Shown here piece by piece: positions 1-54,836 of a DNA stretch of 54,836 nucleotides (its first letter is position 1; every line of letters starts with the position of its first letter). Origin of the DNA: Microcaldota archaeon (GTDB lineage Archaea; Micrarchaeota; Micrarchaeia; Anstonellales; Bilamarchaeaceae). The position numbers and the translations under genes are program-made. The stretch is from positions 1 to 54,836 of the forward strand of contig JAUSHJ010000010.1 in assembly GCA_030648615.1 (NCBI GenBank). The letters are read 5' to 3'. The notes under the pieces were generated by a model, which was not told the DNA's origin, did no database searches, and worked only from the letters and a program-made list of their open reading frames with translations.

Positions 1-183
1 TGTTTCTTCATTTTCTATTTTTTTGTCAAAGAACTTTTCGATACTCGGCACACCGTATGCACTTCTGTACACTTCGACCAAGTACTCCGCCTTCCTTCGC
101 ACCTCGTCATCTGAAAGTTCTTCACCAAAAACTTTTAGATAATTTTGTTTGAAAGCAGCCAAAGTTTTTTGTGTGAACTGCAT
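1..183 (-). CDS. Small hypothetical protein, 3' part beyond window
   Basis: An open frame reads leftwards from an ATG at 183 for 61 codons and leaves the window without a stop. The peptide starts MQFTQKTLAAFKQNY and continues with a charged, helical stretch (ELSDDEVRRKAEYLVEVYR). From memory, short proteins with this 'FK..Y...FGEELSDEE....A..L...YR' pattern are common in small-genome archaea and CPR bacteria, often near other accessory genes, and have no assigned function. I cannot confirm membership. The length of the missing part is unknown. Confidence 0.55.
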   Translation of the reverse strand, partial: MQFTQKTLAAFKQNYLKVFGEELSDDEVRRKAEYLVEVYRSAYGVPSIEKFFDKKIENEET

Positions 184-382
184 GCCCTCACTTTATACGA
201 ACTCCATGATTTGACAAGTTTCGGAATATGTATTTATATATACAAATATCCACTTATGTAGAAAAATAAAAAGATGAAAATCCATATAAACCGTTAGTCT
301 CAGCCAGAGTTTACACAATCAAAAACCGTGTTCTATTGTTTAATTAGAAAACACCCTCGAACGAATGTCGATACATTAAAGA

Positions 383-390
383 TATATAAA
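383..390 (+). promoter_or_regulatory. TATA box for cupredoxin operon
   Basis: TATATAAA lies 25-26 bp upstream of an in-frame TTG codon at 412. This is the spacing expected for a leaderless archaeal transcript. Another AT-rich box (around 228-241, TTATATATAC) lies further upstream and could be an alternative promoter. The stretch 184-411 holds no other gene that I can see. Confidence 0.45.
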
Positions 391-411
391 ATAATATGCC
401 ATGGTGATTAT

Positions 412-867
412 TTGACTGATGAAATAAAAATAAATAAAAAGATGTTTTTATTGATACTGGGGCTTCTGGTATCATTAGTAGTTGGCGGATTCCTGGTTTT
501 TGGATCAAGTAGTCAAAGTACAGATGATAAGAACACTGTACCCACTGGAGCACAGGTAATCTTGACAGCACCAAATGCACAAGGAGTACAAGAGATATAT
601 CTGAAAGCTTCTTCTGGCGGCTATGACAAAAGCGAGATAGTGGTGAAAAAAGGTGTTCCTGTACGACTTCATTTCAGTGCCAAAAACGCAGGCTGCGGAA
701 GTTATATGGTCATATATGGCCTTAAAAATGGCTTACGAGACGTAAATGCACTATCAAGAGATGGAGAAGATTCCGTAGTCGACTTTACACCTACCCAAGA
801 AGGCACCTATGAGTATAATTGCGGTATGAGAATGTTCAGGGGTGGAAGATTCGTGGTGGTTGCCTAA
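412..867 (+). CDS. Membrane-anchored cupredoxin-domain protein
   Basis: The protein has an N-terminal hydrophobic anchor (FLLILGLLVSLVVGGFLVF), a short polar linker and one cupredoxin-like domain outside the membrane. The C-terminal half shows KKGVPVRLHFSAKNAGCGSY followed by FTPTQEGTYEYNCGMRMFRG. This is the pattern of the short cupredoxin domain (Cupredoxin_1 type) found beside copper ATPases, where the Cys and Met residues bind copper. The frame is open back to a GTG at 328. I prefer TTG 412, which sits about 26 bp from a TATA box; ATG 442 is a third option. The stop overlaps the next start (TAATG), so this opens a four-gene copper operon with the CPxC membrane protein, the HMA protein and the Met-rich membrane protein. 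Likely role: extracytoplasmic copper binding or delivery. Confidence 0.7.
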   Translation: MTDEIKINKKMFLLILGLLVSLVVGGFLVFGSSSQSTDDKNTVPTGAQVILTAPNAQGVQEIYLKASSGGYDKSEIVVKKGVPVRLHFSAKNAGCGSYMVIYGLKNGLRDVNALSRDGEDSVVDFTPTQEGTYEYNCGMRMFRGGRFVVVA

Positions 868-1322
868 TGGATTATGCAACTGCGATAAAAAACGCGCTTT
901 CAGAAGGAAGATGGCGCATAGCGATAATTGCAATGGCAGTTATCACACCACTATTGGCAGTAACATCAAATATCATAGTATTATCTACCTTGAGCATCAC
1001 CCCTACCTTGGAATTGTCACGATTGATAATGGTTATTATTATCGCTATTTTGATGTCTCTTAACATTACAGTTGTTATGTATAACTACAAACAAGGAAAA
1101 AAAACTGATAAAAAAACCACTTTAGCAGGAACTTTAAGTGCATTGTTTACTACTGCCTGTCCAATTTGTCAGCCAGTATGGCTTTTCTGGATAGGACTAG
1201 GTTCTGCCAGCGCTTTTCTTTCGGAAATAACAATTTATTTCGGACTGGCTAGCATTTTGCTATTATTAGTTTCGTTACATTTTTCACTTAAAGGAGTTTC
1301 TGGGAAGTGTGAATTAAGATAA
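867..1322 (+). CDS. CPxC-motif integral membrane protein (copper locus)
   Basis: Start ATG 867 shares a base with the upstream stop, suggesting translational coupling; an in-frame upstream codon at 819 would overlap the cupredoxin gene. The 151-residue product has about four hydrophobic segments. Before the third is a basic loop (KQGKKTDKKTT), then LSALFTTACPICQPVWLFW, with the Cys pair inside or next to a membrane helix, and a Cys near the C-terminus. The protein encoded at 9500-9994 in the other copper operon has the same plan (KKGTTKT, then VTCSSCVAGLFAFLGVGSS). Paired cysteines in a membrane helix suggest transfer of a soft metal such as Cu(I), as in MerT-type proteins, but I see no real MerT similarity. 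Function is inferred from context. Confidence 0.7.
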   Translation: MDYATAIKNALSEGRWRIAIIAMAVITPLLAVTSNIIVLSTLSITPTLELSRLIMVIIIAILMSLNITVVMYNYKQGKKTDKKTTLAGTLSALFTTACPICQPVWLFWIGLGSASAFLSEITIYFGLASILLLLVSLHFSLKGVSGKCELR

Positions 1323-1342
1323 ATTGATAGAGGTGAAAATAA

Positions 1343-1546
1343 ATGGAAAAAACGATTAAAATAAAAGGCATGCACTGCAAATCATGCGAAGTATTACTCA
1401 AAGATTGTATTTCTGATATAAGCGGAGCGGAAGTGCTTGGCGCAGACAGTAGAAAAGGTGAGGTAGTGGTCAGATATAACAATGACGAGACACTAAACTC
1501 GATAAACGAGACCATAAAGAAAGAAGGATACCGGGTGATTAATTGA
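1343..1546 (+). CDS. copZ: CopZ-like heavy-metal-associated (HMA) protein
   Basis: This 67-residue protein is a single ferredoxin-like HMA domain. The metal-binding loop GMHCKSC is at residues 9-15, and the C-terminal INETIKKEGYRVIN matches the last helix and strand of the family. HMA proteins carry Cu(I) between two cysteines to ATPases or regulators in the cytoplasm. A Shine-Dalgarno-like AGGTGA (1331-1336) precedes ATG 1343, as expected for an internal operon gene. The stop overlaps the next start by four bases (TTGA). It is the third gene of the copper locus; the nearest CopA ATPase is about 8 kb away and carries its own HMA domain. Confidence 0.88.
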   Translation: MEKTIKIKGMHCKSCEVLLKDCISDISGAEVLGADSRKGEVVVRYNNDETLNSINETIKKEGYRVIN

Positions 1547-2277
1547 GTGATTACGAACAACCACGAGGAAAATTTATAGGAGTAAAAAAATATATACTTT
1601 CAATAGTTGCAGGTGAACCACAAGTAGAAGTTGAATCTAAACTGTTAAGTTATTCCATTGGAAGCTTAGCAGTATTAGTAATTGCTACAAGTATTGCTTA
1701 CGTAACAATCCTAAAAGGAATTGTGAATATAGCTGCATATTTACCATTAATTTTCCTAGCTATTTTGACAACTGTGGCAACTCTTTTCTCGTATAACCAT
1801 ATACGCTGCCACAGAAAAAGTATGTTATGCATGAATGGCATGATGGTCGGTATGACAATAGGGATGATGATAGGATTTATGGTAGGTGCTATCATAGGCG
1901 CAACGAATGGTATGTTTCTTGGTTCAATTGCAGGTATGGCTGTAGGTATAGGCTTGGGCTTAAACACTGGACGATACTCTGGAATCATGGGAGCTATGGA
2001 AGGTGTAATGGCTGGCTTTATGTCAGGAATAATGGGTGCCATGACTTCGATAATGATGCTTCGGGATAATCTAGTACTATTTTTATACATACTATTTGGT
2101 ATCGCCATATTTTTAATCGGAGGATTAAGTTACATGCTACATAGAGAAGAAGGTTCTGCACAAAAAACAGAAATGCAGACTAACTTCTTGAATTTTATCG
2201 CGATGTGCGTTCTATTTAGCATGATATTAATGGCTATAATGATATATGGTCCAAGAGGAATTTTGGTTTACCCATAA
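1543..2277 (+). CDS. Met/Gly-rich multi-pass membrane protein (copper locus)
   Basis: The protein starts at TTG 1543, overlapping the copZ stop by four bases. It has 244 residues. Two N-terminal helices (about 37-58 and 64-84) are followed by CHRKSMLCMNGMMVGMTIG, then a run of glycine-zipper helices very rich in Met (GMMIGFMVGAIIG, GIMGAMEGVMAGFMSGIMGA), and two more helices. Met clusters and Cys-x6-Cys in this setting suggest Cu(I) ligands. From memory, similar Met-rich glycine-zipper proteins sit beside copZ in some Bacillota, so lateral transfer is possible. No transporter family signature is visible; copper channel, sensor or storage are all open. The gene closes the operon. Confidence 0.7.
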   Translation: MSDYEQPRGKFIGVKKYILSIVAGEPQVEVESKLLSYSIGSLAVLVIATSIAYVTILKGIVNIAAYLPLIFLAILTTVATLFSYNHIRCHRKSMLCMNGMMVGMTIGMMIGFMVGAIIGATNGMFLGSIAGMAVGIGLGLNTGRYSGIMGAMEGVMAGFMSGIMGAMTSIMMLRDNLVLFLYILFGIAIFLIGGLSYMLHREEGSAQKTEMQTNFLNFIAMCVLFSMILMAIMIYGPRGILVYP

Positions 2278-2296
2278 AGATTCTACCCTCTAGCAG

Positions 2297-2701
2297 CTAT
2301 ACTTTAACATCTTTCACTTTTTTTGTTATCATTTTTTCTATTCCAAAATCAGCATCCTTATTTGATTGAAGTATGAGTGCTTTCCAACCAAGATTATCGT
2401 TATGTGCAAATAGAGCACGCCTGTGACCATCAAGTAAAATCAACTTGGTTTTTTTCTGAAGTATTATGATTGGAGTATTATAGCCAGAACCTAGTGCTTC
2501 CTTTATCATTTCCATCTTTTCCAGAGAAGTGGATTCCGTCTCCTCTCCAGAGTAAGTATAATAGATATTTCCAATTTCACTGCGCGATAGCAACTTCTCT
2601 TTTCTAGAAAATTTAAGTTGGGGATATAATTTCTGGTAGTACTCGGTAAGTTTATCGAAAATTCGGCTTTCCTCTTCAGAAGTTATAAGTTGAAATACCA
2701 T
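2297..2701 (-). CDS. ParB/Srx-fold-like protein
   Basis: A 134-residue protein. Its centre reads TPIIILQKKTKLILLDGHRRALFAHNDNLGW, matching the ParB/sulfiredoxin-like N-terminal fold (strand, 'llDGhhRlfA', helix, 'gw...vl'). The family includes DNA-partition proteins, nucleases and small-molecule kinases, so the fold does not give the reaction. There is no helix-turn-helix DNA-binding half as in true ParB. A TATA box at 2723-2730 lies about 25 bp upstream of ATG 2701, so the mRNA is probably leaderless and separate from the Rel-like gene 37 bp upstream. Its stop faces the copper operon end. Confidence 0.55.
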   Translation of the reverse strand: MVFQLITSEEESRIFDKLTEYYQKLYPQLKFSRKEKLLSRSEIGNIYYTYSGEETESTSLEKMEMIKEALGSGYNTPIIILQKKTKLILLDGHRRALFAHNDNLGWKALILQSNKDADFGIEKMITKKVKDVKV

Positions 2702-2738
2702 AATTTGATAATCGAGATAAGGTATTTATACGTTAGCC

Positions 2739-4358
2739 TTAGCGAAGGATTGAACTGGTTATACTACGAGTTGTTTTTCTTAACCAATTCAATAGACCGT
2801 AATCATTAGTTGAATTATTAGGATTAAGACGCGATGAATGATTTCCAAATATATTTTCCGGTCCTGAAAGTCGGACTATAAAATCACTAAATCCACGCAT
2901 TGCTTGAGATATTTCTGAATTTAAAACACCTTCTCTGGCTAATTTATACTGATAATGTGCTGCACCACCATGATCACATATATGATCAGTCTTATCATCA
3001 CGAATAATTATTTCAAAACTTAGATAACCTAGTTTTAACTCTGAAGAATTGAATACCACTGAAATGTGTTGGCTGCGATAAAGATTGGGTTTTGGTCTCG
3101 CATAGTAATTAGTAGTAGTTATGGTAACTTTTTTAGTAGATGATTCTTTTTCTATTTTGAACTTACCAGTATCTCCTCCATTAGAATCTAAAAGGTCTTG
3201 AGTAACTTCTATGTCCTCTGGAAGTATGCCTAATTTTTGCGAAATTGTTTCAATAAGCATATCAACAGTTTTTCTTGTCAATTTATCTGCACGAACTCTA
3301 GTACCATAATCAAAACACGGCATGCCCTTTAGGTCAAAAATTACCTTTGAAGCTACAGAATCCCGCATTGATAGGATCTTACTTAGCACGATGTTGGCAT
3401 CAACTGAACTTTCTAAATTTCCCAATTTCTCCATTCTTGCTTCTGATAGATCTGGACAAATAGAACTTGACAGCAGATCTCTGAATCGATCGACAATCTT
3501 AAAAACTGCACTTCCAGTAGATTTCCTATTTCTTACAACTAAAATTAGATCTTCAGTTTCAATTCCTCTCTGCAATTTATCCAAAGCAACAAGCATTATA
3601 CCCTTTGAGTTTTCAAGCTGTGGAGCGGTTAATGCCATTTGGCTTACGAATAGAGCAACAATTGCAGGATAACGAATGGAGGCTATCCAGTCTTTGATAG
3701 CATTAACTGCAGGATGGAAACCTCCGCACTCTAAAATAGCAGTATATATCCAGGCTTTTGATGCAGTACGTTTTTGTTGATTTAATAATTCTAAAGTACC
3801 AACATTTGGTATTGTTCTCAAGCCGTCTACGGACTCGAAAATAAGGGAAATACGTTTACTGTAGGTAGATATATATGCCGCCCTGGCAAGAACTGCCAAA
3901 CTAGGAGATAGATATTGACCATTAATAGTGTATGCTGCCTCTGGAAATCCATTATTAAGTCTGAAAGCATATTCGCGCAAAAGTGCTTCTTGTCTTTCAC
4001 TATCAGCGGGTAATTCTGATACGTCCAGTTCTTTTAATGCAGCTAGATTATCGAATTCTTGACCAACTCTTCTTCTGACAGATGATGGCAACAGTGTTGA
4101 CGCAGATACATGTGCATAGAGAATAAGATCGGCAACGACCATGTTCTCCATACCTATTCTTGTCCCACGAATAAAACGAAAAAATCTTCTGAACGGATTT
4201 AGTTCTTTTTGTAATCTATGTTCAGTAATTATATTAGCTTCCACTGCTACATCAAAAACCTGCTTCGCCCTTTTGAAATAATTAGAAGCGTCTGGACCTT
4301 TCGCAAGATAGAATCTTTCTGCTTTATTAATAAGACGCTGGATACGTTTGCTATACAT
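2739..4358 (-). CDS. Divergent RelA/SpoT-like protein
   Basis: Reading this 539-residue orphan against the Rel family gives matches in the right order. Residues 169-184 (KRISLIFESVDGLRTI) align with 'RVxLVKLADRLHNMRTL'. Residues 194-232 (NQQKRTASKAWIYTAILE... IASIRYP) align with 'KQ.RIA.ETMEIYAPLAHRLG...LEDLAFRYL'. NRKSTGSAVFKI (277-288) aligns with the 'GRPKHIYSIYRK' synthetase motif, FDLKGM (341-346) with 'FDLIAI', ARPKPNLYRSQH (420-431) with 'APKANGYQSIH', FEIIIR (448-453) with 'IEIQIR', and GGAAHYQYK (464-472) with 'GVAAHWAYK'. Thus the synthetase Arg, Lys, Asp, Tyr and Glu positions are recognisable. The hydrolase HD motif appears replaced (LILYAHVSAST at 78-88 where FLHDVVEDT is expected). 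No TGS or ACT domains follow. Rel proteins make the alarmone (p)ppGpp and are rare in archaea. A TATA box at 4381-4388 suggests its own leaderless transcript. Confidence 0.65.
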   Translation of the reverse strand: MYSKRIQRLINKAERFYLAKGPDASNYFKRAKQVFDVAVEANIITEHRLQKELNPFRRFFRFIRGTRIGMENMVVADLILYAHVSASTLLPSSVRRRVGQEFDNLAALKELDVSELPADSERQEALLREYAFRLNNGFPEAAYTINGQYLSPSLAVLARAAYISTYSKRISLIFESVDGLRTIPNVGTLELLNQQKRTASKAWIYTAILECGGFHPAVNAIKDWIASIRYPAIVALFVSQMALTAPQLENSKGIMLVALDKLQRGIETEDLILVVRNRKSTGSAVFKIVDRFRDLLSSSICPDLSEARMEKLGNLESSVDANIVLSKILSMRDSVASKVIFDLKGMPCFDYGTRVRADKLTRKTVDMLIETISQKLGILPEDIEVTQDLLDSNGGDTGKFKIEKESSTKKVTITTTNYYARPKPNLYRSQHISVVFNSSELKLGYLSFEIIIRDDKTDHICDHGGAAHYQYKLAREGVLNSEISQAMRGFSDFIVRLSGPENIFGNHSSRLNPNNSTNDYGLLNWLRKTTRSITSSILR

Positions 4359-4419
4359 AAAATAAGTATAACCATAAATATTTTTAAACTATAACTTAAC
4401 TAGAAATTAACGATTTATA

Positions 4420-5460
4420 CTACCTAATGAACAGTTTCGCTTTCTTTAATTCACTATAATTCTTAGAACCAGTTAGAAGTGCGCACGTCTTCATCTGATT
4501 TATCCATGTTTCTATTAGTACTTCAAGACTCGATGACGGCTGTCGCGGAGCGACTTGCGACGATGACTCGAGACTTTTTATGAATGGATATGCCGCACCT
4601 GCTAAATTACAACCTAAAGCAATACATTTGGCAGCATCAATACCATCCCGTACTCCGCCACTGCCAATAATAGGTAAAACGCCTCTACACTGGATAATTG
4701 CATCGACAGTTGGAATTCCCCAGTTTTCAAAACCAGGAATTGCTCCTTTTCTCATGTATTCTACCTTGCTCCAACTTGTGCCCCCGGAACCGGAAACGTC
4801 TATGTAAGAAGCACCTGCCTGCTTCAATTGCAAAGCAACGTCCTGACTAATTCCAGCACCAGTTTCTTTTACGATTACAGGCACACCTAGTTTCTCGCAG
4901 GCATTTTTTATTGCAGCGAGAACTCCGATAAAATCTCTGTCCCCTTCTGGTTGGATCATTTCCTGTAAAGGATTAAGATGAATTGCCAATGCATCTGCTT
5001 CTATGCTAGACACAAGACTCGAAACTTTTTCTAAACCATACTTCTTTAGCTGTACTCCCCCAATATTTGCAATTAAAGGAATATTAGGGGCTACATCACG
5101 AACGTAATAAGTTTTCTTTAATTCTGGAGTTTCTATCATTGCTCTTTGAGAGCCGACTCCGAAAGCAAGTCCGAACTTCTCCGCGGCTGCTGCAAGTGAT
5201 TTATTTATTCGTTCTGCATCTTTATAGCCACCAGTCATGCCTGTAATCAATAAAGGATAACTCAGTTTTTTACCTAAAAACTCGCACGATAAATCAATCT
5301 CATCAAAGTTGCATTCTGGTAGGGCATTGTGTATGAAATCGATTCTTTCAAAACCAGAGAATTTTGCATATTGAACGTCTTTCTTCAGCACTAAATCTAC
5401 ATGATCTTTCTTGCGAGATTCGGTTTTGTTTCCTTCTTTTTTCAATGACATGAAATTCAC
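4420..5460 (-). CDS. fni: Isopentenyl-diphosphate delta-isomerase, type 2
   Basis: This FMN-dependent enzyme interconverts IPP and DMAPP for archaeal isoprenoid lipid synthesis. The 346-residue product shows the family pattern: RKKDHVDL near the start, LLITGMTGGY (about 72-81), GVGSQRAMIE, AIHLNPLQEMIQPEGDRDF (substrate and Mg binding), VKETGAGIS and the glycine-rich SGSGGTSWSKVE and IGSGGVRDGIDAAK flavin/phosphate loops. The length is normal. The first ATG is at 5460, and a second at 5451 would cost three residues. The prenyl synthase at 27349-28335 acts later in the same pathway. The gene follows the HicAB pair by 32 bp on the same strand. Confidence 0.95.
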   Translation of the reverse strand: MNFMSLKKEGNKTESRKKDHVDLVLKKDVQYAKFSGFERIDFIHNALPECNFDEIDLSCEFLGKKLSYPLLITGMTGGYKDAERINKSLAAAAEKFGLAFGVGSQRAMIETPELKKTYYVRDVAPNIPLIANIGGVQLKKYGLEKVSSLVSSIEADALAIHLNPLQEMIQPEGDRDFIGVLAAIKNACEKLGVPVIVKETGAGISQDVALQLKQAGASYIDVSGSGGTSWSKVEYMRKGAIPGFENWGIPTVDAIIQCRGVLPIIGSGGVRDGIDAAKCIALGCNLAGAAYPFIKSLESSSQVAPRQPSSSLEVLIETWINQMKTCALLTGSKNYSELKKAKLFIR

Positions 5461-5492
5461 ATCTAAATTTATTTGATTTCAACAGTATACGA

Positions 5493-5741
5493 TCATTTTG
5501 GCCTTTTTTCTTTTCCGTAGTATAAACTAATAAAATCATCTCTTGTCAGTTCTGCCTGTTTTAAGATGCTAAGTAAAGTACCTATAGCCAATTCCTTACG
5601 TACTGGAATGACTGGTTTTAATCTTCTACCTTCGACTTCTTTTAATAAGATAACGTGGCTACCTTCTTGACCTAGCTGACTAAAGCCAAGTTTATATAAA
5701 ATTTTAATCACTTCAAGCGATGAAACGATAGGGAGCTTCAT
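5493..5741 (-). CDS. hicA: HicA-type mRNA interferase toxin
   Basis: The 82-residue protein has the small double-stranded-RNA-binding-like fold of HicA: KLPIVSSLEVIKILYKLGF, then the G-S-H motif QEGSHVILLK with the likely catalytic His at about 29, then IPVRKELAIGTLLSILKQAELTRDDF. HicA cleaves mRNA and is held inactive by HicB. Here HicB is 11 bp upstream on the same strand, an antitoxin-first order. It is a little longer than many HicA proteins, with a basic tail (GKEKRPK). Confidence 0.85.
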   Translation of the reverse strand: MKLPIVSSLEVIKILYKLGFSQLGQEGSHVILLKEVEGRRLKPVIPVRKELAIGTLLSILKQAELTRDDFISLYYGKEKRPK

Positions 5742-5752
5742 TTTATCATCTT

Positions 5753-5977
5753 CTAAGATACAGAAATAGACGTAATCATCGGTGCTTCCTTATGGAGTTT
5801 CTTTAGTTGTTCGATTTCTTCCGGATCAGCATGTTTTAGATAAAGATGTACAGCTTCCTTAAGAGATTCTAGGGAGTCTTCTAGTGTATCTCCCTGTGAA
5901 CTAATTTGTAATTCAGCACAATGAGAAACGTAAAATTTACCCTCTTTTTCAACGATTGCAGATAACTTATATTCCAT
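5753..5977 (-). CDS. hicB: HicB-type antitoxin
   Basis: The 74-residue protein has the HicB fold: KLSAIVEKEGKFYVSHCAELQISSQGDTLEDSLESLKEAVHLYL, the partial RNase H-like domain that covers the HicA active site. I see no separate C-terminal DNA-binding domain, so autoregulation through DNA binding may be absent or indirect. It is the first gene of the pair. The promoter probably uses the palindromic ATTTAAAT at 6008-6015 shared with the divergent purine permease gene. Confidence 0.85.
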   Translation of the reverse strand: MEYKLSAIVEKEGKFYVSHCAELQISSQGDTLEDSLESLKEAVHLYLKHADPEEIEQLKKLHKEAPMITSISVS

Positions 5978-6007
5978 AGTTTCACCAAATAAATTAGACG
6001 TTTCAGC

Positions 6008-6015
6008 ATTTAAAT
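6008..6015. promoter_or_regulatory. Palindromic TATA box between hicB and permease
   Basis: ATTTAAAT is a perfect palindrome 34-35 bp from the hicB start and 38-39 bp from the permease start. No other TATA-like box at a usable distance is apparent for either gene, so it may serve both directions and give leaders of roughly 10 bases. Confidence 0.4.
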
Positions 6016-6033
6016 AGGTATCGAATTTAGAAA

Positions 6034-6049
6034 AGGTTTAAAATAACCT
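6034..6049. promoter_or_regulatory. Inverted repeat just before the permease start
   Basis: AGGTT-TAAAAT-AACCT is an exact 5-6-5 inverted repeat between the predicted transcription start and ATG 6050. It could be an operator for the purine permease gene. It could also be chance in AT-rich sequence. Confidence 0.3.
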
Positions 6050-7342
6050 ATGAGTAGGCTAGTTATGGTAGCCAAAAAGAAAGAAGAAACAAATATTAGA
6101 GTCGAAGTAATTGCAGGATTGACTACTTTTTTCACCATGGCTTATATTCTAATTATTAATCCTACCTTGATGAGTAACGCAGGGATAGATTTCCAGGCAG
6201 TATTCATAGCAACTGCAATTTCAGCAGGAATTTGCTCGATTATAATGGGTGTATTTGCCAATAGACCCCTTGCACTTGCAAGTGGCATGGGACTTAATGC
6301 ATATTTTGTATATTCTGTCTTACTAGGAAGCGGATTGAGTTTTGGTACTGCACTGGTGGCGGTATTTGTAGCATCTTTGCTCGTTTTCCTATTAGCTCTA
6401 TCGAAAATAAAAATAAGTGATGCGATTTCTGACAGCTTCAAGCACGCGCTCATTGCTGGATTGGGATTATTTCTGGTATTTATAGGAATGCAAAACGCGC
6501 ATTTCGTTGAAACCAGCAGTGCAACAGTAGTAACTCTTGGAAATCTTCTTGCCCCAAAGGCATTGATTGCGATACTCGGACTCTTTCTTACTACGATGCT
6601 GATAACAAAAAGAGTCAATGGTGCAATGCTTATTGCGATAATGTTGACTACTACAGTGGCGATGGCCATAGGACTTACACCCATGCCTGAAAAAATATTT
6701 GAATTACCAATTGGATTTGAAAAAACATTCATGAAACTGGATTTCAGTGCACTAACTGACACTAGAATATTGCCAGTTATCTGGACATTCTTTATAATTT
6801 CGTTTTTTGACATTGTCGGGACACTAACGGCATTATTGGCAAAGGCGGGATATGTAGATAAGAAAGGCAAAGTAAAAGGACTGGAAAATGCACTTACTAT
6901 TAACGGATTGTCAGGAATGATAGGTGCTGCTTTCGGTGTTCCGACGATTATAACGTACTTGGAGAATGCAAGTGGTATAGAAGCAGGAGGCAAAACCGGG
7001 AAAGTAGCAATTGTAGTTGGATTACTATTCTTAATATCTGTTTTCTTCTTTCCGCTCATAAAATCAATCCCGATAGAAGCAGCTGCTCCTGCAATAATTA
7101 TCACCGGAATATTTATGGCAACAGCCATGGGTGGCATAAAACTTGATGATAACACAGAAGCAATACCTGCACTTTTGACTATCGCAACTATCCCATTTAC
7201 ATTTTCTATTTCTCATGGAATTGGAGTTGGAGCGATAACCTATGTATTTCTAAAATTAGTAACTATGCGACATAGAGAGATTCACCCTGTTATGTACATA
7301 ATTGCATTGTTTTCTATTCTTGAGTTTGCTAAGGTGTTTTGA
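6050..7342 (+). CDS. NCS2-family purine permease (AzgA type)
   Basis: A 430-residue transporter with many hydrophobic helices. Diagnostic stretches are VEVIAGLTTFFTMAYILIIN at residues 19-38, NRPLALASGMGLNAYFVYSV (transmembrane 3 of the NCS2 fold), FFDIVGTLTALLAKAGYVDK and GAAFGVPTIITYLENASGI. The AzgA-like branch of NCS2 imports adenine, guanine and hypoxanthine with protons. Import of purines would fit a small-genome archaeon with limited biosynthesis, but that is inference. ATG 6050 places the first conserved helix at a normal distance. The next gene follows within a few bases. Confidence 0.9.
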   Translation: MSRLVMVAKKKEETNIRVEVIAGLTTFFTMAYILIINPTLMSNAGIDFQAVFIATAISAGICSIIMGVFANRPLALASGMGLNAYFVYSVLLGSGLSFGTALVAVFVASLLVFLLALSKIKISDAISDSFKHALIAGLGLFLVFIGMQNAHFVETSSATVVTLGNLLAPKALIAILGLFLTTMLITKRVNGAMLIAIMLTTTVAMAIGLTPMPEKIFELPIGFEKTFMKLDFSALTDTRILPVIWTFFIISFFDIVGTLTALLAKAGYVDKKGKVKGLENALTINGLSGMIGAAFGVPTIITYLENASGIEAGGKTGKVAIVVGLLFLISVFFFPLIKSIPIEAAAPAIIITGIFMATAMGGIKLDDNTEAIPALLTIATIPFTFSISHGIGVGAITYVFLKLVTMRHREIHPVMYIIALFSILEFAKVF

Positions 7343-7347
7343 AAAAT

Positions 7348-7722
7348 ATGTCTGACAAAGTTTTTATTGGCGTAATAATAGAGGAAAGTCTAGCTGATAA
7401 AACAGTTCTAAATAAAGTAAAAATAATCAAAACAAAAATAGAAAAGATTACTAAAAAACATAAGACTCCATGGCTTAAGCAGTGGACTTTACACACTGTT
7501 GAAATTCCGGAAGATAAGGCACGTGCTATTGCAGAAGAGCTGAGTGGTGCATTACAGCCACAATACTGGTATGCTGATTTCAAAAATAAAATACGCCATT
7601 TCATAATTTTCAGAAACATAATATTCGATATAGATAGGAAAAATAAAGAACAATATAAGGAAGCAAAAGAATATGGATTGTCTCTAGGTATTCCTGAGTA
7701 TCAAATTGATTTCAAGCCCTAA
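7348..7722 (+). CDS. Conserved-looking small hypothetical protein
   Basis: ATG 7348 lies five bases after the permease stop; a TTG at 7339 would overlap it. The 124-residue product begins MSDKVFIGVIIEESLADKTVLNKVKI and has alternating strands and helices (WTLHTVEIPEDKARAIAEEL, then WYADFKNKIRHFIIFRNIIFDI, then EYGLSLGIPEYQIDF). There is no membrane segment. I do not recognise a named family. The tight spacing means it is co-transcribed with the purine permease. A nucleotide-related role is only a guess from the neighbour. Confidence 0.65.
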   Translation: MSDKVFIGVIIEESLADKTVLNKVKIIKTKIEKITKKHKTPWLKQWTLHTVEIPEDKARAIAEELSGALQPQYWYADFKNKIRHFIIFRNIIFDIDRKNKEQYKEAKEYGLSLGIPEYQIDFKP

Positions 7723-7747
7723 TTAACTTGCAAGTTTCAGGTTTCTT

Positions 7748-8671
7748 CTAGATAAAACGAATCAATTTAGCTGCAAGAGGTAACAAAAATAATGATAAAA
7801 TAGTAGAAACAATTATTGCATTTCCAACCAATTCTTTTTCTGTTTTAAATTGCTCAGCAAGGACGAAATTAGTAACACCCATGGGCATTGCAGCCTGCAA
7901 AATTATTATCTGTGCCTCCATACCCCTAAAAGGAAATAAAATCACAAAGGCAAATGCAATAGCAGGTGCAACGAGGTTTTTCAAAGTGCAAAGCTTAATG
8001 ACTTCTTTTAAGTTTGGTATTGAATTTTTGTGCATGAACACTCCCAAAGCAAATAATGCAGTGGCAGATGCAGATGCACCCAAAAGTGAAAATGCACTTA
8101 CTATAAATTCTGGAACCTGAATTTGATTATATGTTACCAAATAGGATACGACAACTCCAAGAATAACGCTCCATGTTACCGGAACCTTTACAAGGTTAAA
8201 CAACATGTGCTGCATGTCTACTTTCTTACCTGAATAATATTGAAGAACAAAAACTCCAAAAGTGGAACCTATAAAGAAATATATAGCAGCGATTATAGCA
8301 GCGATAGGAACTGCACTTTCCCCTAGTGCCAACGAAATAAATGGAAATGCAATATAAACGTTACTTCCAAGAAAAGAACTTACTAGATATGCGGATATTT
8401 GTTTTCCTTTATGGTGCTGAAAAACTGAGGCAAGAAATGCGATTACTATTATTAGTACAATAGGAACTGTAATTGCTAAAAGCAAATCAGCATTTAGTAT
8501 TCTAAAATCTAATTTATAGAGGCTAATGAAAAATAGGGCAGGCAATGCAAAATAATATGCATAATTACTAAGTGCAGATACAGATTTTTCTGATAAAAGA
8601 GAGAATTTTTTAGCAAGCCATCCAAAAAAGATGATACTGAAAATAGATATTACTGCATCTAAAAGTGCCAT
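7748..8671 (-). CDS. AEC-family (auxin efflux carrier-type) transporter
   Basis: A 307-residue protein of about ten hydrophobic helices arranged as two five-helix halves. The start (LLDAVISIFSIIFFGWLAKKFSLLSEKSVSALSNYAYYFALPALFF) and the end (IIILQAAMPMGVTNFVLAEQF, then NAIIVSTILSLFLLPL) match the AEC/membrane-transport family, whose bacterial members move small organic acids or amino acids. Substrate cannot be read from sequence. The start is four bases from the stop of the upstream membrane-protein gene (8676-9428), so the two form an operon. Confidence 0.85.
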   Translation of the reverse strand: MALLDAVISIFSIIFFGWLAKKFSLLSEKSVSALSNYAYYFALPALFFISLYKLDFRILNADLLLAITVPIVLIIVIAFLASVFQHHKGKQISAYLVSSFLGSNVYIAFPFISLALGESAVPIAAIIAAIYFFIGSTFGVFVLQYYSGKKVDMQHMLFNLVKVPVTWSVILGVVVSYLVTYNQIQVPEFIVSAFSLLGASASATALFALGVFMHKNSIPNLKEVIKLCTLKNLVAPAIAFAFVILFPFRGMEAQIIILQAAMPMGVTNFVLAEQFKTEKELVGNAIIVSTILSLFLLPLAAKLIRFI

Positions 8672-8675
8672 TTGC

Positions 8676-9428
8676 TCACTTAGCTAACGGATACTTCTCC
8701 ATGTACATCTGCGTCTGAAGAATTACCAGAAACGGCAAAATCAATAGTGAGTTTATGAGCAATAAAAGAATTTCAGAATATGGTTTTATTATCAGGTCTA
8801 AAACTACTTTAAGTATTGACATCATACCTAAGCCTAAAATTGCCCAGATTAAAACTAGATACCATTTTTTTATGGCCATATTTATAGAAAGCTGAATGGC
8901 AGTGAAACTATCTGCATGATCAATAACCACTGCAGGTGGAACGAAGAATAGAAAGAAACTCAAAAGGAATGAAAGCAGAGGGTACAACCACTGTTGAAGT
9001 GAAGAATCGTAGGTAACAATGTGAAGTGCAAACTGGAACAATACCATGATAGTGAATACAAAAAAAATGCTCAGTGCATATTCCTGCACACCTGCTAAAA
9101 TCTCAGAAGATGTTGGAACTTTTGTCCTTTTTGACCTAATTAAAAGATTTATATTTGTCCAGACGTCGGCAACCAAGAAAACTGAAATTGCATAGGCAAA
9201 TATGGTCAATATAATATCCAAAAATGAGAGATCAGGAATGCTTCCAGTGCGTACGTGTAAATTACCTAAAGCAAGATAAGTAGGTGTTGGTACAATTAGA
9301 GCAATTATGAATGCGATGATAAATGGGATTGAAAATATAGCTAAAACTCCCATATTCTTGGAGTAAAATTCCCACGTATTATTAAAAACTCTAGAGATTT
9401 CTGAAATAGGACTAATAGATTGTGCCAT
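8676..9428 (-). CDS. Six-helix integral membrane protein, function unknown
   Basis: The 250-residue product has a short cytoplasmic N-terminus (ISEISRVFNNTWEFYSKNMGVLAIFSIPF) and about six hydrophobic helices. The 'fn.tw.fy.kn...l..f' opening followed by paired helices recalls the loose group of archaeal and bacterial membrane proteins related to the membrane domain of glycerophosphodiester phosphodiesterases, but I see no catalytic motif. It is co-transcribed with the AEC transporter downstream. ATG 9428 is the first in-frame start. Confidence 0.6.
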   Translation of the reverse strand: MAQSISPISEISRVFNNTWEFYSKNMGVLAIFSIPFIIAFIIALIVPTPTYLALGNLHVRTGSIPDLSFLDIILTIFAYAISVFLVADVWTNINLLIRSKRTKVPTSSEILAGVQEYALSIFFVFTIMVLFQFALHIVTYDSSLQQWLYPLLSFLLSFFLFFVPPAVVIDHADSFTAIQLSINMAIKKWYLVLIWAILGLGMMSILKVVLDLIIKPYSEILLLLINSLLILPFLVILQTQMYMEKYPLAK

Positions 9429-9499
9429 AGAATAATTTAGAATGCTTAATTTTTAAAGCTAATTATAGTTGCTAGAAGCTAGGCTGGAAGCTAAGATAA

Positions 9500-9994
9500 T
9501 CAGCAGAACTCACATGCTTTACCAGCTATCCGTTTTGTAGAGTAATAAATAGAGGTAAATGCAAGAATGAAACTTATAGCGGATATTTCCCACTGATATT
9601 GTAGCAGAAGAAAAGTAAATGAAGAACCGACACCCAAGAATGCGAACAGACCTGCAACGCAACTGGAACATGTTACACTCGAGAAAAGACCGGAGACCGC
9701 ACTTGAAAGAGAAGTAAAAATGCCTACAGCAACAGTCTTTGTAGTACCTTTTTTGACATTGAGCACACCCCTTACGTATAGCTGCATTGTAATCATCAAC
9801 GCAATAATCATAGCAAGTGAAGACAATACAAACAATTGCCAAAGAGGAGTTATTCTAAGGAAAAAATCTAAAGTATTTCCAGGGGTCAGGTTTATCGGTA
9901 AAACAATGTAGATGAATAGAAAAACTAGAGAAAGGACTAACCACACTAAAAAGTATCGTTTATTGCTCAAGACAGTCTTCAATGATTTAAACAT
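9500..9994 (-). CDS. Cys-pair membrane protein of the copA operon
   Basis: A 164-residue membrane protein with about four helices. A basic segment (NVKKGTTKT) precedes SSVTCSSCVAGLFAFLGVG, with the cysteine pair entering a helix. The extreme C-terminus ends CEFC. It parallels the protein at 867-1322 (basic loop, Cys-x2-Cys, GLGSASAF), so I take the two as paralogues, one in each copper operon. It is the last gene after copA and the 27-residue Cys-rich peptide. A role in moving or sensing copper in the membrane is likely from context. Confidence 0.7.
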   Translation of the reverse strand: MFKSLKTVLSNKRYFLVWLVLSLVFLFIYIVLPINLTPGNTLDFFLRITPLWQLFVLSSLAMIIALMITMQLYVRGVLNVKKGTTKTVAVGIFTSLSSAVSGLFSSVTCSSCVAGLFAFLGVGSSFTFLLLQYQWEISAISFILAFTSIYYSTKRIAGKACEFC

Positions 9995-10049
9995 TGATAT
10001 TCACTCTGATTAGATAAGTATAAATAAAATAAAAAAATATAGAAAGAAA

Positions 10050-10133
10050 TTACTTTTTCTTAGTTTCTTTCTTCTGTTCTTTCTTTGGTTCTGCTACTGG
10101 CATTGAACCGCATCCACAAGATCCACATCCCAT
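10050..10133 (-). CDS. 27-residue Cys-rich peptide (MGCGSCGCGS...)
   Basis: A reading frame of 27 codons starts at ATG 10133, with a strong Shine-Dalgarno-like GAGGTGA a few bases before it, and stops at TAA 10050-10052. The product begins MGCGSCGCGSMPV and ends in a Lys/Glu-rich tail. Three Cys in C-x2-C-x-C spacing would bind a thiophilic metal ion. It lies between copA and the Cys-pair membrane protein on the same strand, so a copper scavenger or chaperone role resembling a minimal metallothionein is plausible. The SD sequence, codon-clean frame and operon position argue for a real gene. Confidence 0.65.
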   Translation of the reverse strand: MGCGSCGCGSMPVAEPKKEQKKETKKK

Positions 10134-10194
10134 TCTATTCACCTCTTTTTATTGATAAGTAATATTGCAGTTAGTATTGCTTAAAAAGTTATCC

Positions 10195-12468
10195 CTAATT
10201 CTTAAGTTTATATCCTCTCATCAAAAGACTGTTGCTAACTACGCTAACTGAACTGAAAGCCATAGCAGCACCTGCAATAACAGGACTAAGAAGAAATCCG
10301 GTAAACGGAAATAGAATACCCATTGCAATTGGAATACCGAAACTATTGTAAGCAAATGCCCAGAACAGGTTTTGCTTTATCTTTTTCATAGTATACCTAC
10401 TAAGGTCTATTGCTTTTCCGATGTCTCTAAGGTCACTTTTGACTAGAACAATGCTACCGCTTTCTATGGCTACATCGGTACCTGCACCTATCGCTATACC
10501 TACATCTGCTTGTGCCAGAGCTGGAGCATCGTTTACTCCATCACCTACAAATGCAACTTTTCCTAATTTCTGAAGCGTTTTCACTTCATCTGCTTTATCT
10601 TCCGGCAAAACATGTGCAAGAACACGATCTATACCAACCTGCTTTGCAATAGCCATTGCAGTTCTTTCATTGTCTCCGGTAATCATTACTGTCTGATAAC
10701 CTAGAGAGTGAAGTTTTGAAATTGCTTCTTTTGAATTTTCCTTGATCGTATCTGCGATAGCTATCAAACCAGCAAGCTTTTTGCCAATTGCAACTATCAC
10801 GACAGTTTTCCCCTCAAGTTCTAATTCGTGCATTGTCGCAATGGTTTCCTTAGCTACAGTCATTTTATTTTTTTTCATGAGTTCGATATTTCCGATAAGA
10901 ACATTGGTTTTTCTTACAATTGCAGAAATGCCATGTCCTGGAATCGAATCGAACGATAATGGCTCGTTTAATTTTAATTTCTTTTTCTTCGCCATATCTA
11001 CAATTGCTCGTGCCAAGTGATGCTCTGAATTTTTCTCTGCGGATGCTGCAAACTCTAACAATTTATTCTTTTCAATATCAATCGGAATGACATCAGTTAC
11101 TACTGCCTCGCCCTTGGTTATTGTACCAGTCTTATCGAAAGCTATAACCTTAACCTGATGAAGCAACTCCAGGCTTTCTGCATTTTTAATCAATATACCA
11201 TTCTCTGCACCTTTACCTGTACCAAGCATTACCGCAGTAGGTGTTGCTAAACCCATGGCACACGGACATGCAATGACTAAAGTTGAAACCAGAATCGTAA
11301 TTGCAAAAAGAAATGATTGACCTGCGATAAAATACCAGTATGCAAATGCGATTAAACTAAGAACAATAACTGCATGCACAAAATACCCAGCAACAGTATC
11401 CACAAGTTTCTGTATTGGTGCCTTACTTCCCTGGGCATCTTCCACCAGTTTTATTATCTGGGCAAGCATAGTGTCGCTACCTATTTTTGTTGCCTTAAAC
11501 TTGAATGAACCAGTCTTATTTATTGTGGCTCCTATAACGAGATCTCCTTTTCTCTTATGTACTGGAAGACTTTCTCCAGTCAACATACTTTCATCAACAC
11601 TACTGCTCCCATCAACAACAACACCATCAACAGGTATTTTGTCTCCTGGTTTTATAATAATGATTTCTCCTACCAAAACATCTTTTATCTGGATCGTCAT
11701 CTCTTTGCCTTTCCTTACTACTAGAGCAGTTTTAGGCTGAAGGCCAATAAGGCGTTTTATAGCCTCAGAAGTCTTACCTTTTGCAACAGCTTCCAAATAT
11801 TTACCTAGTACGATGAAAGTTAACAATAGAGCTGCAGTTTCAAAATAGATACTTCCAGATATAAACTGAAAACCTACTGCAGTACTATATACAAAAGCAG
11901 TGCCTACACCTAGTGCGACTAAACTATCCATGCCAGGCATATTGTTTATAAGACCTCGGAAACCTCGTATAAAGAAATCACGATTCAGATACATCACTGG
12001 AACGGTAAGTATAAACTGAAGCAGTGCCATATTTATCATGAAAAACTCTGGATATTCGATTGCAACTATACCTCCTAGCATTTCTGGCAAGGCCAAAATT
12101 AATACAGGAACCGTCAGTATGGCAGAATAGGTTACGCGATCTTTCAATTCTTTAACTTCTTTTTCCCTTGCTAATTTTTCCTTGTCAGATTTGTCATCAG
12201 AAATTTGTGATTCTAGATTAGTGCTACGAACCGTGGATTCGGATGAATCTTTATTCTCAAATGTAGCCTTATAGCCGAGTTTTTCAATAGCTGCAGACAT
12301 ATCAGATTCTGATAGGATGCTTGAATTATATTCTACATAACCTTTTTCAGTAGCATAGTTCACAGTTGCTTTATCTACTCCTTTCAATTTACCCAAGGTT
12401 CTTTCTATATTCCTGGAACAACTGGTACAGTGCATACCAGAAACTCTAAACGATATCTTTTTAGACAT
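10195..12468 (-). CDS. copA: Copper-translocating P-type ATPase CopA
   Basis: This P1B ATPase exports Cu(I) from the cytoplasm. In order it has one N-terminal HMA domain ([13 protein letters not shown]), an acidic linker, paired helices, the actuator loop LTGESLPV, the membrane metal site [13 protein letters not shown], the phosphorylation motif [10 protein letters not shown], the nucleotide-domain motif SEHHLARAI, the hinge [20 protein letters not shown] and C-terminal helices carrying the N and MSS residues ([26 protein letters not shown]). The normally invariant SEHPL is SEHHL here. I choose ATG 12468 (MSKKISF), which overlaps the regulator stop as ATGTCTAA; an upstream ATG at 12498 would add ten residues inside the regulator gene. 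CPC plus a GMHCxxC HMA domain marks Cu(I) specificity. Confidence 0.96.
12299..12315. promoter_or_regulatory. Intragenic near-copy of the copper operator
   Basis: ATATCAGATTCTGATAG matches the upstream palindrome ATATCAGATTCTGATAT (12920-12936) in 16 of 17 positions. It lies in the copA linker coding for Ser-Glu-Ser-Asp-Met. It may be a second binding site for the regulator, or a codon coincidence. Confidence 0.35.
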
Positions 12469-12889
12469 GACAATCACCAAAACCGAATGCTTCTGCACAA
12501 TATTTGCAGCAGAAGTGGAATTCTTTCTCTTTTATTTTTTTAACATGAGACTTGCCGTATACTTTGCAGGAGCAATGTGCACAAGAAGTTACCTTTGACG
12601 CTATCATAGATTCTATCACTGTGGAAACGTTATTCAAAACATCTTCTACAAATTTCTTTCCTTTTATTGTGAGTTTATAAGTTTTCATGTCCCTCTCGCC
12701 AGTACTTTCTACAGAAACATAACCTAAACGTTTAAGCTCCTTAAGAAAAGGGTAAACTTCACCGGAGCTTACCTTCTTACCTAGACCGTGCTCCAACTCT
12801 TTAATTAGTTCATAACCATGCCTGGATGAAGAAGAAAGAAGGACCAGTGTATGCAAACGAGAGAGAGTTGTTATTTTTAGTTTTTCCAT
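12461..12889 (-). CDS. PadR-type regulator with Cys-rich metal-sensing tail
   Basis: A 142-residue protein. Residues 8-85 form a PadR-like winged helix ([50 protein letters not shown]). After a helix comes [11 protein letters not shown], then [13 protein letters not shown], a TRASH-like cysteine arrangement. TRASH modules bind copper or other metals in archaeal regulators. The regulator therefore probably senses Cu(I) and controls its own operon; copA overlaps its stop by eight bases. A perfect 17-bp palindrome sits 31 bp before the start, next to the TATA-like TTTTTAAATA, and is the likely operator. PadR plus TRASH is an unusual pairing; known archaeal CopR/CopT proteins use other DNA-binding domains. 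Confidence 0.8.
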
Positions 12890-12919
12890 AATAAGATTAC
12901 GAACGTATCATTTTTAAAT

Positions 12920-12936
12920 ATATCAGATTCTGATAT
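12920..12936. promoter_or_regulatory. Palindromic operator in copper operon / barrel gene spacer
   Basis: ATATCAGA-T-TCTGATAT is a perfect 8-1-8 palindrome. For the minus-strand operon it lies just upstream of the TATA-like TTTTTAAATA (12911-12920), where the TFB-recognition element would be. For the divergent barrel gene it is about 30 bp upstream of the TATA box. The neighbouring PadR-type regulator is the obvious candidate to bind it, so both directions may respond to copper. Confidence 0.7.
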
Positions 12937-12966
12937 GTTAAAGAAAAATGTAGTGGTAAGAGGGGT

Positions 12967-12975
12967 TATAAAATA
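12967..12975 (+). promoter_or_regulatory. TATA box of barrel-like gene
   Basis: TATAAAATA is centred 25 bp upstream of GTG 12996. This is the usual spacing for a leaderless archaeal start and supports GTG 12996 over ATG 13023. Confidence 0.5.
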
Positions 12976-12995
12976 TTTTTACATATATTATAGTT

Positions 12996-13976
12996 GTGTC
13001 ACACTTAACAAAAAACAGAATAATGAAAGGAGTAAAATTAAAGTCATGGACGACACTGGCAGTCGTACTCCTGAGATGTGCTACAGTTTTTGCAGATGAC
13101 GGGCATCTACAAACCAAAAAAACTACAGATAGAAAGGCACAGGCACATGTAACAGTGGAAGCAAAAGCAACAACTGGTTTTGATACTCATGAAACAAAAG
13201 ATAGAACAGAAGAAACAGCTGTAAGATTATACCAAATTTCAATGATAGGAGACACACGACTAACTAAAACACTCAGATTAAAATTCGGATTAGGAGTTCA
13301 AAATGCAAATGTAAATTATTCTAATTCTAATATAGACCATAGTGGTATCGGAATTGCTCTTACTGCTATGGGAGACCCAGTCCCATATTTCAAACTAAGG
13401 CCAGAATTCAAAATTTTCGAACACGGGGTAAACGCATTGTACTTCTTTGAAGATTTGGAAGGGTCACTTACAGCCCGTGCAAAAATTACAAGGGCAAACG
13501 TAAACTTTTTAGGAAGAAATATTGATCTTAGTGAAACCGCAAGCAAATATATAGCACTGGCAAATTACCGAACGTTTATCCATACAATCGGACTAACGTA
13601 CCATCAGGAGATACCAGTAAAAAAATGGTTAGATAGAAGATGGCTATCATGGATAGGAGACAACGTTGATCCCACCGGAGAAGGAATAATAATATCGCCC
13701 TATGTGGCTTATGTTAGACTCTTTTTCGATCTAGATGCAGTTTATACACCTGAAGGAAAAAGACTCATTGGAAATGTAAAAGTACCCGATTCCGGTAGCC
13801 AATCAGTAAAAAAAGGAAAATTCAACTGGGACAGAGATGCAGCATATTTCGCAATTACCATTGATATTCCGGTCATACATGGAACTCATTTGAGAATGGA
13901 TGGTTCTTATCTGCCAATAAGTGAGGGAAGCATCTACCAAGTTGGATTAGGAATGATGACTACTCTCCCTTACTAG
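12996..13976 (+). CDS. Exported beta-barrel-like protein
   Basis: The 326-residue product has a basic N-terminus and hydrophobic core ending in Ala-x-Ala-like VFA-DDG, a probable signal peptide. The rest has no further membrane helix. It is a chain of amphipathic stretches with alternating polar and non-polar residues: AHVTVEAKATTGFDT, AVRLYQISMIGDTRL, LRLKFGLGVQNANVNY, AYFAITIDIPV and the C-terminal YQVGLGMMTTLPY. These stretches, the lack of Cys in the mature part and the aromatic C-terminus resemble bacterial outer-membrane barrels, which would be surprising in an archaeon. The start is GTG 12996 (TATA spacing) or ATG 13023 (MKGVKLKSW). It diverges from the copper operon across a palindromic operator, so metal-linked expression is possible. 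No family match was recognised. Confidence 0.55.
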   Translation: MSHLTKNRIMKGVKLKSWTTLAVVLLRCATVFADDGHLQTKKTTDRKAQAHVTVEAKATTGFDTHETKDRTEETAVRLYQISMIGDTRLTKTLRLKFGLGVQNANVNYSNSNIDHSGIGIALTAMGDPVPYFKLRPEFKIFEHGVNALYFFEDLEGSLTARAKITRANVNFLGRNIDLSETASKYIALANYRTFIHTIGLTYHQEIPVKKWLDRRWLSWIGDNVDPTGEGIIISPYVAYVRLFFDLDAVYTPEGKRLIGNVKVPDSGSQSVKKGKFNWDRDAAYFAITIDIPVIHGTHLRMDGSYLPISEGSIYQVGLGMMTTLPY

Positions 13977-15589
13977 GCAGTATTCTTTCCGAACAAAAGG
14001 TTCATCAACTTATTTCCTACTTCATAGCCATAATCTTGAACTATCTCCATACCTGAAAATGAAGTAAGTTTCATATGCCCGAGTGACCCGTTGGCATTCG
14101 GATTGACAAGTATGGACATCCCCTCACCTGAAACAAGGCTCATACTTTGAGCAACATTATGATATGCAGTTTCTTCATATGCCCTAAATGCACGTATGGG
14201 AGAAAGAGTGTTGAGGAAATGTTCTTTTTCCTGAGTTATCCAGCCAACCAGAGCACGATAGATCATTACCGGATATCTAACATATCTTGGAATTGATGGT
14301 TCGAGATTTTTTTGTTCACCTGCCAATCGTTCAGATAAAGAAATATGAGGTGCTAAATTTATACTTTGAGGATTATAATTTCCGAGATTCACTGAAACTA
14401 CCAAGGCTTTTCCTCCGATTTTTTTTATTATGTGATCAGCAGTCAGAATACCAAGGTTCTCATCTATCCCACCATCATTAAGAGTAACAAAACTAAAATC
14501 TGCTCCGTCTATTGCAGGTTCATAACCATTTTTAGTAAGACGTTCTAGACGAATGTGCCCTTTGAGTTTAACATGCGGAATTAAACCAGGCATCGCAGAT
14601 GATGATAGTACTGCCTTCCAAGCAGGAATATCACTACTAAGATGTAAGTTGCCATTCCTAGAACTGGATGAACCAAATACTACTTTCCCAAATCTTGGCC
14701 ATAGTGCTGAAGATATTACAAATACATCTGCCAATTCAGACATTTTTTTGTTTCCCAAAATATTTTTTAATAACTTTCCGAGACCAGTACCAATTATCCC
14801 TTTCCCTAGAGTAATTATAGGCGTAATCAATGCTAGTATCGGATGAAACACATTAATTAAATTAAATCTCGAAAATATTTTTTCTAGTTCTTCATGACCT
14901 TTCCCTGTGCCAAGAGCTGCGGCAGCTATGGCACCTGCAGATGTACCAACTACGATATCAGGCCAGAAACCAGCTTCCTGAATTGCTTTTAGAAATCCAG
15001 TATAGAAAACTCCTTTAGCAGAACCACCAGATAGGACAAGAACTATTCTTTCGGCATCAGTAGAAATTACATCTCCCCCAGTCCAAGCCATTGTAGATGC
15101 AAAAACATTAGTACGAACAGTGCCAGATACCACTTTTGGAAGGATTTTCAGAGCAGACACTATCATCTCAAAGGTGTATGGAATTTCATCTATGAATCTG
15201 GCCTGGTATTTTGAAATGTACAGAGCAGTTAATTCTTCATATTCTGATTTAGAAATATTTGCCATGCCACCACGAACCTGCAGTTCCTGCTGAAACTGAC
15301 CGTAGAAATCCTGGAGAAGTTGCACCATGACTGCTTTTCTTTTTGCTCGAACTCCCTCTGCAGATAATTCTTTTTTTGCAAGTGTATGTCTTTCCAGAGT
15401 TTTGAAAAAATCGTCTATCGTACCATCAATGAATGATTTTGCAAAAGAAACGATAAAAGTATTGTTTTGATGTGTTTCTATTATTTCAGTTTTTATTTCG
15501 TGCATTCTTCTAAAAATTTGCGCTCTTTTTACTGGGTCAATGATTGGCATCTGCCTTTTGGCAGTCTGAAATTCTGCCATACCCACCAT
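13973..15589 (-). CDS. Patatin-like phospholipase
   Basis: A 538-residue protein. Its N-terminal 170 residues are helical and unassigned. The patatin hydrolase core follows: oxyanion loop LSGGSAKGVFYTGF (187-200), nucleophile elbow VVGTSAGAIAAAALG (213-227, Ser of GxSxG), and the aspartate motif LNDGGIDENLG near residue 370. Patatins cut acyl esters of membrane lipids using a Ser-Asp dyad. Archaeal lipids are mostly ether-linked, so the target may be other esters or host lipids; that is speculation. The stop overlaps the barrel gene stop by four bases (convergent). There is no signal peptide. Confidence 0.88.
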   Translation of the reverse strand: MVGMAEFQTAKRQMPIIDPVKRAQIFRRMHEIKTEIIETHQNNTFIVSFAKSFIDGTIDDFFKTLERHTLAKKELSAEGVRAKRKAVMVQLLQDFYGQFQQELQVRGGMANISKSEYEELTALYISKYQARFIDEIPYTFEMIVSALKILPKVVSGTVRTNVFASTMAWTGGDVISTDAERIVLVLSGGSAKGVFYTGFLKAIQEAGFWPDIVVGTSAGAIAAAALGTGKGHEELEKIFSRFNLINVFHPILALITPIITLGKGIIGTGLGKLLKNILGNKKMSELADVFVISSALWPRFGKVVFGSSSSRNGNLHLSSDIPAWKAVLSSSAMPGLIPHVKLKGHIRLERLTKNGYEPAIDGADFSFVTLNDGGIDENLGILTADHIIKKIGGKALVVSVNLGNYNPQSINLAPHISLSERLAGEQKNLEPSIPRYVRYPVMIYRALVGWITQEKEHFLNTLSPIRAFRAYEETAYHNVAQSMSLVSGEGMSILVNPNANGSLGHMKLTSFSGMEIVQDYGYEVGNKLMNLLFGKNTA

Positions 15590-15652
15590 AATTATAATAT
15601 GTGTAGAAAGGCGTATAAAGAGATGTCACACTGTTAAATGCTCAAAGAATTG

Positions 15653-15661
15653 CTTTATATA
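15653..15661 (+). promoter_or_regulatory. TATA box of the metal/redox operon
   Basis: TTTATATAA lies about 34 bp before ATG 15691 and directly abuts the 20-bp palindrome, so bound regulator would block transcription initiation. Confidence 0.55.
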
Positions 15662-15681
15662 AAGTTCGGTACACCGAACTT
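15662..15681. promoter_or_regulatory. DtxR/MntR-type operator palindrome
   Basis: AAGTTCGGTACACCGAACTT is a perfect 9-2-9 inverted repeat between the TATA box and the start codon of the DtxR-family gene. Size, symmetry and position match operators of metal-dependent DtxR/MntR repressors. I found no second copy in the window. Confidence 0.75.
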
Positions 15682-15690
15682 ATTGATATT

Positions 15691-16098
15691 ATGAAAAATA
15701 CAGCTATAGAAGATTATATAACTGCCGTTTATAGAATAGAAAAAAATAATGGAAACACTAGATCTAAAGATATTGTGGATTACCTAAAAATAGGAAAATC
15801 ATCAGTTTCTGAGATGATAGTAAAATTAGTAAACTTAGGAATGGTAGAGCATGGAAAATATTCAACCATAACACTTACAAAAAAGGGCAAATTATTGGCA
15901 ACAAAAGTATTATTCAAACACAGAGTCATCGAATTATTCCTAACAAAAATGCTTGATAGAAATAGAAACGAAGTACATCAAGAAGCACATGTTTTGGAAC
16001 ATGCATTTAGTGACCAATCAATAGAAAAAATATACAAAATACTTGGACAACCAAAAAAGGGTGTCCATGGAGAAGAAATACCTGAGGTAAAATTATGA
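15691..16098 (+). CDS. DtxR/MntR-family metal-dependent regulator
   Basis: The 135-residue protein has the N-terminal winged helix (AIEDYITAVYRIEKNNGNTRSKDIVDYLKIGKSSVSEMIVKLVNLGMVEH) and the metal-binding dimerisation helices (KVLFKHRVIELFLTKML, then EVHQEAHVLEHAFSDQSIEKI) with Glu/His ligands typical of the family. No SH3-like third domain is present. With Fe2+ or Mn2+ bound, such proteins repress by binding a palindrome like the one 10 bp before this start. It is the first gene of an operon with the multicopper oxidase, ZIP, cupredoxin and NRAMP genes. Its stop overlaps the next start (ATGA). Confidence 0.93.
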   Translation: MKNTAIEDYITAVYRIEKNNGNTRSKDIVDYLKIGKSSVSEMIVKLVNLGMVEHGKYSTITLTKKGKLLATKVLFKHRVIELFLTKMLDRNRNEVHQEAHVLEHAFSDQSIEKIYKILGQPKKGVHGEEIPEVKL

Positions 16099-17156
16099 AC
16101 GATAGTAAATATGTAATTGCATTTTTAGTAGTTATTTTAATTGCACTAACAATTAGTTATTTTGCATTTATTCCAAAAACTGAACCAGATAACGAACATG
16201 TTCATGATGCTACACATAGCCATGATCCAACTTATGTATATTCTGATAGTATGACGAGTCATTTTGGAATTTCAGACAACTACTCAACCAGTGACTTCGA
16301 TCCGGACAGTTATTTAAAAGCATGGAATTTCAATAATTTGTCTCCTGAAGAGAGAAAAAGATATTACCGTGAAAGTAATCTTTCAGACAATACAACTCTT
16401 AGAGAGTATTGGATTTATGCATCTGATAAAAAAATAGAGGTTGCACCAGGAGTATTTTTTGATGCATGGGCGTATAATGGTCAGGTTCCTGCACCTACAA
16501 TAAGAACTACAGAAGGAGACAGAGTAAAGATTTATTTCATGAATCAAGGATCTAAACCACACACATTACATTTCCATGGTTATCATGAGTCCAGCATGGA
16601 TGGCTCAATGCCGCATGATTTTGTTAATCCAGGAGAAAATTTCACATATGAATTTACAGCAGAACCAGCAGGCGTTCATCTTTTCCACTGCCATTCGACA
16701 CCACTTAAAGACCATATTGCAAAAGGACTTTATGGAATGTTCATAATAGATCCTAAAAATCCAAGAGAACCTGCAAATGAACTAATTATGATTATGAATG
16801 CATTTGATACGAATTACGATGGTGAAAATGAAATTTATGCTGTAAACACACGTGCTTTTTATTATTTGGATCATCCCATTAAGGTAAAGAAAGGAGAATT
16901 AGTAAGAATTTACATAGGCAATATGGTTGAAAATGATCCGATAAATTCCATCCATATTCATGGAAACTTTTTTGATGAATATAAAACAGGAACTCGAAAT
17001 GAATCAGATGCATTTACGGATATAATTGAACTTGGACAAGGAGAAAGGTCTATGCTTGAAATGCGCTTTCCCTACACAGGAAAATATATGTTCCATGCAC
17101 ACCAAAGTGAATTTGCTGATAAAGGATGGATGAGCATGTTTGAGGTGGTAGAATGA
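16095..17156 (+). CDS. Two-domain multicopper oxidase
   Basis: A membrane-anchored extracytoplasmic copper enzyme of 353 residues: one N-terminal helix (8-26), a His-rich linker (HVHDATHSHD), and two cupredoxin domains. Domain 1 carries HTLHFHG and HLFHCHSTPLKDHIAKGLYGM. Domain 2 carries NSIHIHG and YMFHAHQSEFADKGWMSM. The four His-x-His groups build the trinuclear site across subunits. Only domain 1 has the type 1 Cys (HCH); domain 2 has HAH. This fits two-domain laccase-like oxidases of trimeric type. Likely activity is oxidation of Cu(I), Fe(II), Mn(II) or organics with O2. ZIP and DtxR neighbours point to metals. Similar MCO-ZIP-DtxR groupings are known to me from Thaumarchaeota (from memory). 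ATGA overlaps join it to both neighbours. Confidence 0.92.
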   Translation: MNDSKYVIAFLVVILIALTISYFAFIPKTEPDNEHVHDATHSHDPTYVYSDSMTSHFGISDNYSTSDFDPDSYLKAWNFNNLSPEERKRYYRESNLSDNTTLREYWIYASDKKIEVAPGVFFDAWAYNGQVPAPTIRTTEGDRVKIYFMNQGSKPHTLHFHGYHESSMDGSMPHDFVNPGENFTYEFTAEPAGVHLFHCHSTPLKDHIAKGLYGMFIIDPKNPREPANELIMIMNAFDTNYDGENEIYAVNTRAFYYLDHPIKVKKGELVRIYIGNMVENDPINSIHIHGNFFDEYKTGTRNESDAFTDIIELGQGERSMLEMRFPYTGKYMFHAHQSEFADKGWMSMFEVVE

Positions 17157-18325
17157 CTAGTGCGATAAGATATGGATCTGCAATTCTCCCAGTTTTACTT
17201 TTAGTTGCACTAGTTTGGATATTTCTAGCTTATGGACCGCTTGGAATATTAAAAACGGCATTCCCACCTATTGAAAGTGTTTCTTTTGAAAGAATCGTAT
17301 TGGAGCAAGATAGCATAACAATTGAGATAATAAATGACGGTCCAGATTCTGTTACAATTTCCCAGGTTTTGATTAATGATGCATACAATAGATTTGACAT
17401 AGATATACAAACAATAAACCATCTCGAACGAGCTAAAATAGTTATGCAATATCCGTGGGCAGAAGGACTGCCGCTTAAAATAACACTTTTAACTGCAGAT
17501 GGGCTTACATTTGATAAAGAGATTCCAGTTGCAACCGAAAGTCCTAAATTTGGTTTAACTCAACTTCTAACATTTACTACCCTTGGAATTTATGTAGGTG
17601 TTATGCCAGTTTTCTTAGGACTTTTATGGTTGCCATTCTTAAAAACGTTAAGTAAACGTTGGTATGACTTCTTCCTTGCACTCACAATTGGATTATTAGT
17701 ATTTCTTACAGCAGATGCAATTGAAGGGGCCTTCAGTCTTTCATCTCAGGTAGCAGCATCATTTCAAGGATCGATGCTTGTTCCGATTGGATTCTTTTTG
17801 GCTTTACTTATACTTATGGCATTTGGAGAAAGAGATAATGATGTTGATGTTACTAAAACTGGAGTTACTAAACATACACTTAGACTTTCGTATATGATTG
17901 CATTAGGAATTGGAGTTCATAATTTAGGAGAAGGCCTTGCGATTGGAAGCGCATATGCAATAGGTGAAATTGCACTTGGATCTTTACTTGTAATTGGATT
18001 TATGATACACAATCTTACTGAAGGAATTGCAATTGTTGCACCTATTGCAAAAGAGAAAAAGAATAGTATAAAGCATCTATTACTACTTGGATTATTGGCA
18101 GGTGGACCTACAATTATTGGGACTTGGATAGGGGGCTTCGTTTTCTCTAATCTGTGGGCAGTGCTTTTCCTCTCTGTTGGAGCGGGTGCAATAGTTTATG
18201 TGATTTTAGAGGTGTTTAAGTACATGAAAAAAGAGAACCCTAAATCAGGATATACTTTTACCAACGTAGCAGGATTCTTCTTAGGTGTCCTGATAATGTA
18301 TATAACTGGATTACTTGTTGCGTGA
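17153..18325 (+). CDS. ZIP-family divalent metal transporter with N-terminal extension
   Basis: The 390-residue protein begins with a membrane helix (10-28) and a beta-rich extracytoplasmic domain of about 100 residues (SVSFERIVLEQDSITIEIINDGPDSVTISQVLI). The ZIP core of about eight helices follows. Metal-site helices are ALGIGVHNLGEGLAIGSAYA and GFMIHNLTEGIAIVAP, the HNxxEG pairs of ZIP transporters, which move Zn2+, Fe2+ or Mn2+ into the cytoplasm. The CARDB-like N-terminal domain is not standard for ZIP and may contact the neighbouring oxidase. The gene overlaps the multicopper oxidase gene by four bases. Confidence 0.93.
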   Translation: MTSAIRYGSAILPVLLLVALVWIFLAYGPLGILKTAFPPIESVSFERIVLEQDSITIEIINDGPDSVTISQVLINDAYNRFDIDIQTINHLERAKIVMQYPWAEGLPLKITLLTADGLTFDKEIPVATESPKFGLTQLLTFTTLGIYVGVMPVFLGLLWLPFLKTLSKRWYDFFLALTIGLLVFLTADAIEGAFSLSSQVAASFQGSMLVPIGFFLALLILMAFGERDNDVDVTKTGVTKHTLRLSYMIALGIGVHNLGEGLAIGSAYAIGEIALGSLLVIGFMIHNLTEGIAIVAPIAKEKKNSIKHLLLLGLLAGGPTIIGTWIGGFVFSNLWAVLFLSVGAGAIVYVILEVFKYMKKENPKSGYTFTNVAGFFLGVLIMYITGLLVA

Positions 18326-18329
18326 TAAT

Positions 18330-18695
18330 ATGCTAAAATTTATTGCCATAATAACAATTATATTGGTCTTTTCAGCAGGATGTACAACGTCCCCGAAAGA
18401 AGGAGATACAGTTGAAATAACTCAGATTGGATTCGTGCCTAAAGTATTGAAAATAAGTGTAGGTGACACTGTTACTTTTGTTAATAGCGATGTTAAATCT
18501 CATTGGCCTGCTTCTGCCAATCACCCAACTCACACTGGTTACCCTGAAGAAGGAGGTTGTATCGGAAGTAAGTTTGATTCGTGTGGTCCTTTAAAAACAG
18601 GTGAAAAATTTTATTTTACATTTAACCAGAAGGGAACCTGGAGTTATCATGACCACATAGATTCTAGTTTAACCGGAATAGTAATAGTTGAGTAA
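18330..18695 (+). CDS. Cupredoxin lipoprotein (plastocyanin-like)
   Basis: Start ATG 18330 lies four bases after the ZIP stop; the frame extends back to TTG 18315. The signal peptide ends in lipobox FSAGC, so the mature protein should be lipid-anchored. The cupredoxin body runs VEITQIGFVPKVLKISVGDTVTFVNSDVKSHWPAS, a Cys-containing insert (GGCIGSKFDSCGPL), and GTWSYHDHIDSSLTGIVIVE. His in SHWP and YHDH are candidate copper ligands; the second Cys may be the third. The usual C-terminal Met ligand is not obvious. It probably shuttles electrons or copper to the multicopper oxidase. Confidence 0.85.
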   Translation: MLKFIAIITIILVFSAGCTTSPKEGDTVEITQIGFVPKVLKISVGDTVTFVNSDVKSHWPASANHPTHTGYPEEGGCIGSKFDSCGPLKTGEKFYFTFNQKGTWSYHDHIDSSLTGIVIVE

Positions 18696-18713
18696 AAATA
18701 AATAACGAAGTAA

Positions 18714-19979
18714 ATGATTATTATGTATGATTTTAAAGAAATAGTAAAAGTTCTTACAGACAGAAAATTCTGGGGATTTTTCGGTACTGGACTAATAGTT
18801 AGCGTAGCCTACATGGATCCGGGGAACTGGGGAACTTCTATAAGTGCAGGAGCTAAATTTAACTATGATTTACTCTGGGTAGTCTGGCTCTCAAGCATAA
18901 TGGCAATGCTATTCCAGTATATATCAGGAAAAATAGGAATTGCAGGATACTCTGTTGCAGAAATAATAAAAATAAAATGGAAGAGCAAAGCATTGATTTT
19001 TCTCTACTGGTTACTCGCAGAAGTAGCAATATTAGCTACTGATTTAGCGGAATTCTTAGGAATAGTAGTGGCACTTAACCTGCTTTTTGGAATACCCATG
19101 TTGATCGGAACATTTGTAGCAATACTTGACGTACTGCTTCTGTTATTCCTTACAAGAAAAACATTTAGAACACTTGAATATGCATTCATTCTTTTTGTTT
19201 CCGTAATAGGATTTGGATACGTATATGAATTATTTATCACTAAACCAGATGTTTCCAGTATAGCGATACATTCTGTAATGCCAATATTAAGACCTGAAAT
19301 GATATTTTTTGCAGTAGGAATTATAGGGGCGACTGTGATGCCTCACGCATTGTTCGTACATTCCTGGCTGTTAAAAAATAAAACAAAGGAAAACGAAGGA
19401 AAACTTGACAAAAAAACAATTTTGAATTACCATCTTGTGGACAACGTAATGTCACTTATAGTGGCAGGACTAATAAATGCTGCAATACTGATAATGGCTG
19501 CTGCGGCATTTTACAATTCCGGATTACCAGTAGCAACCATAGATGAAGCCTATAGAACGCTTACTCCATTATTCGGAGGTCTCGCATCCCTAATATTTGC
19601 TATTGCACTACTCTCAGCAGGAATTTCGTCTTCGATTACTGGCACACTTGCAGGGCAGAGCATAATGGAAAGTTTAACCGATTTTAAGATTAGTGCAACA
19701 GTCAGAAGAGTAATAACACGGGTAATCAACGTAATACCGCTCTTAATTGCAATTTTACTTGGCTTTGAACCATTACAAGTATTGGTATATAGTCAGGTTG
19801 CATTGAGCTTATTGATTCCGCTGCCGCTCATTCCACTAATTTATTATAGTGCAGATAAAAAATTAATGGGAGAATTTGCAAACAGAAAAATTACAACTAT
19901 TGTTGCATCTCTATTTGCATTGATAATTTTGATATTCAATGGGTATTTGTTGTATCAGACAGTAACTGGAAACATCTAG
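18714..19979 (+). CDS. mntH: NRAMP-family Mn2+/Fe2+ transporter
   Basis: A 421-residue proton-coupled metal importer with about eleven helices. Helix 1 carries the metal-site motif MDPGNWGTSISAG, and helix 6 carries GATVMPHALFVHSWLLKNK with the conserved Met and MPH. These ligands select Mn2+/Fe2+ over Ca2+ and Mg2+. The start could be ATG 18714 or ATG 18723. It follows the cupredoxin gene by under 30 bp and belongs to the DtxR-controlled operon, which therefore holds two kinds of metal importer (ZIP and NRAMP). Confidence 0.94.
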   Translation: MIIMYDFKEIVKVLTDRKFWGFFGTGLIVSVAYMDPGNWGTSISAGAKFNYDLLWVVWLSSIMAMLFQYISGKIGIAGYSVAEIIKIKWKSKALIFLYWLLAEVAILATDLAEFLGIVVALNLLFGIPMLIGTFVAILDVLLLLFLTRKTFRTLEYAFILFVSVIGFGYVYELFITKPDVSSIAIHSVMPILRPEMIFFAVGIIGATVMPHALFVHSWLLKNKTKENEGKLDKKTILNYHLVDNVMSLIVAGLINAAILIMAAAAFYNSGLPVATIDEAYRTLTPLFGGLASLIFAIALLSAGISSSITGTLAGQSIMESLTDFKISATVRRVITRVINVIPLLIAILLGFEPLQVLVYSQVALSLLIPLPLIPLIYYSADKKLMGEFANRKITTIVASLFALIILIFNGYLLYQTVTGNI

Positions 19980-20015
19980 TAACAGTTAAAATACTTCTTT
20001 TATATTTACTAGTTC

Positions 20016-20726
20016 ATGCCAATGCCTCAGATGATAGACTACAAAATTGTCAAGATTGAGAAAGATGGATTAAATGTTAAAAGATTTCATCTTGAATCAG
20101 TTAATGGAACTGCAATTTCATTCAAACCTGGTCAGTTCGTTAATTTGTACATAAAAACTCCACCGGAAGAGGCACTATTATTCAGGCAATTCTCAATAGC
20201 ATCTGCACCATCAAACAGAATACTAGAATTTTGTATAAAAATACTTCCTGATGGTAAGTTCACAAGCAAACTAGATAAAATGAATATTGGAGATTTGTTA
20301 GGAGTAATCGGACCGTTTGGACACTTTAATTATGATGGCAACAATGGCTCAGTATTTATAGCAGGCGGAACCGGTATAGCTCCGATGATGAGCATGCTGA
20401 GATATATTAAAGAAAATAAAATAACTGGGGATTTTACTATTTTTTATACAAACAAAAAAGAGGACATGATATTGTATTATGATGAACTGAAAGAATTTCA
20501 GAATAGTGGAATAAAAATAGTTTTCACGCTTACCCAAGAAAATCCTGAAAGCTGGAAGGGAGAAACCGGAAGAATAAACAATGAAATGATGGAACGACAC
20601 GTTCAAATAGCAGAAAAGAAATCTTGGTATTGCTGTGGACCACTTGAATTTGTCAAGATAATAAAGGAATTTGCCCTTGGAAAAGGAGTTGAACCTGCAA
20701 AGATAAAAATAGAAGGCTGGGGTTAA
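20016..20726 (+). CDS. Ferredoxin-NADP+ reductase-type flavoprotein
   Basis: The 236-residue protein has the FAD domain with RQFSIASAP at 64-72 (flavin-binding RxxS), preceded by FKPGQFVNLYI. The NAD(P) domain has FIAGGTGIAPMMSMLRYI, IFYTNKKEDM and WYCCGPLEFVKIIKE. There is no fused [2Fe-2S] domain, so it needs a separate partner. It lies 36 bp after the NRAMP gene on the same strand; a role in reducing metal or feeding electrons to the cupredoxin is possible. The start may be ATG 20016 or one of the next two Met codons. Confidence 0.88.
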   Translation: MPMPQMIDYKIVKIEKDGLNVKRFHLESVNGTAISFKPGQFVNLYIKTPPEEALLFRQFSIASAPSNRILEFCIKILPDGKFTSKLDKMNIGDLLGVIGPFGHFNYDGNNGSVFIAGGTGIAPMMSMLRYIKENKITGDFTIFYTNKKEDMILYYDELKEFQNSGIKIVFTLTQENPESWKGETGRINNEMMERHVQIAEKKSWYCCGPLEFVKIIKEFALGKGVEPAKIKIEGWG

Positions 20727-20735
20727 GAGTTCTCT

Positions 20736-20755
20736 GTCTTCGGTTTCCAGTCTTG
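20736..20755 (-). repeat. Short dispersed repeat, copy 1
   Basis: On the minus strand this reads CAAGACTGGAAACCGAAGAC. It matches 23198-23217 at 18 of 20 positions, and 50996-51012 at 15 of the 17 positions they share. It lies in the 146-bp gap between the flavin reductase and L11 genes. The rest of that gap is T-rich and holds a TATA-like element before L11. Confidence 0.45.
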
Positions 20756-20872
20756 CCTTGTGGTTTTCGGGTCTTGAATTTAGAAATTCTGATTTTACGC
20801 TTGGGGTGCTGGTTTTTTAAAATAAAGTAAATACTATATCTAAACTTAATCAACTACTTAAAGGTGAAAATT

Positions 20873-21346
20873 ATGGCAGACAAAACTATTGATGTAATTG
20901 TAGATGGCGGAAAGGCAAGTCCTGGTCCACCTTTGGCACCAGCACTGGCACCATTGGGAGTAAATATTGGGCAAGTAGTAGCAAAAATAAACGAAGCTAC
21001 CAAAGCGTTTGCAGGAATGAAAGTACCTGTTAAGGTCAAGGTAAACCTCGCTACAAAAGAATTCACAGTAGAAGCAGGTAGTCCACCAACTGCAGAGCTT
21101 TTGAAGAAAGAAGCTGGCATAGATAAAGGTGCAGGCAGCAAAGAAACAAGGTCAGGCAATATAAAAATAGAAAAAATAGTTGCAATGGCAAAGATCAAGA
21201 GCAACTCTTTAGGTTCTAATTTGAAATCTATTGTCTGTGAAATTATCGGCACTTGCGTTAGCATGGGGATAAATGTAGATGGTAAAGATCCCAAGGCAGT
21301 AATAGCGGCTATAAAGAAAGGCGAATATGATTCGCTAATTTCTTAA
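20873..21346 (+). CDS. rpl11: Ribosomal protein L11 (uL11)
   Basis: A 157-residue protein of the large-subunit stalk base. It begins MADKTIDVIVDGGKASPGPPLAPALAPLGVN and continues IGQVVAKINEATKAFAGMKVPVKV, the conserved L11 N-terminal domain with its proline-rich hinge. The C-terminal domain (AMAKIKSNSLGSNLKSIVCEIIGTCVSMGINVDGK) binds 23S rRNA and contacts elongation factors. I choose ATG 20873 because AAAGGTGA lies just upstream; the in-frame GTG 20864 falls inside that ribosome-binding site. Unlike many archaea, no L1, L10 or spt5 gene is adjacent. Confidence 0.95.
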   Translation: MADKTIDVIVDGGKASPGPPLAPALAPLGVNIGQVVAKINEATKAFAGMKVPVKVKVNLATKEFTVEAGSPPTAELLKKEAGIDKGAGSKETRSGNIKIEKIVAMAKIKSNSLGSNLKSIVCEIIGTCVSMGINVDGKDPKAVIAAIKKGEYDSLIS

Positions 21347-21348
21347 TT

Positions 21349-23088
21349 TTACTCTACAGTAACTGACTTAGCAAGATTCCTTGGCTTATCTGGATTTATT
21401 CCGCGAAGAGTGCTTACATAATAAGCAAGAAGCTGAAGCGGAATTATCATTGCAAATGGATAAAGTACTGGATCGTCAAGAGTAGGAATGGAAATAGAAA
21501 TGTCGCTTTCCTTCCTTATATTTTCATCATTAGTAATGCTAATTATCAATGCACCACGAGTCTTAGCTTCTTTTAGATTTCCGATTATCTTTGATGAGGT
21601 TTCATCTTTAGGGGCAATGACTATAACAGGAATACCTTCTTCTATTAACGATAGAGTGCCATGCTTAAGCTCTCCGCCAGGATATGCTTCTGAATGTATG
21701 TAAGTAATCTCCTTGAACTTAAGGGAACCTTCTTGAGCTATTGGAACTGAAATACCTCGAGCAATGAAAAACGCATTTTTTACATTTTTGAGTTTAGCTG
21801 CTACACTTTTCACTTCAGATTCACTTTCGAGCATCTTTTCGAATATATTCTTAATTGATGAAAGCCGTTCCTTTGCGAACATAAGTTTGTAAATTACTGC
21901 AAGTTCTGCTGTAAATGTTTTCGTAGCAGCAACTCCAATTTCAGGACCAGTATTAAGATATACGACTTCATCTGATAGATTTGTGATAGTACTACCTACG
22001 ACGTTTGTAATGGAAAGTATCTTTGCACTCTTTGATTTTACGAAACGAATCGATTGAAGTACGTCTGCAGTTTCACCACTCTGACTTATGGCAACCACTA
22101 AAGTATTTTTTGTTGGAACTGCAACGAATGGGTAATCTGAAGCGATGAATGCTTGTGCGTTTTTGCCTTCTCTTTGCAGAAGAATTGCAAAAAGCAAGCC
22201 AGCATGATAGGAAGTACCTGCAGCGACTATATCTATTCTTGAATATTTGTCAAGCAGTTTCTTGGCACTAGTTGTATCTGAAGCAAGACTCTCTGTTATA
22301 AAGTGTCCCTGATCATGAATTTCTTTAAGCATGAAATGCTCGTAACCGCCTTTTTGAGCCATTTCTATATTCCAGTTAACTGAAAACTCTTTTCTGGTTG
22401 TTGGCTTTCTATTGTGATCTAGAACGTTATAGCCAGTTTCGCTTAGTACTGCAAGATCGCCCTCTTCAAGCTGAACGAATTTACTAGTGTATGGTAATAA
22501 CGCAGGAATATCGGAAGCGCAAAACATCTCTCCTTTTCCAATACCGATTACTAGCGGACTATTTTTCCTGGCAAGATAAAGCTCTTTCTTATTTCCAGCC
22601 ATAACTACAAAAGAGTATGACCCATGAATTTTATTAACCACATCTGACATCACAGATAGCACATCTGAATTAGACTTTAGATTATCTTCGAGCATGTGAG
22701 CTACGATCTCAGAATCAGTTTCAGAAGTGAATTTGTGTCCTTTCTTCAATACATCTTCCTTAAGTTCCTGAAAGTTCTCAATTACGCCATTATGGACAAG
22801 AACGATATTTTTAGTACAATCAAAATGAGGATGTGAGTTTTCCTGACACGGAACTCCATGAGTAGCCCAACGTGTATGCCCTATGCCAATTGAGCCTCCC
22901 ATAGTAAGAAAAGAGTGTTTTTTTGAAACCTCGTCCACCATTCCCTTATCCTTACGTACAGTAATAGTTGAACCGTCTTTGACTGCGATACCTACTGAAT
23001 CATATCCCCTATACTCCAAATGTTTTAGGGCATGGGTAAGAACTTCAGCTGCTCGTCTTTGACCTACGTAACCGATTATGCCACACAT
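21349..23088 (-). CDS. glmS: Glucosamine-fructose-6-phosphate aminotransferase
   Basis: The 579-residue enzyme makes glucosamine-6-phosphate from fructose-6-phosphate and glutamine, the entry to amino-sugar nucleotides for glycans. Cys2 of MCGIIGYVGQ is the glutaminase nucleophile, with GHTRWATHG and VHNGVIEN nearby. Two sugar-isomerase domains follow (AAGTSYHAG, SQSGETADVL, then FIARGISVPIA, SEAYPGGELKHGTLSLIEEG). The end DKPRNLAKSVTVE is the conserved tail. Length is normal, and it is convergent with L11. Its product may feed N-glycosylation of the many Asn-rich surface proteins encoded nearby. Confidence 0.96.
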   Translation of the reverse strand: MCGIIGYVGQRRAAEVLTHALKHLEYRGYDSVGIAVKDGSTITVRKDKGMVDEVSKKHSFLTMGGSIGIGHTRWATHGVPCQENSHPHFDCTKNIVLVHNGVIENFQELKEDVLKKGHKFTSETDSEIVAHMLEDNLKSNSDVLSVMSDVVNKIHGSYSFVVMAGNKKELYLARKNSPLVIGIGKGEMFCASDIPALLPYTSKFVQLEEGDLAVLSETGYNVLDHNRKPTTRKEFSVNWNIEMAQKGGYEHFMLKEIHDQGHFITESLASDTTSAKKLLDKYSRIDIVAAGTSYHAGLLFAILLQREGKNAQAFIASDYPFVAVPTKNTLVVAISQSGETADVLQSIRFVKSKSAKILSITNVVGSTITNLSDEVVYLNTGPEIGVAATKTFTAELAVIYKLMFAKERLSSIKNIFEKMLESESEVKSVAAKLKNVKNAFFIARGISVPIAQEGSLKFKEITYIHSEAYPGGELKHGTLSLIEEGIPVIVIAPKDETSSKIIGNLKEAKTRGALIISITNDENIRKESDISISIPTLDDPVLYPFAMIIPLQLLAYYVSTLRGINPDKPRNLAKSVTVE

Positions 23089-23197
23089 GAAATTACCTGT
23101 TAGTTAAAAGTATTATAATAGATTGTTCACTGAAGGTTAAAAACCTTAGCGAACATAGATTTATTCTTAATAGACGTCGAGAGTAAGAATTCGAAAA

Positions 23198-23217
23198 CAA
23201 GACTGGAAACTGAAAAC
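23198..23217 (+). repeat. Short dispersed repeat, copy 2
   Basis: CAAGACTGGAAACTGAAAAC ends four bases before the aRF1 start codon and so lies in its 5' leader or promoter region. It is 18/20 identical to the minus strand of 20736-20755. Confidence 0.4.
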
Positions 23218-23221
23218 ACTT

Positions 23222-24427
23222 ATGGCAGAATCACAAAAAGTATACGAGTTTAAAAAACAGCTAAAAAAACTCGCTACATTCAGAGGCAGTGGAACTGAAA
23301 TGATTTCAGTCTACATACCTTCAGGTTCACCCATGCACGAAACTTCCAACAAACTAAGAGAAGAATTAGGCCAGGCAAGCAATATCAAATCAAAAAGCAC
23401 GAAACTCAATGTCACAGGAGCATTGGAAAAAATACTGCAACATTTCAAATTATATAAAAAAACTCCTGAAAACGGCATCGCAATATTTGCAGGAAATACT
23501 TCAGAAAATACATCAAAAATTGATATCGAACTTTTTGCAATGGAACCGCCACAAAGACTTAACATTGGAACTTATAGATGCGACAGTAAATTTTTCCTTG
23601 AGCCACTGCAGAGAATGGTTGATAGTACAGATGTATATGGCATAGTTGTGATAGATGGCAGAGATGCTATCCTGGCATTAGTAAAGGGCACACAAATAGA
23701 CGTGGTAAAGAAAATGCACTCCATGGCACATGCAAAAATAAAAGTAGGTGGACAATCACAGAGACGATACCAACGAATTATAGAGGAAAGCATAGAATAT
23801 TTCTATAAAAGAGTTAGTGAAGCAATGGATGAATATTTCGCTAATAAAGTAAAAGGAGTCATAGTAGGCGGACCGGGACCTACTAAAGAATTTTTTATGA
23901 AGTTCAATGCTTTCGATTATCGAATAAAAGTTTTGGGAGTAGTAGATACTGGTTATACAGATGAATACGGAGTACGCGAAGTACTTGCAAAAAGTGAATC
24001 TTTCTTGGTAGAACAGGAAGGCATAAAGGAAAAGATATTAATAGATAGATTCATCAAAGATGTAATCCAAGATGGACTAGTAACCTACGGTCCTAAAATG
24101 GTTCGAGATGCGATACTGTCTAAACAAGCTGAAAGTATCCTTCTTTCTGAAGGATTGGAATATAGAAGAGGGGAGTATACTTGCTCATTGTGTGGTAGCA
24201 TACAAGAAAAAAATTCCAAGGAAAAACTACCTGAAAAAATACCTTGCGACAAATGTAATGGAGAAGCTAAAATAACCTCAGACACAGAATTATTGGAAAA
24301 TTTAATGGATTTGGCACGCTCCATGAACATCGAAATAAATATTATATCCACTGATACTAGTGAAGGTGTGCAATTTTTGAATGGGTTTACTGGAATTGGT
24401 GCATTTTTAAGATATCGAACTAGGTGA
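23222..24427 (+). CDS. prf1: Peptide chain release factor aRF1
   Basis: The 401-residue class-1 release factor recognises all three stop codons. Domain 1 carries the decoding motif NIKSKS (about residues 57-62). Domain 2 has GGQSQRRYQRIIEES (about 176-190), whose GGQ triggers peptide release. The C-terminal domain has a four-Cys zinc-type module (CSLCG, then CDKCN). Length matches archaeal aRF1. The last 22 bases of coding sequence are repeated exactly 171 bp downstream, with a stop codon in the same frame (see 24404-24596). Confidence 0.96.
   Translation: MAESQKVYEFKKQLKKLATFRGSGTEMISVYIPSGSPMHETSNKLREELGQASNIKSKSTKLNVTGALEKILQHFKLYKKTPENGIAIFAGNTSENTSKIDIELFAMEPPQRLNIGTYRCDSKFFLEPLQRMVDSTDVYGIVVIDGRDAILALVKGTQIDVVKKMHSMAHAKIKVGGQSQRRYQRIIEESIEYFYKRVSEAMDEYFANKVKGVIVGGPGPTKEFFMKFNAFDYRIKVLGVVDTGYTDEYGVREVLAKSESFLVEQEGIKEKILIDRFIKDVIQDGLVTYGPKMVRDAILSKQAESILLSEGLEYRRGEYTCSLCGSIQEKNSKEKLPEKIPCDKCNGEAKITSDTELLENLMDLARSMNIEINIISTDTSEGVQFLNGFTGIGAFLRYRTR
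24404..24425 (+). repeat. 22-bp direct repeat, copy inside aRF1 3' end
   Basis: This copy codes for the last residues of aRF1 (FLRYRTR). It contains AAGATATCGAACTAGGT and continues into the stop TGA. It is identical to 24575-24596. Confidence 0.9.
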
Positions 24428-24574
24428 GATTCTTAAAAAGCCTTGACATGACATTCATGTCAAGATTTGTCAGCATTTTTTGGCCCTGCTGACAAAGCCT
24501 TGAGTGAAAACGAGAGGATTTCTTAGGTATCGCACACGATAGCTAAGAAAATTTTGATCAGCAGGTCAATTGTT
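24426..24574 (+). other. Three-hairpin element between the direct repeats
   Basis: This 149-bp insert has no open frame worth calling. It contains three strong stem-loops: 24442-24464 (10-bp stem CTTGACATGA, 3-base loop), 24466-24496 (10-bp stem TTTGTCAGCA, 11-base loop) and 24519-24550 (8-bp outer plus 5-bp inner stem). AAAGCCTTGA occurs twice (24437-24446 and 24494-24503). With the flanking repeats it resembles a small non-autonomous insertion or a structured RNA at the 3' end of prf1. It also lies between converging genes, so a bidirectional terminator is the plainest alternative. Confidence 0.6.
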
Positions 24575-24596
24575 TTTTTAAGATATCGAACTAGGT
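24575..24596 (+). repeat. 22-bp direct repeat, downstream copy
   Basis: Exact copy of 24404-24425. Read in the aRF1 frame it would again give FLRYRTR followed by a TAA stop, as expected for an integration-site duplication at a gene 3' end. Confidence 0.9.
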
Positions 24597-24640
24597 AAAA
24601 ATAATTAGAGATTATATAAATCAATTAACTTTTATAAAAA

Positions 24641-25084
24641 TTAACCTAGTTTTATATCACAGGATTTCAAAGTATAATTAGCACCTACACCTATATTCAT
24701 TTTTTTAGCGTAAAATAGTGTCTTGTCACCCTTAGAAATATAAAAAACTATACCGTCCGCAGTATTACTACATTCGGAAAGTGTTTTCTCACCTTCAAAG
24801 GAAGTACATTTAGAGTCTTCCAATGCATAAATAATAATACTTTTATTCAATACTGCAAGACCCTGACTACCTGCAATGTCAATGCCACACTGCATGATAT
24901 TACGCCTATAAATATCATCTGAACCTCTAAGATCTTGTATTACATAAAATTTTGATGTATTTTGTATGGATAAAAGAAATTGCTGAGGATCCACTGTTTT
25001 CTCCTGATTTAAAAATATAAAATATGTGAAAGCTACTGCGACCAAGAAAAGTATGATTACTACAAGATTTTTATATTCAAACAT
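24641..25084 (-). CDS. Single-anchor extracytoplasmic protein, unknown
   Basis: The 147-residue product has an N-terminal membrane anchor (NLVVIILFLVAVAFTYFIFL, about 6-25) and an external domain with four Cys (MQCGID, SKCTSF, SECSNT, KSCDIK), suggesting two disulfides. I recognise no family. It follows the 707-residue surface protein by 16 bp on the same strand, so the two probably form one complex or operon. Both mix strand-rich segments with spaced cysteines. Confidence 0.65.
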   Translation of the reverse strand: MFEYKNLVVIILFLVAVAFTYFIFLNQEKTVDPQQFLLSIQNTSKFYVIQDLRGSDDIYRRNIMQCGIDIAGSQGLAVLNKSIIIYALEDSKCTSFEGEKTLSECSNTADGIVFYISKGDKTLFYAKKMNIGVGANYTLKSCDIKLG

Positions 25085-25100
25085 GGGAATGCCTCTATTA

Positions 25101-27224
25101 CTAATTAAATATTGATTTTATGTGGCAGGATTTATAAAATGTTTCATCTCCCGCTATATAAACTCTGCTTTCATATATTGAAGTAAACGTAGGTTTAACC
25201 AATGTAGGGGAGTATTTCAGATTTATAACAGATGAATTTGCATATGCGATTTCACATTCTGTCTTTGTATTTGAAACCGTTCCTTGAGAATTTGTGATAA
25301 TACAAGCATCACCTAAAATATTATAGGTTGAAACGGTTCTATTAAGAGCTTGAAGATTAGCAGTTAAACTATCGGCACAACTGGACATACTAACTATCGC
25401 AGAATTAGGCGCATCATTAATATCCGTAACAACTGATACTGAATTCCTATGGGTAAAATCCATCAGAAACTCATTTATATCTGCATCTGAAGAAGTTTTA
25501 TTAAGATAGAAATAAAGCGTACCAGATAATAAGGCATTGACAAGAATCACAATCAAAACCATAGCAATTAGAAGCATGGGATTAACCTTATTCATTTTAG
25601 ATAACGCTAGCAAAATAATAATAGTAGTTAAAGACAGAAAAGTAATTAATGAGAAACCTCCAATTATTAGGTTTTTATTACCGGCTGCTGAGACTTTAGA
25701 TACGTCTACGCCTAAAGAGAATAAAATATTAGAAATAGTATTATTTACTCTTCTTGCAAAAGCTCTTAGTTTTAAATCTACAGTGGATACTGGATTTTCC
25801 CGAACGTTCTTAAGTATGACATTACCTTCACTACTAACACTATTATAAGCTTCAGAAAAAGAAATGTACTGCTTTTCTGTAAGAGCATTATTGAATGAGT
25901 TATCAAGAGATACTGCAATTGGTTTTAATTTATCGAATTTATCTTTATCAGAACCTTGTAAATCCTGTGAATCCAGAACAAATATTATGGAATCTGCTGC
26001 ATCCTTTGCAGTCACTGTAGAATTATACAATTCAATAATTGCAGGTATAGTCTTCTGAGTATCAATGTTTAATTTATCTAATTCAGATATATCAGCATCA
26101 ATTTTTGAAAAGTCTCTCGCAGCTATGCTCCTGTTTACGACACTCGTAAGCTCTTTCATTCTAGCTACCTTAACCCTAAGAGTCGGATTATTTATATCTG
26201 CAAGAGTAGCATCACCATCAGCAATAGTTGGTTTTATCTTAGAAAGTAAAGATTGAAATACGGTGATATAGTAGTCCGCTTTTTTCTCGTTTGAAATAAA
26301 AAGAAGCCTAGTTTCAGTAGCTGTTGCAAGTGAACTTGAAATAGAATCAAGATTTATTATTGGTGCAGATTTCATAATTGTAGATTGCAATGAAGAATTT
26401 AAATTATCCAAAGCAGTGCCGTTAAATGAAAAATCTGGGCAAAAACCAAAACAATTTTCTTTTCTACATTGTGCAAGATCAGCAGGATCATTTTGCCTTG
26501 GGGTTCTGAATAAAGATGTTTCTATAACTTGCTTGTTTTCTCTCAATTTTGGTATGGATGACTGTATTTGGGATAATGAAGATGCTAAATTATCATAATT
26601 TAAATTTTGCATAAGAAGCAGGTTATTTGAAAGCAATTTGTCATTACCATAACTAGCATTGGCAAACTGTTGAACATATTTATAAGCATTCTGATAGGAT
26701 ATGGATTGTCTAATGCCTTCTGTATATGGGGCACTAAAATAGAACACCTGTATAATTTTAGTACAATTCACAGTACTATCACAATATATCGGAGAACCAC
26801 CTGGATTTTTTATTATTTTTCCATCTATAAGAAGCATTGATGAGCATACTGCCTCTTCTTTGCCCTTAAATTTACCACCATCATTCCTACTATTATTATA
26901 TGCAGTCAAGTATCCAGCTATTGCATCAAGTTCACTTTGCATAGGATAATAAGCCTGTCCGTAATAAAATTTGAGTACTGGTTTTATAGCACTCGCATTT
27001 CTCAGAGGTTGATCGTTTTTTAGTAAAAAAACTTCCTTTGAAGATATTTTCACAAGAGAATATGAAGAATTTTCAAAAGTAAAATTATTATAGGTAATTG
27101 AACTTTTGTTTTCACTAGGTAAAAGATAATCTGTTACGGAAAATGCGTGAACAAATGATGCAGATACTGATAACACTAATAATAGGATTACTATTTTTGA
27201 AAATTCCATAAAGAGAATTACCAT
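25101..27224 (-). CDS. Large exported protein with central membrane helices, unknown
   Basis: The 707-residue product has a signal peptide (IVILLLVLSVSASFVHA), a large external N-terminal region of about 480 residues rich in N-x-S/T sequons and helical, coil-like segments (LKPIAVSLDNSFNNALTEKQYI), a Cys cluster (CRKENCFGFCPDF), then two hydrophobic helices (about residues 520-545 and 550-575) and a further external domain with four Cys. No catalytic motif was seen. The N-terminal start may be ATG 27224 or the second Met. A sensor, secretion or cell-surface structural role are all possible. The adjacent 147-residue protein is co-transcribed. Confidence 0.65.
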   Translation of the reverse strand: MVILFMEFSKIVILLLVLSVSASFVHAFSVTDYLLPSENKSSITYNNFTFENSSYSLVKISSKEVFLLKNDQPLRNASAIKPVLKFYYGQAYYPMQSELDAIAGYLTAYNNSRNDGGKFKGKEEAVCSSMLLIDGKIIKNPGGSPIYCDSTVNCTKIIQVFYFSAPYTEGIRQSISYQNAYKYVQQFANASYGNDKLLSNNLLLMQNLNYDNLASSLSQIQSSIPKLRENKQVIETSLFRTPRQNDPADLAQCRKENCFGFCPDFSFNGTALDNLNSSLQSTIMKSAPIINLDSISSSLATATETRLLFISNEKKADYYITVFQSLLSKIKPTIADGDATLADINNPTLRVKVARMKELTSVVNRSIAARDFSKIDADISELDKLNIDTQKTIPAIIELYNSTVTAKDAADSIIFVLDSQDLQGSDKDKFDKLKPIAVSLDNSFNNALTEKQYISFSEAYNSVSSEGNVILKNVRENPVSTVDLKLRAFARRVNNTISNILFSLGVDVSKVSAAGNKNLIIGGFSLITFLSLTTIIILLALSKMNKVNPMLLIAMVLIVILVNALLSGTLYFYLNKTSSDADINEFLMDFTHRNSVSVVTDINDAPNSAIVSMSSCADSLTANLQALNRTVSTYNILGDACIITNSQGTVSNTKTECEIAYANSSVINLKYSPTLVKPTFTSIYESRVYIAGDETFYKSCHIKSIFN

Positions 27225-27348
27225 ATAGCATTTAAATTGATTTCTATTTTATTGGTCTTAGGAAATTTCTAATTACTTGAGTGCAAACTAAGATGCGTTC
27301 CCCTTTGATTGGCCTTTAAAGCTTTTCTTAGAAGTAAATTACAACATG

Positions 27349-28335
27349 CTATTGTTCACGATTAACTACGAAATCGGCAAATCGAATTAGAGCTTTTTTA
27401 TATTTTGTTTCTGGTAACCATGATATTTCCTTTTTAGCTTCATCTGTAAACTTCATTGCAATAGTTCTAGCATAATCAATGGAATTATATTTTTTAAATA
27501 ACAAAACCACCGTATTCAATTCTTTTTCATCCCTGGTATTTGAACTTAGTATTTTTCGTAATTGCTCCTTCTCGTCAAATGTAGCCTTCTCGAATACTCT
27601 AACTACCATGAGTGTTCTTTTGCCTTCAGTTATGTCACCTGCAATCTCTTTCTTGTAGGTTTTGAAATCTCCGATTATATTTAATATGTCGTCTTGAATT
27701 TGAAATGCCAGACCAAGTTTTTCTCCGAATCTACGAAGAGATAGAAGTTTTTTCTTATCCACACCAACAAGATAACCACCAAGTTCACAGGAAAGACCTA
27801 TGAGAGCTGCAGTTTTGCCTGAAATCATAGCAAAATAATCTTTTTCAGTTATATCAAATTTATCGTCACGATACCAGGCAAGTTCAATACCCTGACCTTC
27901 AACCACACGTCTAAATGAAGAAGAGTACATTCTTTGAAGTTCGATAAGTTTTTGTGGTGGCCAATCTAGATTATTAATTACATCCCATATTAAAGTATAG
28001 AATGCATCACCAGAATTAAGTGCAATTGGAATTCCGTGGGAAACGTGAAGTGTTGGCTGTCCACGACGCATTAGGGAATTATCTTCAATATCATCATGTA
28101 TCAGTGTAAAATTATGAAAAAGCTCTATTATGGTTGCTGGTAAAATGGCCTTAGAGATGTCTCCCCCCAAAGCGGCACAATATATTATAGTGAGTGCGGG
28201 TCTAATGCGCTTTCCACCTCGTTGAAAAAATGGAACTATAAAATTATAAACTTCCTTCGGTTCTTTTGGAATTAACTGTTCCATTTCCATTTCAACTTCT
28301 ATTAATTCCGTTTTGACTAGTTCGTAAAAATCCAT
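27349..28335 (-). CDS. idsA: Polyprenyl (geranylgeranyl-type) diphosphate synthase
   Basis: The 328-residue all-helical enzyme condenses IPP with allylic diphosphates to make the C20 (or longer) chain of archaeal lipids. Visible motifs: GGKRIRP (IPP binding), the first Asp-rich motif HDDIEDNSLMRRGQPT, GKTAALIG and the second Asp-rich motif QIQDDILNIIGD followed by KRTLMVV. Length and both motifs fit trans-prenyl synthases; exact chain length cannot be read with confidence. It follows rnp4 by six bases and is probably translated from the same mRNA. fni in this window supplies its substrates. Confidence 0.93.
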   Translation of the reverse strand: MDFYELVKTELIEVEMEMEQLIPKEPKEVYNFIVPFFQRGGKRIRPALTIIYCAALGGDISKAILPATIIELFHNFTLIHDDIEDNSLMRRGQPTLHVSHGIPIALNSGDAFYTLIWDVINNLDWPPQKLIELQRMYSSSFRRVVEGQGIELAWYRDDKFDITEKDYFAMISGKTAALIGLSCELGGYLVGVDKKKLLSLRRFGEKLGLAFQIQDDILNIIGDFKTYKKEIAGDITEGKRTLMVVRVFEKATFDEKEQLRKILSSNTRDEKELNTVVLLFKKYNSIDYARTIAMKFTDEAKKEISWLPETKYKKALIRFADFVVNREQ

Positions 28336-28341
28336 TAAAAT

Positions 28342-28665
28342 CTACCTATTTGAAATTCTCCTTTTGTAATTACAACTATTGCAAATATAAAAAAATACAT
28401 TTTTCTTCCTATCGAAAAATATCCTTAAACTACTGCCTATTTTCCAGAAGATTAAACATTTTCTACAGAATTTCGATTTTTGATCTGTAGAAAGCTTAAG
28501 TTTATTACGCTTCACTAGATCCCACGCCATCTCGATATATCGTTTTGATCGCAATGGGTGAGTGTCAAACGTAGTCTCTGCTTCTCTAAGCAAGTGCGAT
28601 AATGATTGTGACACCACAGTTTTTATAAACTTTCGTTTGTCATTCTTATTTCTAAGCTTATTCAT
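28342..28665 (-). CDS. rnp4: RNase P protein subunit Rpp21/Rpr2
   Basis: The 107-residue protein has the helical N-terminus (SHLLREAETTFDTHPLRSKRYIEMAWDLVKRNKLKL) and zinc ribbon of Rpr2/Rpp21: FCRKCLIFWKIGSSLRIFF, then FYICNSCNYKRRISN (C-x2-C, C-x2-C). With Rpp29 it supports the specificity domain of RNase P RNA in tRNA 5' maturation. A TATA box at 28687-28697 is 27 bp upstream of ATG 28665, inside the divergent DUF63 gene. The linkage to the prenyl synthase makes a mixed operon. Confidence 0.9.
   Translation of the reverse strand: MNKLRNKNDKRKFIKTVVSQSLSHLLREAETTFDTHPLRSKRYIEMAWDLVKRNKLKLSTDQKSKFCRKCLIFWKIGSSLRIFFDRKKNVFFYICNSCNYKRRISNR
28621..28629 (+). promoter_or_regulatory. TATA box for DUF63 gene, inside rnp4
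   Basis: TTTTATAAA is about 41 bp upstream of ATG 28667 and lies within the rnp4 coding region. It would give a leader of about 15 bases. Confidence 0.4.
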
Positions 28666-28666
28666 A

Positions 28667-29518
28667 ATGAGTGATTCTATGGAAAATTTTATATATACTA
28701 ACTTTATTCGACCAATAGTAGAAAAAACTGGATATAATCCAGTTAATACTGCAACCTATGCAATAATTGCCATAGTGGTGCTCTATGTGATATGGAAACT
28801 ACTAGAAAAAAATAAATTTACAATGGATAAAAAATTTATTTACGGAACTCTTGCGTTTGTCTTATTCGGATCTACCCTTAGAGTAGTTACCGATGCAGTC
28901 GATAATGGGGTATTGAAACCTGTAACTATACTACATGAATTAGCCCTTAACTCCCATATTTACGATTATGGCTACCTTACGGTTACACCAGGTATATACA
29001 TGCTGGTAGCTGCGTTATTTCTAGCTACATTATTGATCCTTAATTCGATAAAGAAACAAGAATATTTACTACATGTCGGTCTCCTGTTTTGGCTTCCCCA
29101 TATATTGCTATTACTTCCATTTATGAATTTTGCACAACACCTTCTTCCGATAATTATTTTAACAATAATCCCTGCACTAATTATACACAAATTATTCAAA
29201 AATGACGTTGCCACATTAATGGTTGCAGGACACGCACTAGATGGTGCAGCAACGTTTTATGTCATAGATATATTCGGACCTATGGTAGGAAAAGGATATT
29301 TTGAACAACACGTAATAGGTTCGTTTATAGGGGAGTATTTCCATACTTTTTTTGCGTTTTATTTGTTTAAGGTACTATTAGTAAGTGGGATAGCAAAGGT
29401 AATGATTGATGATAAAGATGATAGCGAAAACTTTAGGAACTTTGTAGCCTTGGCGATAATGATAATGGGTTTCGCGCCTGGAATACGAGACATCTTAAGA
29501 ATGATTGTTGGCGCATAA
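28667..29518 (+). CDS. DUF63 family membrane protein
   Basis: The start is ATG 28667, one base away from the divergent rnp4 start codon; upstream in-frame codons lie inside rnp4. The 283-residue product has about eight helices. Conserved-looking polar stretches inside the membrane region are FGSTLRVVTDAVDNG, YLTVTPGIYM, AGHALDGAATFYVID and IGEYFHTFFAF, with final GFAPGIRDILRMIVG. This matches the archaeal DUF63 family of unknown function. Intramembrane Arg, Asp, His and Glu residues suggest transport or intramembrane catalysis rather than a scaffold. Confidence 0.85.
   Translation: MSDSMENFIYTNFIRPIVEKTGYNPVNTATYAIIAIVVLYVIWKLLEKNKFTMDKKFIYGTLAFVLFGSTLRVVTDAVDNGVLKPVTILHELALNSHIYDYGYLTVTPGIYMLVAALFLATLLILNSIKKQEYLLHVGLLFWLPHILLLLPFMNFAQHLLPIIILTIIPALIIHKLFKNDVATLMVAGHALDGAATFYVIDIFGPMVGKGYFEQHVIGSFIGEYFHTFFAFYLFKVLLVSGIAKVMIDDKDDSENFRNFVALAIMIMGFAPGIRDILRMIVGA
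28687..28697 (-). promoter_or_regulatory. TATA box for rnp4, inside DUF63 gene
   Basis: On the minus strand this reads TATATATAAAA, centred 27 bp from the rnp4 ATG at 28665, as for a leaderless mRNA. It overlaps codons 7-11 of the DUF63 gene. Confidence 0.5.
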
Positions 29519-29525
29519 TCTGTTT

Positions 29526-29654
29526 CCCTATTGTTCGACAATTCGAACAATGGGCGCATTGTTGCCTCTTTTTCTTGGCAACAATCGCGTGGGGCGATCT
29601 TCAAATATACCATATTTGAACGAGCTAGAGAGCTTTGCTCTCTGGACAATCGCC
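29526..29654. ncRNA. Structured intergenic element (hairpins and three-way junction)
   Basis: The 229-bp gap between converging DUF63 and DUF2070 genes is densely self-complementary. Stem A: 29530-29537 with 29544-29551 (ATTGTTCG), extended by CCC/GGG. Stem B: 29558-29566 with 29577-29585 (ATTGTTGCC), extended by GCG/CGC. Then a junction: GGCGAT 29593-29598 pairs with ATCGCC 29649-29654 and encloses TTCAAATAT hairpin 29600-29620 and AGAGAGC hairpin 29627-29643. It could be a stable RNA, a mobile structured repeat or a two-way terminator. No tRNA or known riboswitch core was recognised. The rest, 29655-29747, holds only small possible stems. Confidence 0.45.
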
Positions 29655-29747
29655 ATTTTGGCTAAGTTAAATCTAAGCAGTAAAGAGGCGGTGGAACGAT
29701 AGTAGATGCATGAACGTCTCGAATCTAGTATCTTGAGTAGTGACTAC

Positions 29748-31514
29748 TTATCGAAGATTGAACAACACAAATAATATGGCAATTATTGCCCCGATAATAA
29801 TTAGTGGAGCTACTATTTTTGACACTGAGAATATCGCATTTACTGTGGAAATCATTTCTATGCTCTGCTTTGCACCCAGAACGTTTATATCAAACCATTT
29901 CCTGGTAGAAAAAAATTCCGCTGGTTGTATATCTAGCATTGCCTCTGCCACAGCAGTTTTTATCTCTTCTACAAGTCCTTGCTCCTCTTTTAGTGGATTG
30001 AGTACTCCACGAACCATATTTATCTGATGAGTATCAGTAGTATATACTCCCACTTCCCATTTCTTATTATAATTTTTACCTAACTCTTTTATCTCATTAA
30101 CTATACGTTCATTAAATTCTGGAGTAACTCCATTCGAATCAATTAAAATCAAAACATACTCTGGTAATGAGGAAAATATTGCAACTTTTATTCCTGCTTT
30201 ACCAATGAACGGTGCTGAAACCTGATGATGGGAAAAACCTACGTTTAATTTATTTCCTTTTGATAATTCGGTAAGAGAATTCTTCGCTGCCTCCATGTAT
30301 CTATAGCCAATTGGATCCGTTGGCTCAAAACTGGTTATTTCTCCGGTTTCCGCATTATGTCTGTCAACAATAGCTACAAAGGGAAATTCCTTTTCCGAAG
30401 CATACATTATAGACATACCCAGACCAAAATTTATATCTTCAGTAACCAAAGGCGCCCTACTTAAACCTACAAAGGCACTTTTGCCAAATATTAGAGAATC
30501 TGCATAACATTCTTCGTATTTACCTATCTTGAATGAAACGGTGGATGAAGAATATTTACGTTCAGCCAGACATTCATCGAATGCAGTCATAATACTCTTG
30601 AGTTCAGTAGTAGAGACTGGATTTAGATCATGTGTTACCGTACCATGAAAAACAAATGATTTTGCACCGTATCTTTTCTGTATCTCATCAGGTATCATAA
30701 ATGAGAATTCGCTGCCACCTAGATTACCGAATGGACCGAAATGAACATATGGAATTACAAAAAATACTTCGTCATTTTTCCTTTTGAAACCCATTACTGT
30801 AATTATAGTTTTGGCTTTTTCCCCTATGGTTTCAAAGGCTTCTTCTAAATCTTTCTTCTGATAGAGCCACTGACTTGCAAAATAAGTAAGTGCATCTGTA
30901 CTTGAAAGTCCAAAACTTCGCTTCATAGGTGCATTTATGATTATGAAAAAAAGATAAAGTGACCCTAAAAGTATAAATGCCGCAAGATAAAATTTGGCTA
31001 CAGATGTAATAGGTTCATTTCCAATATATAAGATATTGCTACTAATCAAAAATGCCAAATGAAACAAAAGCTGAACTATGGCAAAAAAGAAACTTCTATA
31101 TTTTAGTATGAAAATCATTCTTGCGATTATATACCATAGAAGAAAAACTAGAGCAGCACCTATGATTACTGATGCCTGAGCATAGAACGGATTGATACCT
31201 GCAAGAAAAAAACTGATTGCGTAAGCAGCTGCATAGATAAGTTCTCCGAAAAAGGTAGTTGCTGCAATTCTTTTGAAAGGCACTTTTTTAATCATTACTT
31301 TTACTAGAATTGAAGTCAAAAGAGCTGGAATTGTCAAAAGAAGCGTACCGTCTAGGACACCCTTGAAAACTAAATCTAAACCTGAATAGTGATTTAAATT
31401 TATCAATGTACCGAATAAGATACCCAATAAAAATATACCTATTATAAAGTAGCGAAGAGGCGGTAAAGACACGAAATAGTCAGTTATACTCACTGCCTTG
31501 TTGATGTTTCCCAT
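29748..31514 (-). CDS. DUF2070 family membrane protein
   Basis: The 588-residue protein has seven or so N-terminal helices (to about residue 215), a large soluble domain, and a C-terminal helix (IVAPLIIIGAIIAILFVLF). The soluble domain carries the family hallmark IPYVHFGPFGNLGGSEF, then FVFHGTVTHDLNPVSTTEL, NFGLGMSIMYA and GFSHHQVSAPFIGKAGIKVAIF. The His and Asp-rich motifs suggest a metal-dependent hydrolase-like active site, but the family is uncharacterised. It is widespread in archaea. It is divergent from NMD3 with a 39-bp spacer. Confidence 0.9.
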   Translation of the reverse strand: MGNINKAVSITDYFVSLPPLRYFIIGIFLLGILFGTLINLNHYSGLDLVFKGVLDGTLLLTIPALLTSILVKVMIKKVPFKRIAATTFFGELIYAAAYAISFFLAGINPFYAQASVIIGAALVFLLWYIIARMIFILKYRSFFFAIVQLLFHLAFLISSNILYIGNEPITSVAKFYLAAFILLGSLYLFFIIINAPMKRSFGLSSTDALTYFASQWLYQKKDLEEAFETIGEKAKTIITVMGFKRKNDEVFFVIPYVHFGPFGNLGGSEFSFMIPDEIQKRYGAKSFVFHGTVTHDLNPVSTTELKSIMTAFDECLAERKYSSSTVSFKIGKYEECYADSLIFGKSAFVGLSRAPLVTEDINFGLGMSIMYASEKEFPFVAIVDRHNAETGEITSFEPTDPIGYRYMEAAKNSLTELSKGNKLNVGFSHHQVSAPFIGKAGIKVAIFSSLPEYVLILIDSNGVTPEFNERIVNEIKELGKNYNKKWEVGVYTTDTHQINMVRGVLNPLKEEQGLVEEIKTAVAEAMLDIQPAEFFSTRKWFDINVLGAKQSIEMISTVNAIFSVSKIVAPLIIIGAIIAILFVLFNLR

Positions 31515-31524
31515 AGTAATCGTT

Positions 31525-31550
31525 TTTATATACTCCCCACCTATAATTTA
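31525..31550. promoter_or_regulatory. Interlaced divergent promoters (DUF2070 / NMD3)
   Basis: TTTATATA (31525-31532) is about 26 bp upstream of the NMD3 ATG at 31554. ATAATTTAAA around 31543-31550, read on the minus strand, is 30-35 bp upstream of the DUF2070 ATG at 31514. Each gene's box therefore lies nearer the other gene's start, within a 39-bp spacer. Confidence 0.45.
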
Positions 31551-31553
31551 AAA

Positions 31554-32177
31554 ATGTTGATTTGTCCAAAATGTGGAAGTACAGATGATAAAAAAGAATT
31601 CATAGATGCATTCTGCGTCGATTGCTACGAAGTAAAGGTAACTATGCCCCCACGTTTCGAGTTTCTACTATGTAAACAATGTGGAAAAATATTTATGCAA
31701 GGTGGATGGAAAGATTTCAGCGAAGAAATGCTGGGTAACTATATTGTTGGTAAATGTAAAGGAGAATTTGTTACTGCACTCTATAATCACAAAGATAAAT
31801 CAGTTGTGTTTTTCATAAAGAAAGGTGCAAAAATAGTCAAGATAGTTAAAAATATTATCGTAAAACTTCAAAATGCCACGTGTAGCGATTGTGGCAGAAT
31901 TAGTAGTGGATATTTCGAAGCGATAATCCAGCTGAGAGGAGAACGTAAGCTGAGTATAAACAAATATGAACGCATATTCACTACTGAACTTAGCAAAGTT
32001 ACATTTGTAAGCAAAGTAGAAGAGAAAAAGGAAGGACTTGACTTGTACGTTGGCAATACTAAGGCAGTTATGGCAGTTCTAAGAGAACTTGGCCTTACAT
32101 ATAAGATAAGCAGGACTCTATTTGGGAGAAAAGAAGGACGAAATGTATTTAGGACTACTTTTGCGATTAGATTTTAA
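31554..32177 (+). CDS. NMD3 homologue (60S/50S export-assembly factor family)
   Basis: The 207-residue protein starts with the NMD3 zinc region: LICPKCGS, FCVDCYE, LLCKQCGKIF and CSDCGRISSGYFEAIIQLRG. Then comes a mixed alpha/beta domain ending GRKEGRNVFRTTFAIRF. Eukaryotic NMD3 is an adaptor for nuclear export of the large subunit. The archaeal short form is thought to act in late large-subunit maturation. TATA spacing supports ATG 31554 and a leaderless mRNA. The eukaryotic-type C-terminal export region is absent, as in other archaea. Confidence 0.9.
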   Translation: MLICPKCGSTDDKKEFIDAFCVDCYEVKVTMPPRFEFLLCKQCGKIFMQGGWKDFSEEMLGNYIVGKCKGEFVTALYNHKDKSVVFFIKKGAKIVKIVKNIIVKLQNATCSDCGRISSGYFEAIIQLRGERKLSINKYERIFTTELSKVTFVSKVEEKKEGLDLYVGNTKAVMAVLRELGLTYKISRTLFGRKEGRNVFRTTFAIRF

Positions 32178-32281
32178 TGCACATGTTAGATCACATGACA
32201 GAGGTAAAAAAGAATATGGCAAATAACATAGAAAAGAAAGACTACTAATTTTTACTATTATTTTTGTAGCCTTTGCTACTT

Positions 32282-35200
32282 CTACTTTTTTCCCTTTAAG
32301 AAAAAGTACCCAGCAACTGCAATAACAATTATAACTACTGCACCTATTACAACAATACTAGCTACCCCAATTGGAAGCAAATCTTGTTTTTGTACTTCTT
32401 TCTGCGATGGTGGAGATATAGTTGAGAGCGGAGCACTACCTGCAAGAGATTTAGCTTCATTTGCTAAACTAGCTGCAAGCTGGTAGTTTCCTGCTGCCAA
32501 TGCTTTACTTGCCTCAGCTAGTTTTAATCTTGCAGCTTTTACATCCTTACCTGATTTAAATGCTGTGAGAATTGCATTGTCTGCATCTCCTATGGCCTTT
32601 AATGCTACTGATTTTTGAACATCGACAACTGTACCATTACTTATATTATCTGTTCCTGAACCAGTTGTTGTATCAGTAGTTGTATTTTCTAAGTTAGAAT
32701 CAGTATTGCCGTTTGAATTAGAACTTGATGAGACTACAGTAATTGTAGTGGTTTTGGTTATGTATCCACTCTTTGATGCTTCTATAGTATAGATACCGTC
32801 TGGAACTGTTACTGACACTGTCCCAGTATCATTTTGTACGATTATTATACCATCACTATCCATAACTTTTATAGTTACCCCTGGAACTCCTGTTGAAATT
32901 GTCACTATACTAGTCCCTGGAGTTGAACCGTCTACTATGGAAGTTGAAAGATTAAAGTCCTGTGAAGACAATAGTAAGACAAATGAGAAAGATTGTGGGG
33001 AATAACCAGACTTTGTAAATTCTAAGGTGTAATCACCAGATTCCTGAAGATTGAATAGAGTAGTGCCACCTGAAATTTTTTCAGCTATAGCCCCACGATA
33101 AAATCCGTGGGAATCACTAGTAAGAAGAAGTCTTAGGACACCATCGAAGATATTGGTTGCAACTTCAAGCTGATTCTGTGGTTGTAGTATTTTATAATAA
33201 AGATAATCACCATTGGCAGTAGTATTATCTGGTGAAGGAGTTATTGAAACCGTTTTGGTTTGTGTTGAACTTGAAGGAGGAGCACTTGAAGTGGTTGCAG
33301 GAGGAACAAATGCGACTAGCCCAAAAGTAGTTGTGAATGAGGTTATTCCGTTATATAGAACGAATAGTGCAGTAGAATCTACCGTTGTCTGACCCAAGTT
33401 CGTCCAGCCACCACTATAGCTACCTATGTCTAATTGACTAGATGATGCACCAGCAGAGGTTACTGCTGTGGAATTGTAGAACATACCTAAATTCATGGTT
33501 GCACTTGCTGAATTGTTAGTTATGTTTACTACATTATTATTTGAAGTTAATAGAGTACATACTCCGGTGAAACCACTACAACTAGTTGTTGTTGCGTTTG
33601 AATCGCTTAGGTTCATTAATTTTATTGATACGTTTATAGCATTATCAAAAAAGATTGTACCATAATCTGTTGTAAAATTGTTATAGGTGGAACCAACCAG
33701 AGTTGTGGCATTACTATTGGAGCTAATATTAAGATCAAGTTCACCAGCTGGAGTTGATTGAGCATAATTTGTATTTGTGAAAGTTGCATTTGAACTCGTT
33801 GTTAAGAGATATTGTGAATTTAAATTATTTGAAGCATTATTTAGTGAGAAATTATTTCCATTAGACTGGACGGATTCGAATCCAGCTATGGAATTATTTA
33901 ATGCAGTATTGGCAGTCAGAACGTTGTTGCTGGAAAAAGCCAGTAACGTAAATCCAAACTGAGAGTTATTGAATGCAGTATTATTGCTGATAGTAAGATT
34001 AGAAGAAGAATTTAGACTGATGCCAACAACAGAAGTATTGGCTGAGTTGTTAGCCAGAATACTGTTGTTTGAAGATAGAAGAGATATACCCCTACCCTCT
34101 AATCTTTGTATCAGGCTTATGGCATTATTTGAAATATTTTCTTCGTTTGAACCTGTTAGGTAGATACCAGTAGTAGCGTTCACGATCACATTACCAATTA
34201 TATTTGAAGCATTATCATTTGTAAAATAGATAGAGTAATTTGTAGAATTGTATATACTATTGGAAGAAATTGTATTGTTTCTGGAATTGTTAGCTGAGTA
34301 GATGGAGAAATTATTGAATGTTATGGTGTTACTGCTTATGTTAGTAAAGTTGCTTAGGTTAAGGTAAATTGCATAGGTACTATTCTGGATTATGGTATTG
34401 CTAAAAATATGGTTGTGTTGGTTTGTTACCTGGACGAGAATATTAGCAGCTAAGCCCAGCACATGGTTGTAAATCTTATTTGACAAGATTTTATTGCCAC
34501 TGCCAGAACCATTTAAATAAATGCCGCCCTGAGAGTTATTATATACTAAGCTATTTGCTATTACGTTTGAACCTGAACCGGAAATAAGGAAACCGAATTT
34601 CGTATTATTAACTGCCGAGTTATTGTAGATATTATTGCTGTTTGAATTGCTATCAAAAACAAATCCTTGTTCAGAATTGTTAACTGCACTATTATTATTT
34701 AATGTGTTGAAGCTACTTCCACTGAAATAAAATCCTGAAAATGTATTATTGATTGCAGTATTATTGGTTAACGTAGATGAACCTGAAGTGAAATAGAAAC
34801 CGTTCTGAAAATTGCTGAATGCAGTATTATTGTATATAGTCTGGGAAGATGATGAAATATAGAAGCCATTTTGAGAGTTCAGGTATGCGGAATTATTAGT
34901 AATTGTGTTGCAACAACCTGAGATAAAGAAACCATAGAGTGAATTATTGTAGGCAGTATTATTGGTTAATGTAATTGTATCCGTCGTTATATAGAAACCA
35001 TAGTTAGTGTTGTTGTAAGCAGTATTATTTACAAATATGTTCGAACTTGTAGTTATGTAAAAACCATACTGCTGGAAATTACCGGAAGGGTTATAAGCAA
35101 AATTATTTGAAAAATTATTATTACTAGTGGAAACTGAGAATCCATATACTAAATTCCAATAGGCGTTATTATTACTTACATTATTTCTATTTCCACTGGT

Positions 35201-36382
35201 AAAAACAAAACCGGTTCCAGTATTATTGAAAGCAGAGTTATTATGCAATTGATTGCCAGCTGAAGTTGATTCGAAATTAAATCCGTGCCTCGAATTTCTT
35301 GTTACTGTATTGTTGGTAAAGTTATTTGTCGAGCTTCCGGTAGCATAGAAACCATCCCCAGTATTATTAAGGGCAGAATTTAGATCAAGAATATTGGTAT
35401 TTGATGATGATAGGTTAAAACCGGCCCCAGTATTATTTACAGCCAGGTTACTGGTAATATTGTTCGATGAACTGGAACTTAAAAAGAATCCCGAAGCAGT
35501 GTTATTATTGGCAGTATTATTGTATAGCATGTTTCCAGTTGAAGTGGATAGCAGATAAAAACCATAGTACTGATTTCCGAGTGCAGTATTATTACTAACG
35601 TTATTTTGATTGCTACCTGTAAAATAAAATCCGTTAGTTGAATTACTAACAGTATTATTGAATATCGTATCATTATTTGAAGTAGAGATATATATTCCAC
35701 CGTAGGAAGTTGTCGTTGTAGAATTTGAAATTATGTTATTAGATATTAGATTTTGATTTCCAGAACCGAGATAAATACTATAAGTCATATTAGAAATGAT
35801 ATTATTAGAAAATGTACTATTATGACCATATTGAACTATACCAAAAGCTCCTGAGCCACTATGGTCATGTATTGAATTATTGATAAATGTATTATTGCTT
35901 CCACTAGCATAAATACCATAACTAGTAATATTGACGAAAGTATTGTTAATAAAGTTATTATTCGAACTAAGAGAAGTTGGATAGTAAAAACCATAGGTAA
36001 GATTTTGACCGTAGTTATTTGTAAAAGATGTATTTGCCACCAAACTGTTGGTTCTTACAAAATATGATGAATTTACAACTATGCAATTTGTCAATGACAT
36101 GTTTGATTTTGCTCCAAAGAAAAACCCGGTGGCGACTGAACCACTACTTTCCACTCCGATCTTATTTCCCCTGCAATCCACATGCGTATCCGGATTGTTC
36201 ATGGATATACATGCAGTATTTGAACCAACCGTAAGATTGGCATCTAGAGTATAATCCCCACTACTGGTTGAAGTACAAGAGGTTAAAGAAGTGACAGCAA
36301 AACTAAGATTAGCAAATACTAACAATAAAGATAGCAGTGATAATAAATTAAGATTCGATATTTTTTTCATATTGTTCACCAT
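32282..36382 (-). CDS. Giant NosD-like parallel beta-helix surface protein
   Basis: The 1366-residue product has a signal peptide (LNLLSLLSLLLVFANLSFA), then about 800 residues of tandem right-handed beta-helix repeats of roughly 20-25 residues. Their signature is 'NNTAYNNS.YGFYI..S.NT', with Asn ladders and NosD/CASH-like spacing. After a beta-rich region come a short domain (DYTLEFTKSGYSPQSFSF), a PEGA-like domain (GVTIKVMDSDG... VPDGIYTIEASKSGYI), a Thr/Ser linker, a helical hairpin segment (KAIGDADNAILTAFKSG... AASLANEAKSL) and a C-terminal anchor (VASIVVIGAVVIIVIAVAGYFF) with KGKK. Such proteins bind or cut glycans, or act as adhesins or S-layer parts. The many N-x-T/S sites suggest heavy N-glycosylation. 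Confidence 0.88.
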   Translation of the reverse strand: MVNNMKKISNLNLLSLLSLLLVFANLSFAVTSLTSCTSTSSGDYTLDANLTVGSNTACISMNNPDTHVDCRGNKIGVESSGSVATGFFFGAKSNMSLTNCIVVNSSYFVRTNSLVANTSFTNNYGQNLTYGFYYPTSLSSNNNFINNTFVNITSYGIYASGSNNTFINNSIHDHSGSGAFGIVQYGHNSTFSNNIISNMTYSIYLGSGNQNLISNNIISNSTTTTSYGGIYISTSNNDTIFNNTVSNSTNGFYFTGSNQNNVSNNTALGNQYYGFYLLSTSTGNMLYNNTANNNTASGFFLSSSSSNNITSNLAVNNTGAGFNLSSSNTNILDLNSALNNTGDGFYATGSSTNNFTNNTVTRNSRHGFNFESTSAGNQLHNNSAFNNTGTGFVFTSGNRNNVSNNNAYWNLVYGFSVSTSNNNFSNNFAYNPSGNFQQYGFYITTSSNIFVNNTAYNNTNYGFYITTDTITLTNNTAYNNSLYGFFISGCCNTITNNSAYLNSQNGFYISSSSQTIYNNTAFSNFQNGFYFTSGSSTLTNNTAINNTFSGFYFSGSSFNTLNNNSAVNNSEQGFVFDSNSNSNNIYNNSAVNNTKFGFLISGSGSNVIANSLVYNNSQGGIYLNGSGSGNKILSNKIYNHVLGLAANILVQVTNQHNHIFSNTIIQNSTYAIYLNLSNFTNISSNTITFNNFSIYSANNSRNNTISSNSIYNSTNYSIYFTNDNASNIIGNVIVNATTGIYLTGSNEENISNNAISLIQRLEGRGISLLSSNNSILANNSANTSVVGISLNSSSNLTISNNTAFNNSQFGFTLLAFSSNNVLTANTALNNSIAGFESVQSNGNNFSLNNASNNLNSQYLLTTSSNATFTNTNYAQSTPAGELDLNISSNSNATTLVGSTYNNFTTDYGTIFFDNAINVSIKLMNLSDSNATTTSCSGFTGVCTLLTSNNNVVNITNNSASATMNLGMFYNSTAVTSAGASSSQLDIGSYSGGWTNLGQTTVDSTALFVLYNGITSFTTTFGLVAFVPPATTSSAPPSSSTQTKTVSITPSPDNTTANGDYLYYKILQPQNQLEVATNIFDGVLRLLLTSDSHGFYRGAIAEKISGGTTLFNLQESGDYTLEFTKSGYSPQSFSFVLLLSSQDFNLSTSIVDGSTPGTSIVTISTGVPGVTIKVMDSDGIIIVQNDTGTVSVTVPDGIYTIEASKSGYITKTTTITVVSSSSNSNGNTDSNLENTTTDTTTGSGTDNISNGTVVDVQKSVALKAIGDADNAILTAFKSGKDVKAARLKLAEASKALAAGNYQLAASLANEAKSLAGSAPLSTISPPSQKEVQKQDLLPIGVASIVVIGAVVIIVIAVAGYFFLKGKK

Positions 36383-36492
36383 ATATTATAGAACTGTAGT
36401 TGATACATATGGATTCTTTATAATACTTTACGTGAGATAAATAATTCACATACATATATTAAAGTTATGAATAAATGTTATAGATAGTTTGA

Positions 36493-37485
36493 TTACGTTT
36501 TCTTCACTAATTGTGGAAGCATCCTGAGTGTTTCTGGAACTGCAACCATATTTACAACTGTTGTTTTTATCCTAGCTAGAAACGCAAATGCTGCACCTGT
36601 TGCAGGATTCATACCCAATGCCGCAAAAATAAATGCTGAACCAGCTTCACTAGCACCTGTACCTGCCAACGTTGGAAGGGGGATAAATTCTAGCATAGTT
36701 ACAAGAGGCTGGAAAAGATAATAAAATGCAAGTTCAGGTATACCTATGTCAATAGTTATTCCAAGAGCCTTGCCAACGAAATACCATGAAATCGCCTTGG
36801 CAGACCAGGTAAACAAAAGAAGTACTAAAAGTTCTGGTGTCTTTTTTACGATTATGTGAGAATTTTTTTGCATACTTTCTAAAAGCTGGTAAATACCACC
36901 GACCAAAGGAAGTTTTTTTGAAAATGTAAATAGTCTAAGAAATCGTTCTGAAAAAAGCAAAAGCAGCATAGTTGCCACTCCCAGAGACATTACTACAGAA
37001 CCGACCAGTAAAAATGGTTTGTTGTGCTCATCAGTAACCTTCCACAGGAGGATTATAACCGCAGCTGTACCTGCAACTGCCTTAAGTGCAAAATCAAAAA
37101 TCTGCGGACCAAAAATTGAAACCATTGCCTTGTCCGGAGGGGCTTTGTAATTATAATGCAAAACAGCTGCCGTAGCAAAGTATCCACTTCTTGCTGGAGT
37201 AAAATCAGCCAGAAGCATACCGACGAAATGAGATTTAAGCATATCTATGAATTTTAAATTTACCTGCATTGCATCCAACACTATTTTGATCCTGTAAGTC
37301 ATACCAACATACATAATTAATAAGAAAATAACTGAAACTAAAAGCAATAAATAATTAATATTAGAGAATTCTGCAAAAAACTTTTCTGCACTTACAAAAT
37401 GAAGAATTCCTACCATCAACAGAAGCGATACGACTATGCTTAACAAAAGTGTTTTCCAGTTTGCCTTGAATTCTGTTGCTACCAT
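36493..37485 (-). CDS. Flippase-like membrane protein (LPG synthase TM / UPF0104)
   Basis: The 330-residue protein has about eight helices and the family motifs SHFVGMLLADFTPARSGYFATAAVL (the 'n...lPgr.Ge' region) and EFIPLPTLAGTGASEAGSAFIFAALG near the end. These are the membrane-domain features of lysylphosphatidylglycerol synthase / AglD-type proteins, thought to flip lipid-linked intermediates. With many glycoprotein-like surface genes around, a glycolipid role is reasonable. It is 28 bp downstream of the redoxin gene in a four-gene run (39803 to 36493). Confidence 0.85.
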   Translation of the reverse strand: MVATEFKANWKTLLLSIVVSLLLMVGILHFVSAEKFFAEFSNINYLLLLVSVIFLLIMYVGMTYRIKIVLDAMQVNLKFIDMLKSHFVGMLLADFTPARSGYFATAAVLHYNYKAPPDKAMVSIFGPQIFDFALKAVAGTAAVIILLWKVTDEHNKPFLLVGSVVMSLGVATMLLLLFSERFLRLFTFSKKLPLVGGIYQLLESMQKNSHIIVKKTPELLVLLLFTWSAKAISWYFVGKALGITIDIGIPELAFYYLFQPLVTMLEFIPLPTLAGTGASEAGSAFIFAALGMNPATGAAFAFLARIKTTVVNMVAVPETLRMLPQLVKKT

Positions 37486-37513
37486 AATATTTTGCTCCTT
37501 TAGAGTTATTCCC

Positions 37514-38146
37514 TCAACTCTTCCACTTAATTGAACACCCCATCGAAGGAAATTGTTTCACTGTCGTTTTCCCGCTTAGGAGTACTTGCTTTATCGCTTC
37601 CTCCAGTTCATTTGTAGTTGCAGCATCCTCTGATTTTCCATGGGCATCATCAATTCTTCCGTGATAAACCAGCTCTCTCTTTTCATTGAATAGATAAGGA
37701 TCTGGAGTGCAAACTGCACCATATTTTTTCGCAATCTGTTGTGTTTCATCCACAAGATAAGGGAAATTAAATCCTTTTTCCTTTGCCATCTGATTGATGG
37801 CAAAATTTTTCATCGTTTTTGTGCCCCGATGAAAATCCTTTGCAACCTGTTTCATTCCGTCTTCACTATCTTCAGAATTCTTTGAAGGGTCATTTGGATT
37901 TATTGCAACTAACTGGAAACCTAAATCCCCATAACGAGATTGCAAATCTACCATTTTCTGCATTTTAGGTTTTACATATGGGCAATGGTTACACATAAAG
38001 ATTATGAGCAATGCTTTTTTTCCCTTAAACTCTAATAAAGAATGATTTTTGCCATCAATTCCGTAAAGAATAAAAGAGGGTGCATTTTCCCCCAACTTTA
38101 ATACTGTATCATTTGATGTTAGTAAAACCACTTCAGTACAACCCAC
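37514..38146 (-). CDS. Thioredoxin-fold redoxin (AhpC/TSA-like)
   Basis: The 210-residue cytoplasmic protein has GENAPSFILYGIDGKNHSLLEFKGKKALLIIFMCNHCPYVKPKM, with the C-x2-C redox centre CNHC at about residues 53-56, then LGFQLVAINPNDP and the cis-Pro region CTPDPYLFNEK. This is the 'thioredoxin family' branch with CNHCPYVK, common in bacteria and some archaea. It likely reduces peroxides or protein disulfides, but partners are unknown. A Cys at residue 3 and another near the C-terminus (SMGCSIKW) could also take part. It is six bases from the arrestin-fold gene. Confidence 0.88.
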   Translation of the reverse strand: MGCTEVVLLTSNDTVLKLGENAPSFILYGIDGKNHSLLEFKGKKALLIIFMCNHCPYVKPKMQKMVDLQSRYGDLGFQLVAINPNDPSKNSEDSEDGMKQVAKDFHRGTKTMKNFAINQMAKEKGFNFPYLVDETQQIAKKYGAVCTPDPYLFNEKRELVYHGRIDDAHGKSEDAATTNELEEAIKQVLLSGKTTVKQFPSMGCSIKWKS

Positions 38147-38152
38147 ATTAAA

Positions 38153-38611
38153 TCATTGAACAGTTATCTGTACTTTTTTAGAAGTATCAAATCCCATTGA
38201 CCTATCCAAAGATACATTTACATGCCATTTTATTGGATAATTCATACCGAACATAGAAAGGACATTTAAAGCGTCACTAACCCAACCAGGAGCTGGAGCA
38301 GCACCTTGTACTGGAGCTGGAGGTAGTCTAATTTCGAAATCATATTCTTTTGTTGAATATTCCTGCTCCCCTCCCAAAGAAAGCTTAAACGTATACAAAA
38401 CGCGATCACGAGTTACGCTTCTTGTCCCGCCTTTTGAACTTCTCTGAGTTTCCTGAACCGTTTTAATTGCAAATAATTCAACTCTTAACTCTTTTGCTTT
38501 CGCGGGTTTAGGCATATCTAACTTGACTTTTCCTTTGATTGTTTCCCCGTAAGAATAATTCATTTTGTCCAAAACTAAATCTACTTTTCCTTCACCAATT
38601 CCAAATATCAT
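38153..38611 (-). CDS. Arrestin-fold (Spo0M-like) protein
   Basis: The 152-residue protein opens MIFGIGEGKVDLVLDKMNYSYGETIKGKVKLDMPKPAKAKELRVELFA, which is the start of the Spo0M/arrestin-like beta-sandwich. It continues as one arrestin domain (LYTFKLSLGGEQ, YDFEIRLPPAPV, YPIKWHVNVSLD). Bacterial Spo0M has two such domains; this has one. The role is probably protein-protein scaffolding. Operon position is between NreA/B and the redoxin. Confidence 0.75.
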   Translation of the reverse strand: MIFGIGEGKVDLVLDKMNYSYGETIKGKVKLDMPKPAKAKELRVELFAIKTVQETQRSSKGGTRSVTRDRVLYTFKLSLGGEQEYSTKEYDFEIRLPPAPVQGAAPAPGWVSDALNVLSMFGMNYPIKWHVNVSLDRSMGFDTSKKVQITVQ

Positions 38612-38639
38612 ATTGACACCCCAAATTTATTTAATAATT

Positions 38640-39803
38640 TTATTTTGCATAGGCACTTAATAACATTTGCCTTCTTCTCGTTACTTCAGTTAGCAACGAA
38701 CCAGAATCTATAAATCGTTTCATTGGTAACTTTAATCTTGTTGAAATATGAGTTAAAGCAGATTTTATATCTCCGAATTCTAATGGCTTTTGTGCAAGTG
38801 CGTTTCTAGCAGTTTCTCTACAAGTAAATACCCCTAATGGAATATAACCCTGATATGATTCACGGAATACGATAACACCAGCTTGTTTTTTCTTGAATGA
38901 TAATTTTTCTGCACTTGCAAATCTTACTGCGTAATAGCAACCGCCTACTTCTGAATATGTAGTTCTACCTTTGAATGATTCCCAGTCACTGAATATTACT
39001 TCTTCGTTGCCCACTACATGAATGAATGCTTCCATGAACTCATATTGCCAAGGAGTAGGAGTAAACAAAATAAGAAATTTATTTTTGAGAGTTTCAAACT
39101 CATAGACTTCGTAAGTATCAAGTATTTCATTGTACCTTACGTCAGCAAGAAGATGCTTACCTAAAGTATCATCAGTTGCGGTTATACTCCATCTTGTTGG
39201 CACCAACTTCCTATTTTTTCCTATACCCATGGTGCCAACTGACAGGGCTTTTTGTATCTGCGTAAAATTTAATCCTTCCTTGTATAGATCGGCCATTGCA
39301 TCCGCAGATTTGTAATCAGTATCATAGTAAACTTTTTCCAGGTGTGGCTCCCACTTTGTATTCTCAATATTGAATTCTTTCAATGCTGCACTGGGTCCGA
39401 AAGGCTGATGATCCTGATTAAATGTCACACCTCTGGGTTTTGTCTTGAACTCAGCATCTGCAACAATAGATTTATCTGACAGCGATATGGCCTGTAATTT
39501 CTGCACCAGTTTATTGTCCAAATCAGATATGCCTGCAATTTCTTTTCCTCTGACTAGCTGAAGCCTGAATTGCACAATATCTTCTGGAGTCCTATTTGTT
39601 GGTATCCACGCTTCCGGAAAATCAAGAAAACTTGTATCACCAAACTCAGGTGTTAACATTGGACCAACGAAAACTTTTGGGTAACCATAATTACCTATGA
39701 ATACGCTTGGCGGAGAACTGCCTTCCAGTTTTTCACCTACCTCGACGCTGCGGAACTGCATTTTAGAAGTTAGCTTTTTGAGATATGATGCTTTGCCTAA
39801 CAT
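38640..39803 (-). CDS. nre: Archaeal Nre-type DNA repair protein
   Basis: The 387-residue protein has the signature GSSPPSVFIGNYGYPKVFVGPM near residue 28, EAWIPTNRTPEDIVQFR, VSVGTMGIGKNRKLVPTRWSITATDDTLGKHL and GGCYYAVRFASAEKL. These define the archaeal NreA/NreB family (formerly DUF650/651), implicated in repair of mitomycin-type damage with PCNA. The C-terminus RRRQMLLSAYAK resembles a PCNA-interaction box (Q-x2-L-x2-Y). I see no N-terminal zinc finger, so it is closer to the NreB-like form. TATA spacing supports ATG 39803. Confidence 0.88.
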   Translation of the reverse strand: MLGKASYLKKLTSKMQFRSVEVGEKLEGSSPPSVFIGNYGYPKVFVGPMLTPEFGDTSFLDFPEAWIPTNRTPEDIVQFRLQLVRGKEIAGISDLDNKLVQKLQAISLSDKSIVADAEFKTKPRGVTFNQDHQPFGPSAALKEFNIENTKWEPHLEKVYYDTDYKSADAMADLYKEGLNFTQIQKALSVGTMGIGKNRKLVPTRWSITATDDTLGKHLLADVRYNEILDTYEVYEFETLKNKFLILFTPTPWQYEFMEAFIHVVGNEEVIFSDWESFKGRTTYSEVGGCYYAVRFASAEKLSFKKKQAGVIVFRESYQGYIPLGVFTCRETARNALAQKPLEFGDIKSALTHISTRLKLPMKRFIDSGSLLTEVTRRRQMLLSAYAK

Positions 39804-39827
39804 ACATTTAGATAGGAAGAGAAGGCA

Positions 39828-39834
39828 TATAAAT
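39828..39834. promoter_or_regulatory. TATA box shared by nre and the divergent orphan
   Basis: TATAAAT is 28 bp from the nre ATG (39803) and 26 bp from an ATG at 39857 on the other strand. No second box at proper spacing was seen for either gene. Confidence 0.5.
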
Positions 39835-39856
39835 TACTTTCGTGAGTAACAGTACT

Positions 39857-40180
39857 ATGGTAAGTTTAAGAAGAGCCGAACGTGAAGCAGCTGCAAACGA
39901 AAGAGTGGAATTGTTATTTTACAAAGTAACAGTGAAAGATGGGGACAAAATTATGAAACCTCTTAAAATAAAAAAGATAGAAGTACCTATCGCTGTAGTC
40001 AAGGCAATACTTGCCAGTACAATAGTAGAAGCATTTTATGAAAGACTTTCCAGGGATTTACTAGCTGAGGGAGTTGAAGCAGGGACAACCGTGCAAATGC
40101 GTGCTAAATTCAGTGCATCTAACACAGCATATGATCCTGCGTTTAAGGGGACACACGTGCTTTGTGAAGTGAAGGTTTAG
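39857..40180 (+). CDS. Small hypothetical protein
   Basis: ATG 39857 fits the TATA spacing; the frame also extends to GTG 39842. The 107-residue product is soluble and reads MVSLRRAEREAAANERVELLFYKVTVKDGDKIMKPLKIKK, then a helix (AVVKAILASTIVEAFYERLSRDL) and a C-terminal beta part (TTVQMRAKFSASN... THVLCEVKV). The fold looks alpha/beta. I do not recognise a family. It diverges from nre and is convergent, overlapping by four bases, with the gene at 40177-41178. Confidence 0.6.
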   Translation: MVSLRRAEREAAANERVELLFYKVTVKDGDKIMKPLKIKKIEVPIAVVKAILASTIVEAFYERLSRDLLAEGVEAGTTVQMRAKFSASNTAYDPAFKGTHVLCEVKV

Positions 40181-41178
40181 GAGATTGAGCCGTCTGGTTT
40201 GTATCTTATATGTGAACGAACAACCATTCCTTCAGAAAGCGAAATATCGCGTAGCTCTTCTGCCAATCCAAAATTTATCGGAGAACCACAACGATGAGCC
40301 AGTAAAATTGCATTTGGATTTTTAGCTAAAACTCTTCTGATGATTCCGCGCATTGCTCTCCTATTACTAAATGCAACATTTTCTCCACCTATATATAATT
40401 CGTAACTAGCAGTATCTACTGTTTCTCTTGAGTATGTAAATATATTGTAATAACTCATTGACGGAGTCCTCAATAAACTACTTTCATCAGCTAGTAACGC
40501 AACGACATTTTTCCTTTGTACTTCTGGAATAATAATGCCAGATCGAACTTGGCTTTGAACAGTAATATATCCAGGCATCATGCCAATGTAATCATCTGCA
40601 AGATTCAATTTAGCATCAGTTCCCAAGAAATGCAAAAATAAATATGCATCTGGTGTTTCGCGTAAAATAACATCAAGTACTTTTCTGATTGCTGTGTCGA
40701 GAACTTTGTTCGAGGTATTTGTCCCGCCGGACAATTCATCAAGAACACTTTCTCCACTGCTCGCTCTAAAATTTTCTCTCCTTATAGTATTAGAAAAATC
40801 AGGCGGGCGATACACCTTGACAGTGCCGTCATTTGAGATAAACCACATGTCCACTACTCCCTTAGATCTGAAATAACCCATTCTGTGTAAGACTACCGGA
40901 GTGTGTTCTCTTAATTCTTCTAATGTACTACCTAACATATTACATTCAAATTTATCTATATCAGTAAATGCAGGAAAAACAGAATGACCATGTAATTGAT
41001 CTTCCGGAGTGTTTTGAGAAATCTTGAAAACAAAGGCACTATGCTTGGTAATTTGATCATTCCAGGTATACCTAGCCTCGGTTTTTGGATTTTTAAGCTC
41101 GTCGTCTTCTATTAACTTATTTTCTATCCTTTTACCGCTTTCTTGAAGTAATTTGTAGGTAGTTCTCCTTACTCTCAT
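40177..41178 (-). CDS. Orphan protein with repeated JAB/RadC-like units
   Basis: The 333-residue protein has no membrane segment. Residues 269-331 (NVAFSNRRAMRGIIRRVLAK... AILLAHRCGSP... GMVVRSHIRYKPDGS) follow the RadC/JAB pattern 'hPRevfk.Al..nA..iilaHNHPSGd...lGi.vlDHiiig.g', but the metal-binding HxH is HRC. Residues 163-212 (AIRKVLDVILRETPDAYLFLHFLG... VQSQVR) look like a second, equally worn copy. Residues 62-75 (LHGHSVFPAFTDID) hold a possible H-x-H...T-x2-D, close to the JAMM motif. It may be a metal protease relative with one live and two dead domains; this is tentative. The TATA box (TTTAAA 41202-41207) is 26 bp before ATG 41178. Confidence 0.4.
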   Translation of the reverse strand: MRVRRTTYKLLQESGKRIENKLIEDDELKNPKTEARYTWNDQITKHSAFVFKISQNTPEDQLHGHSVFPAFTDIDKFECNMLGSTLEELREHTPVVLHRMGYFRSKGVVDMWFISNDGTVKVYRPPDFSNTIRRENFRASSGESVLDELSGGTNTSNKVLDTAIRKVLDVILRETPDAYLFLHFLGTDAKLNLADDYIGMMPGYITVQSQVRSGIIIPEVQRKNVVALLADESSLLRTPSMSYYNIFTYSRETVDTASYELYIGGENVAFSNRRAMRGIIRRVLAKNPNAILLAHRCGSPINFGLAEELRDISLSEGMVVRSHIRYKPDGSIS

Positions 41179-41230
41179 TATTAGAGGTATGTGTGGTAAA
41201 ATTTAAAAAATGAAGAGAATGAGGAAACAA

Positions 41231-41545
41231 TTAACTATTATTACCAAGACTTTCGGTAAGTTTCTTTAATTGATCGTCAGCAGATTCATTATATTCTGGA
41301 AGATTAATTAAATCTGAAACATTTGAAACAACTGAAGAATTATTTTCAATTTTTTTATCTTCTACTGATTTTTCTACTATAGTTGTATTATCTTCGGTTT
41401 TATTATCTTCGCCAACTACCTTTTTTTCATCAACCACTGGAGTACCTATAATAGGTTCTGGTTGTAATTTTTGAGCACAGCCAGCCAATACTAAAGAAAA
41501 AACGACTGCCAAAACCAATAATATGTAAAGTTTTCTCATTTTCAA
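41231..41545 (-). CDS. Small lipoprotein
   Basis: The 104-residue product has a signal peptide with lipobox (YILLVLAVVFSLVLAGC) and a short, acidic, low-complexity body rich in Lys, Glu, Asn and Thr (EDNKTEDNTTIVEKSVEDKKIENNSS is typical). There is no recognisable domain. It lies 37 bp downstream of the YTDP-repeat protein gene on the same strand and may be a surface spacer or an accessory of that protein. ATG 41545 gives a basic MKMRK start. Confidence 0.7.
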   Translation of the reverse strand: MKMRKLYILLVLAVVFSLVLAGCAQKLQPEPIIGTPVVDEKKVVGEDNKTEDNTTIVEKSVEDKKIENNSSVVSNVSDLINLPEYNESADDQLKKLTESLGNNS

Positions 41546-41581
41546 ATCACCTTAGGACAATTCATGATTATTTTTGCCTCT

Positions 41582-44500
41582 TTATTTGGTTTTATATTTT
41601 ATACCACTGGCATCTGCTTTAGCAATATCTCCAGCAACTTCCAAATATAGATTAGCATATTCATTGCTGTTTCTTATGCTGCCAATCACTGCATCAAAAT
41701 CTTTATGAACCGCTCCGTCTCTAGCCCCGTCTACATGTTGTTTTGACTGTTCTATATAGAAATCCAGCTGTGCAACATCATGCCCTTTCTCTGCGGCTTT
41801 ATCACGGAATTCCTGCATTGTCTGAATCCTTTCACTATCTATTCTTACAAACTGCTCATTTGCATTATCAAATAAGGGTTTTTGAGAATCTGGTATTTCA
41901 TCACGAGTTTTATCTAACTCAGGTGAAATTGTTTTTATATATTCTTCTCTTCTTAAATCATTTTTATCCTGTACCATCTGGTATTGTTCTGAAGTAAGTG
42001 AATCGTGTTGTGCCGTCCATTTCTCTTCTAAATCAGCTGTACTAGTTCTGAATCTTTCTTCAGCTCGTACACCACAATCTGCCCCAGTACAGGATTTATA
42101 CTCTTTGTAAATATCTGAAGCAAGAAGTTTTTCTGGTATAATGTCTACACTATATACCCATGCCTCTCCCTTAGTAGGATCGTTTGAAAGCATTTCAGCA
42201 TCGTTTGAAAACAGTTCAGCATCGTTTACAATTTCTTTGCCTTGTTCCAGAGCATCTTTTTTATCCACAAAGTTTTCTGGCATGTATTGAGTAGCCATAA
42301 TCTGTGCAACTTCCCTGCAACTTTCTCCACTACCTTTACAGCTATCAAGTATCTCCTGTACATAAACTGCTTTTTGACCGCAGCTATCACTTGCACCACC
42401 AACACTACCTTGACATCCGCTTATTACATCATTAACAAGTCCCTGTTCTTGTTTTTCTAATAAATCTTCAGTTTTAGCTTCTATTTGTGCTTCATAATTT
42501 TTCCATGCTGGATTATTAGTTGGAATGCCTAATTTTTCTAATCTCGCAAAATCATCTTTAAATTCATCACTGACAATAGCAGTCATAGCTTCTGGCCGTA
42601 ATGTAGACAGTGCAGATTCTAGAGATTTTTCATCTGTTGGTATAACCCCTGCTTCAGGCAATGCAGCTACTGTTTTAATATCACCAAATTGTTCATGATA
42701 TTGGTTTGAAATACTTTCCTCTAATTTAACTTGTTCGCTGGCTTTTTGTTCCGAACTAAGATCTGATCTGGAATATATCTCATCTCTTTTCGTATAATAG
42801 CCCGTACGAAAATCAGAATCTTTTTGGAAATCTTCAGATGATTTTATTGGTCTTTCCTCGTCTGGCACATCTAACGAATTATACATTTCAACATATCCTG
42901 CATAAGTTTCTGGTGTAGGATCAATATGGGTTTCACCTAGATATTTAACTCTCTCTTCAAAACTCTCATATTCTGCTGTAACTATCTGGGCTTGTTCTTC
43001 AGTTAGTTTCTCACCATTTCTTTCCTCTACTTGAGCTAAAAAATCTGTATGTGATGTAATAGGTTCTCCGACTATTTCGGTTGTTACAGCTTCCCCAGCC
43101 TTAACTGTCTCAAGAAACCCTTCTTCTTTAAGCACAGCATTTTCCGTTTCTCCTATTGGAATATCAGCATCTACTGCAATAGCAAAACTTTCATCAACAG
43201 TATCAGCTAGCCTCTCTCTTTCTTTTTGTGTATCAGTATAAACGTATGTAGAACCATCAGCTGTCATGTAACTGTGTACATCAGCATCTGGAGCTTCGCT
43301 GGATTGGTAAGGATAAGTAACCCCGCTGCCTGAATCTAAATAATAGTATGTTGCGCACCCACCGGTACAACCACCATACACACCATAATATGGAGTTTCG
43401 ACTTTTTCCCCAGTTACAGAGTCAGTAAGTGTATATGTATTTGTATAGGCATACGTTCCGTCATCATTAGCCTCACGCGTATTTTCAGAATAACTTAATA
43501 ATTCCTGTCCGGTTCTTGGGTCAGTGTATTTATAAGTATATTTACTTTCTCCAGTTACAGAATCGTAGGTAGATTCGGAAAGACTAGTGTAAGTTTTACC
43601 ATCTCTTGGATCAACATAACTATTAGTCGAAGTACTTGTACCAGTATTAGAATCATAATTAGAAGTATATGTAGAAGTTGAGGGCTGACCAGTCATAGGG
43701 TCAGTCCATGTGGAATCAGATTTAGACCATGTTGTACCGTCATCATTAGTTCCGTAACTAGAACTACTACTGCTAGTTGTAGTTACATCTTTTCCAGTAT
43801 TGTAATCTCTATAAGTAGAATCAGATTTGTACTCATTGACAGTGGCACCAGTAACAGGATCGTTGTAGCTCGATGATGTACTACTGCTAGTAGATGTTAC
43901 TAACTCTCCAGTTCTCCAATCTGGATAACTATTTGTATTTTCATATTTGTATCCAGTAGCTCCAGTAACAGGATCAGTATAACTTGTGGATACGCCACTG
44001 CTTCCATACGTCTGTCCTGTCCTGGAATCTGTAGATTCTGATTTATATTCATTAACAGTAGCACCAGTGACAGGATCGGTATAACTTGACGATGTACTTG
44101 TACTCGTATAGGAAACTTGTTGACCAGATATCGGATCATAAGAACTTGATGATGTACTGCTTACCATCGCACCAGTATTAGGATCAGTATAGCTTGTCGA
44201 TTTAGAATCATAACTTCGTACTTCACCAGTAGTTGGATCGGTGTAGCTTGATTTAGACTCGTAGACTGTTTGGCCAGTTGTAGGATCAGTATAACTCGTT
44301 GAACTACTCGTACTTGAACTACTGCGTACCTGTCCGGTAGCTGGATCAGTATAACTTGATGTAGACTCGTAAACGGTTGCACCGCTTGCATCCGTATAAC
44401 TTCTCGAAGTACTAGTACTCGTGTATGTTTGTCCGTTCATATCAGTGCTTGTTGAGGTATAAGTAGAAGTGCCAGTCGCAGGATCATATGTACTGGTACT

Positions 44501-44875
44501 GCTTCCACCAGTCCAGCTATAGGTTGTTGTTTGTACGCCATTAGAATCAGTTGTTGTAGTTTGATCAGTACTCGTATATCCCGTTCCGGTTGTTGAACCA
44601 GTTGCTGGGTCAGTATATGTACCGCTAGTGCTGCCTCCAGAAGATGAATCCGTAGACGTATCAGTAGATGTCGAAGTACTAGATGATCCTCCCGAATCTC
44701 CACTAGGGGGAGCTTCTTGGAAGCTAATGATAAGTTTCTTATAAGTTTCAGGACGAATGAGTTTTTTATAGTTTTCAGAAAAAAGATTATCAGCAAAAGT
44801 CAGAGAAATTAAAACAATAAAAAACAAACCAAACAAGTACAACATTTTCCGGGCAGAATAGGTTTTATCCGACAT
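41582..44875 (-). CDS. Ser/Thr-rich YTDP-repeat surface protein
   Basis: I place the start at ATG 44875 (MSDKTYSARKMLYLFGLFFIVLISLTFA, a signal peptide); the frame runs up to 44968 but that adds only an atypical leader. After a Ser/Gly/Thr linker come more than a dozen imperfect repeats of about 20-25 residues built on SYTDPxTGxxxxxxSSSS (about 400 residues), an adhesin-like array with hydroxyl-rich faces. Then follow a Cys-pair motif (YGGCTGGCATYYY) and a long charged helical region (about 480 residues) with four more cysteines (SGCQGSVGGASDSCGQK; SCKGSGESC). No C-terminal membrane anchor is seen, so it may be secreted or held by partners. Confidence 0.75.
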   Translation of the reverse strand: MSDKTYSARKMLYLFGLFFIVLISLTFADNLFSENYKKLIRPETYKKLIISFQEAPPSGDSGGSSSTSTSTDTSTDSSSGGSTSGTYTDPATGSTTGTGYTSTDQTTTTDSNGVQTTTYSWTGGSSTSTYDPATGTSTYTSTSTDMNGQTYTSTSTSRSYTDASGATVYESTSSYTDPATGQVRSSSSTSSSTSYTDPTTGQTVYESKSSYTDPTTGEVRSYDSKSTSYTDPNTGAMVSSTSSSSYDPISGQQVSYTSTSTSSSYTDPVTGATVNEYKSESTDSRTGQTYGSSGVSTSYTDPVTGATGYKYENTNSYPDWRTGELVTSTSSSTSSSYNDPVTGATVNEYKSDSTYRDYNTGKDVTTTSSSSSSYGTNDDGTTWSKSDSTWTDPMTGQPSTSTYTSNYDSNTGTSTSTNSYVDPRDGKTYTSLSESTYDSVTGESKYTYKYTDPRTGQELLSYSENTREANDDGTYAYTNTYTLTDSVTGEKVETPYYGVYGGCTGGCATYYYLDSGSGVTYPYQSSEAPDADVHSYMTADGSTYVYTDTQKERERLADTVDESFAIAVDADIPIGETENAVLKEEGFLETVKAGEAVTTEIVGEPITSHTDFLAQVEERNGEKLTEEQAQIVTAEYESFEERVKYLGETHIDPTPETYAGYVEMYNSLDVPDEERPIKSSEDFQKDSDFRTGYYTKRDEIYSRSDLSSEQKASEQVKLEESISNQYHEQFGDIKTVAALPEAGVIPTDEKSLESALSTLRPEAMTAIVSDEFKDDFARLEKLGIPTNNPAWKNYEAQIEAKTEDLLEKQEQGLVNDVISGCQGSVGGASDSCGQKAVYVQEILDSCKGSGESCREVAQIMATQYMPENFVDKKDALEQGKEIVNDAELFSNDAEMLSNDPTKGEAWVYSVDIIPEKLLASDIYKEYKSCTGADCGVRAEERFRTSTADLEEKWTAQHDSLTSEQYQMVQDKNDLRREEYIKTISPELDKTRDEIPDSQKPLFDNANEQFVRIDSERIQTMQEFRDKAAEKGHDVAQLDFYIEQSKQHVDGARDGAVHKDFDAVIGSIRNSNEYANLYLEVAGDIAKADASGIKYKTK

Positions 44876-44991
44876 AATTATCGTTTTGTTAACTGAAATT
44901 ATATTTATAAATGTTCTTGCAAATATTGTTAAAAGAACTCTCGTGAACAGTTTTCCACATTTATCCATTTATTAAGTAAAGATAATTTATT

Positions 44992-47409
44992 TTAGGATTT
45001 GGATTTCTTATAAACTCCCAGAAGTGCTGCAAACAAACTAAGAATAACAACTGCTGGAGCACAGCATTGAAGTGAAGATAAAATATCTTTAGACTTAGGT
45101 TTAAGCTCAACGTTGTACTCGCCCAATAAATGATTTTCAGGATTTAACTTGGAATAGTAATCAGTACTCGTCATCTCAAATGCATTATGGGTTTGCTCAT
45201 AATTTTTATCCCCGCCCAGTGAAAATTTCATCGTAGTTTTGTAATCTGAAGGTGGCATATTTATATTTATTTCACCATCGGCATTTGGAATTGTCTGGAA
45301 ATCGTAATCGTAAGATACAGGAGCACCTTCTTCCTGACCTTCAACATGAACAGAAACGTTTATCGGATAAGATATTATATCGTTTCCATTTTGCTCATCG
45401 ATTGCATTTATTTTTATGTAACTTCCAGGTATTGGAGGTCTATTAAATTCCAACCCATTAGATTTAGATGCAGGTCTTGCTGTTCCACCTGATAGAGTAA
45501 AACCTACTTCTTCTCCTGGTTCCCATAAACGATCTCCATTTCTATCAGAATAAACCCCATGTGCAATAAAGATTCTGTCAAGTTTACTAACAAAGAAAGG
45601 TGCATTGCCCCATTTATCATGCAAACCTGGAAGAGCAGATTCATTGAATGTTCGGTAAGCATCTGAAATGCTATGAATGTATCTTGTCTCGCTACCGAAT
45701 TTATGTTTAGAAGAAAGAACGCTCCAAATTTGTTCTTGAGTTAGTTGTATTCCATCCTCATCATTTGCACCACCATCAAGAAGATCGTAGTAAATAGAAG
45801 CAAGAGACATTTCTTCCATTGCAATTCCACCAATAGTTGAATCGACACGGTAATTTATCTCCATATTGTATGGAGTTGATACTACAAAATAAAGATTCTT
45901 TTTTGGATAATTATAATAGTCCAGCATCATCATTGACATGAACTCTGCAAATCCTTCTGTATAAGAATCAATTGAAGTTGGATTAGCATATCCAGCATGA
46001 TTAGCAGTGTCACAACAATAGTGATATCCATAAGCCTCATACATGATATGATGACCGAATTCATGCCACTCCCTATTTGTAGGGGATTCTGGATTTTCAA
46101 ATAATGATGTACGTGGACTATATTCGATCCCCTGGTCAACTGCCCCTGGCGCTCCACCGCCTGCATGAACTGCTCCAGAAGTTTCTGCAGAATCTACATA
46201 GAATCTTTCGGGAGGATTTTTCTGCAATACTTTCAATCCTTTTTCCATGAAGTTTTCTGCTTCCAATGCATGATAGTAGATTCTTGCATATTTTGCAGAT
46301 GCCATTCCATGATCAAAAGTAAGATTAAGCAAATTATCTCTAATCGTATCGATATATAATGAATTTGTATATTTTGCGACAGGTGCAGCTTTAAGCTGTG
46401 CATCACTGGCACCAGCTGCTAAACTACTTGCATCAACTACCTGAATATGTTTCCCCTGGTCTTCGAATAAAACACCGACTTCGAATGTGCCATCTTCATA
46501 CATATCAAGTTCGGCATTTGAAAATGTCACTTCACCATTATCGTTGCTGTAACGATCTGGTAAAGTGGATCTAAGATTTCCAAGTTCATCATACCATTTG
46601 GCAAAAACATGAATATTTTTGAGAGGTTTTATCACATTGTCGATATCAATAAAATTTATTTTGCCTACATATACTCGGCAGCTATTCCCGGAAGAAGCAC
46701 AACTATTTTTACATGTTAATTCTGAATCATAATCACAACTGCCAGAAAAACTGTTGCAATTTCCATTAGTTTTCAATATCGAACCTGAACAAATTTCATT
46801 ACAGGTAACATTCGCACATTTATCTTCTACAACGCATTTGTCATCTTTACAAGTCCCGCCTTGTGCTCCGCATTGGAATTCGTCGCAGATTTCTTTTTGC
46901 TCTTGTACACATCTATTCACTGAAAGATCGCATTTATAACCATCCGGGCATTCTGAATCATAATCGCAACTCTCTGCACTTGGTGAATTGTCATTACTAC
47001 CGCTGTCAGTTGTTACATCACTTGGACATTTACTCCCTTGAGCAACGCAAGAGATAGCATAGCCAGGTCTCTTCGGATCATAGCAGGTTCTGAAAGGCTT
47101 ATCCCAAGCTTCTCCGCAATTGCAATCATAAGTATAAGTCCTACCTGCACCTTCCGGGCAATCTGCCTGTTTGCACGATACTGTACCTCTGCTCCATTGA
47201 AAACCGTCCGGGCACTGCGAATCTAAAGAAGGATTATGTTCTGGCACTTCTGCAAAAACTAGAGATATGAAAATAATTCCGAACAGAAAATGCAAAATAC
47301 GCGTATTTAACAAATAATTATGTCTGATGCCACGAAGTGGCTGGAATTGCGTCTTAAAGAAACGCTGAAGATTAGCAAGGCTACAGTGCCTAAAGATATT
47401 CAGATTCAC
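44992..47409 (-). CDS. Cys-rich surface zinc metalloprotease (HEFGH)
   Basis: The 805-residue protein has a hydrophobic signal region (ILHFLFGIIFISLVFA, about 38-53), then about 190 residues with EGF-like or 'C-x-D-D-C' cysteine spacing (CPDGYKCDLSVNRCVQ; CGAQGGTCKDDKC). After a beta domain comes the protease core with REWHEFGHHIMYEAYG (449-453 HExxH) and YTEGFAEFMS (Glu about 485-489 as third zinc ligand), a gluzincin arrangement. A C-terminal beta region and anchor (CCAPAVVILSLFAALLGVYKKSKS) end the protein. TATA spacing supports ATG 47409; a TTG at about residue 33 is an alternative. It probably digests extracellular protein or processes surface proteins. Confidence 0.82.
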   Translation of the reverse strand: MNLNIFRHCSLANLQRFFKTQFQPLRGIRHNYLLNTRILHFLFGIIFISLVFAEVPEHNPSLDSQCPDGFQWSRGTVSCKQADCPEGAGRTYTYDCNCGEAWDKPFRTCYDPKRPGYAISCVAQGSKCPSDVTTDSGSNDNSPSAESCDYDSECPDGYKCDLSVNRCVQEQKEICDEFQCGAQGGTCKDDKCVVEDKCANVTCNEICSGSILKTNGNCNSFSGSCDYDSELTCKNSCASSGNSCRVYVGKINFIDIDNVIKPLKNIHVFAKWYDELGNLRSTLPDRYSNDNGEVTFSNAELDMYEDGTFEVGVLFEDQGKHIQVVDASSLAAGASDAQLKAAPVAKYTNSLYIDTIRDNLLNLTFDHGMASAKYARIYYHALEAENFMEKGLKVLQKNPPERFYVDSAETSGAVHAGGGAPGAVDQGIEYSPRTSLFENPESPTNREWHEFGHHIMYEAYGYHYCCDTANHAGYANPTSIDSYTEGFAEFMSMMMLDYYNYPKKNLYFVVSTPYNMEINYRVDSTIGGIAMEEMSLASIYYDLLDGGANDEDGIQLTQEQIWSVLSSKHKFGSETRYIHSISDAYRTFNESALPGLHDKWGNAPFFVSKLDRIFIAHGVYSDRNGDRLWEPGEEVGFTLSGGTARPASKSNGLEFNRPPIPGSYIKINAIDEQNGNDIISYPINVSVHVEGQEEGAPVSYDYDFQTIPNADGEININMPPSDYKTTMKFSLGGDKNYEQTHNAFEMTSTDYYSKLNPENHLLGEYNVELKPKSKDILSSLQCCAPAVVILSLFAALLGVYKKSKS

Positions 47410-47431
47410 TGTTAGCTATCACACAGCAGAA

Positions 47432-47437
47432 TTTAAA
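47432..47437. promoter_or_regulatory. Symmetric TATA box shared by two divergent genes
   Basis: TTTAAA is centred at 47434.5, exactly 25.5 bp from the first base of ATG 47409 (minus) and 25.5 bp from ATG 47460 (plus). Both genes would be leaderless. Confidence 0.6.
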
Positions 47438-47459
47438 ACTTAACATGAGTATCGAAAGT

Positions 47460-47990
47460 ATGTCAAAGATAATTATAATTTTAGCGATTTTATTTGGTCT
47501 GTTTATTTTTGGTTGCATTAAAGATGATTCTTTACCTCCCAACAAACTTAACGATGTCTTGACCAGTGCTATCGAAAAAAAAGACTTTTCACTTTGTTCT
47601 TCCAGTGGATTAGATAAGATAGATGAAAGAAAATGCTACTATTTATATGCAGGAGAAACCGGAAATTCAGAAGTCTGCAAAAAAGTAGAAATAAACAGTA
47701 GTGATGCTTCCTATTCCATAGGTGGATGCTATTTGCAAATTGCTAAGAAAACTTCTGATGAGAGTATTTGCAATGAGATAGAACAAAACGACGGCGGAGC
47801 TACTGTACAGATAAAGAATCTTTGTTACTACGAACTTGCAATTGCAAAGAAAGATATTTCTCTTTGTGATAGGATGACTGATGACTATCAGCCTTATTGT
47901 CCTCCTTGCCCCGAAGGTGCGATGTGTATAGCTTGTCAGTCAACTGCTACAAAAGATGCATGTAAGGAAATTACTAACAGAAATACGTAA
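47460..47990 (+). CDS. Cys-repeat lipoprotein
   Basis: I use ATG 47460, placed by the TATA box; ATG 47445 is also in frame. The signal peptide ends in lipobox IFGC. The mature part has three copies of a 'CYYxxAxxxxDxSxC' unit: CYYLYAGETGNSEVC, CYLQIAKKTSDESIC and CYYELAIAKKDISLC, preceded by a half copy (KKDFSLC), and a Cys/Pro-rich end (YCPPCPEGAMCIAC). From memory, Cys-helix repeats of this sort are common in DPANN exported proteins; each is likely a disulfide-pinned helical hairpin. Function is unknown. It is divergent from the metalloprotease. Confidence 0.75.
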   Translation: MSKIIIILAILFGLFIFGCIKDDSLPPNKLNDVLTSAIEKKDFSLCSSSGLDKIDERKCYYLYAGETGNSEVCKKVEINSSDASYSIGGCYLQIAKKTSDESICNEIEQNDGGATVQIKNLCYYELAIAKKDISLCDRMTDDYQPYCPPCPEGAMCIACQSTATKDACKEITNRNT

Positions 47991-48013
47991 TTGGATTGCA
48001 AAACTCACATTTT

Positions 48014-48078
48014 AATAATATTCGAGCAGTAATATTATTCTATTTAGTTGATTGATTTGATCGACTAGCTAGAATAAT
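48014..48078 (+). promoter_or_regulatory. Two mutually exclusive hairpins
   Basis: AATAATATT (48014-48022) pairs perfectly with AATATTATT (48031-48039). Alternatively ATTATTCTA (48034-48042) pairs perfectly with TAGAATAAT (48070-48078), with an inner AGTTGAT/ATCGACT stem. The two stems share 48034-48039, so they cannot coexist. This is the arrangement of an RNA switch, but it could also be an AT-rich coincidence. Confidence 0.35.
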
Positions 48079-48082
48079 GTAT

Positions 48083-48335
48083 GGCCACGATCCGTTTGAG
48101 CATTTAGCTCAAATCTCGTGACCAGACGTATGGCCACGATTGTGTAGTAAGAGTGTCTTGAGTCCAGAGGTCTCGGGTCTTGCGGAAACGCGAAACTCAG
48201 GACGGAAAACCCAAGACGCTTTTGCACTATGGTTAGCATGGAGGCCTGTGGAGCCTTAGACCCGAGTTCGAAAGCTTTGTCCTCTCGGACAAAATTTGAC
48301 GACAAAGCCGTCAATCTCGGTCGTGGCCCTTTTTA
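48083..48335 (+). ncRNA. Candidate structured non-coding RNA
   Basis: This GC-richer stretch in a gene-free region folds well by eye. GGCCACGA (48132-48139) pairs perfectly with TCGTGGCC (48321-48328) and encloses CTCGGGTCT/AGACCCGAG (48172-48180 with 48258-48266), a GCG-GAAA-CGC tetraloop hairpin (48182-48191) and TTTGTCC/GGACAAA and TTGACG/CGTCAA hairpins. A T-run follows (48330-48335). Upstream, a second copy of GTATGGCCACGAT forms its own hairpin (48083-48123). I looked for RNase P RNA, SRP RNA and tRNA consensus and did not find them convincingly. The strand is given as plus because of the T-run; the minus strand is possible. Confidence 0.5.
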
Positions 48336-48451
48336 TTGTTTACAAAAAAAAGACGGTTTTGCCCCATAGGGCAATCGGATGACACTTTATTTTTTATGCA
48401 TTAATGCTATTAAAAGTAAATAAATCTGTATTTTTAGTACATTATAGCAAT

Positions 48452-48461
48452 GTTTATAAAT
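48452..48461 (+). promoter_or_regulatory. TATA box of the Fic gene
   Basis: TTTATAAATA is about 26 bp upstream of ATG 48483, which makes that Met the likely leaderless start and argues against ATG 48450. Confidence 0.55.
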
Positions 48462-48482
48462 ACTTTTGTCCACAATAGAGAT

Positions 48483-49706
48483 ATGAAAACTAAATGGGAT
48501 TATCTGTTTGCCTTGTTTGAACTAAAGGAAACCAAGCTTATGGGTATCGCCAAAAAAACAAATTCGAATTCATCATCCGTAAGGCAGCGCTTGGTCGAAC
48601 TCCTAAAATATAAAATTATAGTTCAAGAAAAAGGATTATATAAACCAAACAAAGATAACTCCATTACCTGGACCATTTTTAACATAATGAAGTTTTGCAA
48701 AAACCGTGGCATTAACTATAATTTGTTCCTAAACAAAGAGTTTGCTGAAATCGTCAGAATTGGTTTAAGCAAAGAAGAAGTAATCCTTTCATATTTCAAA
48801 TCGCTTAATACCAGAACAGTTAGAAAATATCTTACTTACCTATCAAGAATAAACCTTCTTTTCGTAGTTTCAAAAAGACCACTTAAAGTAAAGTTTGTTT
48901 TCGATCCGGTATTCGATGAAGTTCTAACATTGTTCAAACTCAAGAAAGACGCTAGGAAATCAGTGGGAAACCCAATTCTTTCTGACGATTACAAGGAAAT
49001 CGAAAAACAATTGGTCAGACTCAAGGAACTGAAAAAGAATCTTAGTTTTACAGATATCGATGAAGAACGAAAAATAGAATTTACCTCTGCATCAACACAA
49101 TTGGAAGGAAATACATTCACATTAGAAGAATCGAAAGAGCTTATTCTGCATGATGTCGTTCCGCAAGACAAAAAACTGAAAGAAGCAAATGAAGTCAAAA
49201 ATTATTATGCGGCAGTCAATTATCTTTTCAATCACTCGGATCAACTTATTTCGATTGATTATATTTTAGATTTGCATAGAATCGTAATTTTCAACTTAGG
49301 TGTAAAGGAAGGCGTACGTACAACTTCGGTTTCCATAAAAGGAAATCCGTTCTATAAAGTTTCCTATTTCTCTGAGATTTATTCCAAGTTAGATGATATG
49401 TGCAAAAAAATCAATGAATTTATGACAAAGAAAAAAACGGCAAAAGAAGTTGTTGAATTCGCAACGTTTGTCCATAATGAATTTCAACACATTCATCCTT
49501 TTGAAGATGGAAATAGCAGAACGACAAGGTTGTTATGGAATTACATTCTTATGAAAAATGAGTTTCCATTGATTAATATTTACTCAAATACTAGGCAAGA
49601 GTATCTATCCTTGACAAAATTAGCCAGAGAAAGAAATGATGCGAAACTAAATTCGTTTTTGGTAAAAATAATTAAGGATAATTTGTATAAGCTGACTAGA
49701 TTTTAA
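48483..49706 (+). CDS. Fic-domain protein with N-terminal winged helix
   Basis: The 407-residue protein begins with helix-turn-helix-like segments (LMGIAKKTNSNSSSVRQRLVELLKYKIIVQEKGLY; a second around TRTVRKYLTYLSRINLL), then carries the Fic domain. HPFEDGNSRTTR (about 338-349) is the catalytic loop with the active His. The usual HPFxDGNGR glycine is Ser. STQLEGN (about 204-210) is the N-terminal inhibitory helix motif S/T-x3-E-G, which blocks ATP binding in class II Fic proteins. Fic enzymes attach AMP or other groups to proteins. HTH plus Fic suggests a self-regulating toxin or regulator. It sits directly downstream of the structured RNA candidate. Confidence 0.88.
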   Translation: MKTKWDYLFALFELKETKLMGIAKKTNSNSSSVRQRLVELLKYKIIVQEKGLYKPNKDNSITWTIFNIMKFCKNRGINYNLFLNKEFAEIVRIGLSKEEVILSYFKSLNTRTVRKYLTYLSRINLLFVVSKRPLKVKFVFDPVFDEVLTLFKLKKDARKSVGNPILSDDYKEIEKQLVRLKELKKNLSFTDIDEERKIEFTSASTQLEGNTFTLEESKELILHDVVPQDKKLKEANEVKNYYAAVNYLFNHSDQLISIDYILDLHRIVIFNLGVKEGVRTTSVSIKGNPFYKVSYFSEIYSKLDDMCKKINEFMTKKKTAKEVVEFATFVHNEFQHIHPFEDGNSRTTRLLWNYILMKNEFPLINIYSNTRQEYLSLTKLARERNDAKLNSFLVKIIKDNLYKLTRF

Positions 49707-49746
49707 AACACTAACCAGGTGATAGATCAAACAAGAATTTTCTGTT

Positions 49747-50841
49747 TCATTTTTCAGTTAGCTTTATCGGTCTGCAAGGTATCGTTATTTCAGAAGTTTT
49801 TCTACTTCCGCGTATAAATTCCTCGTATCTCCTTGTGAATTCTGAGCCTTTAGAAAAGTCCTTTGGTCTGAGACCACCAGATATAGAATATCTATTCGCC
49901 ATAGATACAACCGACATCCCAGTTTTTACATCAACTTCCCTTTTGGGATCGCTATGGAATGATAAAACTGGCTTCAATTTCTTCAAAAGTACCATTACTC
50001 TAGGTATATTCCTTTCAATCTCTACAAATAAGTTATCTAGATTTATTGCTGTAGCCATAACTTTCATTAGCGAAACAGAAGGATGTGGGATTCCGACACC
50101 GCCAATATCTAGTGAAAACCTAATTACGTTTGCAGCTATCAAAGTATCTAAATCTACACCAAGACTAGTAAATTCATTTAATTTGGAAGTGTCAAGAACG
50201 TCTACGGTTACAGTAATCCATTTTTCAGGTTTAGCAACTACGAACCCTCTTTTAAATTCTGCTTGAACTACGAAACTATATTCTGGAAGTTTATCTTCAA
50301 TATCATGATCCCTAGTTTTCATCCTAGCGATTTTATCTTTTATTGATATTCTAGGTAAAAATCCAACAAAAAATACTGTAATCGGTCCACTCTCAGTTTT
50401 CTTAACTGAAATTATTGGACCGGTAGTTTTTTTAATATCTAAAAATGTAATGTCACCTACTTGATTATTAACATCTCCAACTAACCCATGATTTAAGCAA
50501 CCATACCATGGAGTTGAGTCTATTTGTACGGTTTCTCCGCTTTTCGAATCGGTTATTTCTACCCAATTTTGTAATTGTCCTTTTTGCATTACTATTCTTG
50601 GATTTAATTCTGGATTATTCTTAAGGATGTCTAAATATAATTTTTGAGCTATAGATCTACAATCAACATAATATCTAGAATTAAACTCTATAGCTAGTGA
50701 ACCATCTAGCATTACACTATGACCTGCAAATAGTTCAATATTTCCGGAATCTAATATAGGCCCTAAACCAACGATCGCATCAGTTACTCTATGTTTTTCA
50801 AGATAACTATTGGCTAAGGCTAGCGTTTCTTCAGATACCAT
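49747..50841 (-). CDS. Orphan protein, transglutaminase-like N-terminal part
   Basis: The 364-residue soluble protein has YYVDCRSIAQKLYLDILKNN (Cys at 61), then LQNWVEITDSKSGETVQIDSTPW (Asn92-Trp93, Asp108). This is the order 'GvCrdfA... HaWvEv... lDpT' of transglutaminase/peptidase cores, with the His replaced by Asn. The remainder (beta-rich, EYSFVVQAEFKRGFVVAKPEKWITVTVDVL, then a helical end) is unassigned. The core may be inactive or use different chemistry. A TATA box (TATTTATA 50862-50869) is 25 bp before ATG 50841, so it is leaderless and monocistronic. Confidence 0.45.
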   Translation of the reverse strand: MVSEETLALANSYLEKHRVTDAIVGLGPILDSGNIELFAGHSVMLDGSLAIEFNSRYYVDCRSIAQKLYLDILKNNPELNPRIVMQKGQLQNWVEITDSKSGETVQIDSTPWYGCLNHGLVGDVNNQVGDITFLDIKKTTGPIISVKKTESGPITVFFVGFLPRISIKDKIARMKTRDHDIEDKLPEYSFVVQAEFKRGFVVAKPEKWITVTVDVLDTSKLNEFTSLGVDLDTLIAANVIRFSLDIGGVGIPHPSVSLMKVMATAINLDNLFVEIERNIPRVMVLLKKLKPVLSFHSDPKREVDVKTGMSVVSMANRYSISGGLRPKDFSKGSEFTRRYEEFIRGSRKTSEITIPCRPIKLTEK

Positions 50842-51097
50842 AATTTATATTTGCCCTAAACTATTTATAAACCTTCTTTTCCATTAATTTACACTATAAA
50901 AAAACAGCAAAATGTAAGTTACGATCAATCGTCTGCCATCTAGGTTATGATTTCTACCATCAAACTATTACCTTCCAGGCACTACCCTCTAGCAATTCCG
51001 TTTACAGTCTTGTGTCCTGTGATCTGCTGTCACAGAGTGACCTACTACAGCGCTTCCAGCAGTACTATTATAAACGGATATATCCAAAATATGATAT
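50842..51097. other. 256-bp intergenic region with weak structure
   Basis: Between the divergent orphan and PadR genes. It holds the orphan's TATA box, a third copy of the short dispersed repeat (50996-51012), CTGTGA/TCACAG and GTCAC/GTGAC small stems around 51018-51042, and the palindrome GGATATATCC near the PadR start, a possible operator. No gene was seen. Confidence 0.4.
50996..51012 (-). repeat. Short dispersed repeat, copy 3
   Basis: On the minus strand this reads CAAGACTGTAAACGGAA, 15/17 identical to the matching part of 20736-20755. Confidence 0.35.
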
Positions 51098-51448
51098 ATG
51101 ATAAATGCTTCAAAGGAAAAATACCCTAAACTTAAATTCCCGCATCCGAAGATGCTCCAGAAAGCCACACTGTTCATGCTCTGGCTGATAAACAAAAAAG
51201 AAATGCACGGCTATGAGATAATAAAAACTCTGAAGAAAGAAGGTGGACCGCACCCCGGTGCAAACAGGATTTACCCTCTTTTAAATCTGATGCTGGAACA
51301 GAAACTCATATTACAGAAAGAAAAGAAAAACGGACAGAGAATAAGGAAGATATATGTGCTCACTAATAACGGAAAAGAAATGCTCAAAAACGGTAAAAAA
51401 GTGTTCACTGGACTAATAAAAGAATTTTTGAAAGATATGATTGCATGA
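51098..51448 (+). CDS. PadR-family transcriptional regulator
   Basis: The 116-residue protein contains the PadR winged helix: FMLWLINKKEMHGYEIIKTLKKEGGPHPGANRIYPLLNLMLEQKLILQKEKKNGQRIRKIYVLTNNGKEML. The C-terminal dimer helix is short. PadR proteins repress efflux operons and release DNA on binding their substrates. It is the first gene of an operon with an ABC exporter; its stop overlaps the ATPase start (ATGA). GGATATATCC about 20 bp before the start could be its site. Unlike the copper-locus PadR it lacks the Cys tail. Confidence 0.88.
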   Translation: MINASKEKYPKLKFPHPKMLQKATLFMLWLINKKEMHGYEIIKTLKKEGGPHPGANRIYPLLNLMLEQKLILQKEKKNGQRIRKIYVLTNNGKEMLKNGKKVFTGLIKEFLKDMIA

Positions 51449-52116
51449 AAAACGTACTTGAACTTCAAAACGTTTCAAAAATATACGGTAACGGCGACAA
51501 TAAAGTATATGCTCTGGATTCTGTGTCACTCGCAGTAGGGGAAGGAGAATTTATTGGTATTGTAGGCCAGAGTGGAAGTGGGAAAAGCACATTGATGCAT
51601 ATTATAGGTCTACTCGATAACCCAACAAAAGGTAAAGTATACGTTGATGGAATCGATATTACCACAATGGATGAAATGGCAAGGGCTTATGCAAGAGGAA
51701 AGGAAATTGGTTTTGTTTTTCAGGCATTCAATCTTATACCAAGCCTCACTGCAGTAGAAAATGTTGAATTACCTATGATAATATATGAAAAAGACCCTGA
51801 AGAAAGAAAGAAAAGGGCTGTTGAAATATTGACTAGCTTAGATATGCCAAAACGCCTTAACCACTACCCAAATCAGCTTAGCGGCGGACAAAAGCAGAGA
51901 GTGGCAATAGCAAGAGCTCTTGCAAACAACCCAAAAATAATACTTGCGGATGAACCTACAGGTAATCTGGACTCTAAAACAGGTCAGGAAGCATTGAAGC
52001 TATTATCGGAATTGAACAAACAAGGAAGAACAATAATCATAGTTACGCATGATATTAATATCGTAAAAACAGCTAAAAGAGTTATAAAATTAAAAGATGG
52101 AAAAGTAGTATCCTGA
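51445..52116 (+). CDS. ABC transporter ATP-binding protein (MacB/LolD type)
   Basis: The 223-residue ATPase has Walker [10 protein letters not shown], the Q-loop [22 protein letters not shown], signature [15 protein letters not shown], Walker [17 protein letters not shown] and the switch His in IIVTHDINI. The 'FNLIP.LTA.ENVELP' stretch marks the MacB/LolD/FtsE group, which works with FtsX-like permeases to move substrates or force across the membrane without classical transport. The permease is at 53665. Confidence 0.95.
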
Positions 52117-52185
52117 GACAAGAGTATTTCTTGTCTCAATCTATTCAGAACCAATATAGGTAGTAGAATATTGATTGATTCTGAA
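52114..52185 (+). promoter_or_regulatory. Paired intercistronic hairpins
   Basis: TGAGACAAGA/TCTTGTCTCA (52114-52138) is a 10-bp stem that includes the ATPase stop codon. TTCAGAA plus CAATAT pair with ATATTG plus TTCTGAA (52144-52185). They lie between the ATPase and the surface-protein gene, just ahead of its GGAGG ribosome-binding site (52190-52194). They may tune expression or mRNA processing within the operon. Confidence 0.5.
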
Positions 52186-52202
52186 CATCGGAGGGGAAAC
52201 GC

Positions 52203-53654
52203 ATGAAAAAATTATTTATATTGTTAATGGTTTTGGGAACGTTGTTTGCTACATTATCTATAGATTCCTATAGCGTATCTCCAAGCATAATGAGCCCAGG
52301 ACAAAGTGGGTATGTATCCGTAACATTGAAAAATGTGCTTGCAACCGGAACTACCGGAACACAAACCATAGATGGAATTACGTTATATATTACTACTCCA
52401 AAAGGATTGGAAAGTGACAGAGATACCGTAGTCATAGGAACGCTAGAAGGCGGTACTTCAACTACCAGTACATTTCAGATAAGAGCACTCTCAACTGCAA
52501 CTGGTGGGATATATACTATTAGCGTCACTGCTAATGATAAAAGCAGCAGTCCAAAGACTACGACAATACCAATAACAATATCTAACCCCCCAATATTCAC
52601 TCTAACTACAAACAAAGAAGTACTAACTACTTCAGATCAGGTAAGCCTAAACATAACTAATGAAGGGGGATATGTAGACAGATTAACGATAAAATTTAAT
52701 ACCACTGATTTCGGACTTGTGGGAGCAGATCAGGCATATGTAGGCAAAGTTGAAAAAAATGCAACAGTTAATTTGAACATAGACTCTAGAAATGCTAAAG
52801 ATGGTGTAAACAAGATACCTTTGCTTTTAACGTATTATGATGAAAGCGGCAATCTCGTGAGCGAAATTAAGTACATCACCATAGCTGTCAAAAAAGAAAA
52901 ACTTGAATTAACTTTTCTCCAAACTCAGCCTTTAGTAACTTCAAAAGAAGGAGATTTATTATTGACTATAAAAAATACCGGAAATGACATCGTAGATTTG
53001 CGACTTGTTTTGTCAGACGATAGTGTTAGAACAACTGGAAATGATGAAATAAAACTAGGAGACGTCAAAAAAGATGGGCAAATAAACATGATTTTACCGG
53101 TAATTGCCAATCTTGAACCGGGTTTGAAACAAATAAAATTCATTGCAAAATGGGTGGAAGGAAATGTTGACAAGGAACAGGAAGTTCTGGTTCCGGTAAA
53201 AATACTTTCTGATTCTGTACTCGGCATTTTCATAGATGCAAAACCAACACCAATTAGAAGTGGTAGTGAACACACACTTTCAGTACTGTTATCAAATGAA
53301 GGATCCTACGGAGTTTCGAACGTTAAGGTTAAAGTATCAAGTGAGTTCTTTGATAGTTTAAATGCCGAAGACGCACAATTCGTTGGCAGTCTAGACAGTG
53401 ACGATTTTAGCACAGTGCAATACAAGATAAGAGTAAATGCAATTGCTGAAGGCAGCTACCCGATAAATATAATTGTATCCTATAAAGATAAATCCGGTGA
53501 ACTGGTTACTAAAGAAATTGTCAAAGACATGCAGGTAAGAGAAGCTGAAAAGAAGGACAGTGGTTTATTACCAATAATAATCCTGGTCCTGATAGCAGGT
53601 GCGGCATATTGGTACTTCAAAATGAGGAAACCAGCAATTCAAAATTTGAACTGA
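52203..53654 (+). CDS. S-layer/CARDB-like anchored surface protein
   Basis: The 483-residue product has a signal peptide (KKLFILLMVLGTLFATLS), then about four Ig-like beta domains of the NEW3/CARDB kind (SPGQSGYVSVTLKNV; LTTSDQVSLNITNEGGYVDRLTIKF; LLLTIKNTGNDIVDLRLVL; GSEHTLSVLLSNEGSYGVSNVKVKV), and a C-terminal anchor (LLPIIILVLIAGAAYWYF) with basic KMRKP. It lies between the ABC ATPase and permease, so it is likely the extracytoplasmic partner of the exporter, taking the place of the bacterial adaptor MacA. A GGAGG ribosome-binding site precedes ATG 52203. Confidence 0.85.
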   Translation: MKKLFILLMVLGTLFATLSIDSYSVSPSIMSPGQSGYVSVTLKNVLATGTTGTQTIDGITLYITTPKGLESDRDTVVIGTLEGGTSTTSTFQIRALSTATGGIYTISVTANDKSSSPKTTTIPITISNPPIFTLTTNKEVLTTSDQVSLNITNEGGYVDRLTIKFNTTDFGLVGADQAYVGKVEKNATVNLNIDSRNAKDGVNKIPLLLTYYDESGNLVSEIKYITIAVKKEKLELTFLQTQPLVTSKEGDLLLTIKNTGNDIVDLRLVLSDDSVRTTGNDEIKLGDVKKDGQINMILPVIANLEPGLKQIKFIAKWVEGNVDKEQEVLVPVKILSDSVLGIFIDAKPTPIRSGSEHTLSVLLSNEGSYGVSNVKVKVSSEFFDSLNAEDAQFVGSLDSDDFSTVQYKIRVNAIAEGSYPINIIVSYKDKSGELVTKEIVKDMQVREAEKKDSGLLPIIILVLIAGAAYWYFKMRKPAIQNLN

Positions 53655-53664
53655 AGGCATTTGT

Positions 53665-54836
53665 ATGAAATCTTCTGATGTAATTGCCTATTCTATAAAG
53701 AATTTAAAACACAGGCAACTTCGTTCATGGCTTACCATATTAGGTATAGTCATAGGTATAGCTGCAATAGTTTCTCTTATATCAATATCTGAAGGCCTCA
53801 ATGAAGAAATAAATAAACAACTTAGCGGCTTCGGAGCAAATATAATAAACATCGTACCTGTGAACGTTGAAAAATCTGGTTTTTCCGGAGGGGGAAACGT
53901 ACCAAGACCTACAAGCGGAGTACTTACAGAAAAGGATTATAAAAAAATAAAACGAGTTACTGGATTAGCAGAAGTGACAAGACTGGTAACTGTAAGGACA
54001 GATATCAAATTCAAAGACAAAACTATAACTGCAAACATTTTTGGCGCGGAACAAAACTTTTTCGAACAGTTCGATGCACTGGAACTGGAAACTGGAAGAT
54101 TTCTTACAAGCAGTGATTCAAAAGCAGTTGTACTTGGAAACGGCATGGCAACCGAAGGATTTGGAAAACAAGCAGTAGGTGTAAACAGTAACGTAGTAAT
54201 AGATGGTGACAAATATCGCGTGGTTGGCATAATAAAGAAAACTGGCAACCCATTTTTACAACAGATGGACAGTGCAGTAATAATGCCTCTTGACGAAGTA
54301 AGAAGCAAATTCAGTGAAACGATCCCTAAAGATACCATAAGTGTTATGTTTGCAAAGGCCAAGCCAGGATTTGATATTGAAGAAGTTGGTGCTGAAGTCA
54401 AACAGGAAATGCTCAGTGCTCATCACGTTACGGAAGATGACAAAGATTTTAGTGTAATAACTCCTAGTTTTATCAACAGCACCATAGGCAGTATAACTTC
54501 CATATTAACTGCGTTTCTTGCAATGATAAGCAGTATTTCACTTGTAGTAGGCGGAATAGGGATCGCAAATTCAATGTTCATGTCGGTGATGGAAAGAACA
54601 AAGGAGATAGGCGTGCTAAAAGCAATAGGCGCAAGCAACAAAGAAATACTTTCCATATTTCTTTTTGAAAGCGGCGTTATCGGAGCAATTGGCGGAGTGA
54701 TAGGAACCTTGATTGCCATATTGCTTTTGACTCTGTTAAAAAGTTTAGGAGTTCCTTCCCTAATAAAACCAGAACTCGTTATTTTCTCAATACTATTTTC
54801 AACCATAATTGGATTAGTTTCAGGTGCGATACCTTC
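53665..54836 (+). CDS. MacB/FtsX-type ABC permease, C-terminus beyond window
   Basis: ATG 53665, ten bases after the previous stop, opens a frame that runs off the window after 390 codons. The protein starts with a short cytoplasmic helix and helix 1 (SIKNLKHRQLRSWLTILGIVIGIAAIV, SLISISEGL), then the periplasmic MacB-like domain (GANIINIVPVNVE... VLGNGMATEGFG... YRVVGIIKKTGNPF), and the FtsX membrane domain (FLAMISSISLVVGGIGIANSMFMSVMERTKEIGVLKAIGASNKEI). The 'ERTKEIGvLKAiGAs' coupling segment is diagnostic. It pairs with the ATPase at 51445. Only the last helix and tail are missing. Confidence 0.95.
   Translation, partial: MKSSDVIAYSIKNLKHRQLRSWLTILGIVIGIAAIVSLISISEGLNEEINKQLSGFGANIINIVPVNVEKSGFSGGGNVPRPTSGVLTEKDYKKIKRVTGLAEVTRLVTVRTDIKFKDKTITANIFGAEQNFFEQFDALELETGRFLTSSDSKAVVLGNGMATEGFGKQAVGVNSNVVIDGDKYRVVGIIKKTGNPFLQQMDSAVIMPLDEVRSKFSETIPKDTISVMFAKAKPGFDIEEVGAEVKQEMLSAHHVTEDDKDFSVITPSFINSTIGSITSILTAFLAMISSISLVVGGIGIANSMFMSVMERTKEIGVLKAIGASNKEILSIFLFESGVIGAIGGVIGTLIAILLLTLLKSLGVPSLIKPELVIFSILFSTIIGLVSGAIP

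Follow-up and report, generated by a model that had tools for sequence, protein, structure and literature searches.

A dispersed double-hairpin palindromic element, very probably mobile, behind the prf1 gene of a Micrarchaeota genome

The 3' end of prf1

The DNA analyzed here (54,836 nucleotides, the window) makes up one of the 76 contigs of the genome under study (G000), which totals 1.65 Mb. The gene for the archaeal release factor aRF1, prf1, is ~70% identical to its nearest relatives, and the nearest named ones are Candidatus Micrarchaeota MAGs. The following features were found at the gene and in its 3' flank:

23222..24427 (+): prf1, ORF for archaeal peptide chain release factor aRF1, 401 aa (Pfam eRF1_1, eRF1_2, and eRF1_3)
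24404..24425 (+): X, first copy of a 22-mer at the prf1 end, exact direct repeat
24431..24439 (+): X', short inverted copy of the gene end, TCTTAAAAA (inverted repeats I14/I15), common to the sister-genus genome G033 by alignment
24437..24446 (+): left AAAGCCTTGA, target-site duplication of the double hairpin, with a 4-bp core AAGC or AGCC
24442..24464 (+): hairpin 1 of the element, stem 10/10 bp, 3-nt loop (inverted repeat and covariation)
24466..24496 (+): hairpin 2 of the element, stem 10/10 bp, conserved 11-nt loop TTTTTTGGCCC at 24476-24486
24494..24503 (+): right AAAGCCTTGA, target-site duplication
24519..24550 (+): hairpin 3, 13/14 pairs (inverted repeat I4), outside the dispersed unit
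24554..24569 (+): small hairpin TTGATC-AGCA-GGTCAA, read from the sequence and present in the MFE fold
24575..24596 (+): X2, second exact copy of the 22-mer, with an in-frame TAA at 24596-24598

As described in an earlier note on this DNA, two exact copies of the 22-mer TTTTTAAGATATCGAACTAGGT are present, at 24404-24425 and at 24575-24596; their starts are 171 bp apart, and 149 bp separate them. That note called it the last 22 coding bases; the repeat is exact, but it comprises the last 21 coding bases and the first T of the TGA stop. The second copy does run into an in-frame stop, reading F-L-R-Y-R-T-R and then TAA. The three stem-loops and the repeated 10-mer described between the copies were likewise recovered, the 10-mer AAAGCCTTGA starting at 24437 and again at 24494, 57 bp apart. 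The insert region folds strongly on the + strand (z = -6.5; none of 200 shuffles equally stable), and an Rfam 15 scan of the region gave nothing credible and no match near the gathering score. Integration at a tRNA gene end was rejected, as a tRNA scan of the window found no tRNA gene. A 147-aa ORF without a Pfam match lies downstream (window 24641-25084) and converges on prf1; a convergent ORF is apparent at the same position in several relatives.

A dispersed double-hairpin element and its target sites

Hairpins 1 and 2 at prf1 form a single unit, which is one copy of a dispersed element. When G000 was searched at the DNA level, hairpin 2 matched at five other places, and no further copy of hairpin 3 was found. 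A stem-pattern scan returned eight copies in G000 and no control matches. Scanning for the loop alone (TTTTTnnnCCC) added copies in which the stems differ and the loop is the same, nearly all of them preceded by a perfect hairpin. The unit consists of hairpin 1 (usually 8-10 bp with a small loop), a short spacer, and hairpin 2 (9-11 bp, usually with an 11-nt loop, conserved as TTTTTnTGCCC), and is 48-61 bp long; the prf1 copy spans 24442-24496.

Copies were counted with a covariance model, R1, which was trained partly on copies later counted with it. At a threshold of 40 bits, with each place counted once among 84 genomes of the order, approximately 24 copies were found in G000, 19 in G033, 20 in G034, one in G042, and one in G024, and none in the rest. 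Hairpin 2 of the prf1 locus was the best hit (78 bits). G033 and G034 belong to a sister genus and were the closest relatives compared. A phylum-wide search of 301 genomes (E <= 1e-5) returned the same five carriers only, all Candidatus Micrarchaeota, and an IMG/VR scan with one hairpin pattern gave no matches. The earlier suggestion that the insert holds a minimal mobile element without a gene is therefore supported, in the form of the hairpin 1+2 unit. The companion claim that it targets prf1 is not borne out: the unit is scattered over many unrelated loci in three genomes. The window itself holds a second copy, within a gene:

37514..38146 (-): redoxin-family gene with an in-frame element copy (Pfam Redoxin; alignment to 2ywi)
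37779..37786 (+): left TCCTTTGC, direct repeat beside the second window copy
37782..37835 (+): second element copy, with different stems and the same loop TTTTTGTGCCC
37836..37843 (+): right TCCTTTGC, pairing with the left copy 57 bp on

Several element copies stand in larger hairpin groups. In stretch L143 (contig C55 of G000) a second hairpin 1 and the start of a hairpin 2 seemingly adjoin an element copy, a layout that suggests tandem insertion or duplication. Stretches L016, L012, and L011 hold copies within chains of four to seven hairpins. The copies on contigs C65 and C32 have neighboring hairpins in common, which suggests that chains grow or move as blocks. Stretch L009 (contig C8 of G000) has a prepilin-like start, KGQSSMELLV, preceded by two degenerate KGQSS-like copies; a double hairpin is situated immediately upstream of the start. 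Stretch L198 of G079, from another family of the order, contains a similar double hairpin whose loop differs and whose flanks repeat AGCTTTT, which hints at an architecture that predates the carrier genus pair.

The sequences on both sides of the copies agree far more often than expected. In G000 the mean flank-sharing was 5.5 compared to 2.54 after permutation, and in the separate set from G033 and G034 it was 4.62 compared to 2.72, with none of 5000 shuffles as high in either case. Five of the 13 G033/G034 copies had no shared flank word of at least 3 bp. For 25 copies in which both hairpins were parsed mechanically, the 4 bp on each side agreed at 3.48 of 4 positions on average, compared to 1.92 when shuffled; the maximum in 20,000 shuffles was 2.64, and none matched the observed value. 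Flanks were identical at all four positions in 14 of these copies and at three in nine. Element and duplication together give a repeat period of 57 bp at three loci (prf1, gcvPA, and redoxin) and of 111 bp at the phosphosugar mutase gene, where it is succeeded by further hairpins. The ends of the element are fuzzy because stems and duplications overlap.

The prf1 site itself is not conserved among relatives. G033 has no double hairpin behind prf1 and shares the inverted piece TTCTTAAAAAGC with G000. Once the element and one copy of AAAGCCTTGA are omitted (57 bp), the G000 sequence aligns with G033 across the junction, through TGAG(A/G)TTCTTAAAAAGC and beyond. Judged by this alignment, the G033 flank is the empty site, such as the earlier note had expected in some relative. 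The target duplication is the internal 10-mer, and the mobile unit comprises hairpins 1 and 2 only; the proposal that the 22-bp duplication is the footprint of the element is not supported. Further empty sites are found in the DUF460 gene of relatives and, for gcvPA, mutase, and redoxin, in PDB homologues.

In these last three genes the hairpins lie in frame within the ORFs. Alignments place the extra residues at the hairpins in gcvPA (against 1wyt) and in the phosphosugar mutase (against 1wqa). The alignment of the redoxin to 2ywi is split, its two parts overlapping in the homologue at KVAEE, which is the duplicated target. Copies occur in either orientation relative to genes, and some of those inside genes are presumably translated, as their open frames suggest. 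The DUF460 gene has its GIDPG motif split: MYLIVGIDP runs into the element in one frame and the gene resumes as PGIKVGYAAIDLDG in another, the period here being 55 bp, a frameshift. Relatives read IVGIDPGIKTGYA or similar, with GIDPG unbroken. This DUF460 gene (contig C44 of G000) is without its N-terminus, lost to the double hairpin. Elsewhere in the same gene (stretch L168, 7792-7841), the alignment to relatives is interrupted by another hairpin pair, in frame and some 17 aa long, which belongs to a different family. For annotators, such genomes carry in-frame, non-homologous inserts (e.g., LSAGQKNADN) and false start codons.

The 22-bp duplication, stem evolution, and movement

The 22-mer could also be read in the way the earlier note preferred: a site-specific integrative element entered the 3' end of prf1, the two 22-mers are its attL and attR, and the remainder is a deletion scar. 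The second copy does read as a gene end with its own stop, the classic geometry, and G033 has a degenerate sequence of the same kind, ATTTTTAAGATAT...GAACTAAG, which lies 31 bp after the prf1 stop and reads GFLRYKKN-stop. In local alignment this sequence scores 29 against the G000 gene end, 26 against the second 22-mer, and 20 against an arm of hairpin 3, whose 5' arm aligns with it. In the 70 other relatives, no nearby copy of the gene end and no element bounded by such copies was found; the best downstream matches were chance-level 10-12-mers, up to 6 kb off. A larger, integrase-bearing element between gene-end copies, which the earlier note had anticipated in some strains, was thus found in none of the 71 relatives within the downstream sequence compared, which reached up to 6 kb. 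Moreover, the 149-bp interval contains no integrase gene, and a dispersed element that has a target duplication of its own accounts for the internal DNA. We therefore regard an integrative element at prf1 as improbable.

The sampled sequence, from stretches picked in part around known element copies, contains per 100 kb about 7.5 exact repeats of at least 14 bp whose copies are within 500 bp of each other. Most of these are in repetitive coding DNA and enclose no hairpins, and the prf1 pair is the only sampled one with two hairpins between the copies. Long direct repeats around hairpin clusters are not a general feature of the genome. The 22-bp copy appears to be a local duplication separate from the double-hairpin element. 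It may have arisen by template switching at the hairpins, the more likely origin, or be an old integrase scar.

The stems of the element are almost perfectly paired (97.3% of stem cells in 14 copies) and they covary. Changes in the stems of these copies were double in 37 cases (8.8 expected) and one-sided, of the G-U type, in two. Selected RNA stems usually pass through G-U intermediates. Since such changes are nearly absent here and copies lie in either orientation relative to genes, we infer that the perfect stems come from a process acting on DNA palindromes and not from RNA selection. The same data bear on the idea that the hairpins are a structured RNA in the prf1 mRNA (a terminator, stabilizer, or regulator), in which the gene end would pair alternatively with X'. 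The strong fold, the covarying stems, and the position on the sense strand of a 3' flank between convergent genes are all in keeping with it. It is nevertheless an unlikely explanation, given the two one-sided changes against 37 double ones, the copies within coding genes in either orientation, the lack of a credible Rfam match, and a site that is not conserved among relatives.

Perfect stems, compensatory changes, and hairpin chains, together with the inverted and direct copies at prf1, could also arise without any transposition, if template-switching (quasipalindrome) mutation had created the hairpins where they stand, with the direct repeats as by-products. Such mutation would not produce one 11-nt loop and one two-hairpin layout at unrelated loci of three genomes, as observed here, and formation in place seems very unlikely. 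Template switching may still explain the stem perfection and the 22-bp duplication.

It is very likely, in our assessment, that the prf1 flank carries a 48-61 bp non-autonomous, palindromic mobile element next to a separate 22-bp duplication. The unit consists of two perfect hairpins back to back, with a conserved loop in the second. The target-site duplications point to movement by insertion at a staggered cut of about 4 bp, with mobilization presumably provided in trans by a separate enzyme. Element and duplication most often add 57 bp, or 19 codons, and the sequence is readable without stops, so that some copies can sit inside genes. Paired changes keep the stems perfect, probably either through template-switch correction or because the hairpin is needed for movement. 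To judge from G033, the prf1 copy would have landed in a 3' flank that already held the inverted gene-end piece and the gene-end-like sequence.

In copies with a clear 3-nt spacer, the two ends of the spacer complemented the outermost bases of the duplicated target in 12 of 16 and 11 of 16 cases (56 and 15 of 20,000 shuffles were as good), a result that hinges on how spacer and stem are delimited, as the mechanical parse of 25 copies shifts the boundary and does not give the pattern in the same form. Because of this complementarity, the almost exclusively compensated stem changes, and the direct-inverted-direct layout at prf1, the element may be partly rewritten by its target, with insertion by fold-back (snap-back) synthesis that copies the target into the feet of the hairpins; we put this forward tentatively and think it rather doubtful. 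We know of no element for which a hairpin-templated mobility mechanism has been described.

Candidate mobilizers were sought in G000, G033, and G034, which are 75-90% complete. The single Y1 transposase of G000 is an ordinary one of the IS200/IS605 type with unrelated hairpins on its flanks, and no Y1 hit was found in G033 or G034. DDE_Tnp_1 is present in G033 and was not found in G000 or G034, and rve was found in none of the three. As a common mobilizer all three families were rejected, none being shared by all three carriers. No autonomous partner with matching ends was found with these three transposase families in genomes of this completeness.

Relation to known palindromic repeats

The multiple dispersed copies, target-site duplications, and empty orthologous sites found here are those of a MITE-like element; neither gene-end copies around an integrase-bearing element in relatives nor single-site specificity, as for a site-specific element, was observed. 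MITEs, moved in trans by DDE transposases, are likewise short and non-autonomous and make target-site duplications, and weak inverted ends (TTTGAC ... GACAAA) are discernible in the element. Unlike MITEs, it lacks long terminal inverted repeats, and neither a matching autonomous element nor a transposase common to the carriers was found.

Bacterial REP elements are hairpins of 20-40 bp, often dimers, with alternative complementary stem residues, and some lie inside genes (PMC3733652). The element shares all of these traits, and G000 does encode one Y1 transposase, so that a REP-type dimer moved by a REP-associated Y1 tyrosine transposase (RAYT) has to be weighed. REPs carry an unpaired GTAG or CGTC tag on one side of the hairpin (PMC3733652), whereas the flanks and spacers of the 25 parsed copies show variable target sequence and no such tag beside the stems. 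GTAG REP stems often show G-T pairing (PMC3733652), which is nearly lacking here. A GTAG-type RAYT gene is flanked by its own repeats, but the sole Y1 gene of G000 has different hairpins at its ends, and G033 and G034 carry copies without a Y1 match. IS200/IS605 enzymes are also not known to make a target duplication. The survey of REPs names bacterial phyla only (PMC3733652). Mobilization of a REP dimer by a RAYT is thus highly unlikely, and because of the missing GTAG/CGTC tag the element is not classed as a REP.

Rickettsia palindromic elements are small palindromic repeats in frame within unrelated metabolic genes, and how they are mobilized is not clear (PMC10969869). The element resembles them in behavior, with its in-frame palindromes in gcvPA, phosphosugar mutase, and redoxin. 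The Rickettsia elements are bacterial and about 150 bp long; the present element is archaeal, 48-61 bp long, and has two hairpins, a fixed loop in the second, and target duplications of about 4 bp. Mitochondrial hairpin elements of fungi and sponges occur as single, double, or multiple perfect hairpins with complementary substitutions, between and within genes (PMC2800124). Their double hairpins, which the archaeal element resembles in form, also differ by complementary substitutions and enter genes, but they are organellar, whereas the archaeal element has demonstrable target duplications (the term "direct repeat" does not occur in the text of PMC2800124); no common ancestry is implied.

The literature searched contained no report of palindromic elements in Micrarchaeota or DPANN, and on this basis the element is provisionally considered new. 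Gene-invading palindromic repeats are known from Rickettsia and mitochondria, where their mobilization is unsettled. Small Micrarchaeota genomes with target duplications, empty sites in relatives, and hardly any G-U steps offer a natural system in which to ask by what means perfect hairpins disperse and keep their perfect pairing, and how 19 additional codons are tolerated in conserved genes.

The double hairpin is not the only palindrome in these genomes. In 372 kb sampled from G000 (L162-L180), perfect hairpins with a stem of at least 9 bp and a loop of 3-6 nt occurred at 22 per 100 kb, compared to 2.8 in Markov shuffles, and adjacent pairs numbered 15 where none was expected, in chains of two to five. 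Many of the G000 hairpins are members of other families, in which a short outer stem and an unpaired purine are combined with an inner stem of the ATTGTT or ACAAAT type. Samples from G001, G004, and G042 were also rich in hairpins, and those from G033, G005, and G024 were poor. Within the window, a group of this outer/inner-stem type (ATTGTTCGA..., ATTGTTGCC...) lies at 29530-29620 between convergent genes. Pairs of similar form are found at other places in G000, for example in stretch L168 at 8328-8375, and seemingly once in G034 (L194).
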